DNA of 64,000 bases from Deltaproteobacteria bacterium (GTDB taxonomy: Bacteria > Bdellovibrionota > Bdellovibrionia > Bdellovibrionales > JAMPXM01): assembly GCA_017302795.1 (NCBI GenBank), contig JAFLCB010000012.1, forward strand, positions 1-64,000, written 5' to 3'. The first letter of the stretch is position 1. Each line of letters begins with the position of its first letter. Positions 1-64,000 of the stretch are shown here, in pieces. Both the position numbers and the translations under genes were made by a program. Below the pieces are notes generated by a model. It saw nothing but the letters and a program-made list of their open reading frames with translations, was not told the DNA's origin and ran no database searches.

Positions 1-50
1 ATTTTCAGCTGCCGGATTTCATCTATCAAGGTCGCTGCGCGGTCGATCAT
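1..50 (-). CDS. N-terminus of an unidentified leftward gene (partial)
   Basis: An ATG on the minus strand at 50-48 opens a frame of 16 codons (MIDRAATLIDEIRQLK) that runs off the window edge without a stop. A purine-rich AGAGGGG lies about 7 nt upstream of the ATG, as expected for a ribosome binding site. The fragment is too short to assign a family. The next open frame on the plus strand begins within about 40 bp, so the two may share a very short divergent control region. Confidence 0.4.
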   Translation of the reverse strand, partial: MIDRAATLIDEIRQLK

Positions 51-88
51 CGAAGGCCCCTCTGTTGAGCGAGCAATCTTAGATTTGA

Positions 89-349
89 TCGGTTTTTATT
101 TTTAGGCGCGAATTAGGCAGGGGTTACTACTCGCCGTGGGTCCGCGACTTCGGTGCTAGTGGTGTCGAGGAAGTTTTTACGCTCATAAAGCATATCGAAA
201 AAGTTTCTCCGAGTGCTCGTATGCGCGTCGTCGGGCAGTCAGATCTGCACTTTGCATTCATTGGCCTTCATACCGGCGGACACGGTGTACCGATTCGGAT
301 GATTGACTGCCGTGAGGCCCTGAACTGGTTTTACGGCCAAACTCGCTAA
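89..349 (+). CDS. Small open frame lacking a normal start codon; possible frameshifted gene
   Basis: This frame is open for 86 codons and ends at TAA 347-349. It reads like protein (for example YYSPWVRDFGASG and HFAFIGLHTGGHGVPIRMI) and is followed after 32 nt by a strong intrinsic terminator, which argues that it is expressed. There is no ATG, GTG or TTG before codon 45 (ATG 221, which would leave only 42 residues). A TTG at 85 in the adjacent frame reads MIGFYF and then stops in the run TTTTTATTTTTAG. Removing one T would join it to this frame. It could be a recent frameshift, a homopolymer sequencing error, or a gene using a rare ATT start (98). No family recognised. Confidence 0.4.
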   Translation, partial: SVFIFRRELGRGYYSPWVRDFGASGVEEVFTLIKHIEKVSPSARMRVVGQSDLHFAFIGLHTGGHGVPIRMIDCREALNWFYGQTR

Positions 350-381
350 TACCTGGAAGCGATCAATTCAAAACCGAACAG

Positions 382-409
382 CCCCGTCCGCTTGGACGGG
401 GATCTTTTT
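382..409 (+). terminator. Intrinsic terminator
   Basis: Perfect 8-bp GC-rich stem CCCCGTCC / GGACGGGG (382-389 with 394-401), loop GCTT, then ATCTTTTT. It closes the small transcript ending at 349. Confidence 0.85.
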
Positions 410-504
410 CGAAACTCAACTCATATGAATGAGAAGTCTCTACCTAGGTCATAGGCTCAAGGTCTTTGTCGACAAACAAGGTCGGCGGCATCAAAATTTG
501 AGAA

Positions 505-1395
505 GTGGAAGCTGAATCGGACGACGTATTAAAATCCTTTGAAGTAGTTCGGCCGTGGCGTTTCTGGTGGGACTGGCTTTGGACAGTTGTGCCTGTATTT
601 GGACTTATCTATCTTTGTGAACAAGTCTCTTTTCTGTTTTATATTCCAGCTGTTTACCTGATCGGGAGTCGAATTTTTAGACTTGCGCTTCTCGGCCACG
701 AAGGCGTTCACGGTTTGCTTTTCAGATCGTCGAAATGGAATACCTTTGTCGCGCGGTATCTGTGCCACTTCCCAGTAATGATTTCTTTTAGTCGATACCG
801 AGCTATTCACCTTCTTCATCATCGATTTGTGGGAGAGGGGCAGGACCCAGACGGATACATTTATCAGGGATATCCGATTTGCTTTCGCACATGGTTAAAG
901 CGCACTCTCGTCGGAATACTAATAGGCCGCGCCCTCTTAAATTTTTTCGAGTACTTCACCGAGGTTCCCGTACACGTTCGCAAGCTTTTTGGACGACCAG
1001 AGGGGCGTCAGTTATTAGTTAAGTCTGACTTCTCACAATATCTAATCTTTTGGTGTGTAGTTCTGCTTACTATCATCTATTTTGAAGCCTGGTATTACTT
1101 CGCACTCTATTATCTCGTGCCGGCATATTTATTGATGCCGTTCAACGAGCTGTCCAATGCCTATCAGCATGGAGCCTACAGCGGAAAAGCACAAAGTCGT
1201 TCGCAAACTCTGCCCTATGGTTTGATGGAGTTTATTTTTCCTCTCCATCTGAACTTTCATTTTGAGCATCACCTGAACTCACGTGTGCCGCACTATAATT
1301 TGCCAGTCTATTCTCGCGCGCTGAAAGCTCGGAATCGACTTCCGCAAGAGAACGTCGGCTCTTTTACTGCCGCGACTAGGTTGATTTTTCGTTGA
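505..1395 (+). CDS. Fatty acid desaturase family membrane protein
   Basis: A 296-residue integral membrane protein of the fatty-acid desaturase superfamily, which uses a di-iron centre to insert double bonds or hydroxyls into acyl or carotenoid chains. All three histidine boxes are visible: HEGVH near residue 66, HLLHH near 101 and HFEHH near 254. Hydrophobic segments lie at about residues 22-55 and 175-215. The start is a GTG with only a weak Shine-Dalgarno; no earlier start exists in frame. The stand-alone gene sits between a terminator and the str-operon control region. Its codons look more AT-rich than the ribosomal genes nearby. Substrate unknown: fatty acyl lipid is most likely, but a carotenoid substrate is possible because lycopene cyclase is encoded later in the window. 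Confidence 0.85.
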   Translation: MEAESDDVLKSFEVVRPWRFWWDWLWTVVPVFGLIYLCEQVSFLFYIPAVYLIGSRIFRLALLGHEGVHGLLFRSSKWNTFVARYLCHFPVMISFSRYRAIHLLHHRFVGEGQDPDGYIYQGYPICFRTWLKRTLVGILIGRALLNFFEYFTEVPVHVRKLFGRPEGRQLLVKSDFSQYLIFWCVVLLTIIYFEAWYYFALYYLVPAYLLMPFNELSNAYQHGAYSGKAQSRSQTLPYGLMEFIFPLHLNFHFEHHLNSRVPHYNLPVYSRALKARNRLPQENVGSFTAATRLIFR

Positions 1396-1524
1396 TTGAG
1401 CGACGCTGAATGGAGCTGCGGCTCAGTGCTGCCACAGTGTTTTCAGCCAGCTTCAGCCGCCTATACACCCATTTTTTCATCCGGTGATGGGCCATTGAGC
1501 ATCCAAATAAAGGCCAGATGACGC

Positions 1525-1567
1525 GGCAAGCCCCAGGCTGCGCTTAAGGGGCAAACTGGGCCTTGCC
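1525..1567. repeat. Long inverted repeat upstream of the str operon
   Basis: GGCAAGCCCCAG (1525-1536) and CTGGGCCTTGCC (1556-1567) pair in 11 of 12 positions around a 19-nt loop. No T-run follows, so it is not a classic intrinsic terminator. It lies in the 361-bp gap between the desaturase and rpsL, about 18 bp before the proposed rpsL promoter. It could be a read-through barrier or a protein-binding site. Confidence 0.5.
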
Positions 1568-1584
1568 GAAAGGGCGCTTGCGGC

Positions 1585-1613
1585 TTGACCCAGCGCCAAA
1601 AGTCGCTTAGCTT
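1585..1613 (+). promoter_or_regulatory. Predicted sigma-70-type promoter of rpsL-rpsG
   Basis: TTGACC (1585-1590), 17-nt spacer, TAGCTT (1608-1613). This would give a 5' leader of about 135 nt before rpsL. The rest of the gap 1396-1756 holds no convincing reading frame. Confidence 0.55.
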
Positions 1614-1756
1614 TCTGCGTTCGCTTTCCTAGATGTTCTTATTAGATATTTTAGGTCTGTTCGGTCCGCACTTTGGAATGCCATTGGGGTATTTCAGTGC
1701 AGTAAACCCTGCCTCCCGTTTTCGTCAGCTGGGATGTTGCAGAGAAAGGTTGAAGA

Positions 1757-2131
1757 ATGCCGACGATTAACCAACTGATCCGCAAATCGCGGGAAGTTCA
1801 GAAAAACAAAACGGCGTCGCCAGCTCTCGTGGGCTGTCCACAACGTCGTGGTGTTTGTACTCGTGTGTACACGACAACTCCAAAGAAGCCGAACTCGGCT
1901 CTCCGAAAAGTTGCGCGCGTGCGTTTGTCCAACGGATACGAAGTTACTTCGTACATCCCAGGCATTGGTCACAACCTTCAAGAGCACAGCGTGGTCTTGA
2001 TTCGTGGTGGTCGTGTAAAGGATTTGCCAGGTGTTCGTTATCACATCGTCCGCGGAACCCTTGATACTCAAGGTGTAAACGGCCGTCTTGTCTCTCGTTC
2101 TAAATACGGAACGAAGCGACCAAAGAAATAA
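1757..2131 (+). CDS. rpsL: 30S ribosomal protein S12
   Basis: S12 sits at the decoding centre of the small subunit and helps control tRNA selection. The 124-residue length is the family norm. The conserved [10 protein letters not shown] segment and the [11 protein letters not shown] loop carry K43 and K88, the residues whose substitution classically gives streptomycin resistance, so the sequence is of the sensitive type. D89, the methylthiolation site in E. coli, is present. It is the first gene of a two-gene str transcript with rpsG 9 nt downstream. The likely promoter is at 1585-1613. Confidence 0.98.
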
Positions 2132-2140
2132 GGAGGACTC

Positions 2141-2614
2141 ATGTCACGTCGTAGAAGAGTACATAAAAGAGAGATCCTCCCGGATCCAATTTATAACGAT
2201 ATCGTCATCACTAAGTTCGTAAACAAGATGATGTACGGTGGAAAAAAGAGCACTGCTCAGGCGATTTTCTACGGAGCTCTCGATGAGCTAAAAACGAAAA
2301 TCACTGAAGAGGATTCTTTGACTGTGTTCCGTAAAGCGCTCGAAAACGCTAAACCGCAGATCGAAGTTCGATCTCGCCGCGTTGGTGGAGCGACTTATCA
2401 AGTTCCAGTCGATGTCCGCCCATCACGCCGTGTTGCTCTCGCCATGAAATGGCTCATCGAGTATTCTCGTGAGCGTGGCGAAAAAGACATGGGAAAGCGT
2501 CTTGCTGGTGAATTGATGGATGCTTACAACAACCGTGGTAACGCCATTAAGAAAAAAGAAGACGTTCACCGTATGGCAGAGGCAAACAAAGCCTTCTCGC
2601 ACTACAACTGGTGA
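2141..2614 (+). CDS. rpsG: 30S ribosomal protein S7
   Basis: S7 nucleates folding of the 3' major domain of 16S rRNA and lines the E site. It is 157 residues long with the typical basic N-terminus ([16 protein letters not shown]) and the conserved [11 protein letters not shown] segment. A perfect AGGAGGA Shine-Dalgarno lies upstream of the ATG. In E. coli S7 is the str-operon autoregulator; whether that holds here cannot be told. Unlike in E. coli, a strong terminator directly follows, separating it from fusA. Confidence 0.98.
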
Positions 2615-2670
2615 TCTCAGACGTTTTGTGAACTGCAGGCCTCCCGGCCTCAGTTTCCAAACGATACTCA

Positions 2671-2707
2671 ATCGGGCAATGCTTCAAAAGCTTGCCCGAT
2701 TTTTTTT
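2671..2707 (+). terminator. Intrinsic terminator after rpsG
   Basis: ATCGGGCAA (2671-2679) pairs perfectly with TTGCCCGAT (2692-2700). An inner GCTT/AAGC extends the stem, and a run of seven T follows. It cuts the str operon between rpsG and fusA. Confidence 0.92.
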
Positions 2708-2816
2708 GCCCAAATTCTGCGGATCAGCGGTGCGATAAGATGTTCTCAGATGCGAGGTTTTTCGGTAGGGTCAGGAAACTCGTTATCCAATTTCTCGTGT
2801 TAGGGACAAATCAGCC

Positions 2817-4988
2817 TTGGGAAACTCCAAAGATACAACAGACGGTTCGAAAGCCGACTCAAAAGACACCTCGCTTGATCCGCTTCGAATCGAGTCCTCG
2901 CGGTATCAAGGAATCGAAACACTCCGGTTGACTCGGAACATCGGAATCATGGCCCATATCGATGCGGGCAAGACCACTACGACAGAGCGAATTTTATTTT
3001 ACACTGGAAAGTCTCACCGGATGGGTGAAGTTCATGACGGCGATACAGTCATGGACTGGATGGAACAAGAACAAGAACGTGGAATTACAATCACGTCGGC
3101 TGCGACCACGTGCGCTTGGAAAAACTATCGCATCAATATCATCGATACTCCGGGACACGTGGATTTCACGATTGAAGTCGAGCGCAGTTTGCGGGTCCTT
3201 GACGGAGCGGTCGCTGTTTTTGACGGCGTGAATGGTGTGGAGCCGCAGTCGGAAACCGTTTGGCGCCAAGCAGATCGTTATAAAGTTCCACGCATTTGCT
3301 TTATCAATAAGATGGATCGGGTTGGCGCAAATTTTCACGGTAGCGTCCAAACGATTGTCGAGCGCCTTGAAGCCACACCGGTTTGTATTCAGATTCCAAT
3401 CGGAGCTGAAGATCGCTTTCACGGAGTCGTCGACCTCGTTTCGATGAAAGCTCTACTTTGGCCTGATGCTGGCCAGGGCGATCGAATGGAAGAGGCCGAA
3501 ATTCCGTCTGACCTCATGGAAGAAGTGCGTGCCTACCGAGAAAAACTTCTCGATAAAGTGACGGAAGTCGATGAGGCTCTCGCGGATAAATATTTGATGG
3601 GCGAAGAAATTTCGGAATCAGAAATCGTCGCCGCGCTTCGCAAGGGCACTATCGCCATGAAATTTTTCCCGGTGCTCTGCGGATCTGCATTCAAGAAAAA
3701 AGGCGTTCAACCACTTCTTGATGCTGTTCTTCGCTACTTGCCAAGTCCACTAGATGTCGCGGCGATGCATGGCAAAGATCCAGCGCGCGAAGATCATGAG
3801 ATCGAATGTAAAACCGATTGGGGTGCGAACCTCGCGGCTCTTTCATTCAAGATCGCAAGTGATCCGTTTTCTGGAGCGCTCACTTACGTGCGAGTTTATT
3901 CGGGCATCCTCAAAGTAGGCGACCAAGTCTTCAACCCGCGCGAACAAAAGAAAGAGCGAATCCAGCGACTTGTTCGCATGCATGCGAACTCGCGCGAGGA
4001 GATTCAAGAAATCAAAGCAGGTGATATCGGTGCCGTTGTCGGACTCAAATTTGCGGCGACCGGAGATACTCTCTGCCATGTTTCCCATCCGATCGTGCTA
4101 GAATCGATCCAACTTCCCGAGCCCGTGATCTCAGTTGCCATTGAGGCGAAGTCTTCCGCCGATCAAGAAAAAATGATGGCTGGTCTTCAGCGCTTAGAGC
4201 GCGAGGATCCTTCATGTCGTTTGCGGATCGATTCTGAAACAGGACAGACGCTTTTATCGGGAATGGGTGAACTGCATTTAGAAATTCTCGTCGATCGACT
4301 TTTGCGTGAATACAAAATTCAAGCAAACGTAGGTAAGCCACAGGTCAGTTACCGTGAAACCATATCGAAGTCCGCACGCGCAGAATCTCGAGTTGAACGA
4401 GTGATCGCTGGTGAAAACCAGTTCGGCCACGCCATGGTTGAAGTGAAGCCTTTGACCGCTGGAGCAGGATTTAAATTTACGAATCTCGTTCCGCCTGAGC
4501 GTCTGCCAAAAACAATGAGTGGACCGATCGAACAAGGGATAAAAGAGTCGCTTGAAAATGGCGTCTTGGCAGGATTCTTGACGACCGATTTAGAGGTCGT
4601 CTTGGTTGGAGCCGAATACAACCAAGATACTGCATCGGAAATGGCCTACAAAGTTGCGGGTGCAAATGCGTTTCGGGAGGCTGCCCGAAAGGCAGAGCCG
4701 CAGCTTCTTGAGCCAATGTTTAAAGTGGAAGTGGTTACGCCCGACGAATTTATGGGTGGCGTGATTGGTGATCTAAATTCGCGACGCGGAAAAGTTTTGT
4801 CGATGAGTGCGAAAGCGGGTCGGCAGGTCATCGATGCGGAAAGCCCCCTTATGGCAATGTTTGGCTATGCGACGGATTTGAGATCGCTGACTCAAGGGCG
4901 CGGTACATTCTCAATGGAATTCAAGCAGTTCGCCGCGACTCCGCCACGAGTTTCTCAGGAAATTCTTCAAAAACTGGGACGAATTTAG
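2817..4988 (+). CDS. fusA: Translation elongation factor G
   Basis: This GTPase drives ribosomal translocation. It has 723 residues, against about 700 in most bacteria. GTPase motifs are intact: AHIDAGKT (about 46-53), the switch-I stretch [24 protein letters not shown] and GSAFK. Domains II to V follow, ending in [21 protein letters not shown]-like sequence typical of domain V. The only usable start in the open frame is TTG 2817, giving an N-terminal extension of about 25 residues rich in Ser, Asp and Lys before the usual beginning (RNIGI). It lies downstream of a terminator, so it needs its own promoter; TGC-GATAAG at 2731-2739 resembles an extended -10 but is weak. Many bacteria of delta-type lineages hold several EF-G paralogues, so subclass assignment needs a tree. 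Confidence 0.96.
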
Positions 4989-5127
4989 CCCATGCTCTTG
5001 GTACGTCTTTCGGGCCTGAAAGTTCGGTCGTGATCGGTGTTTCAATGTGGGCGCGGGTTTGCGGGGATCACTGAACGCCTCAAGTTTTGGCAAACAAAGA
5101 TAAATTTAAAATTTTTCGGGATTTCTT

Positions 5128-5157
5128 TTGACATTGCGTTCGGCCAAGAAGCATACT
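5128..5157 (+). promoter_or_regulatory. Strong predicted promoter ahead of the S10 operon
   Basis: Consensus TTGACA (5128-5133), 18-nt spacer, CATACT (5152-5157), preceded by an A/T-rich stretch (5099-5116) resembling an UP element. Transcription from here would give a leader of about 370 nt before rpsJ. Confidence 0.65.
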
Positions 5158-5533
5158 GCGCGCCTTGAGTAGCCCAAAGTGCGGGTGGACGTCGGCTTCC
5201 ATGTGGTCCTAAAAACCACGAATTCGACGCGATTCTGAAGCGATAGCGGATTTCGATTGATGCCAGTGGGACTGTTTAAAACAGGCTCCATGATGGCCGA
5301 AGCCGGAAAACGATAAAGCCTTAAAGAGTCGATTTTCTTGGAGAAATGCAAACGAAGTCCCGATATTCGGGGAACACGTTGAGCCTCTCCAGGGCGGTTT
5401 TCCTTTTTTCTAAAGGGATGTCGGCCATAGGAAACTTCTAAATGATGCGCGTTTGGACTCAGTGATTTGGCTAACGTTTTTTATGCGTACGATTTATTCG
5501 AACGATACTAGGTGACGAAAGGAAATTAGGATC
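5158..5533 (+). other. Long untranslated leader of the S10 operon (gap after fusA)
   Basis: The 545-bp gap between fusA and rpsJ holds no tuf gene, where tuf is often found. Downstream of the promoter at 5128-5157 are small hairpins: GTGGT/ACCAC (5203-5219) and CCCGA/TCGGG (5359-5371). A T-rich stretch lies near 5397-5411. In E. coli the S10 leader binds L4 for autoregulation; this leader has a comparable place but no recognisable sequence match. No convincing reading frame or tRNA was seen. Confidence 0.4.
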
Positions 5534-5851
5534 ATGCAAAGTCAGAAGATCCGCATTCGACTGAAGGCATTTGATCACAAGCTTCTCGATCAATCGACTC
5601 GAGAAATTGTGGAAACGGCTCGACGCACAGGTGCGCGAGTTGCGGGACCAATCCCGTTGCCAACACGAATTAATCGCTACACAGTTCTTCGCTCGCCACA
5701 CGTTGATAAAAAATCGCGCGAGCAGTTCGAGATCCGCACTCATAAGCGCATGCTCGATATCCTAGAGCCGACTCAGCAGACAGTTGACCAGTTGATGAAG
5801 CTCGATCTCTCGGCCGGTGTGGACGTAGAGATCAAATTGTCGCAAACGTAA
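5534..5851 (+). CDS. rpsJ: 30S ribosomal protein S10
   Basis: S10 is part of the small-subunit head and, in E. coli, also joins NusB in antitermination. It is 105 residues long, the normal size. The sequence starts [19 protein letters not shown] and holds the conserved GPIPLPTR and [14 protein letters not shown] segments. GGAAAT lies upstream of the ATG. It is the first gene of the long S10-spc cluster and is 46 nt ahead of rplC. Confidence 0.98.
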
Positions 5852-5897
5852 TTTTAGATTTTTTTGGATCTCACAACTCGATTGAGGAGTAGTTGAA

Positions 5898-6596
5898 ATG
5901 ACAGATTCGGGTGAACAGCAAGTAACCGCTGATGCAGGGACGGCAGAACAATCTGCGGCGTCTTCTGGCATTAAGTTGCGTGGGCTGTTTCTTAAAAAGG
6001 TAGGCATGACGTCGGTGTACGGCGATGCCGGAGAGATGATTCCAGTGACGGTTCTAAAAATGGAGCCTTGGGTTGTAACGCAACTCAAAACTACCGAAAA
6101 AGACGGCTACCAAGCTGTTCAAATCGCTAGCGGTCCTAAAAAAGCGGTTCGCACTTCTAATGCGGAGCGTGGTCATCTTAAAAAAGCAGGGTTCGAAAAC
6201 GGCGCACAATACATTCGTGAAATCCGCCAAGAACTTGCCGGTGATATGAAAGTTGGAAGTCAGGTTACTATCGACACCTTCGCTAAGGGCGATGTTGTGA
6301 AAGTAACTTCGACTTCAAAAGGTAAGGGCTTTGCTGGTTCAGTGCGTCGCTACGGTTTTGCCGGCGGCCCTGCCTCGCATGGTTCGAAGTTCCACCGTCA
6401 GCCTGGCTCAAGCGGTAACCGTACATGGCCAGGACGAGTAATGCCAGGGAAGCGATTCCCGGGTCATTTGGGTGCGGACACAGTGACAGTCAATAACGTG
6501 AAAGTGGTTGATGTTCTCCACGACGAAAACGTGATCCTCGTTAAGGGTCCTGTTCCGGGAGCTCGCAATTCACTTGTGAAGCTTGTGAAGGAGTAA
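5898..6596 (+). CDS. rplC: 50S ribosomal protein L3
   Basis: L3 is an early-assembling 23S-binding protein whose central loop reaches the peptidyl-transferase centre. It has 232 residues. The conserved core begins near residue 26 (KLRGLFLKKVGMT), and the ASHGSKFHRQPGSSGN and PGRVMPGKRFPGHLG segments mark the loop. The first 25 residues (Thr, Ala, Glu, Gln rich) are an acidic extension not found in E. coli L3. GAGGAG lies about 9 nt upstream of the ATG, supporting the long start. It is 3 nt ahead of rplD. Confidence 0.97.
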   Translation: MTDSGEQQVTADAGTAEQSAASSGIKLRGLFLKKVGMTSVYGDAGEMIPVTVLKMEPWVVTQLKTTEKDGYQAVQIASGPKKAVRTSNAERGHLKKAGFENGAQYIREIRQELAGDMKVGSQVTIDTFAKGDVVKVTSTSKGKGFAGSVRRYGFAGGPASHGSKFHRQPGSSGNRTWPGRVMPGKRFPGHLGADTVTVNNVKVVDVLHDENVILVKGPVPGARNSLVKLVKE

Positions 6597-6599
6597 GCC

Positions 6600-7226
6600 A
6601 TGGCAACACTTGCGGTTTACAACTGGGATAAGAAAAAAGTCGGTGATGTTGAACTTCCAGAGTCGGTTTTTGGTCAACCGGTTCGCAAAGACGTTCTTCA
6701 CACAGTGGTTCGATGGCAGCTTGCTTGTCGCCGTCAGGGTACAGCGATGACTAAGACTAAAGGCCTTGTTTCGGGCGGCGGTAAAAAGCCGTTCAAGCAA
6801 AAGGGCACTGGTAACGCACGTCAAGGTTCGAGCCGATCTCCGCTCATGCCTGGCGGTGGTACTGCGTTTGGTCCAGAACCACGTAGCTATGCATACACTC
6901 TTCCAAAGAAGGTTCGTCAAGCGGGTCTCCGCAGCGCTCTTTCTTTCCTTGTGAAGGAAGGTCGTCTTCATATCGTTGACGACATGGCTTCAACGGGAAA
7001 AACAAAAGAGTTAGCAGCGAACCTTGAAAAAATGGGTTTGAAAAAAGCGGTTCTCTTGGATTCATCTGCTAACGCGATGATGACACGCGCAACGCGCAAC
7101 CTTCCTAAGTTCCGTTACTACGGAACTGAAGGACTGAATGTTTATGACCTTTTAAAGTTCGACAACGCAGTTCTCTCGAAAGCTTCGATTGCGAAGATCG
7201 TCGAACGTTGCGGAGTGGAGGGCTGA
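6600..7226 (+). CDS. rplD: 50S ribosomal protein L4
   Basis: L4 binds 23S domain I and its extended loop lines the exit tunnel. It has 208 residues, the family norm. The glycine- and basic-rich loop (GGGKKPFKQKGTGNARQG, about residues 59-76) is intact; changes there cause macrolide resistance elsewhere. In E. coli L4 represses the S10 operon. Its stop is adjacent to the rplW start (1 nt apart). Confidence 0.97.
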   Translation: MATLAVYNWDKKKVGDVELPESVFGQPVRKDVLHTVVRWQLACRRQGTAMTKTKGLVSGGGKKPFKQKGTGNARQGSSRSPLMPGGGTAFGPEPRSYAYTLPKKVRQAGLRSALSFLVKEGRLHIVDDMASTGKTKELAANLEKMGLKKAVLLDSSANAMMTRATRNLPKFRYYGTEGLNVYDLLKFDNAVLSKASIAKIVERCGVEG

Positions 7227-7227
7227 T

Positions 7228-7509
7228 ATGAGTCAAGTTATCAAAGCACCCTTGATCTCGGAAAAAAACGCGGCTCACGCTGAAGACGCGAACACGTATG
7301 CGTTCGAAGTTTCTTTGGATGCAACGAAGCCTGAGATCCAAAAGGCAATTGAGAAGTCGTTCAACGTAAAAGTTGAGAGTGTTCGAACCCTTATTTGCCG
7401 TGGAAAGTATTTCCGTAAGCAAATGAGACTCGGACCACCAAAACAATGGAAGAAAGCTCTCGTTAAGCTGAAAGCTGGCGAGAAGATTTCGATCTTTGAG
7501 GGGGCCTAA
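7228..7509 (+). CDS. rplW: 50S ribosomal protein L23
   Basis: L23 lies at the tunnel exit and docks trigger factor and SRP. The start is taken at ATG 7228 because GGAGGG lies 6 nt upstream and the protein then begins [13 protein letters not shown], the family N-terminus, giving 93 residues. An upstream in-frame GTG would overlap rplD and add unconserved residues. The [20 protein letters not shown] segment is the usual basic loop. Confidence 0.96.
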
Positions 7510-7511
7510 AG

Positions 7512-8330
7512 ATGGGCATTAAAACGTATCGTCCCCGGACGCCAGGATTGCGCCAAAAAACAGGATTTGATTTCGCGGAAATCACGAAGTCGACTCCTGA
7601 AAAGTCGCTAACAGAACCGATTCGTCGCAAGGCGGCTCGCAACAACCACGGTCAGATTACGATTCGTCACCAAGGTGGCGGTCATAAGCGTCGATACCGA
7701 GTGGTTGATTTCCGTCGTACGAAGCTGGAGATTCCCGCAGTCGTTACTTCGATTGAGTATGACCCGAACCGCACGGCTCGCATCGCTCTCTTGAACTATC
7801 GCGATGGCGCGAAGGCATACATTGTTGCACCTATTGGCCTGAATGTTGGGGATACCATTATCTCAAGCGCACAAGCCGACATCAAACCAGGGAACACGTT
7901 GCCATTGGCTTCGATTCCTACAGGTACCATCATTCACAACGTTGAAATGCGCCCAGGAAAAGGTGCGCAGATCGCTCGTGGTGCTGGAGTGGGAGCAACG
8001 TTGGTTGCGAAACTTGGACAGTATTGCCAAGTTCGCCTTCCAAGCGGTGAAGTTCGCCAAATCCTATCGGCGTGTTTAGCGTCGATTGGCCAAGTTGGAA
8101 ACACTGACAACGAAAACATCAGCATCGGTAAAGCAGGTCGCAATCGCTGGAAGGGCATTCGCCCAAGCGTTCGCGGTATGCACATGAACCCGGTGGATCA
8201 CCCACTCGGCGGTGGTGAAGGTGTTGGAAAAGGTCACCATCCGGTCACGCCATGGGGTCAGCCTTGCAAAGGGTATAAGACTCGCCATAACAAGCGTACC
8301 GATAACATGATCATCAAGCGACGCAAGTAA
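7512..8330 (+). CDS. rplB: 50S ribosomal protein L2
   Basis: L2 is needed for subunit association and peptidyl-transferase centre assembly. The length of 272 residues is typical. It starts [14 protein letters not shown] and contains [20 protein letters not shown]-like ([18 protein letters not shown]) and HPVTPWGQP, including the conserved His equivalent to E. coli His229. It follows rplW by 2 nt and precedes rpsS by 12 nt. Confidence 0.98.
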
Positions 8331-8342
8331 TAGGAGATCGCT

Positions 8343-8630
8343 GTGGCACGTTCGATTAAAAAAGGCCCTTTTCTTGATCACCATCTCTTGAAGAAGATCC
8401 AGGTGGCGATTGAAAAAGGCGACAAGAAGATTATTAAAACTTGGTCGCGACGTTCGACTGTTCTGCCGGAAGCGGTTGGATTGTCATTCGCGGTTCATAA
8501 CGGACGCAAATTCGTTCCGGTTTATGTCACTGATCAAATGATCGGTCATAAACTAGGTGAATTTGCACCGACACGTACTTTCCACGGGCACGCTGAGAAA
8601 AAAGCAGCTGCCAGCGCTCCAAAGAAGTAA
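8343..8630 (+). CDS. rpsS: 30S ribosomal protein S19
   Basis: S19 is a small-subunit head protein contacting S13 and the A-site finger. It is 95 residues from a GTG start, preceded by AGGAG. The sequence begins [15 protein letters not shown] and contains [11 protein letters not shown] and [12 protein letters not shown] short Ala/Lys-rich tail ([12 protein letters not shown]) ends it. Confidence 0.98.
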
Positions 8631-8643
8631 GAGGCGGTGAGTA

Positions 8644-8976
8644 ATGGAAATTAAAGCTTACTTAAGAAATGCAAGCGTCGGGTGTCAAAAAGCGAGAATT
8701 ATCGCTGACCTCGTTCGTGGCAAAGATGTGAACGATGCAATCCGAATTCTTGCATTCATGCCGCAGAAACCGGCTGGAATGTTGAAGAAGCTTTTGGAGT
8801 CGGCAGTTGCAAACGCAGAAGCGAAGAAAGTCGTCGATGTCGACAACCTCTACGTGAAGCATGTTTCTGTCGATATGGCGCCGTCGTTGAGCCGGTTCCG
8901 TCCGCGCGCTCAAGGTCGTGCAACACCGATCAAGCGCAAAAGCAGTCATTTCAACCTAGTACTGGACGAGAGGTAA
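8644..8976 (+). CDS. rplV: 50S ribosomal protein L22
   Basis: L22 contacts all 23S domains and its beta-hairpin lines the exit tunnel. It has 110 residues. The hairpin and C-terminal signature ([24 protein letters not shown], split here as [14 protein letters not shown] and KRKSSH) is conserved. It lies 4 nt ahead of rpsC. Confidence 0.97.
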
Positions 8977-8980
8977 TCGC

Positions 8981-9646
8981 ATGGGTCAGAAGGTTAACCC
9001 TATTGGGCTTCGCGTAGGTGTGATTCGTACTTGGGACTCGCGTTGGTACGCGAAAGGTCCGACTTACATCGAAAACCTCCACGAGGATTTCAAGCTCCGC
9101 AAGTATCTTCAAGAGAAGCTCCGCCATGCAGGCGTTGCGAAAATTGAAACAGAGCGCGCGGCGAAAAAAGTAAAAGTCATCATTCACACGGCTCGTCCGG
9201 GTGTTGTGATCGGCAAAAAAGGCGCGGGCATTGACCAGCTTAAAGCTGATGTTCAAAAGCTCACGACTAACGAGGTGTTCGTCAATATTCAGGAAGTTCG
9301 TAAACCTGATATTGATGCTCAGCTTGTTGCTGAAAACATTGCGCAGCAGTTGGAAAAACGAATTTCTTGGCGCCGCGCTTTGAAAAAGGCGATTGCGGCA
9401 GCGATTCGTGGTGGAGTTCGCGGTATTAAAGTACAAGTCGCTGGCCGTCTTGATGGCGCGGAGATTGCTCGTACTGAATGGTACACAGAGAAGAGCGTTC
9501 CACTTCACACACTTCGCGCTGATATCGATTACGGAGTAGCTCGCGCAACGACTGCTTACGGAATCATCGGCGTAAAGACGTGGATCTACAAAGGCGACAT
9601 CATGACTCAGCGAGAGGCTGATGAGGTGACACGTGTTAAGTCCTAA
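8981..9646 (+). CDS. rpsC: 30S ribosomal protein S3
   Basis: S3 forms part of the mRNA entry helicase. It has 221 residues, with the N-terminal [13 protein letters not shown] motif, a type-2 KH domain with [12 protein letters not shown] near residue 70, and the C-terminal [27 protein letters not shown] region. Its 3' end overlaps rplP by 14 nt, which suggests translational coupling. Confidence 0.98.
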
Positions 9647-10040
9647 ACGTACAAAATATAGAAAGACTCACAAGGGTCGCCGAAGAGGCTTTGCTTGTCG
9701 TGCTAACTTTGTTGCCTTCGGAGACTTTGGTCTTCAGGCAGCAGAAGACTGTGCTTTGACGGCGCGCCAAATCGAAGCAAGTCGTATCGCAATCAGCCGC
9801 TCGGTAAAACGTGGCGGAAAAGTTTGGGTACGAGCGTTCCCACATAAGCCTGTCACTCGCAAGCCAGCTGAAGTTCGAATGGGATCCGGTAAAGGAAACC
9901 CAGAACTATGGGTAGCTGTTGTGAAGCCAGGACAAGTTATTTTTGAAATTAACGGTGTCACACGTGAGCAAGCTCTTGAGGCGTTCCGCCTTGCTGGGCA
10001 CAAGCTTCCGCTGCGAACCAAGTTCTTGGCTCGGGAGTAG
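9633..10040 (+). CDS. rplP: 50S ribosomal protein L16
   Basis: L16 sits near the A-site tRNA elbow. It has 135 residues. The GTG start lies inside rpsC (14-nt overlap) with GAGG just upstream, and gives the usual N-terminus [19 protein letters not shown]. The conserved [20 protein letters not shown] (split: [19 protein letters not shown]) includes the Arg hydroxylated in E. coli. It is 3 nt ahead of rpmC. Confidence 0.98.
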
Positions 10041-10043
10041 AAC

Positions 10044-10313
10044 ATGTATTTTTCAGAAATCTCAGGCCTCACGGCTAAAGAACTCGCGAAGATGAAGAAA
10101 GAGCTCCAAGCATCAATGTTTGAAGCTCGTATGAAGAACACGTTGGGTCAGCTAGCAAACCAAATGGTTATTCGTGATGCCCGCAAGGACATCGCTCGAA
10201 TCAACACAGCTCTTACACGCTTGGTTTCTGGTGTTGCAGCTCCGGCAAAGAAAGTAGCGAAAGCCGCTAAACCTGCCGCAAAGAAGACTGCGTCCCGCGG
10301 GAAGAAAGGTTGA
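10044..10313 (+). CDS. rpmC: 50S ribosomal protein L29 with a basic C-terminal tail
   Basis: L29 lies beside L23 at the tunnel exit. The core (about residues 1-65) has the usual LTAKELAKMKKELQ start and the DIARINTAL segment. The protein is 89 residues against 60-70 in most bacteria because of a C-terminal tail of about 24 residues made of Ala, Lys and Pro (APAKKVAKAAKPAAKKTAS), which looks like histone-H1-type tails. It lies 6 nt ahead of rpsQ. Confidence 0.95.
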   Translation: MYFSEISGLTAKELAKMKKELQASMFEARMKNTLGQLANQMVIRDARKDIARINTALTRLVSGVAAPAKKVAKAAKPAAKKTASRGKKG

Positions 10314-10319
10314 TAGCAT

Positions 10320-10613
10320 ATGAAAAAGCCTGAAACAGCCGGTCGCGGTCGTCAGATTGAAGTTGTTGGAGAAGTCGTCAGCAATAAAATGCAGAAGACA
10401 ATAACTGTTCAAATCTACCGACTCATCCGTCATAAGAAGTATGGAAAGTTCATGCGTCGAAGCTCGGTCTTCAAGGCGCATGACGAAAAGAATGTGGCGA
10501 AAATTGGCGATATCGTTCGCATCGTTCATACTCGTCCGTTGAGCAAAACGAAGCGTTGGGCACTGAAAGAAGTTGTACAACAGGGTCGTGGCGCACAAGA
10601 GGTGAACACATGA
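10320..10613 (+). CDS. rpsQ: 30S ribosomal protein S17
   Basis: S17 is a primary 16S-binding OB-fold protein. It has 97 residues with the family pattern [35 protein letters not shown] and [12 protein letters not shown] roughly 12-residue polar extension precedes the core. The stop overlaps the rplN start (ATGA). Confidence 0.97.
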
Positions 10614-10978
10614 TCCAAATGCAAACACGCCTCCGAGTTGCAGACAACTCGGGTGCAAAAGAAGTAATGTGTATCAAGGTGTTGGGCGGCTCGCAGCGCC
10701 GTTATGCGTCTGTTGGCGACATTATTGTGGTTTCGATTAAAGAATCGATGCCGCAGTCGAAAGTAAAGAAGGGCGACGTGGCGAAAGCCGTTGTTGTTCG
10801 CACGAAACGTAAAGTTCGTCGTGCTGATGGCACCTTCATCCGTTTCGACGACAATTCCGCCGTTTTAATTAACAACCAGAAAGAGCCGATTGGAACCCGT
10901 ATTTTCGGGCCAGTAGCTCGCGAACTCCGTGCAAAGCAATTCGTGAAAATCGTATCGCTTGCACCAGAAGTTCTTTAA
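10610..10978 (+). CDS. rplN: 50S ribosomal protein L14
   Basis: L14 forms an intersubunit bridge and binds the silencing factor RsfS in other bacteria. The start at ATG 10610 gives [18 protein letters not shown] and 122 residues, exactly the family length. A longer in-frame version exists but only adds sequence overlapping rpsQ. In most bacteria rplX follows directly; here rplE begins 10 nt after the stop. Confidence 0.98.
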
Positions 10979-10988
10979 GGAGTGCGCC

Positions 10989-11555
10989 GTGGCAACAACG
11001 AAGCACGCAAAGACACAAAATAGAGTTCAAAAGCGGTATCACGAGGAAGTCGTGAGCGCTCTAAAGAAGCAACTTGATTGCAAGAGCTCAATGCAGGTTC
11101 CACGACTTGAAAAAGTTGTGATTAACGTCTGCTTGGGTGATGCAACTCAAAACCCGAAGCTTGTAACACAAGCAGCTGAAGAGCTGACTGTGATCGCAGG
11201 TCAAAAGGCAGTTATCACGAAAGCGAAGAAAGCCATTTCGAACTTCAAGCTTCGTGAGAACATGCCGATCGGCGCACGCGTCACACTTCGTGGAGACCGC
11301 ATGTGGGCGTTCATGGATCGCTTGGTGAGCTTGGCTCTTCCGCGCGTTCGTGACTTCCGTGGTCTACCGCCGAAAGGTTTTGACGGTCGCGGAAACTATA
11401 ATTTGGGTCTGAAAGAGCAAATCGTTTTCCCAGAGATCAATTATGATCGCGTTGATAAAGTTCGTGGAATGAATATCACGATCTGTACAACTGCAGAAGA
11501 CGATGCGGCTGGAAAAGCCCTTTTAGAAGCCTTGGGGATGCCATTCCGTAAGTAA
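10989..11555 (+). CDS. rplE: 50S ribosomal protein L5
   Basis: L5 binds 5S rRNA and bridges to the small subunit. Starting at GTG 10989 (AGGAG 6 nt upstream) it has 188 residues: [34 protein letters not shown] and the [18 protein letters not shown] signature are all present. It directly follows rplN, without the usual rplX between them, and is followed by a 62-nt gap rather than rpsN. Confidence 0.98.
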
Positions 11556-11569
11556 GTTTAGCGGATGGG

Positions 11570-11596
11570 CTGTCGGGCATGGGCCCGATATGACAG
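11570..11596 (+). promoter_or_regulatory. Bulged hairpin before rpsH
   Basis: CTGTC-GGGC (11570-11578) pairs with GCCC (11583-11586) and GACAG (11592-11596) around loop ATGG, leaving a one-sided GATAT bulge. The site lies where rpsN is usually encoded. In E. coli the spc repressor S8 binds a bulged helix in this operon; a comparable role here is only inferred from place and shape. Confidence 0.35.
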
Positions 11597-11617
11597 AAAC
11601 TTCGATTTGGAGCGAAG

Positions 11618-12007
11618 ATGGATACGATCGGTGAATTTCTGACTCGAGTACGCAATGCAGGTCTCGCACGCCACGAAAAAGTGGATGTTCCGAGCTCGAA
11701 AGTGCGTGTTGGTATTGCGAATGTTTTGAAAGAGGGCGGATATATTCGCGACTTCAAAGTCGTGAAAGATGGCAAACAAGGTATGATGCGAATCTACTTG
11801 CGCTATCTCGACGATGGACGACATGCGATCACGACTGTTGATCGCGCTAGCCGTCCGGGTCGCCGCCTCTATGTGAATTGCGAATCTATTCCACGAGTTC
11901 GCTCGGGGTTTGGAATAGCGGTTTTGAGCACGAGCAAAGGTATCATGAGCGATAAAAAAGCGACAGAACAGCGCCTCGGTGGCGAGCTGGTCTGCACGCT
12001 CTGGTGA
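11618..12007 (+). CDS. rpsH: 30S ribosomal protein S8
   Basis: S8 binds the central domain of 16S rRNA. It has 129 residues: TIGEFLTRVRNAG at the start, VANVLKEGGYI-type segment (IANVLKEGGYIRDF), and the C-terminal GFGIAVLSTSKGIMSD signature. GGAG lies 7 nt upstream of the ATG. In E. coli S8 is the spc-operon repressor. It lies 20 nt ahead of rplF. Confidence 0.97.
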   Translation: MDTIGEFLTRVRNAGLARHEKVDVPSSKVRVGIANVLKEGGYIRDFKVVKDGKQGMMRIYLRYLDDGRHAITTVDRASRPGRRLYVNCESIPRVRSGFGIAVLSTSKGIMSDKKATEQRLGGELVCTLW

Positions 12008-12027
12008 TCAAGAATTGGTGGTGAAGC

Positions 12028-12570
12028 ATGTCAAGGGTAGGTAAAGCACCCGTTGTAATTTCCAACGGTGTACAAGTGACGATTTCTCCGACCAACGAAG
12101 TGGTCGTCAAGGGCGCGAAAGCGTCAATGAAGGTTGCAATGCGACCTGAGGTTGGAGCGAAGGTTGAAAACAATCAAATCGTCTTGGTTCGTAAAGACGA
12201 TTCAAGTGAGGCGCGTGCGCTTCATGGGTTGTATCGCGCTCTAGTTCAGAACGCGATGACGGGAGTCACAACTGGCTTCACGAAATCGCTTGAACTGGTT
12301 GGTGTCGGATATCGAGCGGCAGTGAGCGGGAAAAGGCTTGAGCTTTCTCTCGGTTACAGCCATCCGATACATTATCCGATTCCAGAGGGCATCGAAGTAA
12401 AAGTTGAGAAACAAACAATGATTTCCGTCACCGGTGCGAGCCGTGAGCTTGTCGGCCAAGTAGCCGCCAAGATCCGTGGTTTCCGTCCGCCCGAGCCATA
12501 CCTTGGAAAAGGTGTTAAATACTCGGACGAAAAGCTGCGTCGTAAAGAAGGAAAGTCGGCAGGTAAGTAA
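12028..12570 (+). CDS. rplF: 50S ribosomal protein L6
   Basis: L6 binds near the sarcin-ricin loop and the factor-binding site. It has 180 residues, starting MSRVGKAPVVI. The repeated domains end in the conserved GKVAAKIRGFRPPEPYLGKG-type stretch (VAAKIRGFRPPEPYLGKG) and KGVKYSDEKLRRKEGKS. Confidence 0.98.
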   Translation: MSRVGKAPVVISNGVQVTISPTNEVVVKGAKASMKVAMRPEVGAKVENNQIVLVRKDDSSEARALHGLYRALVQNAMTGVTTGFTKSLELVGVGYRAAVSGKRLELSLGYSHPIHYPIPEGIEVKVEKQTMISVTGASRELVGQVAAKIRGFRPPEPYLGKGVKYSDEKLRRKEGKSAGK

Positions 12571-12582
12571 GGTGGGTGAATT

Positions 12583-12954
12583 GTGAGAATTCGTACTTCA
12601 AAACATACGGCAACTAAAGCGGTTGCGCGTGAGAAAAAGAAGCTGAAAATCCGCAAGAGAGTGATGGGCTCTACTGAGCGCCCGCGTCTCTGCATTTTCC
12701 GAAGCACTAAGCACGTGTATGCCCAGGTCATAGATGATTCGACAGGGCAGACGCTTGTCTCCGCTTCGACTCTCGACACTGATGGTGTCAAGGGCGCGAA
12801 TAAAGATGCATGTTCGGCGATTGGCAAAGAAGTGGCCAAACGAGCAGTTGGAAAAAACATTAAACAGGTTGTCTTCGACCGCAATGGTTACTTGTACCAT
12901 GGTCGTGTGAAGGCCCTTGCTGATGCCGCTCGTGAGGGCGGACTCGAATTCTAA
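12583..12954 (+). CDS. rplR: 50S ribosomal protein L18
   Basis: L18 binds 5S rRNA together with L5. It has 123 residues from a GTG start. It contains [29 protein letters not shown] (given in parts: [22 protein letters not shown]) and the C-terminal [25 protein letters not shown] signature ([16 protein letters not shown]). Confidence 0.97.
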
Positions 12955-12970
12955 GATTTAGGAGCTATGC

Positions 12971-13447
12971 GTGGAATCAAACGATAGAAGAGATGGCGGA
13001 TCTGAATTTGAGGAGCGAGTGGTCGCGATCAAGCGTGTTGCGAAGGTTGTAAAGGGCGGTAAGCGCTTTTCATTCGCAGCGCTCGTGGTTGTAGGAAACC
13101 AAACTGGCGACGTTGGATTTGGTACCGGTAAAGCTGGTGAAGTTCCTGAGGCGATTGGCAAAGCAAGCCGTGGCGCAAAGAAGAGTTTCCGAAAGGTTCC
13201 TCTTATAGACGGCCGCACGATTGCTCATGAAGTTGTTGGAACGTTTGGGGCAGCGAAAGTTGTCATGCGTCCGGCGGCTCCTGGTACTGGTGTAATTGCC
13301 GGTGGTGCAGTTCGCGCGGTTCTTGAGTCAGTTGGTGTAAAAGACATTCTAACGAAGTGTGTTGGTACGCGAAATGCGAACAACGCAGTTCGAGCTACGC
13401 TAGACGGTTTGTCACAGCTTCGAAGCGAAGCTGTTCGAGCGGAATAG
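12971..13447 (+). CDS. rpsE: 30S ribosomal protein S5
   Basis: S5 lines the mRNA entry tunnel and affects fidelity. It has 158 residues from a GTG start, preceded by TTAGGAG. The double-stranded-RNA-binding half carries [20 protein letters not shown], and the S5 C-terminal half has [16 protein letters not shown]. The loop region where spectinomycin-resistance changes occur in other species (near GGKRFSF) is unbroken. Confidence 0.98.
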
Positions 13448-13496
13448 CGAAAAGTAATTTAGCAGTCTGTAAGTAAGCATGTGGACGAGGTAACAA

Positions 13497-13682
13497 ATGG
13501 CTAAAAAATTTAAAATCACACTGAAGCGAAGCTTGATTGGTTGCACTGTAACTCAGCGCGAAACCATTCGCTGTTTGGGACTTCGTCATCGTCATCAGGC
13601 GGTGGTCGTCGCTGACAATCCGGCGATGCGCGGTCAAATCATGAAGGTTCAGCACATGCTGGACGTTCAGGTTGAGAAGTAA
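13497..13682 (+). CDS. rpmD: 50S ribosomal protein L30
   Basis: A small large-subunit protein of 61 residues, the bacterial norm. It begins MAKKFKITLKRSLIG and has the RHRHQAVVVADNPAMRGQI signature. It lies 9 nt ahead of rplO, with GAGG before its own ATG. Confidence 0.96.
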   Translation: MAKKFKITLKRSLIGCTVTQRETIRCLGLRHRHQAVVVADNPAMRGQIMKVQHMLDVQVEK

Positions 13683-13691
13683 GGAGTATTT

Positions 13692-14174
13692 ATGAGCATT
13701 CTTTCGCATTTGATGCCTAAGCGTGGTTCGACTGGCGTGACTAAACGTCGTGGTCGTGGTCATGCAACTGGTCAGGGCGGTACGGCAGGTAAAGGTCACA
13801 AAGGGCAAAAAGCTCGCTCGGGTGGCCGTGTACGCTGGGGTTTTGAAGGTGGTCAAACACCGTTGATGCGCCGGACGCCAAAGTCAGGATTTAACAACAA
13901 AGATTTCCGTACTGAGTACGAAGTCGTGAACCTGAAGGATTTGGCAAAGCTCTCGGGCGATGTAACTCCAGCTACTTTGAAAAAAGCAGGCCTCGTTCAT
14001 ACAGGTCTAGTTAAAATTCTGGGCACAGGCACGCTTTCGAAGCCGCTCAACGTAAAAGCGCACAAATTTAGCGCAAAAGCGAAAGAGCTCATCGAAAAAG
14101 CCGGTGGCAAAACTGAAGTGATTGCGGCAAAAGTACCAAAAGCTCCGAAAGCGGAAAAAGTGGCTCGCGCCTAA
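13692..14174 (+). CDS. rplO: 50S ribosomal protein L15
   Basis: L15 is a late-assembly protein with a basic glycine-rich N-terminal extension (KRRGRGHATGQGGTAGKGHKG, given as RGRGHATGQGGTAGKG). It has 160 residues. The C-terminus ends in a Lys/Ala/Pro tail (KVPKAPKAEKVARA) beyond the usual end. It is followed by a 135-nt structured gap before secY. Confidence 0.96.
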   Translation: MSILSHLMPKRGSTGVTKRRGRGHATGQGGTAGKGHKGQKARSGGRVRWGFEGGQTPLMRRTPKSGFNNKDFRTEYEVVNLKDLAKLSGDVTPATLKKAGLVHTGLVKILGTGTLSKPLNVKAHKFSAKAKELIEKAGGKTEVIAAKVPKAPKAEKVARA

Positions 14175-14183
14175 TCTCTGATT

Positions 14184-14231
14184 GGGTATCGCAGCGCAAT
14201 GACGGGCACAAACCTAGTTGCGCAAATACCC
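14184..14231 (+). repeat. Interrupted inverted repeat between rplO and secY
   Basis: GGGTAT (14184-14189) pairs with ATACCC (14226-14231) and GCGCAA (14194-14199) with TTGCGC (14218-14223), giving a two-part stem with a 18-nt loop. No T-run follows, so it does not look like a terminator. Confidence 0.5.
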
Positions 14232-14265
14232 ATTTGTTAGCGAAATTAGAAATCAGTTTATATCG

Positions 14266-14288
14266 AGCCTCCGGTGTTCCCGGGGGCT
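14266..14288 (+). repeat. GC-rich hairpin just upstream of the secY ribosome binding site
   Basis: AGCCTCCGG (14266-14274) and CCGGGGGCT (14280-14288) form a 9-bp stem with one G-U pair and a 5-nt loop. The sequence after it (TCGTTAATT) is only mildly T-rich. It may lower secY expression relative to the ribosomal genes, either as a weak terminator or as an mRNA processing barrier. Confidence 0.5.
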
Positions 14289-14309
14289 TCGTTAATTCCG
14301 AGGTGTTTA

Positions 14310-15623
14310 GTGGCTTCTTCAGAAAATGTCGGTGGTGGCTCGGATCTAAAAAAGCGAATTTTGTTTTCGCTTGCGATGCTCGCGATTTATCGATTGGGCG
14401 TGCATGTTCCAACTCCCGGAATCGATGGCAAGACCGTGTTCCAGTTCTTTGAAAACCAAGGCGGTATATTAGGTCTCTTCAATACCTTCACGGGTGGGGC
14501 GCTTAATCAGTTCTCGATATTCGCACTTGGAATTATGCCTTACATTTCTAGCTCAATCATTTTTCAGCTTTTGACGTCTGTTGTTCCGGCACTCGAGCAG
14601 ATGAAAAAAGAAGGCGAGCCAGGGCGCAGAAAGATCACTCAATACACTCGCTATGGAACTGTTGTATTGGCGATTGTCCAAGGCTTTGCAATCAGCTCGT
14701 GGTTGATGAATTCAAATTTTGAAGGCAAACCTCTGGTCCTGTCTTCGACCGTCGGATTCCTTCCATTTCAATTTATGACAATTTTAACTTTGACGGCGGG
14801 CACATGTTTTATCATGTGGCTTGGTGAGCAAATCTCTGAACGTGGATTTGGTGATGGCACGTCTTTGATTATCTTCTCGGGGATCGCGGCAGGAATTCCA
14901 TCTGGCGCCGTCAAGCTTTTCCAGATGGTTTCAAACAAGGAAATGAATGGGTTTGTCGCGCTTGTTTTGATCGCGATGATGGTTATCGTGATTGGGATGA
15001 TTGTTTTCCTTGAATGGGGTCAACGTCGAATCCCGATTCACTTTTCGCAAAAAGGCGGGAAGTCCGTATTGGGCTCGCAGGCGAGCCATTTGCCACTGAA
15101 GATTAACTTGTCGGGTGTTATTCCGCCGATCTTTGCAAGTTCGCTGCTATTGTTCCCTGCGACATTGGCGCAGTTTGTTCAGGCGCCTTGGGTAGTCGCG
15201 CTTCGCGATTCTCTTACACCAAGTGGTGGGCTGTACCTCGTTCTTGAAGTCGCTCTGATCGTGTTTTTCTGTTTCTTTTATACGGAGATCGTACTTAATC
15301 CGACTGAGATCGCTGAGAACCTCAAAAAAGGTGGCAAGTTTATTCCAGGTATTCGCGCAGGGAAAAGTACTTCAGATTACATTCAAAGAGTCATGGATCG
15401 CATCAACGTTGGTGGAGCAATTTACCTGAGTGCCATCGTAGTTTTGCCGACGCTTTTGATCGATAAGTTGAAAGTACCGTTCTATTTCGGCGGTACTAGC
15501 ATTTTGATTTTGGTTGGGGTGGCGTTGAAGACGACGCAAGATCTCCAAGCCTATATGATGACTCAAAAGTATGAGAGCTTATTGCGCGGCGCCCGACAGC
15601 GCACGCGGAGGGTTCAGTTTTGA
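14310..15623 (+). CDS. secY: Protein translocase subunit SecY
   Basis: SecY forms the protein-conducting channel of the Sec translocon in the inner membrane. Starting at GTG 14310, preceded by GAGGTG, it has 437 residues and about ten hydrophobic segments. Family landmarks are LFNTFTGGALNQFSIFALGI (plug and helix 2 area), the GEQISERGFGDGTSL loop, and the C-terminal KSTSDYIQRVMDRINVGGA region. An upstream in-frame start at 14274 falls inside the hairpin and has no ribosome binding site. The stop TGA overlaps the adk TTG start by 3 nt. Confidence 0.97.
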   Translation: MASSENVGGGSDLKKRILFSLAMLAIYRLGVHVPTPGIDGKTVFQFFENQGGILGLFNTFTGGALNQFSIFALGIMPYISSSIIFQLLTSVVPALEQMKKEGEPGRRKITQYTRYGTVVLAIVQGFAISSWLMNSNFEGKPLVLSSTVGFLPFQFMTILTLTAGTCFIMWLGEQISERGFGDGTSLIIFSGIAAGIPSGAVKLFQMVSNKEMNGFVALVLIAMMVIVIGMIVFLEWGQRRIPIHFSQKGGKSVLGSQASHLPLKINLSGVIPPIFASSLLLFPATLAQFVQAPWVVALRDSLTPSGGLYLVLEVALIVFFCFFYTEIVLNPTEIAENLKKGGKFIPGIRAGKSTSDYIQRVMDRINVGGAIYLSAIVVLPTLLIDKLKVPFYFGGTSILILVGVALKTTQDLQAYMMTQKYESLLRGARQRTRRVQF

Positions 15624-16258
15624 ACATCATTCTCTTTGGTGCGCCAGGGGCTGGCAAAGGGACTCAGTCTGCGCTGTTAGTTGAGAGACTTAATATGCGT
15701 CATATTAGCACGGGTGATTTGTTCCGTGCCCATGTAAAGCAGGCGACAACCCTTGGAATCGCGGCGAAGTCCTTCATGGATGCTGGGAAACTAGTGCCGG
15801 ACGAAATCGTTCTTGGAATGGTTGAAGATGTTCTCAAGGATCTGGGCTCCCAGAGCTTCATTCTCGATGGCTTCCCCCGTACGGCGCCTCAGGCCGACGC
15901 CCTTGAAGCTATGCTTGAAAATTATAGTTTGAAAGTCGACAAGGCGCTTTTTCTAGAAGTGCCGAAAGAGAAGTTGATGGCTCGACTGACCGGCCGACGT
16001 GTTTGCTCTAATTGCGGCGCAAGTTATCACGTTGTCGCGAAACCTCCCGCCAAAGCAGGGGTATGTGATCTCTGTGGCGGAACAGTTGAACAAAGAAAAG
16101 ACGATCAAGAGGATGTGATTCGCACTCGCTTAGATGCCTATGAGAGCTCGACAGCTCCGCTGAAAGCGTATTTCGCCACCAAGGGGCGCTTTGTATCGGT
16201 CGAAGGAATGGGCGAGACTGAGGACGTTTATAAGCGTCTGACGGCACACCTAGTATAG
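15620..16258 (+). CDS. adk: Adenylate kinase, zinc-lid type
   Basis: Interconverts ATP plus AMP and two ADP in the cytosol. It has 212 residues from a TTG start that overlaps the secY stop (TTGA). The P-loop GAPGAGKGTQ is at residues 7-16, the AMP site includes STGDLFR and DGFPRT, and the LID holds four cysteines (CSNC and CDLC about 20 residues apart) that bind zinc in related enzymes. Linkage to secY is common; map and infA, which often follow, are absent here. Confidence 0.97.
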   Translation: MNIILFGAPGAGKGTQSALLVERLNMRHISTGDLFRAHVKQATTLGIAAKSFMDAGKLVPDEIVLGMVEDVLKDLGSQSFILDGFPRTAPQADALEAMLENYSLKVDKALFLEVPKEKLMARLTGRRVCSNCGASYHVVAKPPAKAGVCDLCGGTVEQRKDDQEDVIRTRLDAYESSTAPLKAYFATKGRFVSVEGMGETEDVYKRLTAHLV

Positions 16259-16289
16259 GACTGATTAATTTTGTGTGTGGACTTATAAA

Positions 16290-16313
16290 AGCTGGGCGTG
16301 CCCGGCTTTTTTT
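16290..16313 (+). terminator. Intrinsic terminator after adk
   Basis: AGCTGGG (16290-16296) and CCCGGCT (16301-16307) with one G-U pair, a 4-nt loop and a run of eight T (16306-16313). It ends the S10-spc transcript. Confidence 0.9.
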
Positions 16314-16500
16314 GTTCAAAATGCAGGCAATTCAATGGCCAAACTCAGACGTGCTAGGCTCAGTTATCCGTGAGGTGCTTTATACGGTTCCGGCAAAAAT
16401 CGTGCAAACTTCGTTGTCCGTGCTGGACTTCTTTATTTTGAACTGATATCACGGCACGCTGGGTTGTTATTTTTGGGCTTTAAATCCCTCACAATCGAGG

Positions 16501-16733
16501 ATGTTTTCTTCAGGTTTTACGGGCACAGATGATGTGGTTGGAAAAACTTTGGTGGCAAACAGCCTTTCGATGTTGAGATTTTTTCTGAAAAAAACACGCT
16601 TTTTGTAGATGAAATTTTCAGCGGCGGTTTTTCGATTCGGCCAAGTACGGTCGCGATAGACTTGAAGATTTCAAATATGAAAAACCCGATCGAGCAGATG
16701 GCCGAAGTCTTTCTGTCGAATGTCTTCAAGTAA
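16501..16733 (+). pseudogene. Interrupted small gene between adk and rpmJ
   Basis: The 552-bp gap 16314-16865 has no intact gene. ATG 16501 opens MFSSGFTGTDDVVGK and then leaves a sensible frame at GGAAAAAC (A-run 16542-16546). The +1-shifted frame continues NFGGKQPFDVEIFSEKN..., passes through IRPSTVAIDLKISN and ends MAEVFLSNVFK with TAA at 16731-16733. Adding one A to the run would join the parts into about 78 residues. The rejoined protein matches no family I recognise. It may be a decayed gene, a slippage-dependent gene or a sequencing error. The rest of the gap shows nothing else except the rpmJ promoter. Confidence 0.4.
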
Positions 16734-16811
16734 GAAGTTGATCGCAAGATTGATCAAAGCCTTGGAGAGTTTTTGACGAAGATAGAACGCAGAATGCCTG
16801 GTCGACGTAAT

Positions 16812-16820
16812 TGGTATAAT
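16812..16820 (+). promoter_or_regulatory. Extended -10 promoter of the rpmJ-rpsM-rpsK-rpsD operon
   Basis: TGG followed directly by a perfect TATAAT (16815-16820) makes an extended -10 element. No good -35 lies 16-18 nt upstream, as is usual for extended -10 promoters. The start would give a leader of about 40 nt before rpmJ. Confidence 0.7.
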
Positions 16821-16865
16821 ACGAACTTTTTTGGCCGCTCTATGCGGTGATTAGGAACAGAAGCA

Positions 16866-16979
16866 ATGAAAGTCAGAGCTTCCGTCAAACGGATCTGCAA
16901 TAAGTGCAAGGTTCTCAAACGAAAAGGGGTCATTCGCGTGATTTGCGAAAACCCTAAACACAAACAACGTCAGGGGTAA
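16866..16979 (+). CDS. rpmJ: 50S ribosomal protein L36
   Basis: The smallest large-subunit protein, 37 residues: [20 protein letters not shown] and then [17 protein letters not shown]. The zinc-ribbon residues C11, C14, C27 and H32 are present, so this is the zinc-binding (C+) form. AGGA lies about 9 nt upstream. It begins the alpha-type operon, 3 nt ahead of rpsM. Confidence 0.97.
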
Positions 16980-16982
16980 TCA

Positions 16983-17357
16983 GTGGCTCGTATTGCTGGT
17001 GTTGATTTGCCGCGAAACAAGAGAGTTGAAGTTGCACTTCAGTACATCTTTGGAATCGGTAAAGCGCGCTCGAAGCAAATTTGCGAATTCGCAAAGCTTC
17101 CAGCGGAACTTCGGTCAGATGACTTGACCGATGCGCAAATCGCAAAAATTCGTGAATTTCTTGAAGCCAATCTAAAAGTCGAAGGTGATCTTCGTCGAGA
17201 TATCGGTCTTTCAATCAAACGTCTGATGGACCTTGGTTGCTACCGCGGTCTTCGTCACCGAAAAGGCCTTCCTGTCCGCGGTCAGAGCACGCGTCAGAAC
17301 GCGCGTACTCGTAAGGGTCCTCGCAAGACCGTCGCGAACAAGAAGAAAGCTGTATAG
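16983..17357 (+). CDS. rpsM: 30S ribosomal protein S13
   Basis: S13 lies in the head, contacts the P-site tRNA and bridges to L5. It has 124 residues from a GTG start. It begins [19 protein letters not shown] and carries the conserved [14 protein letters not shown] and [13 protein letters not shown] stretches. It lies 13 nt before rpsK. Confidence 0.98.
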
Positions 17358-17370
17358 GGGGCGATAGATA

Positions 17371-17757
17371 ATGGCTGCAAAGAAAACTGGAAAAAAGAAA
17401 GTCAGAAAAAGCGTCGCTCACGGAAAGTGCTTCGTGCAAGCGGGGTTCGGCAACACGATTGTGACACTCACAGATCCAACCGGAGAAGTGATTGCATGGT
17501 CGAGCGCTGGTCACTTGGGCTTCAAAGGGTCGCGTAAAGGGACTCCATTTGCTGCTCAGGTTGCTGCGGAAGATGCGGCGAAGAAGGCAATGGAACAAGG
17601 CCTTCGTTCAGTCGACCTCTTTCTTAAAGGACCTGGTGCTGGCCGTGAACCAGCTGTTCGTTCTCTTTCGCTGGCGGGAATTCGCGTCGCAACTATGCGT
17701 GACGTGACTCCCATCCCCCATAACGGGTGCCGACCTCCAAAACGGCGCCGTATCTGA
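17371..17757 (+). CDS. rpsK: 30S ribosomal protein S11
   Basis: S11 belongs to the small-subunit platform near the mRNA exit site. It has 128 residues, with [20 protein letters not shown] and the conserved C-terminal [17 protein letters not shown]. The N-terminus is Lys-rich ([15 protein letters not shown]), as usual. It lies 11 nt before rpsD. Confidence 0.98.
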
Positions 17758-17768
17758 GGAGTTAAACT

Positions 17769-18395
17769 GTGAGTTGCATTAATCAAAGCGTCTGCAAATT
17801 ATGCCGTCGCGAAAACGTAAAGCTCTTCCTGAAGGGCGACCGTTGTTTTACAGATAAATGTTCTTTTGATCGTCGTCCATACCCACCGGGACAACACGGC
17901 CAAAGCCGTTTGAAGTTCTCGGAATTCGCTCTTCAGCTTCGTGAGAAGCAAAAGACGAAGCGTTATTACGGCGTTTACGAGAAGCAGTTCCGGAAGTACT
18001 TCCACGAGGCGGATCGTCGTCGTGGGGTAACTGGAACCGAACTTCTTCGTCTGCTAGAGACACGTCTTGATAACGTGGTTTACACGCTTGGTTTCGCATC
18101 AAGCCGCCGCGAGGCGCGCCAGCTTGTGAAGCACAATCACTTCTTGGTGAACGGAAAGAAAAACAACATTCCAAGTTTCAATTTGGAAAAGGGTGATGTT
18201 GTTGAAGTCCGTGAAGTGAGCCGCGGTGTAAACAAAGTTCTTGCTGGAATCGAAAGCGCTAAGAAGCGTGAAATTCCAGGCTGGCTAGACGCTGACCATG
18301 GTGCTTTTAAGGGCACGATGAAAGATCAGCCGAGCCGTGACAACATCACGCTCGCGGTCGAAGAGAACATGATTGTCGAGTACTACTCGCGTTAG
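17769..18395 (+). CDS. rpsD: 30S ribosomal protein S4, zinc-binding form
   Basis: S4 is a primary 16S-binding protein and, in E. coli, the alpha-operon repressor. It has 208 residues from a GTG start. Cysteines at 9, 12, 26 and 31 (CKLC and C-x4-C) make it the zinc-binding type. The S4 domain ETRLDNVVYTLGFASSRREA (given as RLDNVVYTLGFASS) and the C-terminal LAVEENMIVEYYSR are conserved. A hairpin terminator follows, so rpoA may be partly uncoupled. Confidence 0.98.
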   Translation: MSCINQSVCKLCRRENVKLFLKGDRCFTDKCSFDRRPYPPGQHGQSRLKFSEFALQLREKQKTKRYYGVYEKQFRKYFHEADRRRGVTGTELLRLLETRLDNVVYTLGFASSRREARQLVKHNHFLVNGKKNNIPSFNLEKGDVVEVREVSRGVNKVLAGIESAKKREIPGWLDADHGAFKGTMKDQPSRDNITLAVEENMIVEYYSR

Positions 18396-18404
18396 TCGCG
18401 TTTT

Positions 18405-18435
18405 GGCGCAACCCTGATTCTGGGGTTGTGCCTTT
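18405..18435 (+). terminator. Hairpin terminator after rpsD
   Basis: GGCGCAACCC (18405-18414) and GGGTTGTGCC (18423-18432) form a 10-bp stem with one G-U pair, then only TTT. The short T-run suggests partial termination between rpsD and rpoA. Confidence 0.6.
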
Positions 18436-18546
18436 GGTACTGGTATAGCGTAGGGAAATAAACGAGACGCCAAAAAATGAGACGCCGTCGATCAGATGAT
18501 CGGGATACAGGTCGATCGAATTGAGGCGATTGTTAGGAGACTAAGG

Positions 18547-19632
18547 GTGCAAGGTCATAACCACGGAATCAGCCAGGGTTCGCACAGCGGTTTTAACAGC
18601 GGAAGCATGCAAGAGCATTACTACAAGTTTTGGCGCGATCTTATAAAGCCGAAGGGCTATGAGGTTGAGCGTGAAACTTTGTCGGATGAGTACGGCAAGT
18701 TTATTATCCGCCCGTTAGAGCGCGGCTACGGCGTAACGCTTGGAAACTCACTTCGTCGTATTTTGTTGAGCTCGATGATGGGTTCGGCAGTTTCGGCAGT
18801 GAAGTTTGATGGAGTTTTGCATGAGTTTTCGACGATGCCAGACGTTCGTGAGGACGTTACAGACATCATTTTGAACTTGAAGCAGCTCCGCTTTAAACAA
18901 CACAGCCCGGAGCCGCAGACACTTCGAATCACGAAATCGGGTCCAGGTGTCATCACGGCTCGTGATATCCAAGTAAACGACAAAATCGAAATTTTGAATC
19001 CCGATCAGCACATCGCTACTTTGGGACCAAATGCGAAGTTTGAAGCGGAACTGTTCGTTACTTTTGGTCGCGGCTACGTTGCTGCTGACGAAAATTCGCA
19101 TCAGTTACCAGTTGGCTTCATCGGTGTGGACGCGCTTTATAGCCCGATCCGCAAGGTGAATTACCATGTTTCGAACGCGCGCGTTGCTCAACGCACCGAT
19201 TACGATGCATTGACGTTCGAAGCTTGGACAGATGGTTCATTGAAGCCGGAAGAAGCTGTCGCATTGGCGTCGAAGATCATGAAGGAACAGCTTCAGATCT
19301 TCCTCACTTTTGACGAGGCGATGGAGCCCACGGAAGAGCAGGAAATCAAATCATCGCCAGTCCTGAACGAGAACTTGTTCCGTTCGGTTGACGACCTTGA
19401 GCTTTCCGTTCGCTCGGCTAACTGCTTGAAGAACGCAAATATTCGTTTCATCGGTGAACTTGTTTCGCGTAGCGAAGCAGAGATGCTGAAAACGAAGAAC
19501 TTTGGTCGCAAGTCGTTGAACGAGATCAAAGAGATACTTACTGAAATGGGGCTTCACCTCGGTATGAAAATCGACGGCTGGCCTCCACAAGGTTGGGATC
19601 CTAATACTGCGGTTCCTCGTAAGGATTCGTAA
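18547..19632 (+). CDS. rpoA: DNA-directed RNA polymerase alpha subunit
   Basis: Alpha dimerises to start RNA polymerase assembly, and its C-terminal domain binds UP elements and activators. I place the start at GTG 18547 because AGGAG lies 7 nt upstream, giving 361 residues. ATG 18496 (no ribosome binding site) and ATG 18607 are the alternatives. The N-terminal domain has RPLERGYGVTLGNSLRR, and the C-terminal domain has LSVRSANCLKNANI, holding the conserved Arg of the UP-element contact, and NFGRKSLNEIKE. The first 20 residues before MQEHYYKFWRDL are rich in His, Gly, Ser and Gln (QGHNHGISQGSHSGF) and are not part of the usual alpha fold. Confidence 0.96.
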   Translation: MQGHNHGISQGSHSGFNSGSMQEHYYKFWRDLIKPKGYEVERETLSDEYGKFIIRPLERGYGVTLGNSLRRILLSSMMGSAVSAVKFDGVLHEFSTMPDVREDVTDIILNLKQLRFKQHSPEPQTLRITKSGPGVITARDIQVNDKIEILNPDQHIATLGPNAKFEAELFVTFGRGYVAADENSHQLPVGFIGVDALYSPIRKVNYHVSNARVAQRTDYDALTFEAWTDGSLKPEEAVALASKIMKEQLQIFLTFDEAMEPTEEQEIKSSPVLNENLFRSVDDLELSVRSANCLKNANIRFIGELVSRSEAEMLKTKNFGRKSLNEIKEILTEMGLHLGMKIDGWPPQGWDPNTAVPRKDS

Positions 19633-19713
19633 GCTGACTTGGTTCCGGTGGCAGATAAGCTGCCGGACTCAGTTTTGATAAGATAAGTAAAATTAGAGAA
19701 ATAAGAGAAAACA

Positions 19714-20220
19714 ATGAGACACAATGCAAGAGTAAAACATTTTGGTCGCAAGTCAGGTCCACGGAAGGCTCTTTTCCGCGGTCTAGTGAACTCCTTGGTT
19801 GAGCACGGTCGTATTAAAACGACTTTGGCAAAAGCCAAAGAACTTCGTCGACACGTCGAAAAAGCAATCACTGTAGGCAAGAAGCAATCGCTTCATGCGC
19901 GCCGACTTCTTTTGTCGCGGTACCCAAATGAAAAAGTTGTTTCTTTGATCATGTCGGAGCTCGCGCCCCGTTTTCAGGACCGCGAAGGTGGATACACCCG
20001 CATCTTGAAGATTGGACAACGCCCCGGTGACGCTGCAGAAATGGCATTCATTCAGTTCGTGGACTTCAAAGCAGGCGAAGCTAAGCCTGAGACTGAAGTA
20101 CAAAAGAAAGCGGCTAAAAAGGTTAAGCGAGTGGCTACAAAAGCTGTTGCTTCGAAGAAGAAACACGTACGCAAGACGCAACGTGCGGCGCGCGCGGTTC
20201 TTCGTAAGAGTAAGAGGTAG
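19714..20220 (+). CDS. rplQ: 50S ribosomal protein L17
   Basis: L17 lies next to the tunnel exit. The first roughly 120 residues are the conserved domain (RHNARVKHFGRKSGPRKAL start; GYTRILKIGQRPGDAAEMA). The protein has 168 residues, about 40 more than E. coli L17, because of a strongly basic Lys/Ala/Val/Arg tail (KKHVRKTQRAARAVLRKSKR). A strong terminator follows. Confidence 0.97.
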   Translation: MRHNARVKHFGRKSGPRKALFRGLVNSLVEHGRIKTTLAKAKELRRHVEKAITVGKKQSLHARRLLLSRYPNEKVVSLIMSELAPRFQDREGGYTRILKIGQRPGDAAEMAFIQFVDFKAGEAKPETEVQKKAAKKVKRVATKAVASKKKHVRKTQRAARAVLRKSKR

Positions 20221-20292
20221 TTCAGTAGATCGAAACGCAGGAGTCGTTCGGATAAAGACGAGCGACTTTCTGAACGAAATGATAGATTTCTT

Positions 20293-20322
20293 AAAAGGCC
20301 GGTTTCGCTGGCCTTTTTTTTT
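20293..20322 (+). terminator. Intrinsic terminator after rplQ
   Basis: AAAAGGCC (20293-20300) pairs with GGCCTTTT (20310-20317), continuing into a run of nine T. It ends the alpha operon. Confidence 0.92.
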
Positions 20323-20382
20323 GCCTGCGTGTTTTATGAATGAACCTTTCCCGTATCGTTTGAGATTTTCGAGGAGTTAAGA

Positions 20383-20970
20383 GTGTCACCGAAGCAGAAG
20401 TGGGGAGCTGGGCTAGTTTTATTTCTTAGCCTTTTGGTAATCAGTTGGTTTGCTTTGAACAAGCGCTACGATGCAGATGTGACCCCAGAATCTTACTCAT
20501 TTGTAGAAAGATTCGAGAAAGAAGGGATTCCGGCAATTCAGGCAGTTGAGCTTGATGGTTCCGCATTTGATCTTTCGAAGGTCAAAGAGCCGGTCGTTAT
20601 TGTTAACTTTTGGGCGTCTTGGTGTAACCCGTGTGTCGAAGAATTCCCGTCAATGTTGAAACTGGTGGAGGCGCTTAAGGGTCAGGTGGCGATCGTGGCG
20701 GTTTCGATGGATGACGAAGAAAAAGATCTCTTAGCCTTTGCAAAACTGTTTAATGTGCCGCGCGCGGGCTTTTTAGTGGCATGGGACAAAGACAAAAAAG
20801 TAATGGCCGACTATGGAGTTGGAAAGCTTCCTGAAAGTTACATTGTCGGCCCTAACCGCAAGCTTGTCCGTAAAGTCCTCGGTATTGAAAACTGGGCTTC
20901 TGAAAATGCGATGGCGTACTTTTCGGAATTGGCAAAAGGAGCGATCTCCGAAAAATCTGAAACGAAGTAA
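20383..20970 (+). CDS. Membrane-anchored TlpA-like thioredoxin
   Basis: A 195-residue thiol-disulfide protein, probably anchored in the inner membrane with its active site in the periplasm. An N-terminal hydrophobic segment (about residues 10-24, LVLFLSLLVISWFAL) acts as anchor. The thioredoxin fold follows, with FWASWCNPCVEEFP, so the active site is CNPC, and the cis-Pro region GVGKLPESYIV. Proteins of this type reduce or exchange disulfides for cytochrome c or outer proteins. GTG start with GAGGAG 7 nt upstream. It is transcribed alone after the rplQ terminator. A second TlpA-like gene lies at 55041. Confidence 0.88.
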   Translation: MSPKQKWGAGLVLFLSLLVISWFALNKRYDADVTPESYSFVERFEKEGIPAIQAVELDGSAFDLSKVKEPVVIVNFWASWCNPCVEEFPSMLKLVEALKGQVAIVAVSMDDEEKDLLAFAKLFNVPRAGFLVAWDKDKKVMADYGVGKLPESYIVGPNRKLVRKVLGIENWASENAMAYFSELAKGAISEKSETK

Positions 20971-21149
20971 TTCGATTAACGAGAGATCGATGTTTCGGGA
21001 ATGTTGTTCTTCGACCCATCACGAAGCGATGTGTAAGCGGGCGACATGATTTCAATTCCTGCTTTTTAAAAACTAATTTGAATAGCTGTGTGTAGCTCGG
21101 AGTATGGCATATGCATGTCATTGGCATTACCAGTGTAGGCGTTCAGTTT

Positions 21150-21332
21150 CTACTGGTCGTAGTAATCGTTGAGGGCTTTATGAACTTGTGGGGCCAAGGA
21201 CTGCGATAGCCGATCGTGACCGTCGTGTTGAGGATCAACCCCAGGGGGAGGAGATGACAAGACCTCGCCGGTCGCATCAGGCGTTGGTGAGTCCAGAGCA
21301 GTTTGCGACGCGGGAAGGTGAGTTGCTGACAT
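21150..21332 (-). CDS. Possible small protein at the end of the TIGR03545-type operon
   Basis: A 60-residue reading frame starts at ATG 21332, 4 nt beyond the stop of the upstream gene, and ends in KALNDYYDQ. It is hydrophilic and Pro-, Ser- and Thr-rich at the start. There is no clear ribosome binding site, so translation would depend on coupling. No family recognised; it may be a chance frame. Confidence 0.35.
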   Translation of the reverse strand: MSATHLPASQTALDSPTPDATGEVLSSPPPGVDPQHDGHDRLSQSLAPQVHKALNDYYDQ

Positions 21333-21335
21333 TTA

Positions 21336-23279
21336 CTAGAAGCCTAAACGTTTTTTAAGCTCGTCGGCGGCCTTTTGGGCTTCGTTTTGGAGTTTCGACT
21401 TTTGCTCGTTGAGAGCTTGGTTTTTTCGTTTTTCGAGTTCACCCTTGAGATCATTCACAGCCGCTTCTTTTCCATTAAGAACTTTCGTAATGTCTCCTTG
21501 GCTCGACGAAAACTCTCCAAGCAGTTTGCTTTTTTCAGCGCCAATTGCTTCGTCGATCATCTTTTGAAGTTTGCCTTTGGCCTCATTGATTTTTGCTTGC
21601 AGCTGCTTTTCGAAACCGGCCTGAAGTTCCTGGCCAAGATTTGAATCGAAGTCGAAAGCGAGAGAGGTCCATGATCCGCTGACGCCGGCGTTGAGTGTGA
21701 CCTTTGGTAGGCCGCCCATGATGTTTTTAAGTATCTCGTCGACCATGGGTGCTTTAGCGCTGACATCATATGCGACTTTGTCGAAGGTGGACTGAATTTT
21801 CATCGATACTTGCTGATTGCGAAGTTCCGCTTTCAGCTGTGTGGACCCGATAGCTTCTTTGAAGCCAAGCGTTACTTCTTCACTTTGGATCAGTTTTTGT
21901 TCCGTGATCGGGTAGCTCGCAACTTTTAAGTCTAAAGTTTCGACCGGATTTTCTGTTCGATGGTCGATGGTTACAAGACCCTTTACGCCTTCGATTTTTG
22001 ACGATGGAAATCGGCCCTCAAAGGAAAGTGTCATCGGCAGACCTAGCATCGGCGGATCATCGGTGAGGTTTTTGAGTTCGCCTTTGATATCACCTGAGGG
22101 ACCGTCGGGTGATTCTTTGGACGAGAGAGTAGCTTTTTTCAGCCAAAAAAGTGGATAGGCTTTTTGGCGGCCAAATTTGTAGTTCTGTCCCTCGGACCGG
22201 GCGCGCGGTATTGGCTTTGCGAACTCGGCTTTTTCTTCGGCAGTTTTTTTCGGCGGCATGTAGGCGCGCGCTTTATCCATATACTTTTCTGCTTGCCGAA
22301 CTCGCGAGAGGATCATCGGACCAAAGATCGACTTTGCGATGGAGCCAGCATCGAGCGAAGGGATTTTGAGGCGATTCTGGAGATCTTTTATGTCGTTATC
22401 GACAAACTTTTTGAGATCGTCAAAGCTGGTCTGCATCGACTTCATTTCAGTGCCGACGGCTTGGCTTGTGCTTTGGACCTCTTTAACTTTTGAATCCACG
22501 TCTTTGATAAGCGCATCGACCTGCTGAACGGCCTGAGTCACTTCGATGGGATTCGAAAAACCCGTCGTCTTGATGGACTTCGCTCGTGCTTCAAAGCCCT
22601 TGATGTCTTCGTTCTTGGGAAGCTTTGCGATCCGTTGCTCCCACTCAAGCTTTTTCTTTTTTAGCTCCTCTTCGAGCTCCTTGATGCGCTTTGAGCTCTT
22701 TAACTCGTCACCGATAGATTGCAGCTGACTTGCGGGGTCCGCGCCTTGAAGAAGTGAAGCTGCGTCGCCTAGAACGTTTTGACTGAACTGCTTTTCTGCG
22801 CTCGCGAGGGCTTCGGCTTTGAGCTTATCGTAGTTGGATCCGCTTGGCGGATCTGGCGGAAGGACGCGTCCGGGCCGCGCCCGTTTGGTACCAAGACGAA
22901 TATCGAGAATGCTGGCATCTTCGATCGCAACTTTACCGCGAAGAAGTGCGTCCCATAACATTTCCCAGCGCATTGTACCGAGTTCGATCGTGTTTTTCTC
23001 GGGCGCTTCAGCATTGGTGACTTGAATGCCGCGAACTTCAAGGGAGGCACCAAGAAAGCTGGTTTTCAATGCGGAAATGTTGACCTCGGCGCCGTTGGCC
23101 TGAGTCGCTACGTATTCCAGTGCCCGGCGCGCGTGGGCGTCGAAGAGGAAGAAAAAATAAGCCCAAATTAACCCGACGACAATTGTTAGCGGAATGATGG
23201 CTTCAAAGCGAATGGGGCCCTTTTTTTTGACAGGCTTTGCGGCGGGCTTTTCGTCGGTTGGTTTGCTTTTGTCAGACAT
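21336..23279 (-). CDS. TIGR03545-type membrane-anchored coiled-coil protein
   Basis: A 647-residue protein of unknown function that looks like the TIGR03545 family, which is regularly encoded with a TIGR03546 partner, as here. After a Lys/Pro-rich cytoplasmic start, one membrane segment (about 26-46, EAIIPLTIVVGLIWAYFFFL) leads to an AsmA-like stretch (ALKTSFLGASLEVRGIQVTNAE). A long charged coiled coil follows (about 150-330) and then beta-rich repeats and a second helical stretch at the C-terminus (ELKKRLGF end). It is probably periplasmic and may bridge the envelope, but this is inference from topology only. Its partner gene lies 95 nt upstream. Confidence 0.75.
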   Translation of the reverse strand: MSDKSKPTDEKPAAKPVKKKGPIRFEAIIPLTIVVGLIWAYFFFLFDAHARRALEYVATQANGAEVNISALKTSFLGASLEVRGIQVTNAEAPEKNTIELGTMRWEMLWDALLRGKVAIEDASILDIRLGTKRARPGRVLPPDPPSGSNYDKLKAEALASAEKQFSQNVLGDAASLLQGADPASQLQSIGDELKSSKRIKELEEELKKKKLEWEQRIAKLPKNEDIKGFEARAKSIKTTGFSNPIEVTQAVQQVDALIKDVDSKVKEVQSTSQAVGTEMKSMQTSFDDLKKFVDNDIKDLQNRLKIPSLDAGSIAKSIFGPMILSRVRQAEKYMDKARAYMPPKKTAEEKAEFAKPIPRARSEGQNYKFGRQKAYPLFWLKKATLSSKESPDGPSGDIKGELKNLTDDPPMLGLPMTLSFEGRFPSSKIEGVKGLVTIDHRTENPVETLDLKVASYPITEQKLIQSEEVTLGFKEAIGSTQLKAELRNQQVSMKIQSTFDKVAYDVSAKAPMVDEILKNIMGGLPKVTLNAGVSGSWTSLAFDFDSNLGQELQAGFEKQLQAKINEAKGKLQKMIDEAIGAEKSKLLGEFSSSQGDITKVLNGKEAAVNDLKGELEKRKNQALNEQKSKLQNEAQKAADELKKRLGF

Positions 23280-23374
23280 GATGGTTTTGCTCCTGAATTC
23301 GTAATTTTAAATTTCAAAAATGGACCGTTCGACATGCCCAGCAGCAACTGCCTTGGGCCGACTGACGTTGGTCC

Positions 23375-23902
23375 CTACGTGCCGTAAAGCTCGTCGTATT
23401 TTGCATAAAACTTGAAGAGCGAGGTCGACTGAACTGCTTTCCAGAATTTTGTTTTCTTGAAGCGCGCAACTACGGTCGCGCGGTATTTCTCGATGAGTAC
23501 TCGCGATAAGAAAAAGACGACTGGAAAAAGGGCGATACTAAGTACGGCAGACCCCATCACGATCGAATTGTAGAAGCGGGTGAGGGGAACGATCGGCATA
23601 TTGTACATTTCGGTGAAAAGTCCATTGAGCGCTGGAAGCTCGAGGACGACTGTGCCGATTTGATGGGCGACAGGGTCGAGTGCCCAGGCGACCAATGAAA
23701 AGAAAAAGCCAAAGATTGTGGCCGCTCCGATTTGGATTCGGAATAAAAACAAAAGAGCGATCACTAAAAGTGTTTGGAGGGAAAATGCCGGCGCGAAGCC
23801 CAGGATCAAACCGCAGGCAATTCCGCTCGCGAGTTGGTTGGTCCCAGTGTCAGAATTCAGAAGTTTTAGAAATCCGAAAATCTGTTTCAACATGAACGTC
23901 AT
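23375..23902 (-). CDS. TIGR03546-type (DUF2062-like) membrane protein
   Basis: A 175-residue membrane protein with about four hydrophobic segments (for example GIACGLILGFAPAFSLQTLL and VLSIALFPVVFFLSRVLI). The G-x-x-x-G-F-x-P pattern resembles DUF2062. It fits the TIGR03546 family, which pairs with TIGR03545; the partner is the next gene downstream. Function unknown. The start ATG 23902 lies about 250 bp from the divergent aminotransferase, with a 12-bp tandem repeat between. Confidence 0.75.
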   Translation of the reverse strand: MTFMLKQIFGFLKLLNSDTGTNQLASGIACGLILGFAPAFSLQTLLVIALLFLFRIQIGAATIFGFFFSLVAWALDPVAHQIGTVVLELPALNGLFTEMYNMPIVPLTRFYNSIVMGSAVLSIALFPVVFFLSRVLIEKYRATVVARFKKTKFWKAVQSTSLFKFYAKYDELYGT

Positions 23903-23945
23903 GGTCGGTGTGCTCCTGTGGAGTCGAGTGTGTTCTTAAAATCAT

Positions 23946-23981
23946 CTGTAAACGTCGCTGTAAACGTCTCCGTGAACGTCT
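23946..23981. repeat. Three tandem 12-bp repeats in a divergent intergenic region
   Basis: CTGTAAACGTCG, CTGTAAACGTCT and CCGTGAACGTCT follow each other without gaps, sharing the core GTRAACGTC. They sit between the start of the TIGR03546-type gene and the divergent WbpE-like gene, a position suited to a regulator or other DNA-binding protein. Confidence 0.75.
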
Positions 23982-24148
23982 TTTTGACGGTAACTGGCCA
24001 AGCCGCATCTGTGCAAGCCCGCCACTGGTGCCGAAGCTCCTGTTGCGTGGCGTCGCCGGGGGTGGCTTTGACTGTTTTCACTCGACGTAGCAGTATGCTG
24101 CCATGAAAGTTCTTGGCCTTTAAAGAAGGCCTTTTGGAAGGGACTGAA

Positions 24149-25285
24149 ATGTCAATGCAACCTGTTCCGTATTTGGATCTGAAGCCGCAATACAAATCGA
24201 TGGAGGCGGCGATCCAATCGCGAATCACAACGGTCTTAAACCACGGGCAGTTTATTTTAGGGCCTGAGGTCGAAGAATCTGAAAAAGCATTGGCTGCTTT
24301 CGTGGGAGCGAAGTATTGCCTGACAGCTGCTAGCGGTACAGACGCACTGCTGATGGCTCTCATGGCACTTGGGGTCGGGCATGGCGATGAAGTCATCACG
24401 ACTGCTTTTTCTTTTTTTGCTACCGCTGAAGTCATTTCGCTAGTCGGCGCAACGCCCGTTTTTGCAGATATCGACCCTGTCACCTACAACATCAGTCCGA
24501 AGGAAATTGAAAAAGCCATTACGAAAAAGACCAAGGCCATCATGCCTGTGTCTTTGTACGGGCAACCTGCTGACTTTGCAGCGATCAACGCTATTGGCAA
24601 AAAACATGGCGTTCCGGTTATTGAAGATGCAGCGCAAAGTTTTGGCGCAGCTTATAATGAAAAATGCGATTGTCACTGCAGCGGGAAAAAGAGCGGTGCG
24701 CTTGGTTTGATCGGCGCAACTTCATTTTTCCCAGCTAAGCCACTAGGTTGCTATGGAGACGGCGGCGCCGTCTTCACTGACGACGAGACGCTTTTCAAAA
24801 AAATGTCGATGATTCGGGTGCACGGCCAAGAATCGCGCTATCACCATGTCGCGATTGGTATCAATGGTCGCTTGGACACTATTCAATGCACAATTCTGAT
24901 TGAAAAGCTGAAGCGCTATGGTTGGGAAATTGAACGTCGTCAAAGAATTGCGAAAATGTACAATGACGCGTTCGCTGAGATGGGCGCAAAGCTAGTGACA
25001 CCAAAAGTCAGCGCCGATCGACAGTCGGTATGGGCACAGTACACGGTCCTCGTTCAAAATCGCGATCAGTTTGCGAAGGATCTAAAAGAAAAAGGTATTC
25101 CAACTTCGGTTCATTACCCAACGCCACTTCATCATCAGCCGGTCTACAAAGAACTTCGCGATCGCTTTGTACTTCCTGAATCGGAAAAAGCCGCGCGCAT
25201 GTGCATCAGCTTGCCGCTTTATGCCGACATGCCTGATGAGCATGTTGCCCGCGTTATTGAAGGCGTCCGTGCAGTTCTCAGGTAA
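24149..25285 (+). CDS. DegT/DnrJ/EryC1/StrS aminotransferase, WbpE-like
   Basis: A PLP enzyme of 378 residues that transfers an amino group to a nucleotide-bound keto sugar for surface polysaccharide. The sequence resembles the WbpE/WlbC group (3-amino sugars from UDP-3-keto-GlcNAcA). The PLP lysine lies in SFFPAKPLGCYGDGGA near residue 200, and VIEDAAQSFGA precedes it. ATG 24149 has AAGGGA 6 nt upstream; an upstream TTG (24113) lacks one. Odd feature: a Cys/His-rich insert KCDCHCSGKKSG at about residue 170, replacing the usual short loop, could bind a metal. The partner dehydrogenase and acetyltransferase are not in the window. Confidence 0.9.
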   Translation: MSMQPVPYLDLKPQYKSMEAAIQSRITTVLNHGQFILGPEVEESEKALAAFVGAKYCLTAASGTDALLMALMALGVGHGDEVITTAFSFFATAEVISLVGATPVFADIDPVTYNISPKEIEKAITKKTKAIMPVSLYGQPADFAAINAIGKKHGVPVIEDAAQSFGAAYNEKCDCHCSGKKSGALGLIGATSFFPAKPLGCYGDGGAVFTDDETLFKKMSMIRVHGQESRYHHVAIGINGRLDTIQCTILIEKLKRYGWEIERRQRIAKMYNDAFAEMGAKLVTPKVSADRQSVWAQYTVLVQNRDQFAKDLKEKGIPTSVHYPTPLHHQPVYKELRDRFVLPESEKAARMCISLPLYADMPDEHVARVIEGVRAVLR

Positions 25286-25330
25286 ACTGTGAAACTTAGT
25301 TGTAAATAAACCTTCAGGCTTGCCTCGGTT

Positions 25331-26467
25331 TTATAGGCCGAGATTAAGGTCGAGCTCATTAAGCACTCGATCGAACCGGTAAGTCTGGCGCACAAGCTCT
25401 TTCGAGTTTGTGCCGAATTCTTTCCATTTTGACTCTTCTGATAGTGCGAGGTGGATCGCTGCCTCGAGCGATGCGGTTGATGCGGGCTCAAAAAGCCAGC
25501 CCGTTTTTCCTGGGGCGACGAGGTCCGGCGAGCCGCCAGCATTTGTGGCCAGGCACGGTACACCAGCAAGCTGCGCTTCTAAGAGCGTAAGCGCGAAGTT
25601 TTCTTTGTATGTGGCTAATACAAAGAGATCGAAGGCCGAGAGGTAGCTTGAACCGTCCTCGAGGCGCCCGACTTTGTGAATCCGCGACCGAATCTTAGGC
25701 TTCGTAGACTCTAAATTTTGAAGTTCACGTTCCAATTGGTGGTCGAGAGCGACGGCTTTGGGGTCGCTGGCAGTAGGTGGTCCGATCATAAGAAAGTGAA
25801 GGGACGGATTTTCGCTGAGAAGCGGAATGGCGGCATCAAAAAGTTCCCGACTTCCTTTGCCCTGGTCTACCCGCCCGAGAGTGCCGAATACTTTCGCTTC
25901 TTGTGGAATTTTTAGAAGGTCTCGGGCAGCCGATTTACTTTTTAGGTTTTTCTCAAAGACGTCGATGTCGCGACCGTAATGAACGACCCGAATTTTGTCG
26001 GGTGCCATCGGAAGCTGCTGCTCGAGATTTTTCTTTGACGCCAAGCTCGAGCACCAGAATTGATCAATCATTTTGTAGAGCAAGTAATGAATCGGATCGC
26101 GTTTAGAATGACTGATCCATATGTGGGAATAGAGCACGGTGCAAGAGGTGGACCTTCCGGCCAGCTTCCAGAGAAGACGAGGCCAATGGTTTTTCAACTC
26201 TCGCGTCGAGTGCAGGATGATCGCGTCGAACGACTGAAGGTGAAGTCGATTTATATCAGACTCGACCAAGAAGTGCTGATTTCCGAGCGCTGCCATGTCG
26301 CTTAGTAGTTTAATGTCTAAGGGACTTGCGGCTTTCGTTAGGAAAACGACCTCGTGCTGTTTCTTCGCGTGCCAGAGTGCGACGTCTCGTGCATAGGCTT
26401 CAGCTCCTGAATAGCTGGGGCTTTGATAAACGTGAAGAATACGTTTCTGTCGTGGATGACTGGTCAT
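25331..26467 (-). CDS. Glycosyltransferase family 4
   Basis: A 378-residue GT-B retaining glycosyltransferase, likely cytoplasmic and acting on a surface glycan. The N-terminus RILHVYQSPSYSGAEAYARD is the usual acceptor-side Rossmann start. The donor-side domain has GRVDQGKGSRELFDAA and the EX7E-type motif ENFALTLLEAQLAGVPCLAT. It overlaps the upstream wecE-like gene by 4 nt (ATGA), so the two are co-translated and probably act in one pathway. Substrate unknown. Confidence 0.9.
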   Translation of the reverse strand: MTSHPRQKRILHVYQSPSYSGAEAYARDVALWHAKKQHEVVFLTKAASPLDIKLLSDMAALGNQHFLVESDINRLHLQSFDAIILHSTRELKNHWPRLLWKLAGRSTSCTVLYSHIWISHSKRDPIHYLLYKMIDQFWCSSLASKKNLEQQLPMAPDKIRVVHYGRDIDVFEKNLKSKSAARDLLKIPQEAKVFGTLGRVDQGKGSRELFDAAIPLLSENPSLHFLMIGPPTASDPKAVALDHQLERELQNLESTKPKIRSRIHKVGRLEDGSSYLSAFDLFVLATYKENFALTLLEAQLAGVPCLATNAGGSPDLVAPGKTGWLFEPASTASLEAAIHLALSEESKWKEFGTNSKELVRQTYRFDRVLNELDLNLGL

Positions 26468-27657
26468 TTCGGCTGGAAACCTAGAAAAAAATCTTCGATT
26501 GCCGCCAGCACTCGGGAAGGATCTTCCAGTTCCGCAAACAGCGGAAGTCGAATGATTCGATCCGCAACGCTATCTGTTACGCTCATATGTCCCGCGACAC
26601 GTCCATAGCGACGGCCGCCAGGGCTCGAATGAAGCGGAACGTAATGAAATGGCGCTTGAATTTGAGCGGCTTTTAAATGTTCGATCAAAGCCGTTCTTGT
26701 GGCGAGGTCTTTTGTCAGGAAATAAAATATGTGGCCATTGTGCTGGCAATGTTCTGGTACTACCGGAAGTTGTATCGGCTGCGGCTCGTAAGCAGGAACG
26801 GGCGCAAGTTTTCGACCGATTTCAATCATTCCCTTCTGGTACGTGCTCCAAATCTTTAACCTTCTTTCCGTGATCTCACCGGCGCGTTCAAGTTGAGCCA
26901 AAAGCAGTGCAGCAAGAATATCGCTGGGAAGGTAGGAAGAGCCGAGATCCACCCACGTGTATTTATCGATTTGGCCGCGAAAAAACTGACTGCGGTTGGT
27001 TCCCTTTTCGCGAATGATTTCGGCGCGCAGCCCAGCGGCGTCTGACTTTACGATCAGCGCTCCACCTTCGCCGGACACAATATTTTTTGTTTCATGGAAG
27101 CTAATCGCGCCGAAGTCGCCGATGGTACCAAGCGCTTTTCCTTTGTAAGTGGACATCAGACCTTGAGCAGCATCTTCAACCACCTTTAACCGATGTTTTG
27201 CGGCGATCTCTATGATTGCGTCCATCTCTGCAGCGACACCTGCGTAATGAACAACGAAGATGGCTTTTGTTTTCGGTGTAATCGCTTGTTCAATGAGTTT
27301 TTCATCGATGTTCAAAGTGTCCATGCGAATGTCGACAAATACCGGCACTGCGTGGCGAAGTGCCACCGCGTTCGCCGTCGAAACGAACGTGTAGGAGGGC
27401 ATGATGACTTCATCGCCAGGATTCAAATCGCATAGTAGTGCAGCCATTTCAAGAGCAGCGGTGCACGAGTGAGTAAGTAGAACGCGTGGGGCTTTAAGAT
27501 TTTCAGCAAGCCACGCATGGCACCGTTTGGTGAATGCGCCATCGCCGGATAGTTTTCCTTTAGTAAGTGCCTCGAGCACGTAGGCCTGTTCCCGATCGGA
27601 AATGGAAGGCGAGTGAAAAGGAATGGGTGAATTAGGACTGAGAGTTGGTTTTGACAT
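26464..27657 (-). CDS. wecE: dTDP-4-amino-4,6-dideoxygalactose transaminase (WecE/RffA type)
   Basis: A PLP enzyme that converts dTDP-4-keto-6-deoxyglucose to dTDP-4-amino-4,6-dideoxygalactose. It has 397 residues. Long stretches match the E. coli family pattern: LTHSCTAALEMAALL, PGDEVIMPSYTFVSTANAVA, VVEDAAQGLMSTYKGKALGT and REKGTNRSQFFRGQIDKYTW. The PLP lysine is in ISFHETKNIVSGEGGA. It overlaps the GT4 gene downstream by 4 nt. In enterics the product feeds enterobacterial common antigen; that pathway is not otherwise visible, so an O-antigen or other glycan role is equally possible. Confidence 0.9.
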   Translation of the reverse strand: MSKPTLSPNSPIPFHSPSISDREQAYVLEALTKGKLSGDGAFTKRCHAWLAENLKAPRVLLTHSCTAALEMAALLCDLNPGDEVIMPSYTFVSTANAVALRHAVPVFVDIRMDTLNIDEKLIEQAITPKTKAIFVVHYAGVAAEMDAIIEIAAKHRLKVVEDAAQGLMSTYKGKALGTIGDFGAISFHETKNIVSGEGGALIVKSDAAGLRAEIIREKGTNRSQFFRGQIDKYTWVDLGSSYLPSDILAALLLAQLERAGEITERRLKIWSTYQKGMIEIGRKLAPVPAYEPQPIQLPVVPEHCQHNGHIFYFLTKDLATRTALIEHLKAAQIQAPFHYVPLHSSPGGRRYGRVAGHMSVTDSVADRIIRLPLFAELEDPSRVLAAIEDFFLGFQPK

Positions 27658-27712
27658 CGATCTCCGCTCTTGAGAGGTTCTACCGAGTTAAATGGGTGCG
27701 GCGGGAGGTTTT

Positions 27713-28837
27713 GTGCAGCGCGTGGGCTGGATCCGAATGGGGGCACTGGGAGATCTCTTGGTGGGCCTTGCGAGTCTTCGCGAAATTATTGATCAGTGGC
27801 CACAGGCGAAAATCTCGGTGATTGGACCTAAACTTTGGCTGGAAATTTTGGAACCGGGATTCTGGCCAGAAATCGACCGAGTTGTAGTCCTAGAACGAAA
27901 GAAAACCGCTGCTTCGGTTTACCAACGTTCTGCTCGTTTCGCTGGCGGCCAGGAGCAAGGCCCAGAGCAAGTTTGGCAGCTTACCTCAACGAGCGGTTGG
28001 ACATTGAGGCAAGAAATCGAGACCGGATACGATGTTTTATTTAACACCCGGGTGGATTCTCCGCGGGAGGCTTTTCCGGCTTTTTGGGCGAGAGTTCCCG
28101 AGCGGTGGGGGGCGGCGAGCGGCTTAGCTCGTTTCATCTACACTCATCGGGGAACCCATTATGGAAAAGATCCGCTGCTTCACGAGCGTGATGTGCCGCT
28201 TCTGCTGCAAGATGAAATCACTGACCGATCGAGGCTTTCTGCCTATTCGACCCTGCAATCGCGAATTGAGAACTCGCCGCGCATCGAAAAGTGGCGGAAG
28301 AGAGGGCTTCCGTGTCCACGCGAAGTTTCCAAACTTCAGAGCGACGAAAAGTTATTCCTTGTGAATCCAACGTCGAGCCGACGTGAAAAGGCGTGGCCAA
28401 GTAAGAAGTTTTACGAGTTGCTTCAGACTCTAAACGCATCGCCAGAGTTCCTCGGTGTCGAACTCAAAGTATTGGGTGCGCCATCCGAAACCGATTGGTT
28501 GAACGAAGTTTCGCGCGGCGAATTTGCAATTGTCCAACCGCCAAACATAGGCGAGCTGTTTAGTACCGTCGCTAAGGCGTGCCTCATGTTGACGAATACA
28601 AGTTCCGTGCAGTTTATTGCGGCAGCGACGGCGACCCCGGTGGTGACTTTGATGGGACGCGCTCGACCCGAGATTTGGGGACCGTTAGGACCAAAGGATC
28701 TCGTTGTTCGTGGCTCTGAGCCGTCCAATATAGAATCGCTGTTTGAGCGCGAGCAAAAGGCTTACGAATCGATCGAGCTTGAAGAAGTCAAAGCGGCCGT
28801 GATTCGACAGTTTCAGTCTATTCAGAAATCAATTTGA
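27713..28837 (+). CDS. Glycosyltransferase family 9 (heptosyltransferase-like)
   Basis: A GT9 enzyme, the group that adds heptose from ADP-heptose to lipopolysaccharide core. It has 374 residues from GTG 27713, chosen because GGAGG precedes it and the protein then begins with the family start VGWIRMGALGDLL. ATG 27692 would add seven residues. Later landmarks are LVNPTSSRREKAWPSKKFYELL (given as NPTSSRREKAWP) and the acceptor loop LTNTSSVQFIAAATATPVVTLMG (given as TNTSSVQFIAAATATP). The usual D-S-G of this loop is N-T-S here. The 3' end overlaps a convergent gene by 20 nt. Confidence 0.85.
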   Translation: MQRVGWIRMGALGDLLVGLASLREIIDQWPQAKISVIGPKLWLEILEPGFWPEIDRVVVLERKKTAASVYQRSARFAGGQEQGPEQVWQLTSTSGWTLRQEIETGYDVLFNTRVDSPREAFPAFWARVPERWGAASGLARFIYTHRGTHYGKDPLLHERDVPLLLQDEITDRSRLSAYSTLQSRIENSPRIEKWRKRGLPCPREVSKLQSDEKLFLVNPTSSRREKAWPSKKFYELLQTLNASPEFLGVELKVLGAPSETDWLNEVSRGEFAIVQPPNIGELFSTVAKACLMLTNTSSVQFIAAATATPVVTLMGRARPEIWGPLGPKDLVVRGSEPSNIESLFEREQKAYESIELEEVKAAVIRQFQSIQKSI

Positions 28838-29225
28838 AAAATGCCTTTGGGTCGGTCAATTGATAAGCGGGCGCCAAGACTTTGTTGAGCGGGGCAACAA
28901 CCCCGTCCGCGCTGACCAGCCAAATATTGGATCGCTCCGAGTCTTCCATTTTCAGCGAATACGGCCAAATCAGGATTCCAGAGTGTTTTTTAAGCGCATC
29001 GGTTTTTGTTTTCATTGACCAAATCTTTTGAAACCGTTCGAGCTCCATTTCAGATTCGAGCACTTTCAGAATCTGGTTGGAGTCGTCGACGCGCTTTAAG
29101 ACAGCAATGCGAATTATTTTGGATTCAGATTTTACCACAGCTTTTTCTCCAACGGCGGCAGGCGCAATTGCGCCCAAGCAGATCAATAAAATTATACCGA
29201 ATAAGGTGTTTGAGGCTTGAGGCAT
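28818..29225 (-). CDS. Uncharacterised secreted protein
   Basis: A 135-residue protein with a signal peptide (hydrophobic core FGIILLICLGAIAPAAV, cleavage likely near residue 26). The mature part is mixed alpha/beta with KMEDSERSNIWLVSADGVVAPLN. No family recognised. Its 3' end overlaps the GT9 gene on the other strand by 20 nt, with no terminator between. Confidence 0.65.
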   Translation of the reverse strand: MPQASNTLFGIILLICLGAIAPAAVGEKAVVKSESKIIRIAVLKRVDDSNQILKVLESEMELERFQKIWSMKTKTDALKKHSGILIWPYSLKMEDSERSNIWLVSADGVVAPLNKVLAPAYQLTDPKAFFKLISE

Positions 29226-29294
29226 GCTGGAAGTTTAGCCGGCCATCGGTCGATGTGGGAGACCAGAAATGGCACCTCTCATTGGAAATTTTAG

Positions 29295-29438
29295 ATGCTC
29301 GGAGGAGGTATTCGGGCTCATAGCGAATTCACCGAGCCGCCGGTCGTTGCGGATGTCGGTACTGTAACTGCAATCCTTCGTGGCGTCGGCAGACCAGAAG
29401 GTTTGCGAGACGATGATCTTATAAAAAAAAAGAGATGA
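29295..29438 (+). CDS. Possible small protein ending at a poly-A run
   Basis: ATG 29295 follows an in-frame TAG directly and opens 47 codons with protein-like content (HSEFTEPPVVADVGTVTAIL, RPEGLRDDDLIKKKR). It ends at TGA 29436 just after a run of nine A. A GGAGGAGG lies inside the first codons rather than upstream. A one-base shift in the A run would extend the frame another 50 codons across the next gene's start. Uncertain. Confidence 0.3.
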   Translation: MLGGGIRAHSEFTEPPVVADVGTVTAILRGVGRPEGLRDDDLIKKKR

Positions 29439-29467
29439 TCTAGAAGAAAAGATTGGAATCGATAGCT

Positions 29468-29908
29468 ATGCGCTCGGTATTTTTGAAATCAGCAGACGTA
29501 AAATCAGTCATGACGGTCCTTTTGATACAAGCGACTTTACTGGTTGGAATGGCCGGCCTTGGAGCGTCTAAAGCTCTGGCGGGTGATTTGACCACTTCAG
29601 AATCCATCGTCGGTTACGCACGTGAAAGCCTCACGGTCGCTCTTGGCGACGAATATCGCTTAAAGCCGGGCACGATTGAGATCGAAGATGACGCAGGAAT
29701 GGATATTGGCAACGCCTTTCTATCTCTTGTCGGTGCTGAGGCGAAAAAATATAATGTTCGTTTCGCAGCCTACGACCGAAATGGCGATACTTTCCGGGGT
29801 CAAACCAAGATGAATATCAAGGCCATATCGAATCTCGAAGAAAAAAAAAGAAGACGACAACAACACGACTTTACGCGGAACAGACCAGGGCACTGGCCGC
29901 ATGATTAA
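29468..29908 (+). CDS. Uncharacterised secreted protein, probably frameshifted near its end
   Basis: From ATG 29468 the frame gives 146 residues with a signal peptide (VMTVLLIQATLLVGMAGLGA, then SKALAG as cleavage region). The mature part includes ESIVGYARESLTVALGDEY and YNVRFAAYDRNGDTF. After NLEEKK the frame meets a run of nine A (29840-29848), and the remaining 17 residues are basic and unlike the rest. The neighbouring frame continues more plausibly (EDDNNTTLRGTDQGTGRMIK) to TAG 29985. Either the gene is shifted by one base or it uses slippage at the A run. No family recognised. Confidence 0.5.
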   Translation: MRSVFLKSADVKSVMTVLLIQATLLVGMAGLGASKALAGDLTTSESIVGYARESLTVALGDEYRLKPGTIEIEDDAGMDIGNAFLSLVGAEAKKYNVRFAAYDRNGDTFRGQTKMNIKAISNLEEKKRRRQQHDFTRNRPGHWPHD

Positions 29909-29978
29909 AATTCAACTGGTTTCGTACTTGCCGCCATCGCAGCCAGTCTCGCCAAAGCAGATGTACCTCTTTCGAGTT

Positions 29979-30389
29979 TCAAAGTAGATCCCAACGAAAT
30001 TCCATTGGCGCTTCAAGAGCCTCCGCGAGGCTCTTTGCCACCGGGCATGTCCTGGCAATTGTCTCAAGTTTTTCGCGTTCTTTTTCGCTGATTCTTCCTG
30101 GCATTCGAATTTCAACAGTCAACCGAGCCACCCGCCGTGGGTTTGCCGCCATCTCTTTTGTCACTTCGGCTGTCGCTCCGCGCATGTCGAGGCCATCTTT
30201 TTCAGCACTGATAGCCATCACAGTTAGCAGGCAGCTTCCAAGAGCAGCTGCGACGAGATCGGTCGGAGAGAATGTTTCTCCACGACCATTGTTGTCTTTT
30301 GGAGCATCTGTTTCTATGACAGAGTGAGACGGTCCGTGGGTTATTCGAGTATGTTTGTCGCCCTGGTAGACAGCTTGGATTTTGACCAT
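29979..30389 (-). CDS. OsmC/Ohr-family protein
   Basis: A 136-residue OsmC-superfamily protein; members reduce organic hydroperoxides with two cysteines. The conserved cysteines are in LVAAALGSCLLTVMA (about residue 53) and ARTCPVAKSLAEAL (about residue 117), spaced as in the family. The SPTDLVAAALG start of the long helix is typical. It is closer to the YhfA-like branch than to Ohr. It is a single gene, transcribed away from lemA, and overlaps the end of the frameshifted frame on the opposite strand. Confidence 0.88.
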   Translation of the reverse strand: MVKIQAVYQGDKHTRITHGPSHSVIETDAPKDNNGRGETFSPTDLVAAALGSCLLTVMAISAEKDGLDMRGATAEVTKEMAANPRRVARLTVEIRMPGRISEKEREKLETIARTCPVAKSLAEALEAPMEFRWDLL

Positions 30390-30465
30390 ACATTGTAGTT
30401 AGCCATTCGTAGGGCAGTAGGCAACAAGTCGCTGTCGAGTAATGCGAGGCCAACCAGGAGAACTG

Positions 30466-31089
30466 ATGATGGGAAATGTGAGTTTAGGAATTGGTGACAT
30501 GAAAAGGTTTGGTCTTCTGATAGCACTAGTGGGCGTGGTGTTGACGTCAGCTGTAGGCTGCGGAATTCAATCGATCCCGATGGCTAAAAACGACGTCGAT
30601 GCGACGCTCGCTGAGGTGACCAACCAGTACAAGCGCCGGGCAGATCTTATTCCCAATCTCGTTGAGACCGTGAAGGGATACGCGAAACAAGAAAACTCGA
30701 CACTTGTCGCGGTCACGGAAGCGCGGGCGAAGGCGACTTCAATGAACATCGACCCTTCGAAAGTAACGCCGGATCAATTGCAGAAGTTCTCTGAGGCTCA
30801 AGGTCAACTTTCACAGGCGCTTGGAAGACTTTTGGCGGTTTCAGAGAATTATCCAGATTTAAAATCCAATCAAAACTTTCGCGACCTCCAGGCGCAGCTC
30901 GAAGGAACTGAGAACCGCATCACCGTGGCGCGCAATCGGTATATTGAATCCATCAAGGTGTTCAATAACCTTGTGACCGTCTTTCCGACGAGCCTTACAA
31001 ATTCCTTTCATTTTAAATTTCAACCAATGCCTCAGTTTGGTGCCGAAGTGACCGAGGAAGAGAAAAAAGCTCCTCCGGTGAAATTCTAA
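30466..31089 (+). CDS. LemA-family lipoprotein-like protein
   Basis: A 207-residue LemA-family protein. From ATG 30466 (AGGAG 5 nt upstream; ATG 30469 is equally possible) a hydrophobic start ends in TSAVGCG, a possible lipobox. The helical LemA core contains YKRRADLIPNLVETVKGYA and ESIKVFNNLVTVFPTS, the usual signature. It is 2 nt ahead of a TPM-domain gene, followed by another, a common three-gene arrangement. Function in bacteria is poorly known. Confidence 0.92.
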   Translation: MMGNVSLGIGDMKRFGLLIALVGVVLTSAVGCGIQSIPMAKNDVDATLAEVTNQYKRRADLIPNLVETVKGYAKQENSTLVAVTEARAKATSMNIDPSKVTPDQLQKFSEAQGQLSQALGRLLAVSENYPDLKSNQNFRDLQAQLEGTENRITVARNRYIESIKVFNNLVTVFPTSLTNSFHFKFQPMPQFGAEVTEEEKKAPPVKF

Positions 31090-31091
31090 CG

Positions 31092-31886
31092 ATGTTGAAA
31101 TTTGTGCGCTTCGGAAATTTTGAGCCGATCATTGCCATTGGCCTCATGCTGCTGACGATTTTCACCAGCGCTGCGCACGCTGATTTTGTTGTTCCACGTT
31201 TGACAGGACCAGTTGTCGATCAAGCGAATGTGCTAACTGAGGAAGTGGCGCGTGAACTCGAGTTCACGATTCGTAGGTTACAGGAATCTGGCGGGCCGCA
31301 GGTCAATGTTGTCGTTGTTGAGTCTCTCTCGGGTTTACCCATCGAGTCTGCCGCAATCAAAATCGCAGATGCGTGGAAGCTCGGCGATCAAACACGGGAT
31401 GATGGTGTGATTCTGTTGGTCTCGATGAATGACCGAAAAATTCGAATTGAAGTTGGTCAGGGCCTAGAAGGTACGCTGACAGATCTCGATAGTAAGCGGA
31501 TCATTGATGAACAAATGACTCCCGCGTTTCGCACTGGGCAAGCGAGTTATGGAATTTTGCTAGGTAGTCGGGCGATCATGGCAAAGATTGCTCCGCAGCA
31601 GGTGAAATCAGAGTTTGCCGCACTTCCTGTTCGAACTCCGACCCGTTCGCGCGAACTTCCACTTCCACTTCTATTAGTGTTGATTGTGATCGCGATCATC
31701 GGCAGCAGGCTTCAGAAGCGCGGACGATACCGTCGATTTCGAGGGTACGATCCCTCGCGCTCGGCAGGAGGCTGGACGTCAGGCGGCGGTGGCTGGTCGG
31801 GTGGGAGTTCTGGTGGATCATCCAGCGGCGGCTGGTCAGGCGGTGGCGGCGGATTTTCCGGCGGCGGCGCCTCGGGAGGTTGGTAA
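31092..31886 (+). CDS. TPM-domain protein with glycine-rich C-terminus (YgcG-like)
   Basis: A 264-residue envelope protein. A signal peptide (about 1-31, ending AAHADF) precedes the TPM domain (about 35-175: VVDQANVLTEEVARELE, DDGVILLVSMNDRKIRIEVG, and RTGQASYGILLGSRAI). A single membrane segment (LPLPLLLVLIVIAIIGS) and a Gly/Ser/Trp-rich tail (GGWSGGGGGFSGGGASGGW) end it, as in YgcG proteins. It overlaps the next gene by 1 nt (TAATG). Confidence 0.92.
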   Translation: MLKFVRFGNFEPIIAIGLMLLTIFTSAAHADFVVPRLTGPVVDQANVLTEEVARELEFTIRRLQESGGPQVNVVVVESLSGLPIESAAIKIADAWKLGDQTRDDGVILLVSMNDRKIRIEVGQGLEGTLTDLDSKRIIDEQMTPAFRTGQASYGILLGSRAIMAKIAPQQVKSEFAALPVRTPTRSRELPLPLLLVLIVIAIIGSRLQKRGRYRRFRGYDPSRSAGGWTSGGGGWSGGSSGGSSSGGWSGGGGGFSGGGASGGW

Positions 31887-32629
31887 TGTTGCGCAAGGAA
31901 CTTCCGGATTGGATCGGCGAATATCTTTCTTACGAAGAGGCCGAGCGAATTGAAAATGCAGTGATGGAAGTAGAGCGAAAAACGTCGGCTGAGATTGTCC
32001 CAATGATTGTTCGCCGATCGACCATGAAAGCGACCGGCGACCGAATGATTTTCTGGATTTGCTTCGGCATTTTCGGAATCGGAGGTGCTACCTGGTTCGC
32101 CTTCGTCGGCGGAATTGATGAGGTCCTTTTAGGGAAGCTCATAGAAAAGTTTGGTCTTTGGCCAAACGAATGGATGTATCGAATACTAGCAGGACTGGCC
32201 GAAACTATTGTCGCAGGAGCGATGTTTTTAGTTTCGTGGTTTGTTGCTGGATTTTTCGCCGACCTCGATTGGGTCCACCGCCTTGTTTTCCCTCCGAGAG
32301 ATCAGGCCCTGCAGGTAGAGCATCGTGCACAGGCCGAGTTTTTCGCTTCGGATCTGCGCTCAACTTCGGGAAAGACAGGTGTCCTCATTTTTATTTCCTT
32401 GCTCGAGCACCGAGCTGTGATTTTAGCCGACGAGGCTATTTCAACGAAGCTTGATAAGGAAGTCTGGAAATCGACGCTTGAGACTTTAGTGAAAGCGATT
32501 GCTAACGGCGAAATGGCACGCGGCTATGCGGCGACCGTCGGGATTGTCGGGCGTCTTTTGGAGCCGCATTTTCCAGTCGCTGAGACGAACCATAACGAGC
32601 TTTCAGATCGTTTGCGGATCAAAGAGTAA
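31886..32629 (+). CDS. Second TPM-domain membrane protein
   Basis: A 247-residue protein from ATG 31886, preceded by GGGAGG. The start overlaps the previous stop by 1 nt. The N-terminal part (ERIENAVMEVERKTSAEIVPMIV) and the later part (TGVLIFISLLEHRAVILAD) are the two halves of a TPM domain, split by two hydrophobic segments (about 53-75 and 108-130). It completes the lemA-TPM-TPM operon. Role unknown; related proteins are linked to membrane or protein-complex maintenance. Confidence 0.85.
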   Translation: MLRKELPDWIGEYLSYEEAERIENAVMEVERKTSAEIVPMIVRRSTMKATGDRMIFWICFGIFGIGGATWFAFVGGIDEVLLGKLIEKFGLWPNEWMYRILAGLAETIVAGAMFLVSWFVAGFFADLDWVHRLVFPPRDQALQVEHRAQAEFFASDLRSTSGKTGVLIFISLLEHRAVILADEAISTKLDKEVWKSTLETLVKAIANGEMARGYAATVGIVGRLLEPHFPVAETNHNELSDRLRIKE

Positions 32630-32652
32630 GTCCTCAATCAAATAGAAATGGC

Positions 32653-32682
32653 GCGCATAGCCCAATAGAAATTGCTATACGC
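32653..32682. repeat. Inverted repeat between converging genes
   Basis: GCGCATAGC (32653-32661) and GCTATACGC (32674-32682) match in 8 of 9 pairs, with a 12-nt loop. It lies between the TPM gene and the converging erpA-like gene and overlaps the latter's stop. No T-run on either side. Confidence 0.4.
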
Positions 32683-33001
32683 CGAAAGATGAACCGCAGC
32701 CGCAAGATTTGGCTGCGTTGGGGTTTGAAAAGATAAAGCCTTTTCCGTTCAGGCCACCCTCAAAGTCGAGGGTCATGCCAGCAACGTAGAGAAAGCTTTT
32801 TTTATCAATCACGACGCGTGTTCCGTGCTGATCGAAAACCTTATCATCGCCCGTGGTCTGAGTATCAAAGTCGAGTTTATAGGACATGCCCGAGCAGCCA
32901 CCCGCTACAATTTTAACCCGTAAAAAACCCTCAGCATTGACCGCTGATTCGGTTTTCAATTTTTCGATTTGTTTTGCTGCGGTTTCACTGAGTTGGACCA
33001 T
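32675..33001 (-). CDS. A-type iron-sulfur carrier (ErpA/IscA family)
   Basis: Delivers Fe-S clusters to apo-enzymes. It has 108 residues. The three cluster cysteines are present: GGCSGMSYKL (C36) and SCGCGSSF near the C-terminus. The family fold is otherwise complete (KIVAGGCSG, FSNPNAAKSCGCG). The gene is transcribed alone on the minus strand, towards the TPM operon. ErpA and IscA cannot be told apart from sequence alone here. Confidence 0.93.
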   Translation of the reverse strand: MVQLSETAAKQIEKLKTESAVNAEGFLRVKIVAGGCSGMSYKLDFDTQTTGDDKVFDQHGTRVVIDKKSFLYVAGMTLDFEGGLNGKGFIFSNPNAAKSCGCGSSFGV

Positions 33002-33085
33002 AGAACTAGTCTATCAAAAACTTCCCCAGTTCGCAAAGGCCTGGCCTTGTTTCATTTTTAATCCAATTTAAACTGATTTGACGGG

Positions 33086-35380
33086 GTGGAAGTGTCGGAA
33101 ACCAGGGTTAAATTGCAGTTCAAAGGCGTCTACCAGGGTACGGCTGGTGCGGCTTGGTCTTCTCGCCCTAGCCGAATTCTCAACGAGCGCGGCGAAGTGC
33201 TGCATAGTTTCGCGTCCATCGAGGCTCCGACCACGTGGTCTGATCAGGCCGTGAACATCGTGGCTCGACAATATTTGCGCCAGCGACTTCCGGGCGGTGG
33301 TTCGGAAACAAGTATTCGCCAGCTCATTGAACGGGTGTCTTCGGCCATTCGGGATTTTGGTGAAACGGAACTGAAATTATTTGTGAACGAAAAAGATGCG
33401 ACTGTTTTTCAACTTCAGCTTGAAGACCTAGTTCTTCAGCAAAAGGCGTCGTTTAATTCTCCGGTTTGGTTTAACTGCGGACTTTGGCAGCGCTACCGCG
33501 TTATCGGAAATGACGGCAACTGGGCCATAGATGGCGAATCTAAGGCAGCCGTGAAGCTTGAAAACAGTTACGAGCGACCGCAAGTCTCTGCGTGTTTCAT
33601 TCAAAGTATTGAAGACGATTTAAACTCGATTTTCGAACTCGTCAAAAGCGAAGCGCGCCTGTTCAAATTCGGCAGCGGCACAGGCTCGAACTTTTCAAAC
33701 CTCCGAAGTCGGCACGAGTTGCTCTCGGGCGGTGGAACTAGTTCGGGCCTGATGAGCTTTCTTGAAGTGTTTGACCGCGCTGCCGGTGCAACCAAATCGG
33801 GTGGCACCACACGGCGCGCGGCAAAAATGGTTTGCCTCGATTTGGATCATCCGGAAGTTTTTGAATTTGTTCGTTGGAAGGCAAAAGAAGAAGCAAAAGC
33901 GCAGGCATTAGTTGCTGCGGGCTTTTCGTCAGGGATGGACGGCGAAGCGTATCACACGGTCTCCGGCCAAAACTCGAATAACTCGATTCGCGTCACTGAT
34001 GAGTTTATGAAAGCGGTCGAAGACGATGCTGATTGGTCGACGCGCGAACGGACAAGCGGGAAAATCGTTGAAACGTTTAAGGCACGGAAATTAATGCGAG
34101 CAATTTCCGAATCGGCATGGCTTTGTGCGGATCCGGGAATGCAGTATGAAAGTGCCATTCAGGCCTGGCACACCTGCAAAAATACGGCTGCTATTCGAGC
34201 CTCGAACCCCTGCGCTGAATTTATGTTTTTAGATGATACGGCCTGCAATTTGGCGTCACTCAATCTCAGCCAATTTTTAGACGGAAACGGAGAATTCCAA
34301 GTATCAGAGTTTAAGCAAGCGGTCCGTACATTGATTGTTGCCCAGGACATTTTGGTCGACTTCGCTTCTTACCCCAGTAAGCGCATTGCAGAACGGTCCT
34401 TTCAGTTCCGTCCGCTTGGTCTTGGCTACGCGAATTTGGGTGCGACATTGATGACCCTAGGACTTCCCTACGACAGTGAACAGGCGAGGTGTTTTGCTGC
34501 ATCTGTGACTTCGCTCATGACTGCCGAGGCCTATCGCACAAGCGCAGAGCTCGCCAAAATCAAAGGTGCTTTCCTTGGGTTCTCTGCCAATCGCTTGTCG
34601 ATGTTAGAAGTTATGGGAAAACACCTTCACGCCGACCAACTAAGAAATAAACTGCCAAATTATTCCGAGATGAATCGAGCGGCTAGCGAGGCTTGGACCG
34701 CAGCGGCGGAGCTTGCAGCGATCAGTGGAATTCGCAACTCGCAGGTTACTGTTTTAGCACCCACGGGAACGATCGCGTTCATGATGGATTGCGACACTAC
34801 GGGGATTGAGCCGGAGTTCGCTCTCGTGAAACGCAAAACATTGGCCGGTGGTGGCGCATTGACGATTATCAATCAGTCGCTCACACGCGCATTGATTTCT
34901 CTCAAGTATTCGAACCAAGAAGCTGAGCAGATTTCTGCTCGACTGAGAGCAGAGCCGCAACGTCAAGGGGAACCAGGTTTTCTAGCATCCATTGGGATTC
35001 GCGAAGAACATGTTTCTGTCTTTCATTGCGCCGCAGAGCTTTCGCCTAAGGCACATTTGATGATGATGGCGTCTGTTCAACCATTTCTTAGCGGAGCGAT
35101 TTCCAAAACGGTGAACTTATCGAAGGAAGCCACTGTCGAAGAGGTTGAAGAGGTTTTCCAAACTGCGTGGACGTTAGGTTTGAAAGCAGTTGCTGTGTAC
35201 CGCGATGGTTCCAAAGGCGTGCAGCCACTGACGATGAATCCATCCAATGATGTCGAAAACGTTAAGCGTGCCGGCTTGAGACACGGCGAAAGCCTATGTC
35301 CGGTTTGTCAATATCCAGCAGTTCTCAGTGGAACTTGTTGGGTGTGCCCCAATTGCGGTCATTCAATTTCATGTTCCTAA
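33086..35380 (+). CDS. nrdJ: Adenosylcobalamin-dependent ribonucleoside-diphosphate reductase
   Basis: Class II ribonucleotide reductase, making deoxyribonucleotides with a B12-generated thiyl radical, so it does not depend on oxygen. It has 764 residues. Visible are FNSPVWFNCGLW, FKFGSGTGSNFSNLRS, GGTTRRAAKMVCLDLDHPE (given as GGTTRRAAKMVCLDLD), the active-site NPCAEFMFLDDTACNLASLN (NPCAE) and the ATP/GTP-like TGTIAFMMDCDTTGIEPEFA. The C-terminus is a zinc ribbon with CPVC and CPNC, proposed to act in re-reduction. It starts at GTG 33086. It is shorter than the longest NrdJ proteins. No class I or III reductase is in the window. Confidence 0.95.
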   Translation: MEVSETRVKLQFKGVYQGTAGAAWSSRPSRILNERGEVLHSFASIEAPTTWSDQAVNIVARQYLRQRLPGGGSETSIRQLIERVSSAIRDFGETELKLFVNEKDATVFQLQLEDLVLQQKASFNSPVWFNCGLWQRYRVIGNDGNWAIDGESKAAVKLENSYERPQVSACFIQSIEDDLNSIFELVKSEARLFKFGSGTGSNFSNLRSRHELLSGGGTSSGLMSFLEVFDRAAGATKSGGTTRRAAKMVCLDLDHPEVFEFVRWKAKEEAKAQALVAAGFSSGMDGEAYHTVSGQNSNNSIRVTDEFMKAVEDDADWSTRERTSGKIVETFKARKLMRAISESAWLCADPGMQYESAIQAWHTCKNTAAIRASNPCAEFMFLDDTACNLASLNLSQFLDGNGEFQVSEFKQAVRTLIVAQDILVDFASYPSKRIAERSFQFRPLGLGYANLGATLMTLGLPYDSEQARCFAASVTSLMTAEAYRTSAELAKIKGAFLGFSANRLSMLEVMGKHLHADQLRNKLPNYSEMNRAASEAWTAAAELAAISGIRNSQVTVLAPTGTIAFMMDCDTTGIEPEFALVKRKTLAGGGALTIINQSLTRALISLKYSNQEAEQISARLRAEPQRQGEPGFLASIGIREEHVSVFHCAAELSPKAHLMMMASVQPFLSGAISKTVNLSKEATVEEVEEVFQTAWTLGLKAVAVYRDGSKGVQPLTMNPSNDVENVKRAGLRHGESLCPVCQYPAVLSGTCWVCPNCGHSISCS

Positions 35381-35409
35381 GCGCGAGCCCAAGTGCCCAA
35401 CAAATTTGA

Positions 35410-36342
35410 CTAGGTCCCGGCCTCAATTTTTGGAACCTGCGCTATCGGAAACAGTCCGATTCTTGTTAGTTGATTTCTAACTATGAGAGTCGAGTCGAAG
35501 ACGCCGGGTGAGTCGGCCGGATGCAACGGCAAAAAGCCAACTGGGGCAGACTGTCTAAAGACAGTTCCGATGGAAGAAAATGTCTGAACGACAAGTTCGT
35601 CAAACACTTGGTCCACGGTCCGAAACCGACTCTTTTTTCCGAGATTGAAATCGTGCCTCAACGGTAGAAATAAAAATAAGCGAAAGCGAAGCGGCAGCAA
35701 GGAAAGCCCATTGCGCGCGTTCGCGAAGAAAATCGAACATAAGCGTTTCCGTTCGATCGATTCTCGCCCGTGCCAAGAAGATGGAGTTAAGAATTCCAGC
35801 TTTGAGGCGAATTCATTCAGGACAATACTGTTAGCCAAATCCGCCAGTGCAGGCATCAGTCTTTCATTCAATTTTAAAGCGTGCCCGGCGGCGAGCGCGA
35901 TTGTCCCGAACTGTCGGTAGAGGTCTAGCAAAAACTCGCTCTCTGTCTGAGGGCGAAGCCTTCGAACTTCAGTTTCCAGTCCCATCAAGTGTTCTAGAAA
36001 GTACTCTCGAGGAATGGAGGAATCTAAAAAGAGACTGATCTCTTTCCAGGCTCGAATCGCCAATTCGAAATCCGGATGATCTTGAGAAATTGAATATTGT
36101 GCTTCTAAATCTTCTGGGTCGCGGAAAACCGCCGCCATTTTTTGAAGGGTCAGGACCGCTTCGTTCGTTGTTCCACAATTCTTGATCGTTTTCCGAATCA
36201 GGATAAAAACCGTCGCCAGGCAATCTAGAAGCCGACGTTCCGGTGGCCTAAGAAAGCGCAGCGATGCTTTCCATTGCGGGGAGATTTCACGCAGAAGGAT
36301 CGAACCCGTAAAGCGGCGACTCGCTTGGCTGTTTAGATTCAC
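35410..36342 (-). CDS. Phytoene/squalene-synthase-like protein lacking the Asp-rich motifs
   Basis: A 310-residue protein that I align by eye with phytoene synthase. LRPPERRLLDCLATVFILIRK fits the first helix, MGLETEVRRLRPQTESEFLLDLYRQFG fits the central G-x-x-x-D and YC region, and LADLANSIVLNEFASKLEF fits the second metal-binding helix. The two Asp-rich motifs that bind magnesium-diphosphate are replaced: DDxxD becomes RKTIKN, and the RD-x-x-ED of the second helix becomes ASKLEF. It is therefore likely an inactive relative, perhaps structural or regulatory. Its ATG overlaps the lycopene cyclase stop by 4 nt, which supports a carotenoid role. Assignment is tentative and rests on weak similarity plus context. 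Confidence 0.5.
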   Translation of the reverse strand: MNLNSQASRRFTGSILLREISPQWKASLRFLRPPERRLLDCLATVFILIRKTIKNCGTTNEAVLTLQKMAAVFRDPEDLEAQYSISQDHPDFELAIRAWKEISLFLDSSIPREYFLEHLMGLETEVRRLRPQTESEFLLDLYRQFGTIALAAGHALKLNERLMPALADLANSIVLNEFASKLEFLTPSSWHGRESIERKRLCSIFFANARNGLSLLPLRFRLFLFLPLRHDFNLGKKSRFRTVDQVFDELVVQTFSSIGTVFRQSAPVGFLPLHPADSPGVFDSTLIVRNQLTRIGLFPIAQVPKIEAGT

Positions 36343-37580
36343 GTTTGGGCCTCGGGCCGAGAGATCTCAGGAGGAGACGTTTCCGAAGCCCAATTTTTAT
36401 AGATTTTGCCGCTGCGAACAGGCGGCTTTAAGCCAAGTATTTTTACTGCATCAGTTTTCGTCGACGTTCCAGATTGAAATCGTCCAATGATATCTTCCTT
36501 TAGGCCCATCAGCCGATCAAAGGCGATGTGACGAAGCGAAGGCTCGACGGCTTGAAATACGAGACGATTAAAGGTTCGATAAAACCGTTGTTGATCAACC
36601 CAGTCTTTTCGGAAGTGCCGGAGTTCGGCTCGCACCGGTCCGGTTCGTAAACGCGGCCTGGTGGCAATGAACTCTGCAACTCTTGTCGCATCGGATACGG
36701 CTTGGCCTAATGCCGAATGATACCATCCTTGTGCGGCAGAGATCTGAAGTGGGGAACGGTCGACAAAATCTTCACCTTCTATGGACACCCGTTTTGAGCC
36801 TTGATGAATTTGGTCAGCCGGAAAGGTTTGAAGTGGCAACGGGATCGCCGCCTGCTCTTTGCGAACTACTGAATTTGAAAGCGAATGAACCGACCAACCG
36901 TTTCGCTCTCCATAGGCAAGAATGCTTCGGCTAATTCGCTCGAAATTTAAGTCCGGGTTCGAACTCAAGTAGCATTCCTGAACAAAAAGATTGAGGTCAT
37001 TAATGGGAGTGATTGAAAAATATCGAAACCCATCCATTTGAGGAACTCTTGCGTCCATCAAAACGGGCAGTTTAAGTCCGTGCGGTTTATTAAGTTTTAA
37101 ATCAAAGCCGATGTATTTCATCCAGCCGCAGGGCGCATCGAAAAACCTGTTCTTCTGAATCTGCTCGCGATGAATGCCTGTCGCATCCACGACAAGCGGC
37201 GCGCGCAAAAACTGACCTGTCGATGTTTCGACCTCGTTATCAGAAATAGCTTTCACGGAACAGCCAAGCCTAACGCCATCGCCCAAAATTCCGATGAGGC
37301 CACTATGAAAATCAGCGGATCGAATAACCGAGTGGCGAAGAGGAATCGTTTTGTCTGTTTTCGGAAAGCGGACATCGAAGCTTTCCCATGATTTTGTCAT
37401 CACGGGCGTCAGCCAGGGGTCGTTTTCGCCGGCTGTTTGAAAGCCCCAAGTATGATTGCCGCCTAGGGTGTTCTGGCGCTCAAGAAGCAGGATCCGCAAA
37501 TTAGGGTGTGCCAACGCGAGGCGCAACGCGAGGAGACCACCCGAAAGACCGCCGCCGGCGATAATTACATCAGCATTCAT
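36339..37580 (-). CDS. crtY: Lycopene beta-cyclase (CrtY type)
   Basis: A flavoprotein that closes beta-ionone rings on lycopene. It has 413 residues. The N-terminal dinucleotide-binding motif is VIIAGGGLSGGLLALRLA, followed by GGNHTWGF, both typical of CrtY. The middle region LNLFVQECYLSS stands where most enzymes have L-x-E-D-T-Y; the Glu is kept, while D-T is C-x. The C-terminal FYRTFNRLVFQAVEP and LKEDIIGRFQSG segments also fit. It is followed with a 4-nt overlap by the CrtB-like gene. No crtE, active crtB or crtI is in the window. Confidence 0.88.
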   Translation of the reverse strand: MNADVIIAGGGLSGGLLALRLALAHPNLRILLLERQNTLGGNHTWGFQTAGENDPWLTPVMTKSWESFDVRFPKTDKTIPLRHSVIRSADFHSGLIGILGDGVRLGCSVKAISDNEVETSTGQFLRAPLVVDATGIHREQIQKNRFFDAPCGWMKYIGFDLKLNKPHGLKLPVLMDARVPQMDGFRYFSITPINDLNLFVQECYLSSNPDLNFERISRSILAYGERNGWSVHSLSNSVVRKEQAAIPLPLQTFPADQIHQGSKRVSIEGEDFVDRSPLQISAAQGWYHSALGQAVSDATRVAEFIATRPRLRTGPVRAELRHFRKDWVDQQRFYRTFNRLVFQAVEPSLRHIAFDRLMGLKEDIIGRFQSGTSTKTDAVKILGLKPPVRSGKIYKNWASETSPPEISRPEAQT

Positions 37581-37707
37581 TTAAAAGATTCTAATTGAGA
37601 ACAGCGGAATCCAGTCAAAGAAGAAGAGACCCTTGACGCATGAGGCATCGTCTCGCAAGAGTCTTGCCTCGGGCCAAAAGGGCTTAGGACATCAAGGGGA
37701 ACTCTAT

Positions 37708-38964
37708 ATGGAATCGCGTAGAACTGCTGCTGCCGAAGGCAGCCAGTCTGAATTGCCGACTTGGAAGACATTTGACCTGTTTAATCCTTCGGAAGAGCAC
37801 AAAATGCTGCGCGACACTGTAGCATCCTTCGTCTCTGCCGAAGTCGAGCACCAAGCATTGGAATTTGACCGTAAGGAACAATTTAATTTGCCGCTTTTTC
37901 GAAAGCTAGGCGATCTCGGACTCCTTGGAATTACTGTACCGGAAGCGTACGGCGGTTCGGGTTTAGATGCCGTGGCTGCAGTCATTGCACACGAAGAAAT
38001 CTCGGCCAGTGATCCTGGTTTTTGCTTGGCCTACCTCGCACATTCAATGCTTTTTGTTAACAACTTGGCAGTCAATGGATCGGAAGAACAAAAGAAACGG
38101 ATTCTTCCGGGCGTTTGCGCAGGCACGCATGTTGGCGCGATGGCAATGTCGGAACCGAATTTTGGGACTGATGTTCTCGGAATGGAAACCACGGCCAAGC
38201 GAGATGGCGACTTTTTTGTGATCAACGGCCAAAAAATGTGGATTACCAATGGGTGCATTGATGAAACAGGTACGCCTGCTGATTTCGTTTGGGTTTATGC
38301 AAAGACAGGCGAAAAAAATGGGCGGCCGCAGATTTCCACTTTCATCGTGGAAAAAGGCATGGCTGGCTATGCGGTAGGACAAAAGATCCGAGATAAATCT
38401 GGAATGCGCGCATCCAATACCGCAGAACTTGTTTTCACAAACTGTCGAGTGCCGATCGCCAATCTGGTCGGGCAAGAGGGTGAATCTGTATCGCATATGA
38501 TGCGCAATCTTGAAATCGAGCGAGTTACCCTTGCGGCGATGAGTTTGGGAATCGCTCGGCGGTCAGTTGATGCGATGGTGAAATACGCGAAAGAGCGAAA
38601 GGCGTTCGGAAAATCGTTGGCAAGTTTTGGCCAAGTTCAGCGCCACATCGCAGAAAGTTATGCCGAGTACCACGCGTGCGCTAGCTATGTTTACGACACC
38701 GCTCGACGCATGCATTTATACCAGCACGCCAGTCACACATCTGGCGGCGAAATCAGCCGACTTGATTCCGACGGCGTGAAGCTTGTCACAACGACAGCCG
38801 CAAAGAACATCGCTGATCGCGCTATTCAAGTTCTCGGTGGCTATGGATACGTCGGCGAATATGTCGTCGAACGTTTGTGGCGGGACGCAAAGCTGCTCGA
38901 AATTGGCGGCGGTACGTTGGAAGCGCATCAAAAGAACATCACTCGTGATTTGACTAGGGACTAA
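37708..38964 (+). CDS. Acyl-CoA dehydrogenase, isovaleryl-CoA dehydrogenase-like
   Basis: A FAD enzyme that adds a 2,3 double bond to an acyl-CoA. From ATG 37708 (GGGGA 7 nt upstream) it has 418 residues. Domains in order: N-terminal helical (about 20-130), beta barrel (AMSEPNFGTDVLGMETTAKR, QKMWITNG) and C-terminal helical (QVLGGYGYVGEYVVERLWRD, EIGGGTLEAHQ). The catalytic Glu found at E-G-T in medium-chain enzymes is Gly here, while LEIERVTLA holds a Glu where isovaleryl-CoA dehydrogenase has its base. This points to a branched-chain substrate, as in leucine breakdown. Stand-alone; diverges from the carotenoid pair. Confidence 0.9.
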   Translation: MESRRTAAAEGSQSELPTWKTFDLFNPSEEHKMLRDTVASFVSAEVEHQALEFDRKEQFNLPLFRKLGDLGLLGITVPEAYGGSGLDAVAAVIAHEEISASDPGFCLAYLAHSMLFVNNLAVNGSEEQKKRILPGVCAGTHVGAMAMSEPNFGTDVLGMETTAKRDGDFFVINGQKMWITNGCIDETGTPADFVWVYAKTGEKNGRPQISTFIVEKGMAGYAVGQKIRDKSGMRASNTAELVFTNCRVPIANLVGQEGESVSHMMRNLEIERVTLAAMSLGIARRSVDAMVKYAKERKAFGKSLASFGQVQRHIAESYAEYHACASYVYDTARRMHLYQHASHTSGGEISRLDSDGVKLVTTTAAKNIADRAIQVLGGYGYVGEYVVERLWRDAKLLEIGGGTLEAHQKNITRDLTRD

Positions 38965-39110
38965 ACCACCGACCATCTTAGACTTTGGTCGAGAATGGAT
39001 CTTGTCCTGATCGAGGGAGCTGCACGATCTGTTGTCGATGCCTGGGCGCGGTGCGAAACTATTTTAGTTAGATTTTATATCTTCAAAAAAGCTCGATAGG
39101 AGTTGGCATC

Positions 39111-41177
39111 GTGGTGAGTAACATCTCGGTTCTCCTTTTTTCACTTTCCACATTCCAGCTGGCGTTTGGTGCTTTTCGCGCTTTGCAAGCGAGCTCTTTT
39201 GAAATGGGAATTGTTGCCTTAGTTTCGGCCTGTGTAATTTGGGCGCTGGGCGCTGTTTGCAGTCGCTCGGTTCCATCCCCGAAGCTTCAGACTCTGCGTT
39301 GGACCGCTTTCGGCATAATTCTTTTGGCGGCAGTCGCATGGCCCTGGGTCGGCCCCGGATTCTTTGGTTGGATCTTACTTGCGATTGCTGCGTTGGCTTC
39401 TGGTCTCGTGCTTCCACTTCACATCAAGTACTCCGACGCCGAGCCTGAACTTATGCGCGATGCTTACTCCAAAATGCTGTTGGGCGGAGGCATTGGCGGA
39501 ATTTCAGCTGCACTGATCGAGGCTTTGTTTGGCACGGGAGGAATTTTCGTTTTCGCAGGGGCCGCACTTGTACTCGCGCCATTTCTTGATCCGAAAAATT
39601 TCTTTAACGCAGATAGCGGTCGGTTCTCGCAGTTTCGCTTCACAGTTCTTCCGGTATCCGCTGTTTTACTCCTGGCGGTCGGATTCGCGCCATCAAGGTG
39701 GCCTGCCGGTGCAAAAGTGGAATCTCAGAGTTCGATTGCTGCGGCAGAATCGTTTGGCAACGAGCTTGCGCTGTCGGCTCCTGTTGGTGCTCCCACTACT
39801 CGAAAAGCTGACCTATTTGTTTCAGGAGTGGATGTTGCGAGCCATTTAAAATTGATCCCGCAAGACTTACTAGGTTCCACCGTTCGTAGTATTACGGCCG
39901 TCGAGGAGAGCCCAGGACACTTTGCCGCAATTGCTGATTTCGCTGCACCAGATAGTGTGGAGTTTCGATACCTCACGGGCGATGGTCGTCGAAGTTTGCT
40001 CACTGAAAACAAGCGGTACGATATCATCCAAATTCTAACGCCACCCAACTTAGGTGGGGCTGAGTTCAATCAATCCGCACTTGCTTCACCGCAAGGAAGT
40101 CTGACCATCGAGGCCATTCGTCTCTATGTTGATCGACTGAAAGAGGATGGTGTGATTCACGTTCCACGTGCTGTTCATGGTGCTTGGGCACAAAGCGCAC
40201 TGTCGACGTTTGCTGAAGCGTGGAAAAAAATGGCACGCGCCAATGTAAACCTTCACGTCCTTGCAGTTGGAAAGGCGGCGGATCAAGGAAGTAACGAATC
40301 CTTTCATGTTAAAACGATAATCCTCCGGTTAAAGCCGTTTCTTCGAGAAGAGCGCGACTTGGCGGGCGCCAATTTTAAAGTTTCCGACGAGCCACATGGA
40401 AATGCTTGGATTTTGGCGACGGATGGTTCGGGAACAATTCTAACTGATGATCGTCCTGTGATCTCTGGAGGCTGGGTACGTACGACTTTTTCAGATCTGC
40501 TTATTCTGGTCGCTTTACTTTGCTTCGCTGCGATTGTTTTTTGGATCGTATCGCAGGAGCGGCGCAAAGAGATTACTTCCCGATGGCAGACCTTTAGCGT
40601 TGCGACCTATTTTGGGGGGTTGGGAATCTCGTTTGCCTTCTTCCAGGTCTTTTTTGTTTTACGTGCTACGCGAATGTGGGGCGTACCTGAAATTGCAATG
40701 GCGCTAGCAATGAGCGCGATTTTCATTTCATTGGCTGCTGGTGCCACGATTTTCGCAAGCCATCCAAAACGACGATTTGGAGTTCGGATTCAGCCGCTCG
40801 CAAATTTCGTTTTCGCAGTTCTATTTACCTACCTCGCATCGGCAATCTTTGAACCACTTGTGGCATCAAGCCCGGTCATTATTGCAACATTTATTGGAAT
40901 GTCGGTCCTCATGCCGTTTGGAATTTTAGGGGGCTCGTTTTTTCCGAATGCCTTAGAGGAGGCCAGTGAAAAGCTTCCGCCGCGAGCGATCACACTTCTT
41001 TGGGCGATGTATGCGCTTGGCACCGGAATAGGGATATATGCCGGTAGCTACGTAAGTATCGCCCATGGTCTCGACGTTGCTTTCCTTGCCGGCTTGTTCT
41101 GTTTTGCATGGGTGGCGATCGCATCTGGACTGATCAGACCTTGGACTGTCCGGAAGACTGGGAAAGCCGACGTTTGA
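39111..41177 (+). CDS. Spermidine-synthase-like polytopic membrane protein
   Basis: A 688-residue protein. Hydrophobic helices occupy about residues 1-200 and 455-680. Between them is a soluble domain like spermidine synthase (YLTGDGRRSLLTENKRYDIIQIL and RLYVDRLKEDGVIHV-type pattern). The glycine-rich AdoMet loop of active synthases is replaced by SGVDVASHL, so methyl or aminopropyl donor binding is doubtful. Membrane-fused spermidine-synthase-like proteins are widespread and uncharacterised. The start GTG 39111 has AGGAG 7 nt upstream. Its 3' end overlaps the convergent aarF-like gene by 44 nt. Confidence 0.7.
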   Translation: MVSNISVLLFSLSTFQLAFGAFRALQASSFEMGIVALVSACVIWALGAVCSRSVPSPKLQTLRWTAFGIILLAAVAWPWVGPGFFGWILLAIAALASGLVLPLHIKYSDAEPELMRDAYSKMLLGGGIGGISAALIEALFGTGGIFVFAGAALVLAPFLDPKNFFNADSGRFSQFRFTVLPVSAVLLLAVGFAPSRWPAGAKVESQSSIAAAESFGNELALSAPVGAPTTRKADLFVSGVDVASHLKLIPQDLLGSTVRSITAVEESPGHFAAIADFAAPDSVEFRYLTGDGRRSLLTENKRYDIIQILTPPNLGGAEFNQSALASPQGSLTIEAIRLYVDRLKEDGVIHVPRAVHGAWAQSALSTFAEAWKKMARANVNLHVLAVGKAADQGSNESFHVKTIILRLKPFLREERDLAGANFKVSDEPHGNAWILATDGSGTILTDDRPVISGGWVRTTFSDLLILVALLCFAAIVFWIVSQERRKEITSRWQTFSVATYFGGLGISFAFFQVFFVLRATRMWGVPEIAMALAMSAIFISLAAGATIFASHPKRRFGVRIQPLANFVFAVLFTYLASAIFEPLVASSPVIIATFIGMSVLMPFGILGGSFFPNALEEASEKLPPRAITLLWAMYALGTGIGIYAGSYVSIAHGLDVAFLAGLFCFAWVAIASGLIRPWTVRKTGKADV

Positions 41178-42558
41178 TTGCGTCGCGGACATGGTCCTGT
41201 GTCTGAGTCTTTGCCCCAATTTTACTTAACAGAACGTAAAGTCCCGTCGATTTGCGATCTAGAAAAAGCACTTCTCTTGGCGGGGCGCGAAACTCGCGAG
41301 CTTGGATCACACGAGTCAATTGGTTGGCGAGGCGCTGGGGCAGATCGTTGCCTTGCCAGGAATACGCGGCGCTTGTGTCTTGAAAAGGCTCAACTACAAG
41401 CCGACAAAATATATAAAACTCGTGAAGAACCATCGGCGTGTCGCAGGCCTTCAGAAATCCTATTTCTGACCCAGCTTCCGCGACCATGGCGGTGTCGTGG
41501 GTGAGCGCCCCATGAATCAGTTTAGCATATTGATTTAAGAACTCAGGCGAGAATGTGCGAACAGCGCCGTAATCCAGCAAAACAATTTGGTCACATTCGT
41601 TTATTTTTCCATCTACATTTGGTTCACCTCTAAGCCGTACAAGAAAGTTTCCGATGTGCGCGTCTGTTTGAACTTGCCCAAACTGAAAGAGCTCGCGCAG
41701 GTAAAGTTCCAGCAGAGCCTGACCCAGGCGATTTCTGCGGTCTTGAGAAAGACCTAGCACGGTTTCGGAGTCAAACCTGTGTCCGTTCACAAGTTCGATC
41801 GCGAGAATCTTTGCAGTCGAAAAATCTTTTGCGATCGAAGGAATATAGAAGCGTTTGTCATCGGCCAGCAGATCCCGAAACGCGACATAGCTGTTGGCTT
41901 CGCTGCGATAGTCGACTTCACGTTTTAACATCTCGTCGATTTCAGCCAGAAGCAGGGCCATGCGCTCGCCTTTAGGGATCCCGGGGGCGAACATCAGCAA
42001 AGTCTTCAGTGCACGGATGTCATTTTCGATGGCCTTCTCAACTCCAGGATACTGGATTTTCAGTGCCAGTAACTTCCCTGTGTCTTTCACTTTGGCGCGA
42101 TGTACTTGCCCGATCGAAGCAGCAGAAAATGCCGACGGATCAATTTCTAGATCGTCGTACTTTGGTCCGAGTTCTTCGCGAACCATGTTTTCGAGGCACT
42201 TCCACTCAACCGAAGGTGAGTTGCATTGTAGCGTCTTAAGAATGGAATTAACTTGTGGCGGAAGAAAGTGCTCGCCAAACATCGAAAGCAGCTGGCCGAC
42301 CTTCATAACCGAACCCTTCAGCGACCCCAGTTCTTTCGCGATTTCGGTTGCCTGTGCTTCGATTCGTCTCTGTAGCTCTGGGTCGGTCTGGCTTGCTTCC
42401 CATGATTTTGCGGTCAACAAGTCGCGCGAAGAAGACATCGCCAGCCGCGCAAGTGCCAGCGAACGTACGAACAAACCAGTCCGTATGTTTTGAATTGTAT
42501 CGGAATCGATCGATCCCTTTGGAGCGTCATCATTTGCTCTGATTTTTCTTTTCGCCAT
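41134..42558 (-). CDS. ABC1/UbiB (AarF) family kinase-like protein
   Basis: A 474-residue protein of the atypical kinase family that supports quinone biosynthesis or lipid handling. The KxGQ-type motif is GSVMKVGQLLSMF (about residue 83). The A-rich nucleotide loop AASIGQVHRA (about 148), the Lys of ALKIQYPG, and the catalytic DAHIGNF and metal-binding LLDYGA follow in order. No membrane segment is evident. Convergent 44-nt overlap with the spermidine-synthase-like gene. Confidence 0.9.
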   Translation of the reverse strand: MAKRKIRANDDAPKGSIDSDTIQNIRTGLFVRSLALARLAMSSSRDLLTAKSWEASQTDPELQRRIEAQATEIAKELGSLKGSVMKVGQLLSMFGEHFLPPQVNSILKTLQCNSPSVEWKCLENMVREELGPKYDDLEIDPSAFSAASIGQVHRAKVKDTGKLLALKIQYPGVEKAIENDIRALKTLLMFAPGIPKGERMALLLAEIDEMLKREVDYRSEANSYVAFRDLLADDKRFYIPSIAKDFSTAKILAIELVNGHRFDSETVLGLSQDRRNRLGQALLELYLRELFQFGQVQTDAHIGNFLVRLRGEPNVDGKINECDQIVLLDYGAVRTFSPEFLNQYAKLIHGALTHDTAMVAEAGSEIGFLKACDTPMVLHEFYIFCRLVVEPFQDTSAAYSWQGNDLPQRLANQLTRVIQAREFRAPPREVLFLDRKSTGLYVLLSKIGAKTQTQDHVRDAIKRRLSQSSGQSKV

Positions 42559-42620
42559 CTAAGTAGAGTCTAGCAAACTTTACGGAAGAATTCTTGGTTC
42601 TCTGGTCAGCTTAATGAATG

Positions 42621-43202
42621 TCAGTCTTTTTTGAAATCGCACTTAAGCTTCGACCAAGATTCAAACGAAACATCGCGAAACAATAGGAGGCTCTCCAAAG
42701 TCGATTCGGCGGTAGACACAAAGTCTCGTAACTTTTCCGCTCGCTCACGATTTACTGTGCATTCGCCCTGGAGCTCGGACGGGAGGCTGGATAGCGATTG
42801 AGAGGCGGAGGACAGGCCTGAAAGCATCCGACGTTCTCGCTTGCGCAGAACTCCAGCAATCACTGTGGCGAGATCTTGATTCGTGTCGTATAGGACGGCG
42901 CCTGATTTTGATTTTCCAACCGTTTGTATGACGTCATAATCCAAGAGTTCATTTAGGGACATACTAAGAAGTGCTTTCGAAATCCCCGCTCGTGCCGTTA
43001 AACAATGCGAATCAAGTGGCCGCCCGGCGAGAAACAGATGAGCCCAGATTCGTCCGTGTACGTTTTTAAAGCCCCAATACTCGATAAATTCACCAATGCG
43101 ATTGACGACATCCTCAAGCTCGGGGCAAGGGCGCTGATCGTTACTCAGGTGATTTTTCTGGTCGCCTTTTGGGACGGATTTCGTTTTTGTTTTCTTTGCC
43201 AT
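42621..43202 (-). CDS. GbsR/MarR-family transcriptional regulator (first paralogue)
   Basis: A winged-helix DNA-binding protein of 193 residues from ATG 43202 (MAKKTKTKSVPKGD). The frame is open further upstream, but that part overlaps the photolyase control region and has low-complexity sequence. The core RIGEFIEYWGFKNVHGRIWA and ISKALLSMSLNELLDYDVI (recognition helix region) closely resembles the regulator at 44701-45510. The C-terminal half is helical, probably for dimerisation. It diverges from the photolyase gene across about 100 bp, so it may control it. Confidence 0.85.
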   Translation of the reverse strand: MAKKTKTKSVPKGDQKNHLSNDQRPCPELEDVVNRIGEFIEYWGFKNVHGRIWAHLFLAGRPLDSHCLTARAGISKALLSMSLNELLDYDVIQTVGKSKSGAVLYDTNQDLATVIAGVLRKRERRMLSGLSSASQSLSSLPSELQGECTVNRERAEKLRDFVSTAESTLESLLLFRDVSFESWSKLKCDFKKD

Positions 43203-43302
43203 ATTAACAACTCTTGAACCTTCAAAAGCTAGAGTCTCGCCGATTGACAAGCAATCATAAAACAGTCCACGTAATGTTAACTTGGAATGTCGGTGGGGAT
43301 TT

Positions 43303-44664
43303 ATGGCGAAAGTCGTAATGTTTTGGTTTCGGAGAGATCTTCGATTAGAGGACAATCGCGGTTTGTCTCGGGCGCTGAAGTTGGCCGAAGAGCTTAATGC
43401 ATCGGTCGCCCCAGTGTTTATTTTCGACAAAGGAATTTTGTCGGAACTAGAAGACAAAGATGACGCTCGCGTCGGCTTCATTTACAAAACCATAGCTGCA
43501 ATGAAAGAAACCCTTCGGGCTCAAGGATCGGACCTCTTTGTTTGGCATGATCGGCCTCTAGACCTGTGGAAATCGATAGCTGCCAAAGGGCTGCCTCTGC
43601 CCGATGGCAGTTGTGCTGAAATTCTAAAAGTCATCGCCAATCACGACTACGAACCGAGGGCGATCAGGCGCGACGATGAAGCGCGAAAAGAACTGTCCGC
43701 TGCGGGGATCGACTTTGAAACTTTTAAAGACCAAGTCATCTTCGACCGGAATGAGGTCGTTAAGGATGATGGCAAACCGTATACGGTATTTACTCCGTTC
43801 TCGAAGCGGTGGCGCATGGTTTTTGAGGACCGCCGTTCGAGTGGTATCGATGAGCTTGCGCCTGAAGCGTGCGGAATTCGCTTCCGACATTTCTTGAAGG
43901 TTTCCGACGTACCTCTTCCCACGCTGGGCGAAGTTGGATTTACAGAAAATAGGCAAATTGAGCTGCCAGGGGTGCGCGTCGCTGCTTCAGTACTCGTCGA
44001 TTATGGGAAAAATCGAAATACTCCGTCGCTTCCGGGTACGACTCGCCTGGGACTTCATCTTCGTTTCGGGACGGTAAGTATTCGGAAGCTTGTTCGCTTG
44101 GCGATGGAACTTAACGCAGACGTTTGGCTGAGCGAATTGATCTGGCGTGAGTTCTTTATGCAGATTTTATTTCATTTTCCTCATGTGGACGGTCTTCCGT
44201 TTCGAAGGGAATACGAAAAGATCGTTTGGCGTAATAATGAATCGGAGTTTCAAGCTTGGTGCGAAGGTCGTACTGGTTACCCAATCGTTGACGCTGGAAT
44301 GCGCGAGTTAAATCAAACCGGCTTTATGCACAACCGCGTACGAATGATCGCAGGAAGTTTTTTAACTAAACATTTGTTGGTGGATTGGCGATGGGGCGAG
44401 GCCTATTTCGCAAGGAAGCTTTTAGATTTTGAGCTTTCCGCTAACAACGGCAACTGGCAATGGGTTGCCGGCTCTGGATGCGATGCTGCGCCTTACTTCC
44501 GCGTTTTCAATCCCACTCTGCAGGCGGAAAAGTTTGACCCTGATCAGAGGTACATCGCCAGATGGGTGCCAGAATTTTCAGCTATGGATTATCCAGCGCC
44601 GATCGTGGACCACGCCATTGCCAGAGCGCGAGTACTAAAAGCCTATGAAGTCTTAAAAAAGTAA
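43303..44664 (+). CDS. phrB: Deoxyribodipyrimidine photolyase (cryptochrome/photolyase family)
   Basis: Light-driven repair of cyclobutane pyrimidine dimers. It has 453 residues from ATG 43303. The N-terminal antenna domain starts VVMFWFRRDLRLEDN, and the FAD domain has GTTRLGLHLRFG, SELIWREFFMQIL and NNGNWQWVAGSGCDAAPYFR (given as NGNWQWVAGSGCDAAP). The tryptophans of the electron-transfer chain region are in place. It is flanked on both sides by GbsR/MarR-like regulators pointing away or towards it. Class I CPD activity is inferred from similarity. Confidence 0.94.
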   Translation: MAKVVMFWFRRDLRLEDNRGLSRALKLAEELNASVAPVFIFDKGILSELEDKDDARVGFIYKTIAAMKETLRAQGSDLFVWHDRPLDLWKSIAAKGLPLPDGSCAEILKVIANHDYEPRAIRRDDEARKELSAAGIDFETFKDQVIFDRNEVVKDDGKPYTVFTPFSKRWRMVFEDRRSSGIDELAPEACGIRFRHFLKVSDVPLPTLGEVGFTENRQIELPGVRVAASVLVDYGKNRNTPSLPGTTRLGLHLRFGTVSIRKLVRLAMELNADVWLSELIWREFFMQILFHFPHVDGLPFRREYEKIVWRNNESEFQAWCEGRTGYPIVDAGMRELNQTGFMHNRVRMIAGSFLTKHLLVDWRWGEAYFARKLLDFELSANNGNWQWVAGSGCDAAPYFRVFNPTLQAEKFDPDQRYIARWVPEFSAMDYPAPIVDHAIARARVLKAYEVLKK

Positions 44665-44683
44665 AGCCCGCTTGGAAGAGGGC
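44653..44683 (-). terminator. Possible terminator of the second GbsR/MarR gene
   Basis: On the minus strand, GCCC and GGGC (44680-44683 with 44666-44669) form a short stem around a 10-nt loop, followed by TTTACTTTTTT. The stem is only 4 bp, so strength is doubtful. It overlaps the end of the photolyase gene. Confidence 0.4.
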
Positions 44684-44700
44684 ATGTGACGGGTTGAAGG

Positions 44701-45510
44701 TCAGTAAATTCGAAAGCCAATTCCTTTTCCGCTGGTCAGGACCGGTGCGGAATCCGAAGCAGGCTTCGGAGCTTCCGTCACCTGGGATATTTCTATTTTC
44801 CCAGTTAAGTTATGCATTGCTTCCGCTTTTACGGAACTGCTCGGCTTTCTCATGCCGCCAACTGGTGCGATCGACTTTGCTCTAAGCTCTGCTTCCGTCG
44901 CAAGATCTGCCGTTAGGAATGACTTTCGCCATTCGCCAAAATCGACGGACTTAAAGGCGATAAAGCTTTCGAGTCCAATCGACGCCTTGCTGATTAACTC
45001 TCCTAGCATTTTTAGACTCTCGTCGCTCATTCCGTTTGCTTCGCGATCGCTGACAGATGTGCGTTCGAGTGAGCTTTGGGCTGCTTGAATTCGCGCGATG
45101 ATTCGCTTTTCGCGTTGGCGTAAGACGGACAAGATGACTTTCAAAATATCGGGATTGGTTCTGTACAGGTGTGTGCCCTTTGGGCTCTTGCCAACCTCTT
45201 CAATAACCTCGTACTCCAACAGTTCGCGAAGCGAGATACTAACCAGTGCTTTGGAGATTTTCATCTGTCGCACGAGGTCGGCCGCATCGAGCGGTTTCTT
45301 CGCAAGATAAAGATGCGTCCAAATTCGACCATGCACTCGTTTAAAGCCCCAGTAGTGAATGAATTCGCCAATTTGTTCGGCAAGATCTTCCATTTCTGGC
45401 ATCTTCGGAATGCTTTGCCGATCATAACTTTCCTGTTGATCGATCTCGTGTTCGGATTGAGAAAGCTCGCTGTCGGTGAGTCGTTGTTTTTCGCTGGTAA
45501 ACTGTGACAT
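44701..45510 (-). CDS. GbsR/MarR-family transcriptional regulator (second paralogue)
   Basis: A 269-residue winged-helix regulator. After a polar, acidic N-terminus (about 1-38) the DNA-binding core reads IGEFIHYWGFKRVHGRIWTH, DLVRQMKISKALVSISLREL and EYEVIEEVGKSPKGTHLYRT. It parallels the first regulator almost residue for residue. The C-terminal 60 residues are a Ser/Pro/Lys-rich tail not shared with it. AGGAG lies 8 nt before the ATG. The AT-rich upstream region has a perfect palindrome next to the proposed promoter, consistent with autoregulation. Confidence 0.88.
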   Translation of the reverse strand: MSQFTSEKQRLTDSELSQSEHEIDQQESYDRQSIPKMPEMEDLAEQIGEFIHYWGFKRVHGRIWTHLYLAKKPLDAADLVRQMKISKALVSISLRELLEYEVIEEVGKSPKGTHLYRTNPDILKVILSVLRQREKRIIARIQAAQSSLERTSVSDREANGMSDESLKMLGELISKASIGLESFIAFKSVDFGEWRKSFLTADLATEAELRAKSIAPVGGMRKPSSSVKAEAMHNLTGKIEISQVTEAPKPASDSAPVLTSGKGIGFRIY

Positions 45511-45580
45511 GTGGGACTCCTTGGCTGGCTCAAAACTGGTTCATGAGATCGTGAAAATAGAGGCTTGAGAGAACCTTGAG

Positions 45581-45611
45581 ACTATATTACCCAATATTCT
45601 TCAGGAATCAA
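45581..45611 (-). promoter_or_regulatory. Predicted promoter of the second GbsR/MarR gene
   Basis: Minus-strand TTGATT (45611-45606), then TAATAT at 45589-45584 with a 16-nt spacer, or TATAGT at 45586-45581 with a 19-nt spacer. The surrounding 45570-45660 is unusually A/T-rich. Confidence 0.5.
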
Positions 45612-45621
45612 TGAATTCATT
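45610..45621. promoter_or_regulatory. Perfect 12-bp palindrome, candidate GbsR/MarR operator
   Basis: AATGAATTCATT is fully symmetrical and overlaps the edge of the -35 box of the minus-strand promoter. MarR-family regulators bind such palindromes, and a protein bound here would block polymerase. Target protein is inferred. Confidence 0.5.
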
Positions 45622-45749
45622 TACTATCTATTTATTCAAATAATATCATTATCTTAGGCGATATGGTGGTGTAGGTTTTCAAGACAGCTTGAAATCTAGG
45701 TCGGCAAATGAGACTAAAGTTTAAGGGTGAGTAAACAAAGAGGTGTGTT

Positions 45750-47144
45750 TTGAAGGTTTTGATCACGGGAGCAACGGGACTTATCGGCTCGGAACTTGGG
45801 AGGGTCCTGGCGCTGCGAGGTGATCAAATCACAGCGTTGGTTCGAGATCCTATTCGCGTTCAAGCATCGCTTCCTTTTCCCGCCATGCTTGTGAAATGGG
45901 CGGCAGATGAACCTATGTCAGACGAAGTGCGAGCGGCACTTTTATCTGTCGACGCGATTGTGCATCTAGCAGGAGAGCCGGTTGCGGATGGGCGCTGGAC
46001 CGATGAACGAAAAAAAAGAATTCGCGAATCCAGAATTAACGGCACGGCTTCGCTTGTCGGCGCACTTAAGGAGGCTGGAAGTCGATCGTCTGTAAAAGTT
46101 TTCGTGCATGGCTCGGCAATTGGCATCTATGGAAATCGCGGGGACGAAATTTTGGATCACCAGTCGTCCCGAGGAAGCGGATTTTTGGCTGATGTTGTGG
46201 CGGCCTGGGAAGCCGAGCTCGATGTCCTTAGTACTGAAAAAGAAATCCGAACGGTGACGTTAAGAACCAGCGTTGTGCTTGCTCGGCACGGCGGTGCACT
46301 AAAAAAAATGCTACCGATTTTCCGAAACGGTTTGGGGGCAAGGCTTGGTCTCAGCGGCGATCAGTGGATGTCTTGGATCCATCTGGACGACATGATTCGT
46401 CTTCTCATTCATGCGATTGATTCTTCGAAAGTTGCGGGAGTGATCGAGGCCGCGGCGCCTCAGCCAGTAAGAAACAAGGACTTTACGACTAGTTTTTGCG
46501 AAGGTCTTGATGTCTTGCAGGGGCCTCCAGTTCCTGAGTTTGCGCTAAAGCTTTTGTACGGCGAGATGGCAAGTGTGCTGTTTGATTCTCAACGAGTCGT
46601 CCCAACTGCGACAAAAGCAACGGGCTTTGAATTTCATTTCCAGGAAATCGGCGTGGCCCTTGCCGATCTCTTGGCCCCACTTCGGGATCAGACGCACGAA
46701 TTGTTGGCAGAACAATGGGTGCCGGTGTCGGTTGACAAAGTTTGGCCCTACTTCTGTGACGAAAAAAACCTCGAGGAACTGACACCGCCCCTATTAAGTT
46801 TTCAGGTTTTGGGAAAGTCGACCGACCGAATGCAAGAGGGTACGCTGATCGACTATCGTCTAAGTTTGAACGGGATTCCATTTAGCTGGCAGACGAGGAT
46901 TGAGGACTGGGTGCCAGGAAAACGTTTTGTCGATAACCAGCTAAAGGGGCCCTATTCTTTGTGGCACCACACTCATGAATTTCTACCGATGGCAGGCGGA
47001 ACTTTACTTCGCGACCGAGTCTTTTACCGCTTGCCAATGGGAATCCTAGGGAATGTGGCGGCCGGATGGAAAGTCGTGCGGGACGTCGACACGATTTTTA
47101 AGTATCGGCGGAAAGTAATCCATGAGAAATTCGGAAAATTATGA
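45750..47144 (+). CDS. TIGR01777-type SDR epimerase fused to an SRPBCC domain
   Basis: A 464-residue fusion. Residues 1-295 form an extended short-chain dehydrogenase with GATGLIGSEL (NAD(P)-binding), SGDQWMSWIHLDD and the DUF1731-type end (GFEFHFQEIGVALADLL), as in the TIGR01777 (YfcH-like) family. Residues about 310-455 resemble an SRPBCC/START ligand-binding domain (WPYFCDEKNLEELTPPLL, GPYSLWHHTHEF, LRDRVFYRLP). The usual Y-x-x-x-K is not obvious (IGIYGNRGDE). TTG start at 45750. It overlaps the cinA-like gene by 4 nt. Confidence 0.85.
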   Translation: MKVLITGATGLIGSELGRVLALRGDQITALVRDPIRVQASLPFPAMLVKWAADEPMSDEVRAALLSVDAIVHLAGEPVADGRWTDERKKRIRESRINGTASLVGALKEAGSRSSVKVFVHGSAIGIYGNRGDEILDHQSSRGSGFLADVVAAWEAELDVLSTEKEIRTVTLRTSVVLARHGGALKKMLPIFRNGLGARLGLSGDQWMSWIHLDDMIRLLIHAIDSSKVAGVIEAAAPQPVRNKDFTTSFCEGLDVLQGPPVPEFALKLLYGEMASVLFDSQRVVPTATKATGFEFHFQEIGVALADLLAPLRDQTHELLAEQWVPVSVDKVWPYFCDEKNLEELTPPLLSFQVLGKSTDRMQEGTLIDYRLSLNGIPFSWQTRIEDWVPGKRFVDNQLKGPYSLWHHTHEFLPMAGGTLLRDRVFYRLPMGILGNVAAGWKVVRDVDTIFKYRRKVIHEKFGKL

Positions 47145-48391
47145 CTCTAGATCCCCTGCGCACAAGGCCGAATACTCGGGTTGCGACTCTAGCAGTCGGA
47201 ACTGAAATTACGGACGGCCAAATTCTTGATCGCAATTCAAAGTGGCTCTCGGAAAAAATGTTGGAAATGGCCTGTGTTATTGTCGAGCACCGTGCCGTAC
47301 CAGATGACCGTGAAAAGATTCTGCGAGGCCTCAGTGATCTGTCGACTCAATCGGATATTTTGTTTGTCACTGGGGGGCTTGGACCGACCAGCGACGATTT
47401 CACTCGGGACTGCGTTGCGCAATTCCTATCGGAAAACGCTTCTCCTGTATCACTTGTGTGGAATGAAGAAGCTTGGACTTGGGCGGAGGAGCGACTTAAA
47501 AGCCGCGGCTCGCCAATCACCGAAAATCAAAAGCAGCAGTGTTTTTTTCCATCAGGAACTTCCCTTTTAAAGAACAATCACGGAACTGCGTTCGGATTTT
47601 ATATCCACAAAAACGGAAACCTCCTGGTATGTTTGCCGGGCCCACCGCCTGAAATTGAATCGATTTGGAATGCCGGTTTGGAAACTGTCGTTCGATCGCT
47701 CGTTGGGACGGGTCACCTTTCGAAGCGAAGGCTTTCAATCTTGCGAACCATGGGAATCGGCGAAGGCGCGCTAGCGTTTGCTGTTGAGGAAATACTAACG
47801 GCCGTCGCTTCGAAATATCAGTTACCTCGGCTAGAAGTCGGTTACCGCGCGCACGCGCCCTACGTCGAAATCAAAATTTGGGCAGAGCCCAGTCGGCAAC
47901 CGATGGCCGATGAGGCCCTCGAGATCATTCGAAAAAAATTTGCGGAGTTCTATGTTAATTCTGATGACGAGGACTTGGCCGATGGATTCCTTGCGCAAGT
48001 GATTCGCAAGGAAGTTGCGGGGCGCAAGATCGCCATCATCGATTCTTTGACTCAAGGTGAATTTCACCGGCGTCTTTTGGAGAAGGCTCGCGCCAGGAGC
48101 AATACCAACAGCAATGGCACTGGAGATTATAGTTTACTGAGTGCCTTTTTGCAGGATGTGGTGTATCTCGTGGCTTCTCGTCCGGAACGGTTTCAGGCGG
48201 TCACCGATTTCGCAAAAACGTTCGAGGTATATAGCCTCGAACTCGGCGAAAATGACCGGCAAGTGGTTTTTCGCCACGATCAGGAAGTCCGAGTTAAGGA
48301 AATGCCTAAGCTAGTGGTAGGTGTTTCCACCGAACGCGGACGCAAATGGGTAACCGAAACGGCTTTGCGGATTTGGGGATGCGAAACGTGA
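47141..48391 (+). CDS. CinA-family protein with a divergent C-terminal half
   Basis: A 416-residue protein. The N-terminal molybdopterin-binding-like domain (about 14-180) is clear: VATLAVGTEITDGQILDRNS, FVTGGLGPTSDDFTRD and FPSGTSLLKNNHGTAFGF. In related CinA proteins this domain is an ADP-ribose pyrophosphatase. The C-terminal PncC-like domain is divergent: the E-S-C-T-G-G motif of nicotinamide-nucleotide amidases reads IDSLTQGEF, so amidase activity is uncertain. It overlaps both neighbours by 4 nt, so the three form an operon. Confidence 0.85.
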   Translation: MTLDPLRTRPNTRVATLAVGTEITDGQILDRNSKWLSEKMLEMACVIVEHRAVPDDREKILRGLSDLSTQSDILFVTGGLGPTSDDFTRDCVAQFLSENASPVSLVWNEEAWTWAEERLKSRGSPITENQKQQCFFPSGTSLLKNNHGTAFGFYIHKNGNLLVCLPGPPPEIESIWNAGLETVVRSLVGTGHLSKRRLSILRTMGIGEGALAFAVEEILTAVASKYQLPRLEVGYRAHAPYVEIKIWAEPSRQPMADEALEIIRKKFAEFYVNSDDEDLADGFLAQVIRKEVAGRKIAIIDSLTQGEFHRRLLEKARARSNTNSNGTGDYSLLSAFLQDVVYLVASRPERFQAVTDFAKTFEVYSLELGENDRQVVFRHDQEVRVKEMPKLVVGVSTERGRKWVTETALRIWGCET

Positions 48392-49116
48392 ATTCCAGTT
48401 TGCAGAAAGATCGCTTTGTGCACGTCGACCCAATCGACATGGCTCCGTATGGCGGCACAGGTTCGTCTTACACGGCCGACGAAATCCTTCGCCACTTGGC
48501 TCCGCGATTAACTGCCGAACGCTGGGCAAAAATTCAAAAAGTTGTCGCAAGTCGAACATGTGATGTTTCTGCAGTTCTTGAAAACATTTACGACCGTGGC
48601 AACACATCGGCGGTCATGCGCTCGGCGGAGGCCATGGGGTTTCAAAATATTCATTTGATTGAACCCGGTGATCGCTTCAAAGAAGCCAATCGTGTGACAG
48701 CGGGCGCCGACAAATGGTTGGACGTCATTCGCTTCCGCGAAACGCCCGATGCCGTGGAGCACCTGAAGGCAAGAGGGTACAAAGTGCTCGCGACTCATCT
48801 AGATGCCGGAGCAAAGCCGCTTGAAAGTTTAGACCTCACGGGTCCCCTTGCCATCGTCTTTGGAAATGAAAAAGACGGAATCTCGCCAGAGATGCAGAAG
48901 CTTGCCGACGCGACAGTCATTTTACCAATGCGCGGCTTTGTGCAAAGTTACAATATTTCGGTTGCTGCCGCGATTGCATTTCAGGCGATCTCCGCTGTGA
49001 GGTCACGAGCTGGGCTTTCCGGCACGTTAGCAGAAACCGAGCGTCGAATTTTAGAGGCGCATTACGTGTTGCGAACTTTGGATAATCCAGCCGACTTGCT
49101 GAAGCGCCTAGTTTGA
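48388..49116 (+). CDS. trmH: tRNA/rRNA 2'-O-ribose methyltransferase (SpoU/TrmH family)
   Basis: An AdoMet-dependent SPOUT enzyme; TrmH methylates G18 of tRNAs. From GTG 48388 (GTGA overlap with the upstream stop) it has 242 residues. SPOUT motifs: RGNTSAVMRSAEAMGFQNIH (motif 1, with the catalytic Arg), VFGNEKDGISPEM (motif 2) and ILPMRGFVQSYNISVAAAIA (motif 3). TrmH is favoured over RlmB by the motif-3 form and the lack of an L30-like N-domain. Its end overlaps the convergent lipoprotein gene by 9 nt. Confidence 0.88.
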   Translation: MNSSLQKDRFVHVDPIDMAPYGGTGSSYTADEILRHLAPRLTAERWAKIQKVVASRTCDVSAVLENIYDRGNTSAVMRSAEAMGFQNIHLIEPGDRFKEANRVTAGADKWLDVIRFRETPDAVEHLKARGYKVLATHLDAGAKPLESLDLTGPLAIVFGNEKDGISPEMQKLADATVILPMRGFVQSYNISVAAAIAFQAISAVRSRAGLSGTLAETERRILEAHYVLRTLDNPADLLKRLV

Positions 49117-49818
49117 AGTCGACTCGAGTTCTTTGATCTCGAGATCATTACGCGCACGAAGATCGCGAAGTGCTTGCAATTCTTTTTGAATGGCAGACTT
49201 CGGCCATGACTGAAGTGCTCCGTTATCGCTGTTCTTTAGAGCATCCGAAAGTACTGATGGTGGGGGTTCTGAGGGAGCGCGCCCAAGCGATTCCATTTGA
49301 CGCAGTTTTGCATCCACCTGACTTTCGATTTCCGTATTTTTCCTTTCGAGCGCCGCGATTTTAGCGCCGGTTTTGAAGCGTTTAAGAAAAGCGTCTTCGA
49401 CATGAGAAGGGCAGATACCTTGATACTCTTGACCCGATCTTCCCGCATCAAAACCTCGCTCGGGCGTGCAGTATTCTAAAAGTCCGCGCTGCCAACCGGC
49501 GTCGTAGAGCTCTCGATCAACCTTTGTCCCGCGGGCTTCGCACCGGCCAAGGTAAGCACTGTGATTTATTTCGATGCCGCTAAGACCGTCGACTCGACCA
49601 ACTTCAAACCAGTCTGCGTGGCCACACGGGTCCCCGGACACGGCCGGGTTTCTAATTCTCTTGATTGATGCAAGTCCGTCTCCGTCAAAGGCACGCTTAA
49701 GGCTTTCGCAACCGGCCAAAGAAAGAAGAATCAGAAGCACTGGAAAAATCCTGCCGAAAAACCTAGCGGAAGGCTTTTGAATGCAGATGAGCTTTCTATA
49801 AAACCGCGTCTCGGCCAT
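49108..49818 (-). CDS. DUF2799-like lipoprotein
   Basis: A 236-residue predicted lipoprotein. A hydrophobic segment ends in LSLAGCES, a good lipobox. The next part matches the DUF2799 pattern: DPCGHADWFEVGRVDGLSG, YDAGWQRGLLEYCTPERGFD and GQEYQGICPSHVEDAF. The C-terminal 90 residues are coiled-coil-like (LERKNTEIESQVDAKLRQME). The start at ATG 49818 lacks an obvious ribosome binding site; a TTG at 49890 is possible. Function unknown. Confidence 0.75.
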   Translation of the reverse strand: MAETRFYRKLICIQKPSARFFGRIFPVLLILLSLAGCESLKRAFDGDGLASIKRIRNPAVSGDPCGHADWFEVGRVDGLSGIEINHSAYLGRCEARGTKVDRELYDAGWQRGLLEYCTPERGFDAGRSGQEYQGICPSHVEDAFLKRFKTGAKIAALERKNTEIESQVDAKLRQMESLGRAPSEPPPSVLSDALKNSDNGALQSWPKSAIQKELQALRDLRARNDLEIKELESTSN

Positions 49819-49966
49819 AGGGAACTTTTGCCGGTTCCGGCCTTCAGAGTCATTCGCAAAGCTCGGCTTAGAAAGGAGTCGCTGGTTCAAGCGAATGCAG
49901 TGCGTAACCTCTAGTTAAGGGAGGGAAAAGTTTGCGAACTTTCGCTTGAAAAGGCAGTTTGGCGGC

Positions 49967-51013
49967 ATGCGCATTGGGCTGCTTCATGAATCCGACCTAC
50001 CCCCCCGAACTTACGGGGGAATTGAAAGAATTGTCGTCGCTCTAACGAGAGCCTATTTGAGGCGCGGTCACGATGTGACGGTCCTTTGTCGATCCGGTGA
50101 TGCCGGTAAAATTGCGGAAAACCCCGAAGACGCGAAATCAGGGCGACTAAAAATCCACCAGCTGCCTTCCGACTATCTGAATCGTCCTCCAAAAGAGTGG
50201 CTCCCGAAGCTCGATTTCCTTCATTCTCATCAGCCACTTCGTTTCAACGGAAGCGATGAGTTTCGGCCACCGATGCCGTTTCTCGTGACCATTCATGGAA
50301 ACGGAAGTGTGCAGGAAAACTATTGGAAGAACACGGCGTTCTTAAGCGAATCCCATGCGGCCAATCACCAAGCGAAATATTTTGTTTATAATGGCGTGGA
50401 CCCGACTCGCTACACCTATCAAGAAAAAAAAGAAGATTACTTCGTGTTCCTCGCGCGCACCACTTGGCGGGTGAAGAATGTGAAAACGGCGATCGCTTGG
50501 GCAAATGATCTCGGTGTTCGTTTAGAAATCATGGGCGGAAGTGGAGTCTCTCGCGGCAATATCCACTACAACGGCCTTGTCAACGAGCCAGAAAAAGTAA
50601 AGCTACTAGCCGGCGCAAGGGCGTTGGTTTACCCAACGAACTGGAATGAACCATGTGCCGGCGCACCACTAGAGGCCCTGGCTTGCGGTACACCCGTCAT
50701 CGCGACTGGCAATGGTTGTATGCCGGAACTTGTTCGTCCTGGGACCGGAGTGATCTGCAACACCTATCGGGAATTTCTTGAAGCTGCAGAAAAAGTAAAA
50801 TCTGTGCGCCCGGCCGATTGCCGAAAAGCTGTCGAAGAATTCTTTAGCGATGATCGCATGACCGATGACTATTTGAAGTTGATGGAAAAAGTCATTGCGC
50901 TGGGGGATCTCGATCATGAACCTTCGTTTGCTCCAAAGCCGCAAGCGGTAACGCTTTTGTACAAGCCGACACTTTTAAATCGCCTTCAGGTCGCACTGAC
51001 GGGAAAGGTCTAG
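49967..51013 (+). CDS. Glycosyltransferase family 4 of the heptose cluster
   Basis: A 348-residue GT-B enzyme from ATG 49967 (MRIGLLHESDLPPRTYGGIE). Donor-side motifs are FVFLARTTWRVKNVKTAIAW and NEPCAGAPLEALACGTPVIA, fitting GT4. It is the first gene of a rightward operon with an epimerase, hddC, hddA and gmhA, so it probably transfers the heptose or a derivative to a surface glycan. A longer version from TTG 49946 is possible. Confidence 0.88.
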   Translation: MRIGLLHESDLPPRTYGGIERIVVALTRAYLRRGHDVTVLCRSGDAGKIAENPEDAKSGRLKIHQLPSDYLNRPPKEWLPKLDFLHSHQPLRFNGSDEFRPPMPFLVTIHGNGSVQENYWKNTAFLSESHAANHQAKYFVYNGVDPTRYTYQEKKEDYFVFLARTTWRVKNVKTAIAWANDLGVRLEIMGGSGVSRGNIHYNGLVNEPEKVKLLAGARALVYPTNWNEPCAGAPLEALACGTPVIATGNGCMPELVRPGTGVICNTYREFLEAAEKVKSVRPADCRKAVEEFFSDDRMTDDYLKLMEKVIALGDLDHEPSFAPKPQAVTLLYKPTLLNRLQVALTGKV

Positions 51014-51018
51014 AGACG

Positions 51019-52050
51019 ATGACACCGGTATTAACTAAACCAGTGCGAAAAGTATTTATCACAGGTGGTGCGGGCTTCATCGGAAGCCAAATGGCAGAAA
51101 CCTACCTCGCTGAAGGTTGTGATGTCGTTTGCTTTGACAACTTGATACTTGGTCGCCGTGAATTTTTAAAACCCGCTTTGGAGAATCCTCGATTCAAATT
51201 TGTCGAAGCGGATCTTCTTGATCTCGACCGAGTGACGGACGAACTGAAAGCGTTTGAACTGGGCGCGGACGATCTCGTCGTTCACTTGGCTGCGAACAGC
51301 GACATTTCACAAGGTGCAGAAAAATCGGACGTCGATCTAAAAAACGGAACTATTGCAACTTTCAATCTTCTCGAAGCCATGCGCAGATCAGGTGCTAGAA
51401 ATATTTTGTTCGCGTCGACGTCTGCGATTTACGGTGAGGCAAAGACCAAGCCGACCCCAGAAGACTATGGTCCGCTGTTTCCGATTTCTTTTTATGGCGC
51501 AAGCAAACTTGCGTGCGAAGCACTGGTATCGGCCTTTGTGCACAACTGTCATATGCGGGCCGTGGTGTTTCGCTTTGCAAATATCGTAGGGCCTCGTTCG
51601 ACCCACGGTGCGATCCATGACTTTGTCGCGAGGCTCCTAAAGTCCTCGGTCAGTCTGAAGGTGCTGGGAAATGGCACGCAGAAAAAATCTTATCTTCACG
51701 TTACAGATTGTATCGCAGGAATGAAATTTGCCTGGCAGCACTGCGCTGGCATGCACAAGGGTGAATTCTTTGAATGCTTCAACCTCGCTAGCGAAGGTGT
51801 TTCGAACGTTCGATTCTTAGCGACAGCCGTCGCTGAGGAGTTCGCTAAGCAACAGAGGCTTTCGATGGTTCCGAAACTCGAATTTGGTGAGGGCGATCGC
51901 GGTTGGGTAGGGGATGTTCCGTTTACGTGGCTCGATGGAAAGCGGTTAGAAAGCTTAGGCTGGAAAGCGCGCCTTGAAAGTGACGAAGCTGTTCGCGAAG
52001 CGATCAGGCAAATCATCGAACAAAAGACGAAGCCTCAGGTGCAGGGCTAA
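51019..52050 (+). CDS. NAD-dependent nucleotide-sugar epimerase/dehydratase
   Basis: A 343-residue extended short-chain dehydrogenase. The NAD site is FITGGAGFIGSQMAE, the catalytic Ser/Thr region is FASTSAIYGEA, and Y-x-x-x-K is in SFYGASKLACEAL. It is 5 nt after the glycosyltransferase and 1 nt before hddC. Because its neighbours make GDP-heptose, it may modify GDP-D-glycero-D-manno-heptose, but UDP-sugars cannot be excluded. Confidence 0.88.
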   Translation: MTPVLTKPVRKVFITGGAGFIGSQMAETYLAEGCDVVCFDNLILGRREFLKPALENPRFKFVEADLLDLDRVTDELKAFELGADDLVVHLAANSDISQGAEKSDVDLKNGTIATFNLLEAMRRSGARNILFASTSAIYGEAKTKPTPEDYGPLFPISFYGASKLACEALVSAFVHNCHMRAVVFRFANIVGPRSTHGAIHDFVARLLKSSVSLKVLGNGTQKKSYLHVTDCIAGMKFAWQHCAGMHKGEFFECFNLASEGVSNVRFLATAVAEEFAKQQRLSMVPKLEFGEGDRGWVGDVPFTWLDGKRLESLGWKARLESDEAVREAIRQIIEQKTKPQVQG

Positions 52051-52051
52051 A

Positions 52052-52819
52052 ATGAGAAAACAAGTTTTGATTCTTGCTGGTGGGCTTGGGACTCGGCTTA
52101 GACCTTTAACAGAAAAGTGCCCAAAGCCCATGGTTCCGGTTTGTGGTGAACCGTTTTTACATTGGCAGATTTTGGATCTGAAAGAACAAGGCTACACGGA
52201 CATCATTCTTCTTGTCTCCTATTTGGGTGAACAAGTGCGCGAACATTTTGGCGATGGATCAAAGTGGGGTGTTCGAATTGATTACGTCTTTGAACAAACA
52301 CCACTGGGCACGGGCGGCGCCATCGTGAACGCCGTGGAAAAACTGAAAGACGATCTTGAAGACGAGTTCATGATTTTGAACGGCGACAGTTTTCTTCGTG
52401 CTCCGCTCGATGATCTTGCTGGTTTTTTCGACGAAGGCCGCTTTGATGCAGTGGTCACGACCTATGATAATAGCGTTAAGACACCAGTGCCCAATAATCT
52501 TCAAGTGAAAAACCAAATGGTTGTTAAGTATCAAAAGGGTGCGGGACTCGAGCAGGGTTACACTTGCGTGGATTCCGGAATCTACGTCGTGAAAAAAAGC
52601 ATTTTCACTTCCCATGAAATTGCCTCGCGACCGGTGCCTCTTCAGCTGGAAGAGGTCCTTCATCCGCTGATGGCTATTCGCACCTATGGTGCGGTCGCTG
52701 TCGATTCTAGGTTTTATGACATCGGAACGCCTCAGCGTTTAGAAGAGTTCGAAAACTTTGTGAAGGCCGAGCAAGCCGCTGGAAGGCTTCACGGTCAGGA
52801 ACCAAAGGGGGCACTGTGA
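52052..52819 (+). CDS. hddC: Heptose-1-phosphate guanylyltransferase-like nucleotidyltransferase
   Basis: A 255-residue nucleotidyltransferase that likely activates D-glycero-D-manno-heptose 1-phosphate with GTP. The start is LILAGGLGTRLRPLTEKCPKPMVPV (given as LILAGGLGTRLRPLTEK), then FEQTPLGTGGAI and LNGDSF. From ATG 52052; the frame is open further back inside the epimerase gene. The assignment rests on the neighbours hddA and gmhA. It overlaps hddA by 4 nt (GTGA). Confidence 0.82.
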   Translation: MRKQVLILAGGLGTRLRPLTEKCPKPMVPVCGEPFLHWQILDLKEQGYTDIILLVSYLGEQVREHFGDGSKWGVRIDYVFEQTPLGTGGAIVNAVEKLKDDLEDEFMILNGDSFLRAPLDDLAGFFDEGRFDAVVTTYDNSVKTPVPNNLQVKNQMVVKYQKGAGLEQGYTCVDSGIYVVKKSIFTSHEIASRPVPLQLEEVLHPLMAIRTYGAVAVDSRFYDIGTPQRLEEFENFVKAEQAAGRLHGQEPKGAL

Positions 52820-53808
52820 TTATCGCTCGCACTCCGTTTCGCGTAAGTTTCCTAGGCGGCGGGACCGACTTGCCAGAATTTTGGCAAGAAGAAGAGGGCG
52901 CTGTTCTCTCGACCGCAATCGATAAGTACATGCACATCACCGTTAACAATCGCTTCGATAAAAGTTGGCGACTTGGGTACTCCAAAACGGAAATCTGCGA
53001 AGACATTTCGAAAATTGATCACAAAATCTTCCGCCGAGTTTTGGAAAAGTACTCGAAGCTCGCGTTAGAAAAAAATCACGGTTGTGGCCTAGAGATCCTA
53101 TCGATGGCCGATATTCCGTCCGGCACAGGCCTTGGGAGCTCGTCGAGCTTCACTGTAAGTCTACTTCACGCACTGAAAGGTCACTTGGGGATTTATCAGA
53201 GTGCCGAAGAGCTTGCTCGCGAGGCGAGCGAAATTGAAATCAAAGATTTAAAAGAGCCGATCGGGAAACAAGATCAGTATGCCGCGGCCTACGGTGGTCT
53301 TCGTTACATCCGCTTTTTACCGTCGGGCGAAGTTTCGGCAGAGCCGGTTATTTGTACGGAAGACACCAAGCGGTCACTGGAAGGCCACATGGCGATTTTC
53401 TACACTGGAGTTACAAGATCGGCTTCAGGCGTTTTAAGTGAGCAGAAGTCCAATACGGAAAGCAAGCGCGAAACACTTCGTGCAATGAAGGATCTCGCCT
53501 TTCGAATGAAGGTCTGTCTTGAAAAAAATGAACCGATTCGCCGCTGTGGTGAGCTTTTGGACGAAGGTTGGAAGCTTAAGAAAACGTTAGCAAGCGGGAT
53601 CTCGGCGGGCCCCATCGACCAGTGGTACGACCGGGCGGTGTCGGCTGGTGCCTATGGCGGAAAAATCCTCGGAGCTGGCGGCGGCGGCTTCCTCATGGTA
53701 CTGTGCCCACCAGACAAACGGAGCCAGATTGCCAGCGAACTGAAAGAGCTTCGTCAGGTCGAAATGAAGTTTGATAATTTTGGCAGCCGAATTGTTTTCG
53801 TCGGATAA
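52816..53808 (+). CDS. hddA: D-glycero-D-manno-heptose 7-phosphate kinase-like GHMP kinase
   Basis: A 330-residue GHMP kinase. The N-terminus IIARTPFRVSFLGGGTDLPE is typical of HddA, the P-loop-like motif is IPSGTGLGSSSSFTVSLL, and the C-terminal motif is KILGAGGGGFLMVLCPP. It phosphorylates C1 of the heptose 7-phosphate made by GmhA. GTG start overlaps the hddC stop. The phosphatase GmhB needed between the two steps is not in the window. Confidence 0.88.
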   Translation: MIIARTPFRVSFLGGGTDLPEFWQEEEGAVLSTAIDKYMHITVNNRFDKSWRLGYSKTEICEDISKIDHKIFRRVLEKYSKLALEKNHGCGLEILSMADIPSGTGLGSSSSFTVSLLHALKGHLGIYQSAEELAREASEIEIKDLKEPIGKQDQYAAAYGGLRYIRFLPSGEVSAEPVICTEDTKRSLEGHMAIFYTGVTRSASGVLSEQKSNTESKRETLRAMKDLAFRMKVCLEKNEPIRRCGELLDEGWKLKKTLASGISAGPIDQWYDRAVSAGAYGGKILGAGGGGFLMVLCPPDKRSQIASELKELRQVEMKFDNFGSRIVFVG

Positions 53809-53826
53809 CCGAGACAGGATTTTTTT

Positions 53827-54450
53827 ATGAAAATGGATCAAGCTGAAACAGCAGAGGCAGACGGTGCAGATAGTTTTGCGAAAAAATATCTGACCGAGAC
53901 TTTGCCGCTTTTCCAAGAGTACGCGAAACCTGAATTTCAGATGGCGATGAATGCCATGGTTCAGGCCTATCATTCGGGCGGCACAGTTTATATTTGTGGT
54001 AACGGTGGATCGGCGGGCACAGCGGGCCACATGGTCAATGACCTTGCTAAGGGATCAGTCGTCGACGGTAAAAAGCGTCTTCGCGTCATAGGGCTCGCGG
54101 ACAACATGAGTTTATTGACCGCTTACGCCAATGACTGCGGATATGAATCGATTTTCGTCGAGCAGATGAAGAGTCTTTGGAAGCGCGGCGATGTATTGAT
54201 CGCGATCAGCTGCAGCGGGAATTCTGCGAACGTCGTGAAGGCGGCCGAATACGCTCGCGCGAATGATGGCTACGTCATCGGGCTTATTGGATTCTCTGGC
54301 GGAAAGCTGAAAGACCTTTGTCAGCACCCGATTCATTTTAAATCGTTTAATTACGGTGCCGTGGAGGATGCGCAGCTCATGTTCTCGCATCTTTCCAGTC
54401 AGTACCTACATCAGTACATCAAGGAACGCGGTCCCGCGTTTGAGGTTTAG
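53827..54450 (+). CDS. gmhA: Sedoheptulose 7-phosphate isomerase-like SIS protein
   Basis: A 207-residue SIS-domain isomerase that turns sedoheptulose 7-phosphate into D-glycero-D-manno-heptose 7-phosphate, the first step of the heptose pathway. The phosphate-binding loops are [20 protein letters not shown] and [18 protein letters not shown]. The N-terminal helix extends by about 20 acidic residues. It lies 18 nt after hddA and 4 nt before queF. Confidence 0.88.
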
Positions 54451-54454
54451 GGTC

Positions 54455-54976
54455 ATGTCGAAGAAAAAATCGAAAGAGAAATCAAAAAAGAAGCTCAATG
54501 GCAAAGCTGCAAGAAAAGCAGCCGGAAAAACTTCTGGAACGTCTTCTGGTAAACATTTTGGCAAATCGGCAAAAGAAGCGTTTTTGCCAGATATAAATCA
54601 AAAGCTTTACGGTGAACTTGCGATCGAAGAAAACGAGCTCGAACGCCTTCCCAATCGTACCACTGTTCGTCGTTACACGATCGAGTTCACTTGTCCTGAA
54701 TTTACGTGTCTCTGCCCACGTTCGGGTTTTCCAGATTTTGCGACGATTCGAATCAAGTATGTGCCTGACGAATTCTGCGTGGAACTGAAGTCGCTAAAGC
54801 TTTACATCAATGGCTTTCGCAACAAGAAAGTCTTCCACGAAGATGTCACCAACAACATAATTCAAGATTTGATCGATCTCTTAGATCCACACGAGATCGA
54901 AGTGATCGGCGACTTCACCGTTCGCGGAAACGTGCATACGGTCGTAACAGCGAAGCACACTAAGAAATCCAAATAG
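54455..54976 (+). CDS. queF: NADPH-dependent preQ0 reductase QueF with a Lys-rich N-terminal tail
   Basis: Reduces 7-cyano-7-deazaguanine to preQ1 for queuosine in tRNA. It has 173 residues. The unimodular QueF core begins near residue 58: [20 protein letters not shown] has the nucleophilic Cys, and [20 protein letters not shown] holds the QueF motif. Residues 1-46 are an unusual basic tail of Lys, Ser, Gly and Ala ([20 protein letters not shown], then [19 protein letters not shown]) not found in most QueF. The frame is open 5' of this ATG only as overlap with gmhA. No other queuosine genes are here. Confidence 0.93.
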
Positions 54977-55040
54977 AAATAAATAAAATCATTATGCGCT
55001 TCAAAGCGGGGTCAGTCTGAAATCGCACACATCAGAAACA

Positions 55041-55592
55041 ATGGCAGCCGCTCCCAAAGGACCTGCGGTCATTTGGATGAGGCGTCTTTCCAACATCGGC
55101 TTCGGGATTGCGGCTGTTTATTTCGTTTATCTACTTGCGCTGCTTGGCATGGCAGCGAAAAAAAATTCTGATTTTGAAGGCACCATGATCGGTGCCACCC
55201 AGCTTCAGGCCGTGCCGGTTGGTGTGTCGGCGGAGACGTTAAATTTGTCCAAAGTGACATCAAAGACCGTGGTCGTCATGTGGGCGACCTGGTGTGGCCC
55301 TTGTCATTCGCTCTTGATCTCGCTTCGTGACGAAGTCACTGCTGGTAAAATTTCCGCGAGCAACATCGTGGCCGTTAGCATGGCAGAACCACTGGCCGAC
55401 GTGAAAGCCTACCTCGAGAAAACACCGCTCCCATTTTCGATTGCCCTCGATCCCCAAGGCGAACTCGCCACAAAGATGAAAGTCTCCGGCACACCCACCG
55501 TCATCCTGCTAGAGCCCGGCGGAAAAATTAGTACGGTTTCCACCGGCGGCTTCCGCCTGACCTCAAAAGTTGTCGATTTTCTTAGTCCTTAA
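55041..55592 (+). CDS. Membrane-anchored TlpA-like thioredoxin (second copy type)
   Basis: A 183-residue thioredoxin-fold protein with one N-terminal membrane segment (IGFGIAAVYFVYLLALLGMAA). The active site is MWATWCGPCHSLL, and the cis-Pro loop is KVSGTPTVILLEPGG. The standard CGPC differs from CNPC of the protein at 20383, so they probably serve different partners. Located after queF; co-transcription is uncertain because 64 nt separate them. Confidence 0.85.
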   Translation: MAAAPKGPAVIWMRRLSNIGFGIAAVYFVYLLALLGMAAKKNSDFEGTMIGATQLQAVPVGVSAETLNLSKVTSKTVVVMWATWCGPCHSLLISLRDEVTAGKISASNIVAVSMAEPLADVKAYLEKTPLPFSIALDPQGELATKMKVSGTPTVILLEPGGKISTVSTGGFRLTSKVVDFLSP

Positions 55593-55640
55593 GACGGTGG
55601 CTCGATCGCATTCTGCTTTTACGGTCGCCGTTATATCAAA

Positions 55641-56087
55641 TTAATAATGTGAGCACTGCAAATTTCGGCGGCATAGGCTGGTATCGCAATGGTGCGAGCA
55701 GAGGCTATAGACCACCCGCGTGGCATCGGCTCGTTCTGGGTACGAGACGCTAAAGTTTCGAACGTATCCGGACCGGAGTTCGCGACTCACTGTCGTACAC
55801 TCATATGCAAGCGGACGATAGCTTGCAACACACTGAATGCTTTCATCGCAGAGGATTACATTTTCTTCGTTAGGTTCGAAAGTGTTTTTGCAGTTTCTAA
55901 GCGCGATTTCTTTTGCCTCTGCCTCACTTCGGGCAAGTCCGCGACCTCTTTGGTGCAAGCCTTGTGCGCTGCAATCAAATCGGGGGCCGGGGGCAAAGTC
56001 TGACACATTGCCTTTGGCGATCGCAGCGCTCAGGAATGCGAAAGAAAAAATAAGAGCAGAGCTAATTAGTTTCGGGACTCCATCCAT
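55641..56087 (-). CDS. Uncharacterised Cys-rich secreted protein
   Basis: A 148-residue protein with a signal peptide (LISSALIFSFAFLSAAIAKG). The mature part has about nine cysteines, including CSHHCDTSLCRRNLQCSHY at the very end, which suggests several disulfides or metal binding. LARSEAEAKEIALRNCKNTF resembles a small repeat found in exported DUF4189-like proteins, but I cannot assign it. Unrelated to its neighbours. Confidence 0.6.
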   Translation of the reverse strand: MDGVPKLISSALIFSFAFLSAAIAKGNVSDFAPGPRFDCSAQGLHQRGRGLARSEAEAKEIALRNCKNTFEPNEENVILCDESIQCVASYRPLAYECTTVSRELRSGYVRNFSVSYPERADATRVVYSLCSHHCDTSLCRRNLQCSHY

Positions 56088-56435
56088 TCTTATCTCCTGG
56101 CATCTTGTTTGCGGTTTTTAAAGTTTAACGGCAAAGCAGTAAATGAGGGTTTTGATAGCACGAAATTATTCAGAAATGGCAGATAGAAATACCAAATTAC
56201 GAAGCTCTTTTAATGAGGTTAAGCCTAGTTGCTCGCTATTGCCTGAAGGTCGAGATCTGGATCCTAGGCGACGCGACTGGCCAACATTTTTAGATGGAAG
56301 GTTCACACCTTAACCAGGTGTTTGGCGAATATTTTCCGACGCGCGTTCATTTTCTTCTTCGAAGTCGCAACCAACAAAGTGGGAGACAATTTCAATGGCA
56401 TTTCTATGCTTGAGTTTCTGAGAGCAATGAAAACC
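56088..56435. other. Intergenic gap without a recognised gene
   Basis: This 348-bp stretch lies between the start of the Cys-rich protein gene and the end of argH, so it should hold the promoter of the former and the end of the argGH transcript. The only structure I see is a small hairpin ACACCT/AGGTGT (56305-56321). No T-run, reading frame or RNA gene was recognised. Confidence 0.4.
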
Positions 56436-57902
56436 CTAGGTCGAGAGGGCCGCTTCCGCTTTCTGAATTTGTAGACGGACGGCCACGGGGCTGGTGCCGC
56501 CTTCGGAGGCGCGGGCGTTCATCACGAAGCGGTGAGTGAGGACTTCTTTGGATTTCTCGTCAAAGCGCGCATCTAGCCTCTTAAGGTCAGGAACACTTAA
56601 ATCTTCGAGACGGACTTTTGCAGTCATGCAGTGGCGGACGACGTGGCCCACGACTTCGTGGGCTTCGCGAAACGGTACTCCTTTTTTCGCGAGATCATCC
56701 GCAAGATCGGTGGCGTTTGAAAAATCACCTTTCAGCGAATCTTCCATGCGAGCGCGATTGAATTTCGCGCCACTTAACATATAGGCCATGAGGCGAACGG
56801 ATCCGCGCACAGAATCAAGCGCGTAGAACACGGGTTCTTTGTCTTCTTGAAGATCGCGGTTGTAGGAAAGTGGCAGGCCCTTCATTGTGGTCGCCATTTG
56901 TACCAGGGCACCGATCGCGCGGCCCGTGCGGCCGCGAATGAGTTCTGCGACATCGGGGTTTTTCTTTTGCGGCATGATGCTCGATCCCGTTGTGACTTCA
57001 TCAGAAAGTTCAACGAAGCCATGTTCAGGCGCCGACCAAATAACAAGCTCTTCCGATATTCGCGAAAGATGGATCGCCACAAGACTTAAATCGGCTAAAA
57101 GCTCGAACGCAAAGTCGCGGTCGGAAACTGCGTCCAAGGAGTTTTCCGAAGGGCGATCAAAGCCTAAGTCAATTGCTACGGCTTGGCGATCAAGTGGAAA
57201 CGAGGTACCTGCAAGTGCTGCGGAACCTAAAGGAAGCACCAAGCAGCGCTTCATCCATTGGTCTAAGCGTTTGCGGTCGCGGTCAAACATCCAAAAGTAG
57301 GCGAGAAGGTGATGAGCGAGACTAACTGGCTGCGCATGTTGAAAGTGTGTAAGGCCTGGAAGCATGGTTTCTGTTTCAGGCTTTGCGACATTTAAAAGTG
57401 TGGTTTCAAGCTGATGAAGCTCATTTAAAAGCGCTTGGCCTTCACGCGCCAGTGTCAGCCGAAAGGCAGTAGCAACTTGGTCATTGCGACTTCTTGCGGT
57501 GTGAAGTTTGCCGGCCACTGGTCCAATCGCGGCCTTTAAGCGAAGTTCGATGAAGCTATGCACATCTTCGACGTCTTGAGGAAAAGGGTTTTCGCCTTTT
57601 GCCAGGGCCGCTGCGATTTCTGCGCGAACGACACCGAGGCCTTTTGCGATTTCAGCGGCTTCATCCGAAGTGATGATGCCTTGTTTGCCTAGCATTTTCG
57701 CATGAGCAATCGAGCCATCGATGTCAGCTTCCCAAAGACGCCAGTCGATACCAATCGAGGTCGAAAATGAAATCACATCGCGGGTGGGCCCAGTTTCAAA
57801 GCGGCCGCCCCAAAGCTGTTTCTCATAGGCAGCGCCCTTCGGTCCCGCTTGAGGGGCCGAAGAGCCTACTGGTTCGCCTGATTGGTTGCTGCCGTTAGAC
57901 AT
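56436..57902 (-). CDS. argH: Argininosuccinate lyase
   Basis: Last step of arginine synthesis: argininosuccinate to arginine plus fumarate. It has 488 residues from ATG 57902, slightly longer than the usual 460 because of a Gly/Ser/Pro-rich N-terminal stretch of about 27 residues before LWGGRF. The superfamily signature GSSIMPQKKNPDVAELIRG (given as GSSIMPQKKNP) is intact, as are HTARSRNDQVAT and the TSFPLDRQ region. The start lies 3 nt after the argG stop, so it is translated in tandem. Confidence 0.97.
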   Translation of the reverse strand: MSNGSNQSGEPVGSSAPQAGPKGAAYEKQLWGGRFETGPTRDVISFSTSIGIDWRLWEADIDGSIAHAKMLGKQGIITSDEAAEIAKGLGVVRAEIAAALAKGENPFPQDVEDVHSFIELRLKAAIGPVAGKLHTARSRNDQVATAFRLTLAREGQALLNELHQLETTLLNVAKPETETMLPGLTHFQHAQPVSLAHHLLAYFWMFDRDRKRLDQWMKRCLVLPLGSAALAGTSFPLDRQAVAIDLGFDRPSENSLDAVSDRDFAFELLADLSLVAIHLSRISEELVIWSAPEHGFVELSDEVTTGSSIMPQKKNPDVAELIRGRTGRAIGALVQMATTMKGLPLSYNRDLQEDKEPVFYALDSVRGSVRLMAYMLSGAKFNRARMEDSLKGDFSNATDLADDLAKKGVPFREAHEVVGHVVRHCMTAKVRLEDLSVPDLKRLDARFDEKSKEVLTHRFVMNARASEGGTSPVAVRLQIQKAEAALST

Positions 57903-57905
57903 CAA

Positions 57906-59135
57906 CTATTTCTTCCCGTGTTTTTCGGAAAGTGCCAAGAACATGCGCGCTTGAAGACCAAACATTTTTACGGACCCTGTGCTTTCGCGTTGGTCAAAGG
58001 TCGTCGTATCAAAAGACGCGAGGTCTTCTGAGTAAAGCGCCCACTTGCTTTCTCGGCCAGTGACTGTCGCAACGCCTTTGTAAAGCGACATACGAACGTC
58101 ACCGGTGACGCGTTCTTGAGTCTTGTTGATGAACGCTTCGAGATCGTCTTTGAACGGATCCCACCATAGGCCTTCGTACGCAAGTTTCGACCACTCTTGA
58201 TCGATAACTTTTTTGAAGCGTTGTTCGTCACGAGTCAAAACAAGGGCCTCAAGCGCACCGTGCGCTTTTAATAAAACAGTCGATGCTGGGCATTCGTAAT
58301 TCTCACGGACTTTAAGTCCCAGCATTCGGTCTTCCATTACGTCGATGCGGCCAATGCCGTTATCGCCCGCGATTTTATTCAACGCGATCACTAATTTTGA
58401 AGGCCCCATTTTTTCGCCGTTCAAAGCAACAGGCACGCCTTTTTCAAACGTCACCGTCAATGTCGATCGTGTGTTAAGAGCGTTCTCCGCTGACTTCGTC
58501 CACTGGAAGATTTCTTCTGGCGGTGCGAAGTTTGGCTCTTCTAAACGGCCGCCCTCTACGGACCTGCCCCAAAGGTTTTCATCAATCGACCAGATCTTGT
58601 TCAGCGACTGTTGAATAGGAACATTGTGTTTTTTCGCGTACTCGATTTCCCAAGTTCTTGTGAGATTCATTTCGCGAATAGGAGCATGAATCACTGCATC
58701 TGGCATCAGCGCACGAATAGTGTATTCGATGCGGTACTGATCGTTACCTTTTCCAGTGCAGCCATGGGCGAAAGCTTTTGCGCCTAGCTTCTTTGCCACT
58801 TCAACCGCCTTCGCTGCGATGATAGGACGCGCGATCGATGTGCTCATTGGGTAGCCTTGGTATTCGCCGTTTGCTTTTAGCGAAGCGAAGCAGAAGTCGC
58901 GCGTGAATTCTTCTTTCGCGTCGACCGTGAAATGTGTCGTCTTCATGATCTTCGCTTTTTCTTCGGCTTGATCAATGTCTGCTTGTGGCTGACCGACGTC
59001 GACAGTGACCGTGATCACTTCTGTATAGCCGTATTCTTCTTTCATCATCGGAATACAGATCGAGGTATCCAGTCCTCCGGAATAGACGAGGACGACTTTT
59101 CCGCCTTTGGCGGCAGGGATTGTTGGTGTGCTCAT
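57906..59135 (-). CDS. argG: Argininosuccinate synthase
   Basis: Joins citrulline and aspartate with ATP. It has 409 residues. The PP-loop ATP site is KVVLVYSGGLDTSICIPMM, and the FAHGCTGKGNDQYRIEYTI and APIREMNLTRTWEIEYAKK segments fit the family. It is the first gene of the leftward argGH operon. The promoter (TTGATT-N17-GATACT, 59236 to 59208 on the minus strand) lies inside the shared operator region, so ArgR control is likely. Confidence 0.97.
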   Translation of the reverse strand: MSTPTIPAAKGGKVVLVYSGGLDTSICIPMMKEEYGYTEVITVTVDVGQPQADIDQAEEKAKIMKTTHFTVDAKEEFTRDFCFASLKANGEYQGYPMSTSIARPIIAAKAVEVAKKLGAKAFAHGCTGKGNDQYRIEYTIRALMPDAVIHAPIREMNLTRTWEIEYAKKHNVPIQQSLNKIWSIDENLWGRSVEGGRLEEPNFAPPEEIFQWTKSAENALNTRSTLTVTFEKGVPVALNGEKMGPSKLVIALNKIAGDNGIGRIDVMEDRMLGLKVRENYECPASTVLLKAHGALEALVLTRDEQRFKKVIDQEWSKLAYEGLWWDPFKDDLEAFINKTQERVTGDVRMSLYKGVATVTGRESKWALYSEDLASFDTTTFDQRESTGSVKMFGLQARMFLALSEKHGKK

Positions 59136-59207
59136 GGTCGACTTCTCCGCTTTCTTTCAGTTGCCTGTAAGTTACCTGTGCGCAATCTGTTCGCACATAT
59201 TTATGCA

Positions 59208-59236
59208 AGTATCGCTTGACTTATGCAGGAAATCAA
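59208..59236 (-). promoter_or_regulatory. Predicted argG promoter
   Basis: Minus-strand TTGATT (59236-59231), 17-nt spacer, GATACT (59213-59208). A TTATGCA half-site lies within the spacer and another just past the -10, fitting repression by ArgR. Confidence 0.6.
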
Positions 59237-59243
59237 GGATAAT
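59216..59243 (+). promoter_or_regulatory. Predicted argC promoter
   Basis: TTGACT (59216-59221), 16-nt spacer, GATAAT (59238-59243). It overlaps the argG promoter on the other strand; the perfect inverted repeat ATGCAC-ATAG-GTGCAT lies right at the expected transcription start. Confidence 0.65.
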
Positions 59244-59355
59244 AATGCACATAGGTGCATAAATTTGCGCAAAATCTGTGCATCAGATTTGCTAACACGG
59301 TAGTGCGATTTAGTGAATTCTGGCTAGTAGGCCGTTGAACGAAAGTGGAGAAAAA

Positions 59356-60507
59356 ATGTCAGTCGAGATGTCAGCTAACTCAAATCTAACCAATGAGAAA
59401 GTCGCGATCCTCGGCGCCCGTGGTTATTCGGGAGCTGAGCTTGCTCGATTGTCATTACGACATCCCAAGATGGAACTGGCGGGCCTTTTTGCGACTCAAA
59501 TTTTCGAAGCAAAAGACCTTCTGCCCGAACTTGCAGGGAGTACTGCGACCTATTCCTCGAATGGAGGAAGTGCCGTTTCTGGTCAGTCGATGGTGGAATT
59601 TGGTGAAATCTTGAATTCTGCCAAAGCTCCGTTTTCGACGGTGTTCTTAGCGACTCCCGCGGAAGTTTCTTTAGAATGGGCGCCGAAGATTTTGAAAAAA
59701 GGCATTCGCGTGATCGACGTTTCGGGTGCTTTTCGTTTGAAAGGACAAAGCGAAGCCGATTCGAAAGCTTTGTTTTCGAAATGGTACTCGATGAATCACA
59801 CGGAGCTTGGGCTTGTGCAGGAGGCTGATTATGGCCTCGTGCCTTTGGCGTACGGTGTTCCGAAATCAGGACTCGTTGCGAACCCAGGTTGCTACGCAAC
59901 GGCTACCTCACTCGCACTTATTCCACTTTATAAAGCTGGCCTCGTTCGTCTCGATACCGTTTCTATTGATGCAAAGTCGGGGACGACGGGTGCTGGGAAA
60001 AAGGCAGAAGAGCGGTTACTTCATGCTGAAGTCGATGGCGGATGTTTGCCGTACCGAATTGGGCGGCACCAACACGAGCCCGAAATTTCGGAAACGGTCG
60101 CGCACTTTGGTCTGGGCAGTCGAAAAAAGTCTTCGGATGTTAGTTTTTCGTTTGTTCCGCATTTACTGCCGGTTCGGCGTGGCATCATCGTTTCTGTCCA
60201 TGCACGATTAAACCCAGGTGTGCAGGAAAAAGACGTGAGCGATATTTTCGAATCCATGTACGGCAAGTACCCCTTGGTACGCCTCGCTTCGCTGAATAAA
60301 GGCGAGACGTCGGATTTGGTGCTTCGCAGAGTGGTGGGTTCGGCGCGAACCGTCATCGCTTGGCACGTGCGAGGAGATCAACTGATTGTCTTTTCACTGA
60401 TTGATAATTTGTTAAAGGGTGCAGCTTCACAAGCTGTCGAAAATTTTAACCGTTTCTGCGGCCTCAATGTTGAGACCGGACTTTCTGAAAGAGAGGGTGT
60501 GCTATGA
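59356..60507 (+). CDS. argC: N-acetyl-gamma-glutamyl-phosphate reductase
   Basis: Third step of the acetylated arginine pathway. From ATG 59356 (GGAG 6 nt upstream) it has 383 residues. NADP site VAILGARGYSGAELARL, the active-site Cys in VANPGCYATATSLALIPL, and the C-terminal HEPEIS region fit the family. An upstream TTG (59335) would add seven residues but has no ribosome binding site. It overlaps argJ by 4 nt. Confidence 0.96.
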   Translation: MSVEMSANSNLTNEKVAILGARGYSGAELARLSLRHPKMELAGLFATQIFEAKDLLPELAGSTATYSSNGGSAVSGQSMVEFGEILNSAKAPFSTVFLATPAEVSLEWAPKILKKGIRVIDVSGAFRLKGQSEADSKALFSKWYSMNHTELGLVQEADYGLVPLAYGVPKSGLVANPGCYATATSLALIPLYKAGLVRLDTVSIDAKSGTTGAGKKAEERLLHAEVDGGCLPYRIGRHQHEPEISETVAHFGLGSRKKSSDVSFSFVPHLLPVRRGIIVSVHARLNPGVQEKDVSDIFESMYGKYPLVRLASLNKGETSDLVLRRVVGSARTVIAWHVRGDQLIVFSLIDNLLKGAASQAVENFNRFCGLNVETGLSEREGVL

Positions 60508-61706
60508 TGACACCTGGACCAGGCATCGCAAGGACTCCGTTACCAATTGGTTTCACTGCATCGGGTGTGAACTGCGGCGTGCGTCGCTATCGCCCAGATT
60601 TGGGTTTGATCATTTCTGATCGTCCCGCAGTTGGCGCAGGTGTCTTCACAGAAAACCGCTTCGCAGCAGCGCCCGTGCACTATTGCCGATCGATCCTTCC
60701 ATCGACGTCGATCCGCGCGATTGTAACAAACTCTGGCCAAGCCAATGCGGCCACGGGCCCAGAAGGTGTTGAGAACAACAAGCAATTGGCGTTTGAAATC
60801 GCAAAAGAGCTTGAGTGTTTTCCGCGCGAAGTGCTTGTCGCATCCACAGGTGTCATCGGGCCACAGCTTGATATGGCGAAAATTATTCCTGCGATCCCGG
60901 AACTTGTCGAACGCGCAACTGATACGGCAGAAAATTTCTCGCTCGCGATTTTGACCACAGATCTTGTGCCAAAAACGGTCACGACCGAACTTCAGCTTTC
61001 GGGCGGAGCAGTGCGAATCACAGGAATCTGCAAAGGCTCTGGCATGATTCACCCGAATATGGCGACCATGCTTGGTTACCTTTTGACGGACGCAGAAGTT
61101 CCTGCAGCGAAAGCACAGGCGCTTCTTAAAGATGCGACCGATGTCAGTTTCAACATGATTTCTGTCGATGGCGATTCGTCGACGAATGATGCTGTGTTTT
61201 TTATGGCTAACGGCGCGTCGGGTGTCGCGATCAAGACCATCGAAGATGAAACGAAGTTTCAAGCAGCTCTTCGCGAGATTTCAACACTACTTGCACAGTC
61301 GATTGCGATTGACGGTGAAGGTGCGACGAAACTTGTGGAGATCCGCGTGAAAGGTGCGCCTGATCTTGCGACCGCTCGTCGAGCTGCCAGAGGCGTTACT
61401 GTATCTCCGTTGGTGAAAACAGCGATGCACGGGGAAGATCCAAACTGGGGCCGCATCATTGCGCGCCTTGGCGCCGAGCAAGTTCCGGAAGTGGCGCTTT
61501 CGCGGCTGACGTTAACGATGCAAGGGGTTTTGCTTTTCGGAGAAGGCCGACCGCAGCCTTTTGAAAAGTCAGAAGTGAAGCTTCTTTTAAAGAAGTCGAA
61601 AATCTTGGTCGAAATCGATTTGCGATCGGGTGGCGACGAGGCGACGGCTTGGGGCTGTGATCTTTCTAAGAAGTATGTCGATATCAATACGGAGTACACG
61701 ACGTGA
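60504..61706 (+). CDS. argJ: Glutamate N-acetyltransferase / ornithine acetyltransferase
   Basis: Recycles the acetyl group from N-acetylornithine to glutamate, so a separate argA is not needed if bifunctional. It has 400 residues. The self-cleavage site is GSGMIHPNMATMLGYLLTDA, with the nucleophilic Thr after Ala, and NSGQANAATGPEG and STGVIGPQLDM also fit. ATG 60504 overlaps the argC stop; ATG 60507 is an alternative. Confidence 0.96.
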   Translation: MMTPGPGIARTPLPIGFTASGVNCGVRRYRPDLGLIISDRPAVGAGVFTENRFAAAPVHYCRSILPSTSIRAIVTNSGQANAATGPEGVENNKQLAFEIAKELECFPREVLVASTGVIGPQLDMAKIIPAIPELVERATDTAENFSLAILTTDLVPKTVTTELQLSGGAVRITGICKGSGMIHPNMATMLGYLLTDAEVPAAKAQALLKDATDVSFNMISVDGDSSTNDAVFFMANGASGVAIKTIEDETKFQAALREISTLLAQSIAIDGEGATKLVEIRVKGAPDLATARRAARGVTVSPLVKTAMHGEDPNWGRIIARLGAEQVPEVALSRLTLTMQGVLLFGEGRPQPFEKSEVKLLLKKSKILVEIDLRSGGDEATAWGCDLSKKYVDINTEYTT

Positions 61707-62605
61707 CCGATAAATCAGCGCCAAAAGCCGCACCTGTCTCGCATGACGTTCTTGCAGCACTTGGCTATGTGAAGCAATTCGCAGGCAGCACCATTGTCGT
61801 AAAGCTTGGTGGATCGATTCTTCAAGACGATGGCCTTTTGGCAAAGATCTGCGAAGACATCGCGATGGTTCGCGCAGTTGGAGTTAGAGTCGTGATTGTT
61901 CATGGTGGAGGTCCTGCCATCAATGAAGAACTCACGCGCCGTGGAATGACGTGGGAATTTGTCGACGGCCTTCGGGTGACAACACCTGAAATGATGGCGG
62001 TCATCGAAACGACTCTTTGTGGTCTAGTAAACCGCCGCATTGTGCGTGCGCTAAACTACACAGGTCTTCGCGCTGTCGGTTTCTCGGGGATGGATGCAGG
62101 GACCCTGATTTGCAAACAGGCCGACAGGCGTCTTCAGCTGGTCGGCGAAATTGAACGCGTGAACACGCAGTTGATCGACGATGTGTTGATGATGGAAGAC
62201 GAACTGGGTTTTCGCGGAATTCCTGTCGTTGCCCCAGTGGGCGCAGGTCGCGACGGGCAGTCTTACAACATAAACGCCGATTGGGCCGCAAGCCGAGTTG
62301 CGAGTTCACTTGGCGTTACGAAAATGCTTTTTCTAACTGATCAAGACGGAATTCTTGATGCTAATATGAAGTTGATCCCAGAACTAGACGCGGGCGAAGT
62401 TGAACAGTTGATTGAAGACGGTGTCGTAAAAGGTGGGATGCTTGCCAAGGCGCGCACGATTTTGCACGCGATTCAAAACAAAGTCACAGATGTGCACATC
62501 ATGAATGCCCGTCGTCCGCATGCTATTATTGAAGAGCTGTTCACCGATCACGGTGTCGGAACGGTTTGCCGTTTGCGATCCCGCGGCCAAAGCGTAAAAG
62601 GGTAA
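61703..62605 (+). CDS. argB: Acetylglutamate kinase
   Basis: Second step: phosphorylates N-acetylglutamate. It has 300 residues. VVKLGGSILQDDGLL, VHGGGPAINEELTRRGM and the C-terminal KGGMLAKARTILHAIQNKV are the family landmarks. An N-terminal helix of about 25 residues precedes the core (SHDVLAALGYVKQFAG), as in arginine-inhibited hexameric enzymes, which suggests feedback control. GTG start overlaps the argJ stop by 4 nt. Confidence 0.96.
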   Translation: MTDKSAPKAAPVSHDVLAALGYVKQFAGSTIVVKLGGSILQDDGLLAKICEDIAMVRAVGVRVVIVHGGGPAINEELTRRGMTWEFVDGLRVTTPEMMAVIETTLCGLVNRRIVRALNYTGLRAVGFSGMDAGTLICKQADRRLQLVGEIERVNTQLIDDVLMMEDELGFRGIPVVAPVGAGRDGQSYNINADWAASRVASSLGVTKMLFLTDQDGILDANMKLIPELDAGEVEQLIEDGVVKGGMLAKARTILHAIQNKVTDVHIMNARRPHAIIEELFTDHGVGTVCRLRSRGQSVKG

Positions 62606-62615
62606 GGTTTCATAA

Positions 62616-63554
62616 ATGCCAAGCCCAACCCCCAAGTTTAAATCGAAGCACTTTTTGACCGGCACAGAGCTTTCTAAGTCTGAACTGTTGGAACTACTGT
62701 TCTTGGCTGAAAGCTGCAAAGAGCAACGTCTTGCGGGATTTCGTCGGGACGATCTTCGAAATCAGAATGTGGTTTTACTTTTTGAAAAACCGTCGCTTCG
62801 AACACGCGTTAGTTTCACAGTCGCGATCCAAGAACTTGGTGGGTCGGTACTTGAGCTTGATTCGATGGGGCGGAAAAAAGAAGACCCCGAAGACACCATT
62901 CGAGTTCTTGCGGGCTATTGCCATGCAGTGATGGTGCGAACACATGCGCACTCGATTTTAGAACGTATGGTCGCGAAATCGCCAATCCCAGTGATCAACG
63001 GGTTAAGCGACACGCATCACCCGTGTCAGGTTCTGGCAGACCTTCAAACGCTGATGCAGCGATACCGCGATCTTGGGGGCTTGAAGCTTTCGTACGTAGG
63101 CGATGGCAACAACATGCTGCATAGCCTTTTGCTTTTGGCCCCCGTTGTGGGCGTTGATGTGCACTATGCATGTCCCGCAGGTTACGAACCAAGTTCGTTG
63201 GTCGTTCGTCAGGCGAAAAAGCGCGCGAAAGATGCAGGTCGCCAGGTCGTCGCACATTCCAGTCCGATTGAAGCTGTGAAGTCTGCGAACGCTGTCTACA
63301 CGGACGTTTGGACCAGCATGGGGTTTGAACAGGAAGAAACAGATCGCGATAAAGCGTTTCAAAGTTACCAGTTAAATGAAGAGCTTTATGCACACGCAGA
63401 TCCCAAAGCCGCGATCATGCACTGTATGCCGATGATCAAAGACAAAGAAATCACGGCGAGCTTGGTTGAGCATCCGAATTCAGTTTTGTTTCAGCAGGCA
63501 GAAAACCGCATGCACGCACAAAAGGCTCTGCTGGTTGGACTTTTAGGTAAATAG
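62616..63554 (+). CDS. argF: Ornithine carbamoyltransferase
   Basis: Makes citrulline from ornithine and carbamoyl phosphate. It has 312 residues. The carbamoyl-phosphate loop is FEKPSLRTRVSFTVAIQELG, then HPCQVLADLQTLM, and the ornithine-site loop HCMP replaces the usual HCLP. The DVWTSMGFEQEE segment is also typical. It is 10 nt after argB. argD is not in the cluster. Confidence 0.95.
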   Translation: MPSPTPKFKSKHFLTGTELSKSELLELLFLAESCKEQRLAGFRRDDLRNQNVVLLFEKPSLRTRVSFTVAIQELGGSVLELDSMGRKKEDPEDTIRVLAGYCHAVMVRTHAHSILERMVAKSPIPVINGLSDTHHPCQVLADLQTLMQRYRDLGGLKLSYVGDGNNMLHSLLLLAPVVGVDVHYACPAGYEPSSLVVRQAKKRAKDAGRQVVAHSSPIEAVKSANAVYTDVWTSMGFEQEETDRDKAFQSYQLNEELYAHADPKAAIMHCMPMIKDKEITASLVEHPNSVLFQQAENRMHAQKALLVGLLGK

Positions 63555-63563
63555 GCGAAAAGT

Positions 63564-63579
63564 CGCACCTCAGGGTGCG
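63564..63579 (+). repeat. Small hairpin between argF and argR
   Basis: CGCACC (63564-63569) and GGTGCG (63574-63579) with loop TCAG. It has no T-run and lies ahead of the argR ribosome binding site; it could trim argR expression relative to the enzymes. Confidence 0.35.
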
Positions 63580-63600
63580 CAATGGAACGGAGGCGGGCAA

Positions 63601-64000
63601 GTGGAAAAAAGAATCGACATGCAGTCACGTCTCCAGGCGCTTAAAAAACTTCTCGTTAAAGAGGACGCCAGCACTCAAGATGAACTTCGCGAGGAACTTG
63701 AAAAGCTTGATTATGAAGTTAATCAATCGACGATCTCACGCGACCTTAGAAAGCTTGGTGCGATCAAGGTCATCGATCCAACTGGGCGCACTGTTTATCG
63801 CCTCGCGGAAGAGGTCGCGCCTCTTCGAACGCCCACCGGACTTGGGTCGTTGATCACCGACATTCAACACAATGGCATGATGGTTGTGGTTCATACAACG
63901 CCTGGCTCGGCTTCTTTGGCCGCGAGATCAATCGATCACAATCGCCTGGCACTTGGAGTGATCGGGACAATTGCTGGCGACGACACAGTGTTTGTCTGCC
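63601..64000 (+). CDS. argR: Arginine repressor ArgR (partial at window end)
   Basis: Hexameric arginine-dependent repressor. The first 133 codons are present and run off the window end. The N-terminal winged helix has MQSRLQALKKLLVKED, DELREELEKLDYEVNQSTIS and the recognition signature STISRDLRKLGAIKV. The C-terminal domain begins MMVVVHTTPGSASLAARSID and reaches GVIGTIAGDDTVFV, the arginine-contact and trimer motif GTIAGDDT. GTG start with GGAGG 8 nt upstream. It lies in the operon it presumably controls through the site at 59201-59285. Confidence 0.94.
   Translation, partial: MEKRIDMQSRLQALKKLLVKEDASTQDELREELEKLDYEVNQSTISRDLRKLGAIKVIDPTGRTVYRLAEEVAPLRTPTGLGSLITDIQHNGMMVVVHTTPGSASLAARSIDHNRLALGVIGTIAGDDTVFVC

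Follow-up and report, generated by a model that had tools for sequence, protein, structure and literature searches.

A lycopene cyclase homologue and a degenerate phytoene synthase descendant as the probable remnant of a native carotenoid operon in the Bdellovibrionales

The window (the whole 64,000-nucleotide stretch of DNA analysed) contains two adjoining genes that are very probably what survives of the crtY-crtE-crtI-crtB operon native to the lineage. The first, crtY2, encodes a homologue of lycopene cyclase, and the second, here termed PSL, encodes a descendant of the phytoene synthase CrtB. With moderate confidence, we favor the reading that the crtY2-PSL pair has been kept for a function outside carotenoid synthesis. 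The window genome (G000), that of an uncultured relative of Bdellovibrio, belongs to a genus represented by five genomes (G000 to G004), most or all of which are draft metagenome assemblies; the organisms of the compared genomes, where named, are Bdellovibrionaceae or Bdellovibrionota metagenome assemblies.

The features of the locus are given in Table 1. The preliminary description of this DNA, made from the letters alone, had placed the start of a 310-residue open reading frame over the crtY stop by 4 nt, which is correct, the shared letters being GTGA. This exact overlap is specific to the window species. The PSL frames of three congeners start either within a few nt of the crtY stop or approximately 10 nt past it. 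At window positions 30442-32629, a LemA-like gene is followed by two TPM-domain-like genes (named by eye), an arrangement that adjoins the same locus in G002.

Table 1. Features of the crtY2-PSL locus in window coordinates
Feature	Position	Strand	Remarks
nrdJ-like ribonucleotide reductase, convergent	33086..35380	+	Conserved locus boundary in G000-G004 and G012; named by eye
PSL (catalytically degenerate CrtB/phytoene synthase descendant)	35410..36342	-	310 aa, GTG start
PSL residues 176-185, NEFASKLEFL	35788..35817	-	At the position of the second CrtB motif, NxxRDxxxD; both Asp missing
PSL residues 49-54, IRKTIK	36181..36198	-	At the position of the first CrtB Asp motif, DDxxD
GTGA overlap of crtY2 stop and PSL start	36339..36342	-	4 nt
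crtY2 (native lycopene cyclase homologue, conserved Glu lost)	36339..37580	-	413 aa; TIGR01789, 238 bits
CrtY2 residues 199-203, FVQEC	36972..36986	-	Gln201 in place of Glu
CrtY2 residues 9-15, GGGLSGG	37536..37556	-	Dinucleotide (FAD) binding glycine motif, kept
Acyl-CoA dehydrogenase, divergent	37633..38964	+	Conserved boundary; adjoins crtY also in G001, G002, G006, G009 and G012; named by eye

Homology of PSL to CrtB and the state of its catalytic residues

Taken alone, the window PSL has no match in Pfam or NCBIfam. Two of its syntenic orthologs match the SQS_PSY family (PF00494) with 49 and 62 bits (cut-off 26), and profile-profile comparison (hhalign) aligns the four-member PSL family with 12 related CrtBs at 99.2% probability, or 95.3% when only the window PSL and its closest ortholog are used. 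The AlphaFold2 model of PSL (pLDDT 77.9, with low confidence at most positions past residue 233) is predicted to adopt the all-helical SQS/PSY fold, and a Foldseek search of the PDB with this model returned SQS/PSY-family chains at ranks 1-47, with a TM of about 0.5. Because the AlphaFold2 alignment included CrtBs, the fold match is supporting rather than independent evidence. The preliminary description had aligned the 310-residue protein with CrtB and had named an HMM-HMM comparison and a structure prediction as checks. The homology is borne out by hhalign, by the orthologs above the Pfam cut-off and by synteny, which together rule out a chance likeness, and the best predicted fold matches agree, subject to the CrtBs in the alignment. 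A frameshift or pseudogene artefact was likewise ruled out, since the frames are open in all orthologs. Across the class, a PSL profile search gave strong matches only in G000 and G002-G004; weak matches elsewhere had CrtB-like scores, and those checked sit at crtB positions.

Only six of the 42 residues that are invariant across the 12 related CrtBs are kept in PSL, the other 36 being lost. In the alignment with CrtB, the first Asp motif, DDxxD, reads RKxxK in the window PSL (RKTIK, residues 50-54); each of the 12 related CrtBs has Asp at all three of these sites. RDxxxD, the second motif, has been lost from the window PSL by deletion or replacement. The alignment thus upholds the claim that both Asp-rich motifs are gone (RKTIKN and ASKLEF in the wording of the preliminary description), and, as judged from these residues, PSL is very probably inactive as a phytoene synthase. 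All four PSLs carry Arg50 in place of the first catalytic Asp, which suggests that inactivation probably predates their split.

The altered glutamate of CrtY2

The window CrtY lies above the NCBIfam cut-off for CrtY (TIGR01789, 238 versus 215.2 bits). Glu stands at the middle position of the FVQEC stretch in all 19 cluster-embedded CrtYs, and the window CrtY2 reads Gln201 there. The V-Q-E-C-Y noted earlier in place of E-D-T-Y therefore holds, and the change falls on this conserved Glu. Among six CrtYs without an operon, only that of G003 keeps Glu at position 201; G000, G002 and G004 have Gln there, G001 has Lys and G009 has Ser. The Glu retained in G003 counts against the favored reading of the pair. 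The E-D/E-T motif of CrtY is the counterpart of the FLEET motif in plant cyclases. In FLEET, the first Glu has been linked to beta-carotene formation (PMC10381880). Retrieved sequences carry the claim about the Glu motif; a sequence of P. ananatis CrtY served for orientation only.

From these substitutions, CrtY2 is probably inactive as a lycopene cyclase. A fold search with the CrtY2 model matched only the general FAD-dependent group-A oxygenase/geranylgeranyl reductase fold, with no solved lycopene cyclase among the matches, and thus adds nothing on the active site. The probable inactivation of CrtY2 also makes it unlikely that PSL acts as a pseudoenzyme in support of a working cyclase. Another genus (G009) may offer an independent example of this fate: its solitary crtY (L039:1461-2819) encodes Ser in place of the conserved Glu and has no adjoining crtE, crtI or crtB.

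It is very improbable that both proteins have remained catalytic by way of new active sites, which would use Asp168, Asp244 and Asp248 in PSL and the neighboring Glu202 in CrtY2. The three Asp residues are invariant in the four PSLs, as is Glu202 in the five CrtY2 proteins of the genus, but the model has a pLDDT below 50 in the stretch around Asp244 and Asp248, whose alignment may be wrong, and nearly all CrtB-invariant polar residues (Arg, Gln, Asn and Tyr) are lost from PSL as well.

The native operon and a separate crt cluster

In G012, which belongs to another genus of the same family, an intact crtY-crtE-crtI-crtB operon lies between the acyl-CoA dehydrogenase gene and nrdJ, and the same operon adjoins the acyl-CoA dehydrogenase gene in G006. 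At this site in the window genus, crtE and crtI are absent; G000, G002, G003 and G004 have crtY2-PSL and G001 has crtY2 alone. The short contig of G009 has only crtY left from this operon. The phylogenies are in keeping with this synteny, as the CrtY2 proteins of the genus are sister to the CrtY of G012 (98/95), and PSL groups with the CrtB of G012 (81/91 and 84/88, with long branches). In addition, every PSL has Trp99, a residue otherwise seen in just one of the 12 CrtBs, the one from G012. The site, the trees and Trp99 together indicate that PSL is the native crtB after the loss of crtE and crtI. The earlier interpretation, a pseudoenzyme bound to a cyclase or a new isoprenoid-binding function, had recognized a CrtB homologue without Asp motifs and a real change in CrtY, and had missed both the collapsed operon and a second crt cluster.

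This second cluster lies on another contig of the window genome (C8) and comprises crtE-crtI-crtB and a second crtY; the motifs of its CrtB and the Glu of its CrtY are intact. The cluster (L042:3184-11339) also contains a 198-aa protein without a Pfam match, ABC transporter-like genes and a fatty-acid-hydroxylase-family protein. Its CrtY (L042:10131-11336) has SKTW instead of GGNHTW and a shortened middle part, keeps the conserved Glu and passes TIGR01789. The genes that flank the cluster are close neighbors without intervening crt genes in G001, G003 and G004; in G002, the contig ends within the second flanking gene, with only a small gene between. In the tree, the CrtI of the cluster falls with those of two genomes from a different family (99/97), and the cluster is most simply explained by horizontal gain. 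This cluster of foreign affinity would supply the enzymes wherever carotenoids are made by the organism.

Clusters with intact CrtB motifs are found elsewhere in the genome in G000 and G004. By profile search, neither crtI nor a carotenoid crtB was found in G002 (95% complete) or G001 (88%), to which missing sequence may contribute; both genomes keep crtY2, and of the two only G002 keeps PSL. A squalene-synthase-like SQS_PSY-family protein is encoded on contig C9 of the window genome (L002:1456-2544; 74 bits, below the cut-off), and has counterparts across the family, including genomes without a carotenoid crtB.

The distribution of these pathways bears on whether the pair serves as an accessory subunit of carotenoid synthesis, modulating or scaffolding the acquired CrtB and CrtY in the manner of a non-catalytic small subunit. 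Three of the five congeners do have an intact crt cluster as well as the relic pair, but G002 has the pair, and G001 has crtY2, without crtI or a carotenoid crtB, and we consider this role quite unlikely. The pair in G002, with no detectable crt pathway, argues against a role in carotenoid synthesis. Automatic annotation will label CrtY2 as a lycopene cyclase and will assign carotenoid production to genomes that possibly lack it.

Retention of the pair and comparison with known systems

The main rival to a retained, non-catalytic pair is a decaying relic: the native operon ceased to be needed or useful, deletion removed crtE and crtI, and the remaining crtY2 and PSL are being lost, their frames still open through slow decay. 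We regard this as less probable than retention and somewhat unlikely. PSL is the fastest-evolving part of the locus (21-36% identity within the genus) and is absent in G001, which also fits relaxed constraint; it has lost most conserved catalytic positions, and the operon is down to crtY alone in G009. On the other hand, when intact CrtB was evolved neutrally in simulation, 0 of 600 lineages remained open at each distance of at least 0.2 substitutions per site per lineage, and detectable similarity was gone at 0.7; by contrast, the frames of the four PSLs and of the six orphan CrtYs have all stayed open. The G000 and G002 PSLs still match at E=1.5e-23, with 27% identity at third codon positions. 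Open frames at such divergence do not result from neutral drift; the simulation is simple (no indels, equal rates) and shows retention of the frames, not its purpose. Also against a relic, Arg50 is common to the four PSLs, so that activity was probably lost before they diverged, and CrtY2 identity within the genus is still 45-66%. Codon-position conservation was only marginally above a realigned shuffled control and was set aside as proof of selection; the selection argument therefore rests on the openness of the frames.

Intact genes in several related species, some without a detectable pigment pathway, suggest that the pair is retained for another job. Under this favored reading of retention, CrtY2 and PSL would no longer perform their old reactions and would persist as a non-catalytic or altered-function unit. 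In its likeliest form, a flavin-binding CrtY2 would still hold an isoprenoid or other lipid, and PSL would be its helical partner, independent of carotenoid synthesis and possibly in contact with CrtY. Since G001 has crtY2 and no PSL, CrtY2 does not need PSL; PSL was never seen without crtY2, and thus, if the two cooperate, PSL would be the accessory part. A more specific version, that a dead cyclase and a dead phytoene synthase were exapted together as a flavin- and lipid-binding unit in cells without a carotenoid pathway, with a similar loss of the CrtY Glu in G009, is put forward as a tentative possibility.

A search of the literature for a crt pseudoenzyme in Bdellovibrio found none. Compared with the CrtY-type lycopene beta-cyclases (TIGR01789, PF05834), CrtY2 exceeds the curated cut-off of each family and retains the glycines that bind FAD, but differs in the replacement of Glu by Gln, in an altered TGYS motif and in having no adjoining crtE, crtI or active crtB. 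A CrtY kept after its pathway and its conserved Glu were both lost would represent a novel type of remnant; a second genus shows a similar loss. PSL is like CrtB (PF00494) in descent, length and predicted all-helical fold, and occupies the place of crtB in the operons of sister genera; in contrast to CrtB, it lacks the two Asp motifs along with most of the conserved polar residues, and the window PSL escapes detection by Pfam and NCBIfam. SQS/PSY-fold proteins that lack both Asp motifs (DxxxD) and are kept for a non-synthase role exist in mitochondria, namely NDUFAF6 and Candida NDU1 (PMC8007014). Such pseudoenzymes are usually seen as an end product only, whereas here intermediate stages survive in neighboring genera, from the intact operon through crtY2 with a decayed crtB to crtY2 alone. 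NDUFAF6 and NDU1 differ from PSL in being assembly factors of mitochondrial complex I; PSL, for its part, originated in a single bacterial genus, from within its carotenoid operon, and remains paired with crtY.
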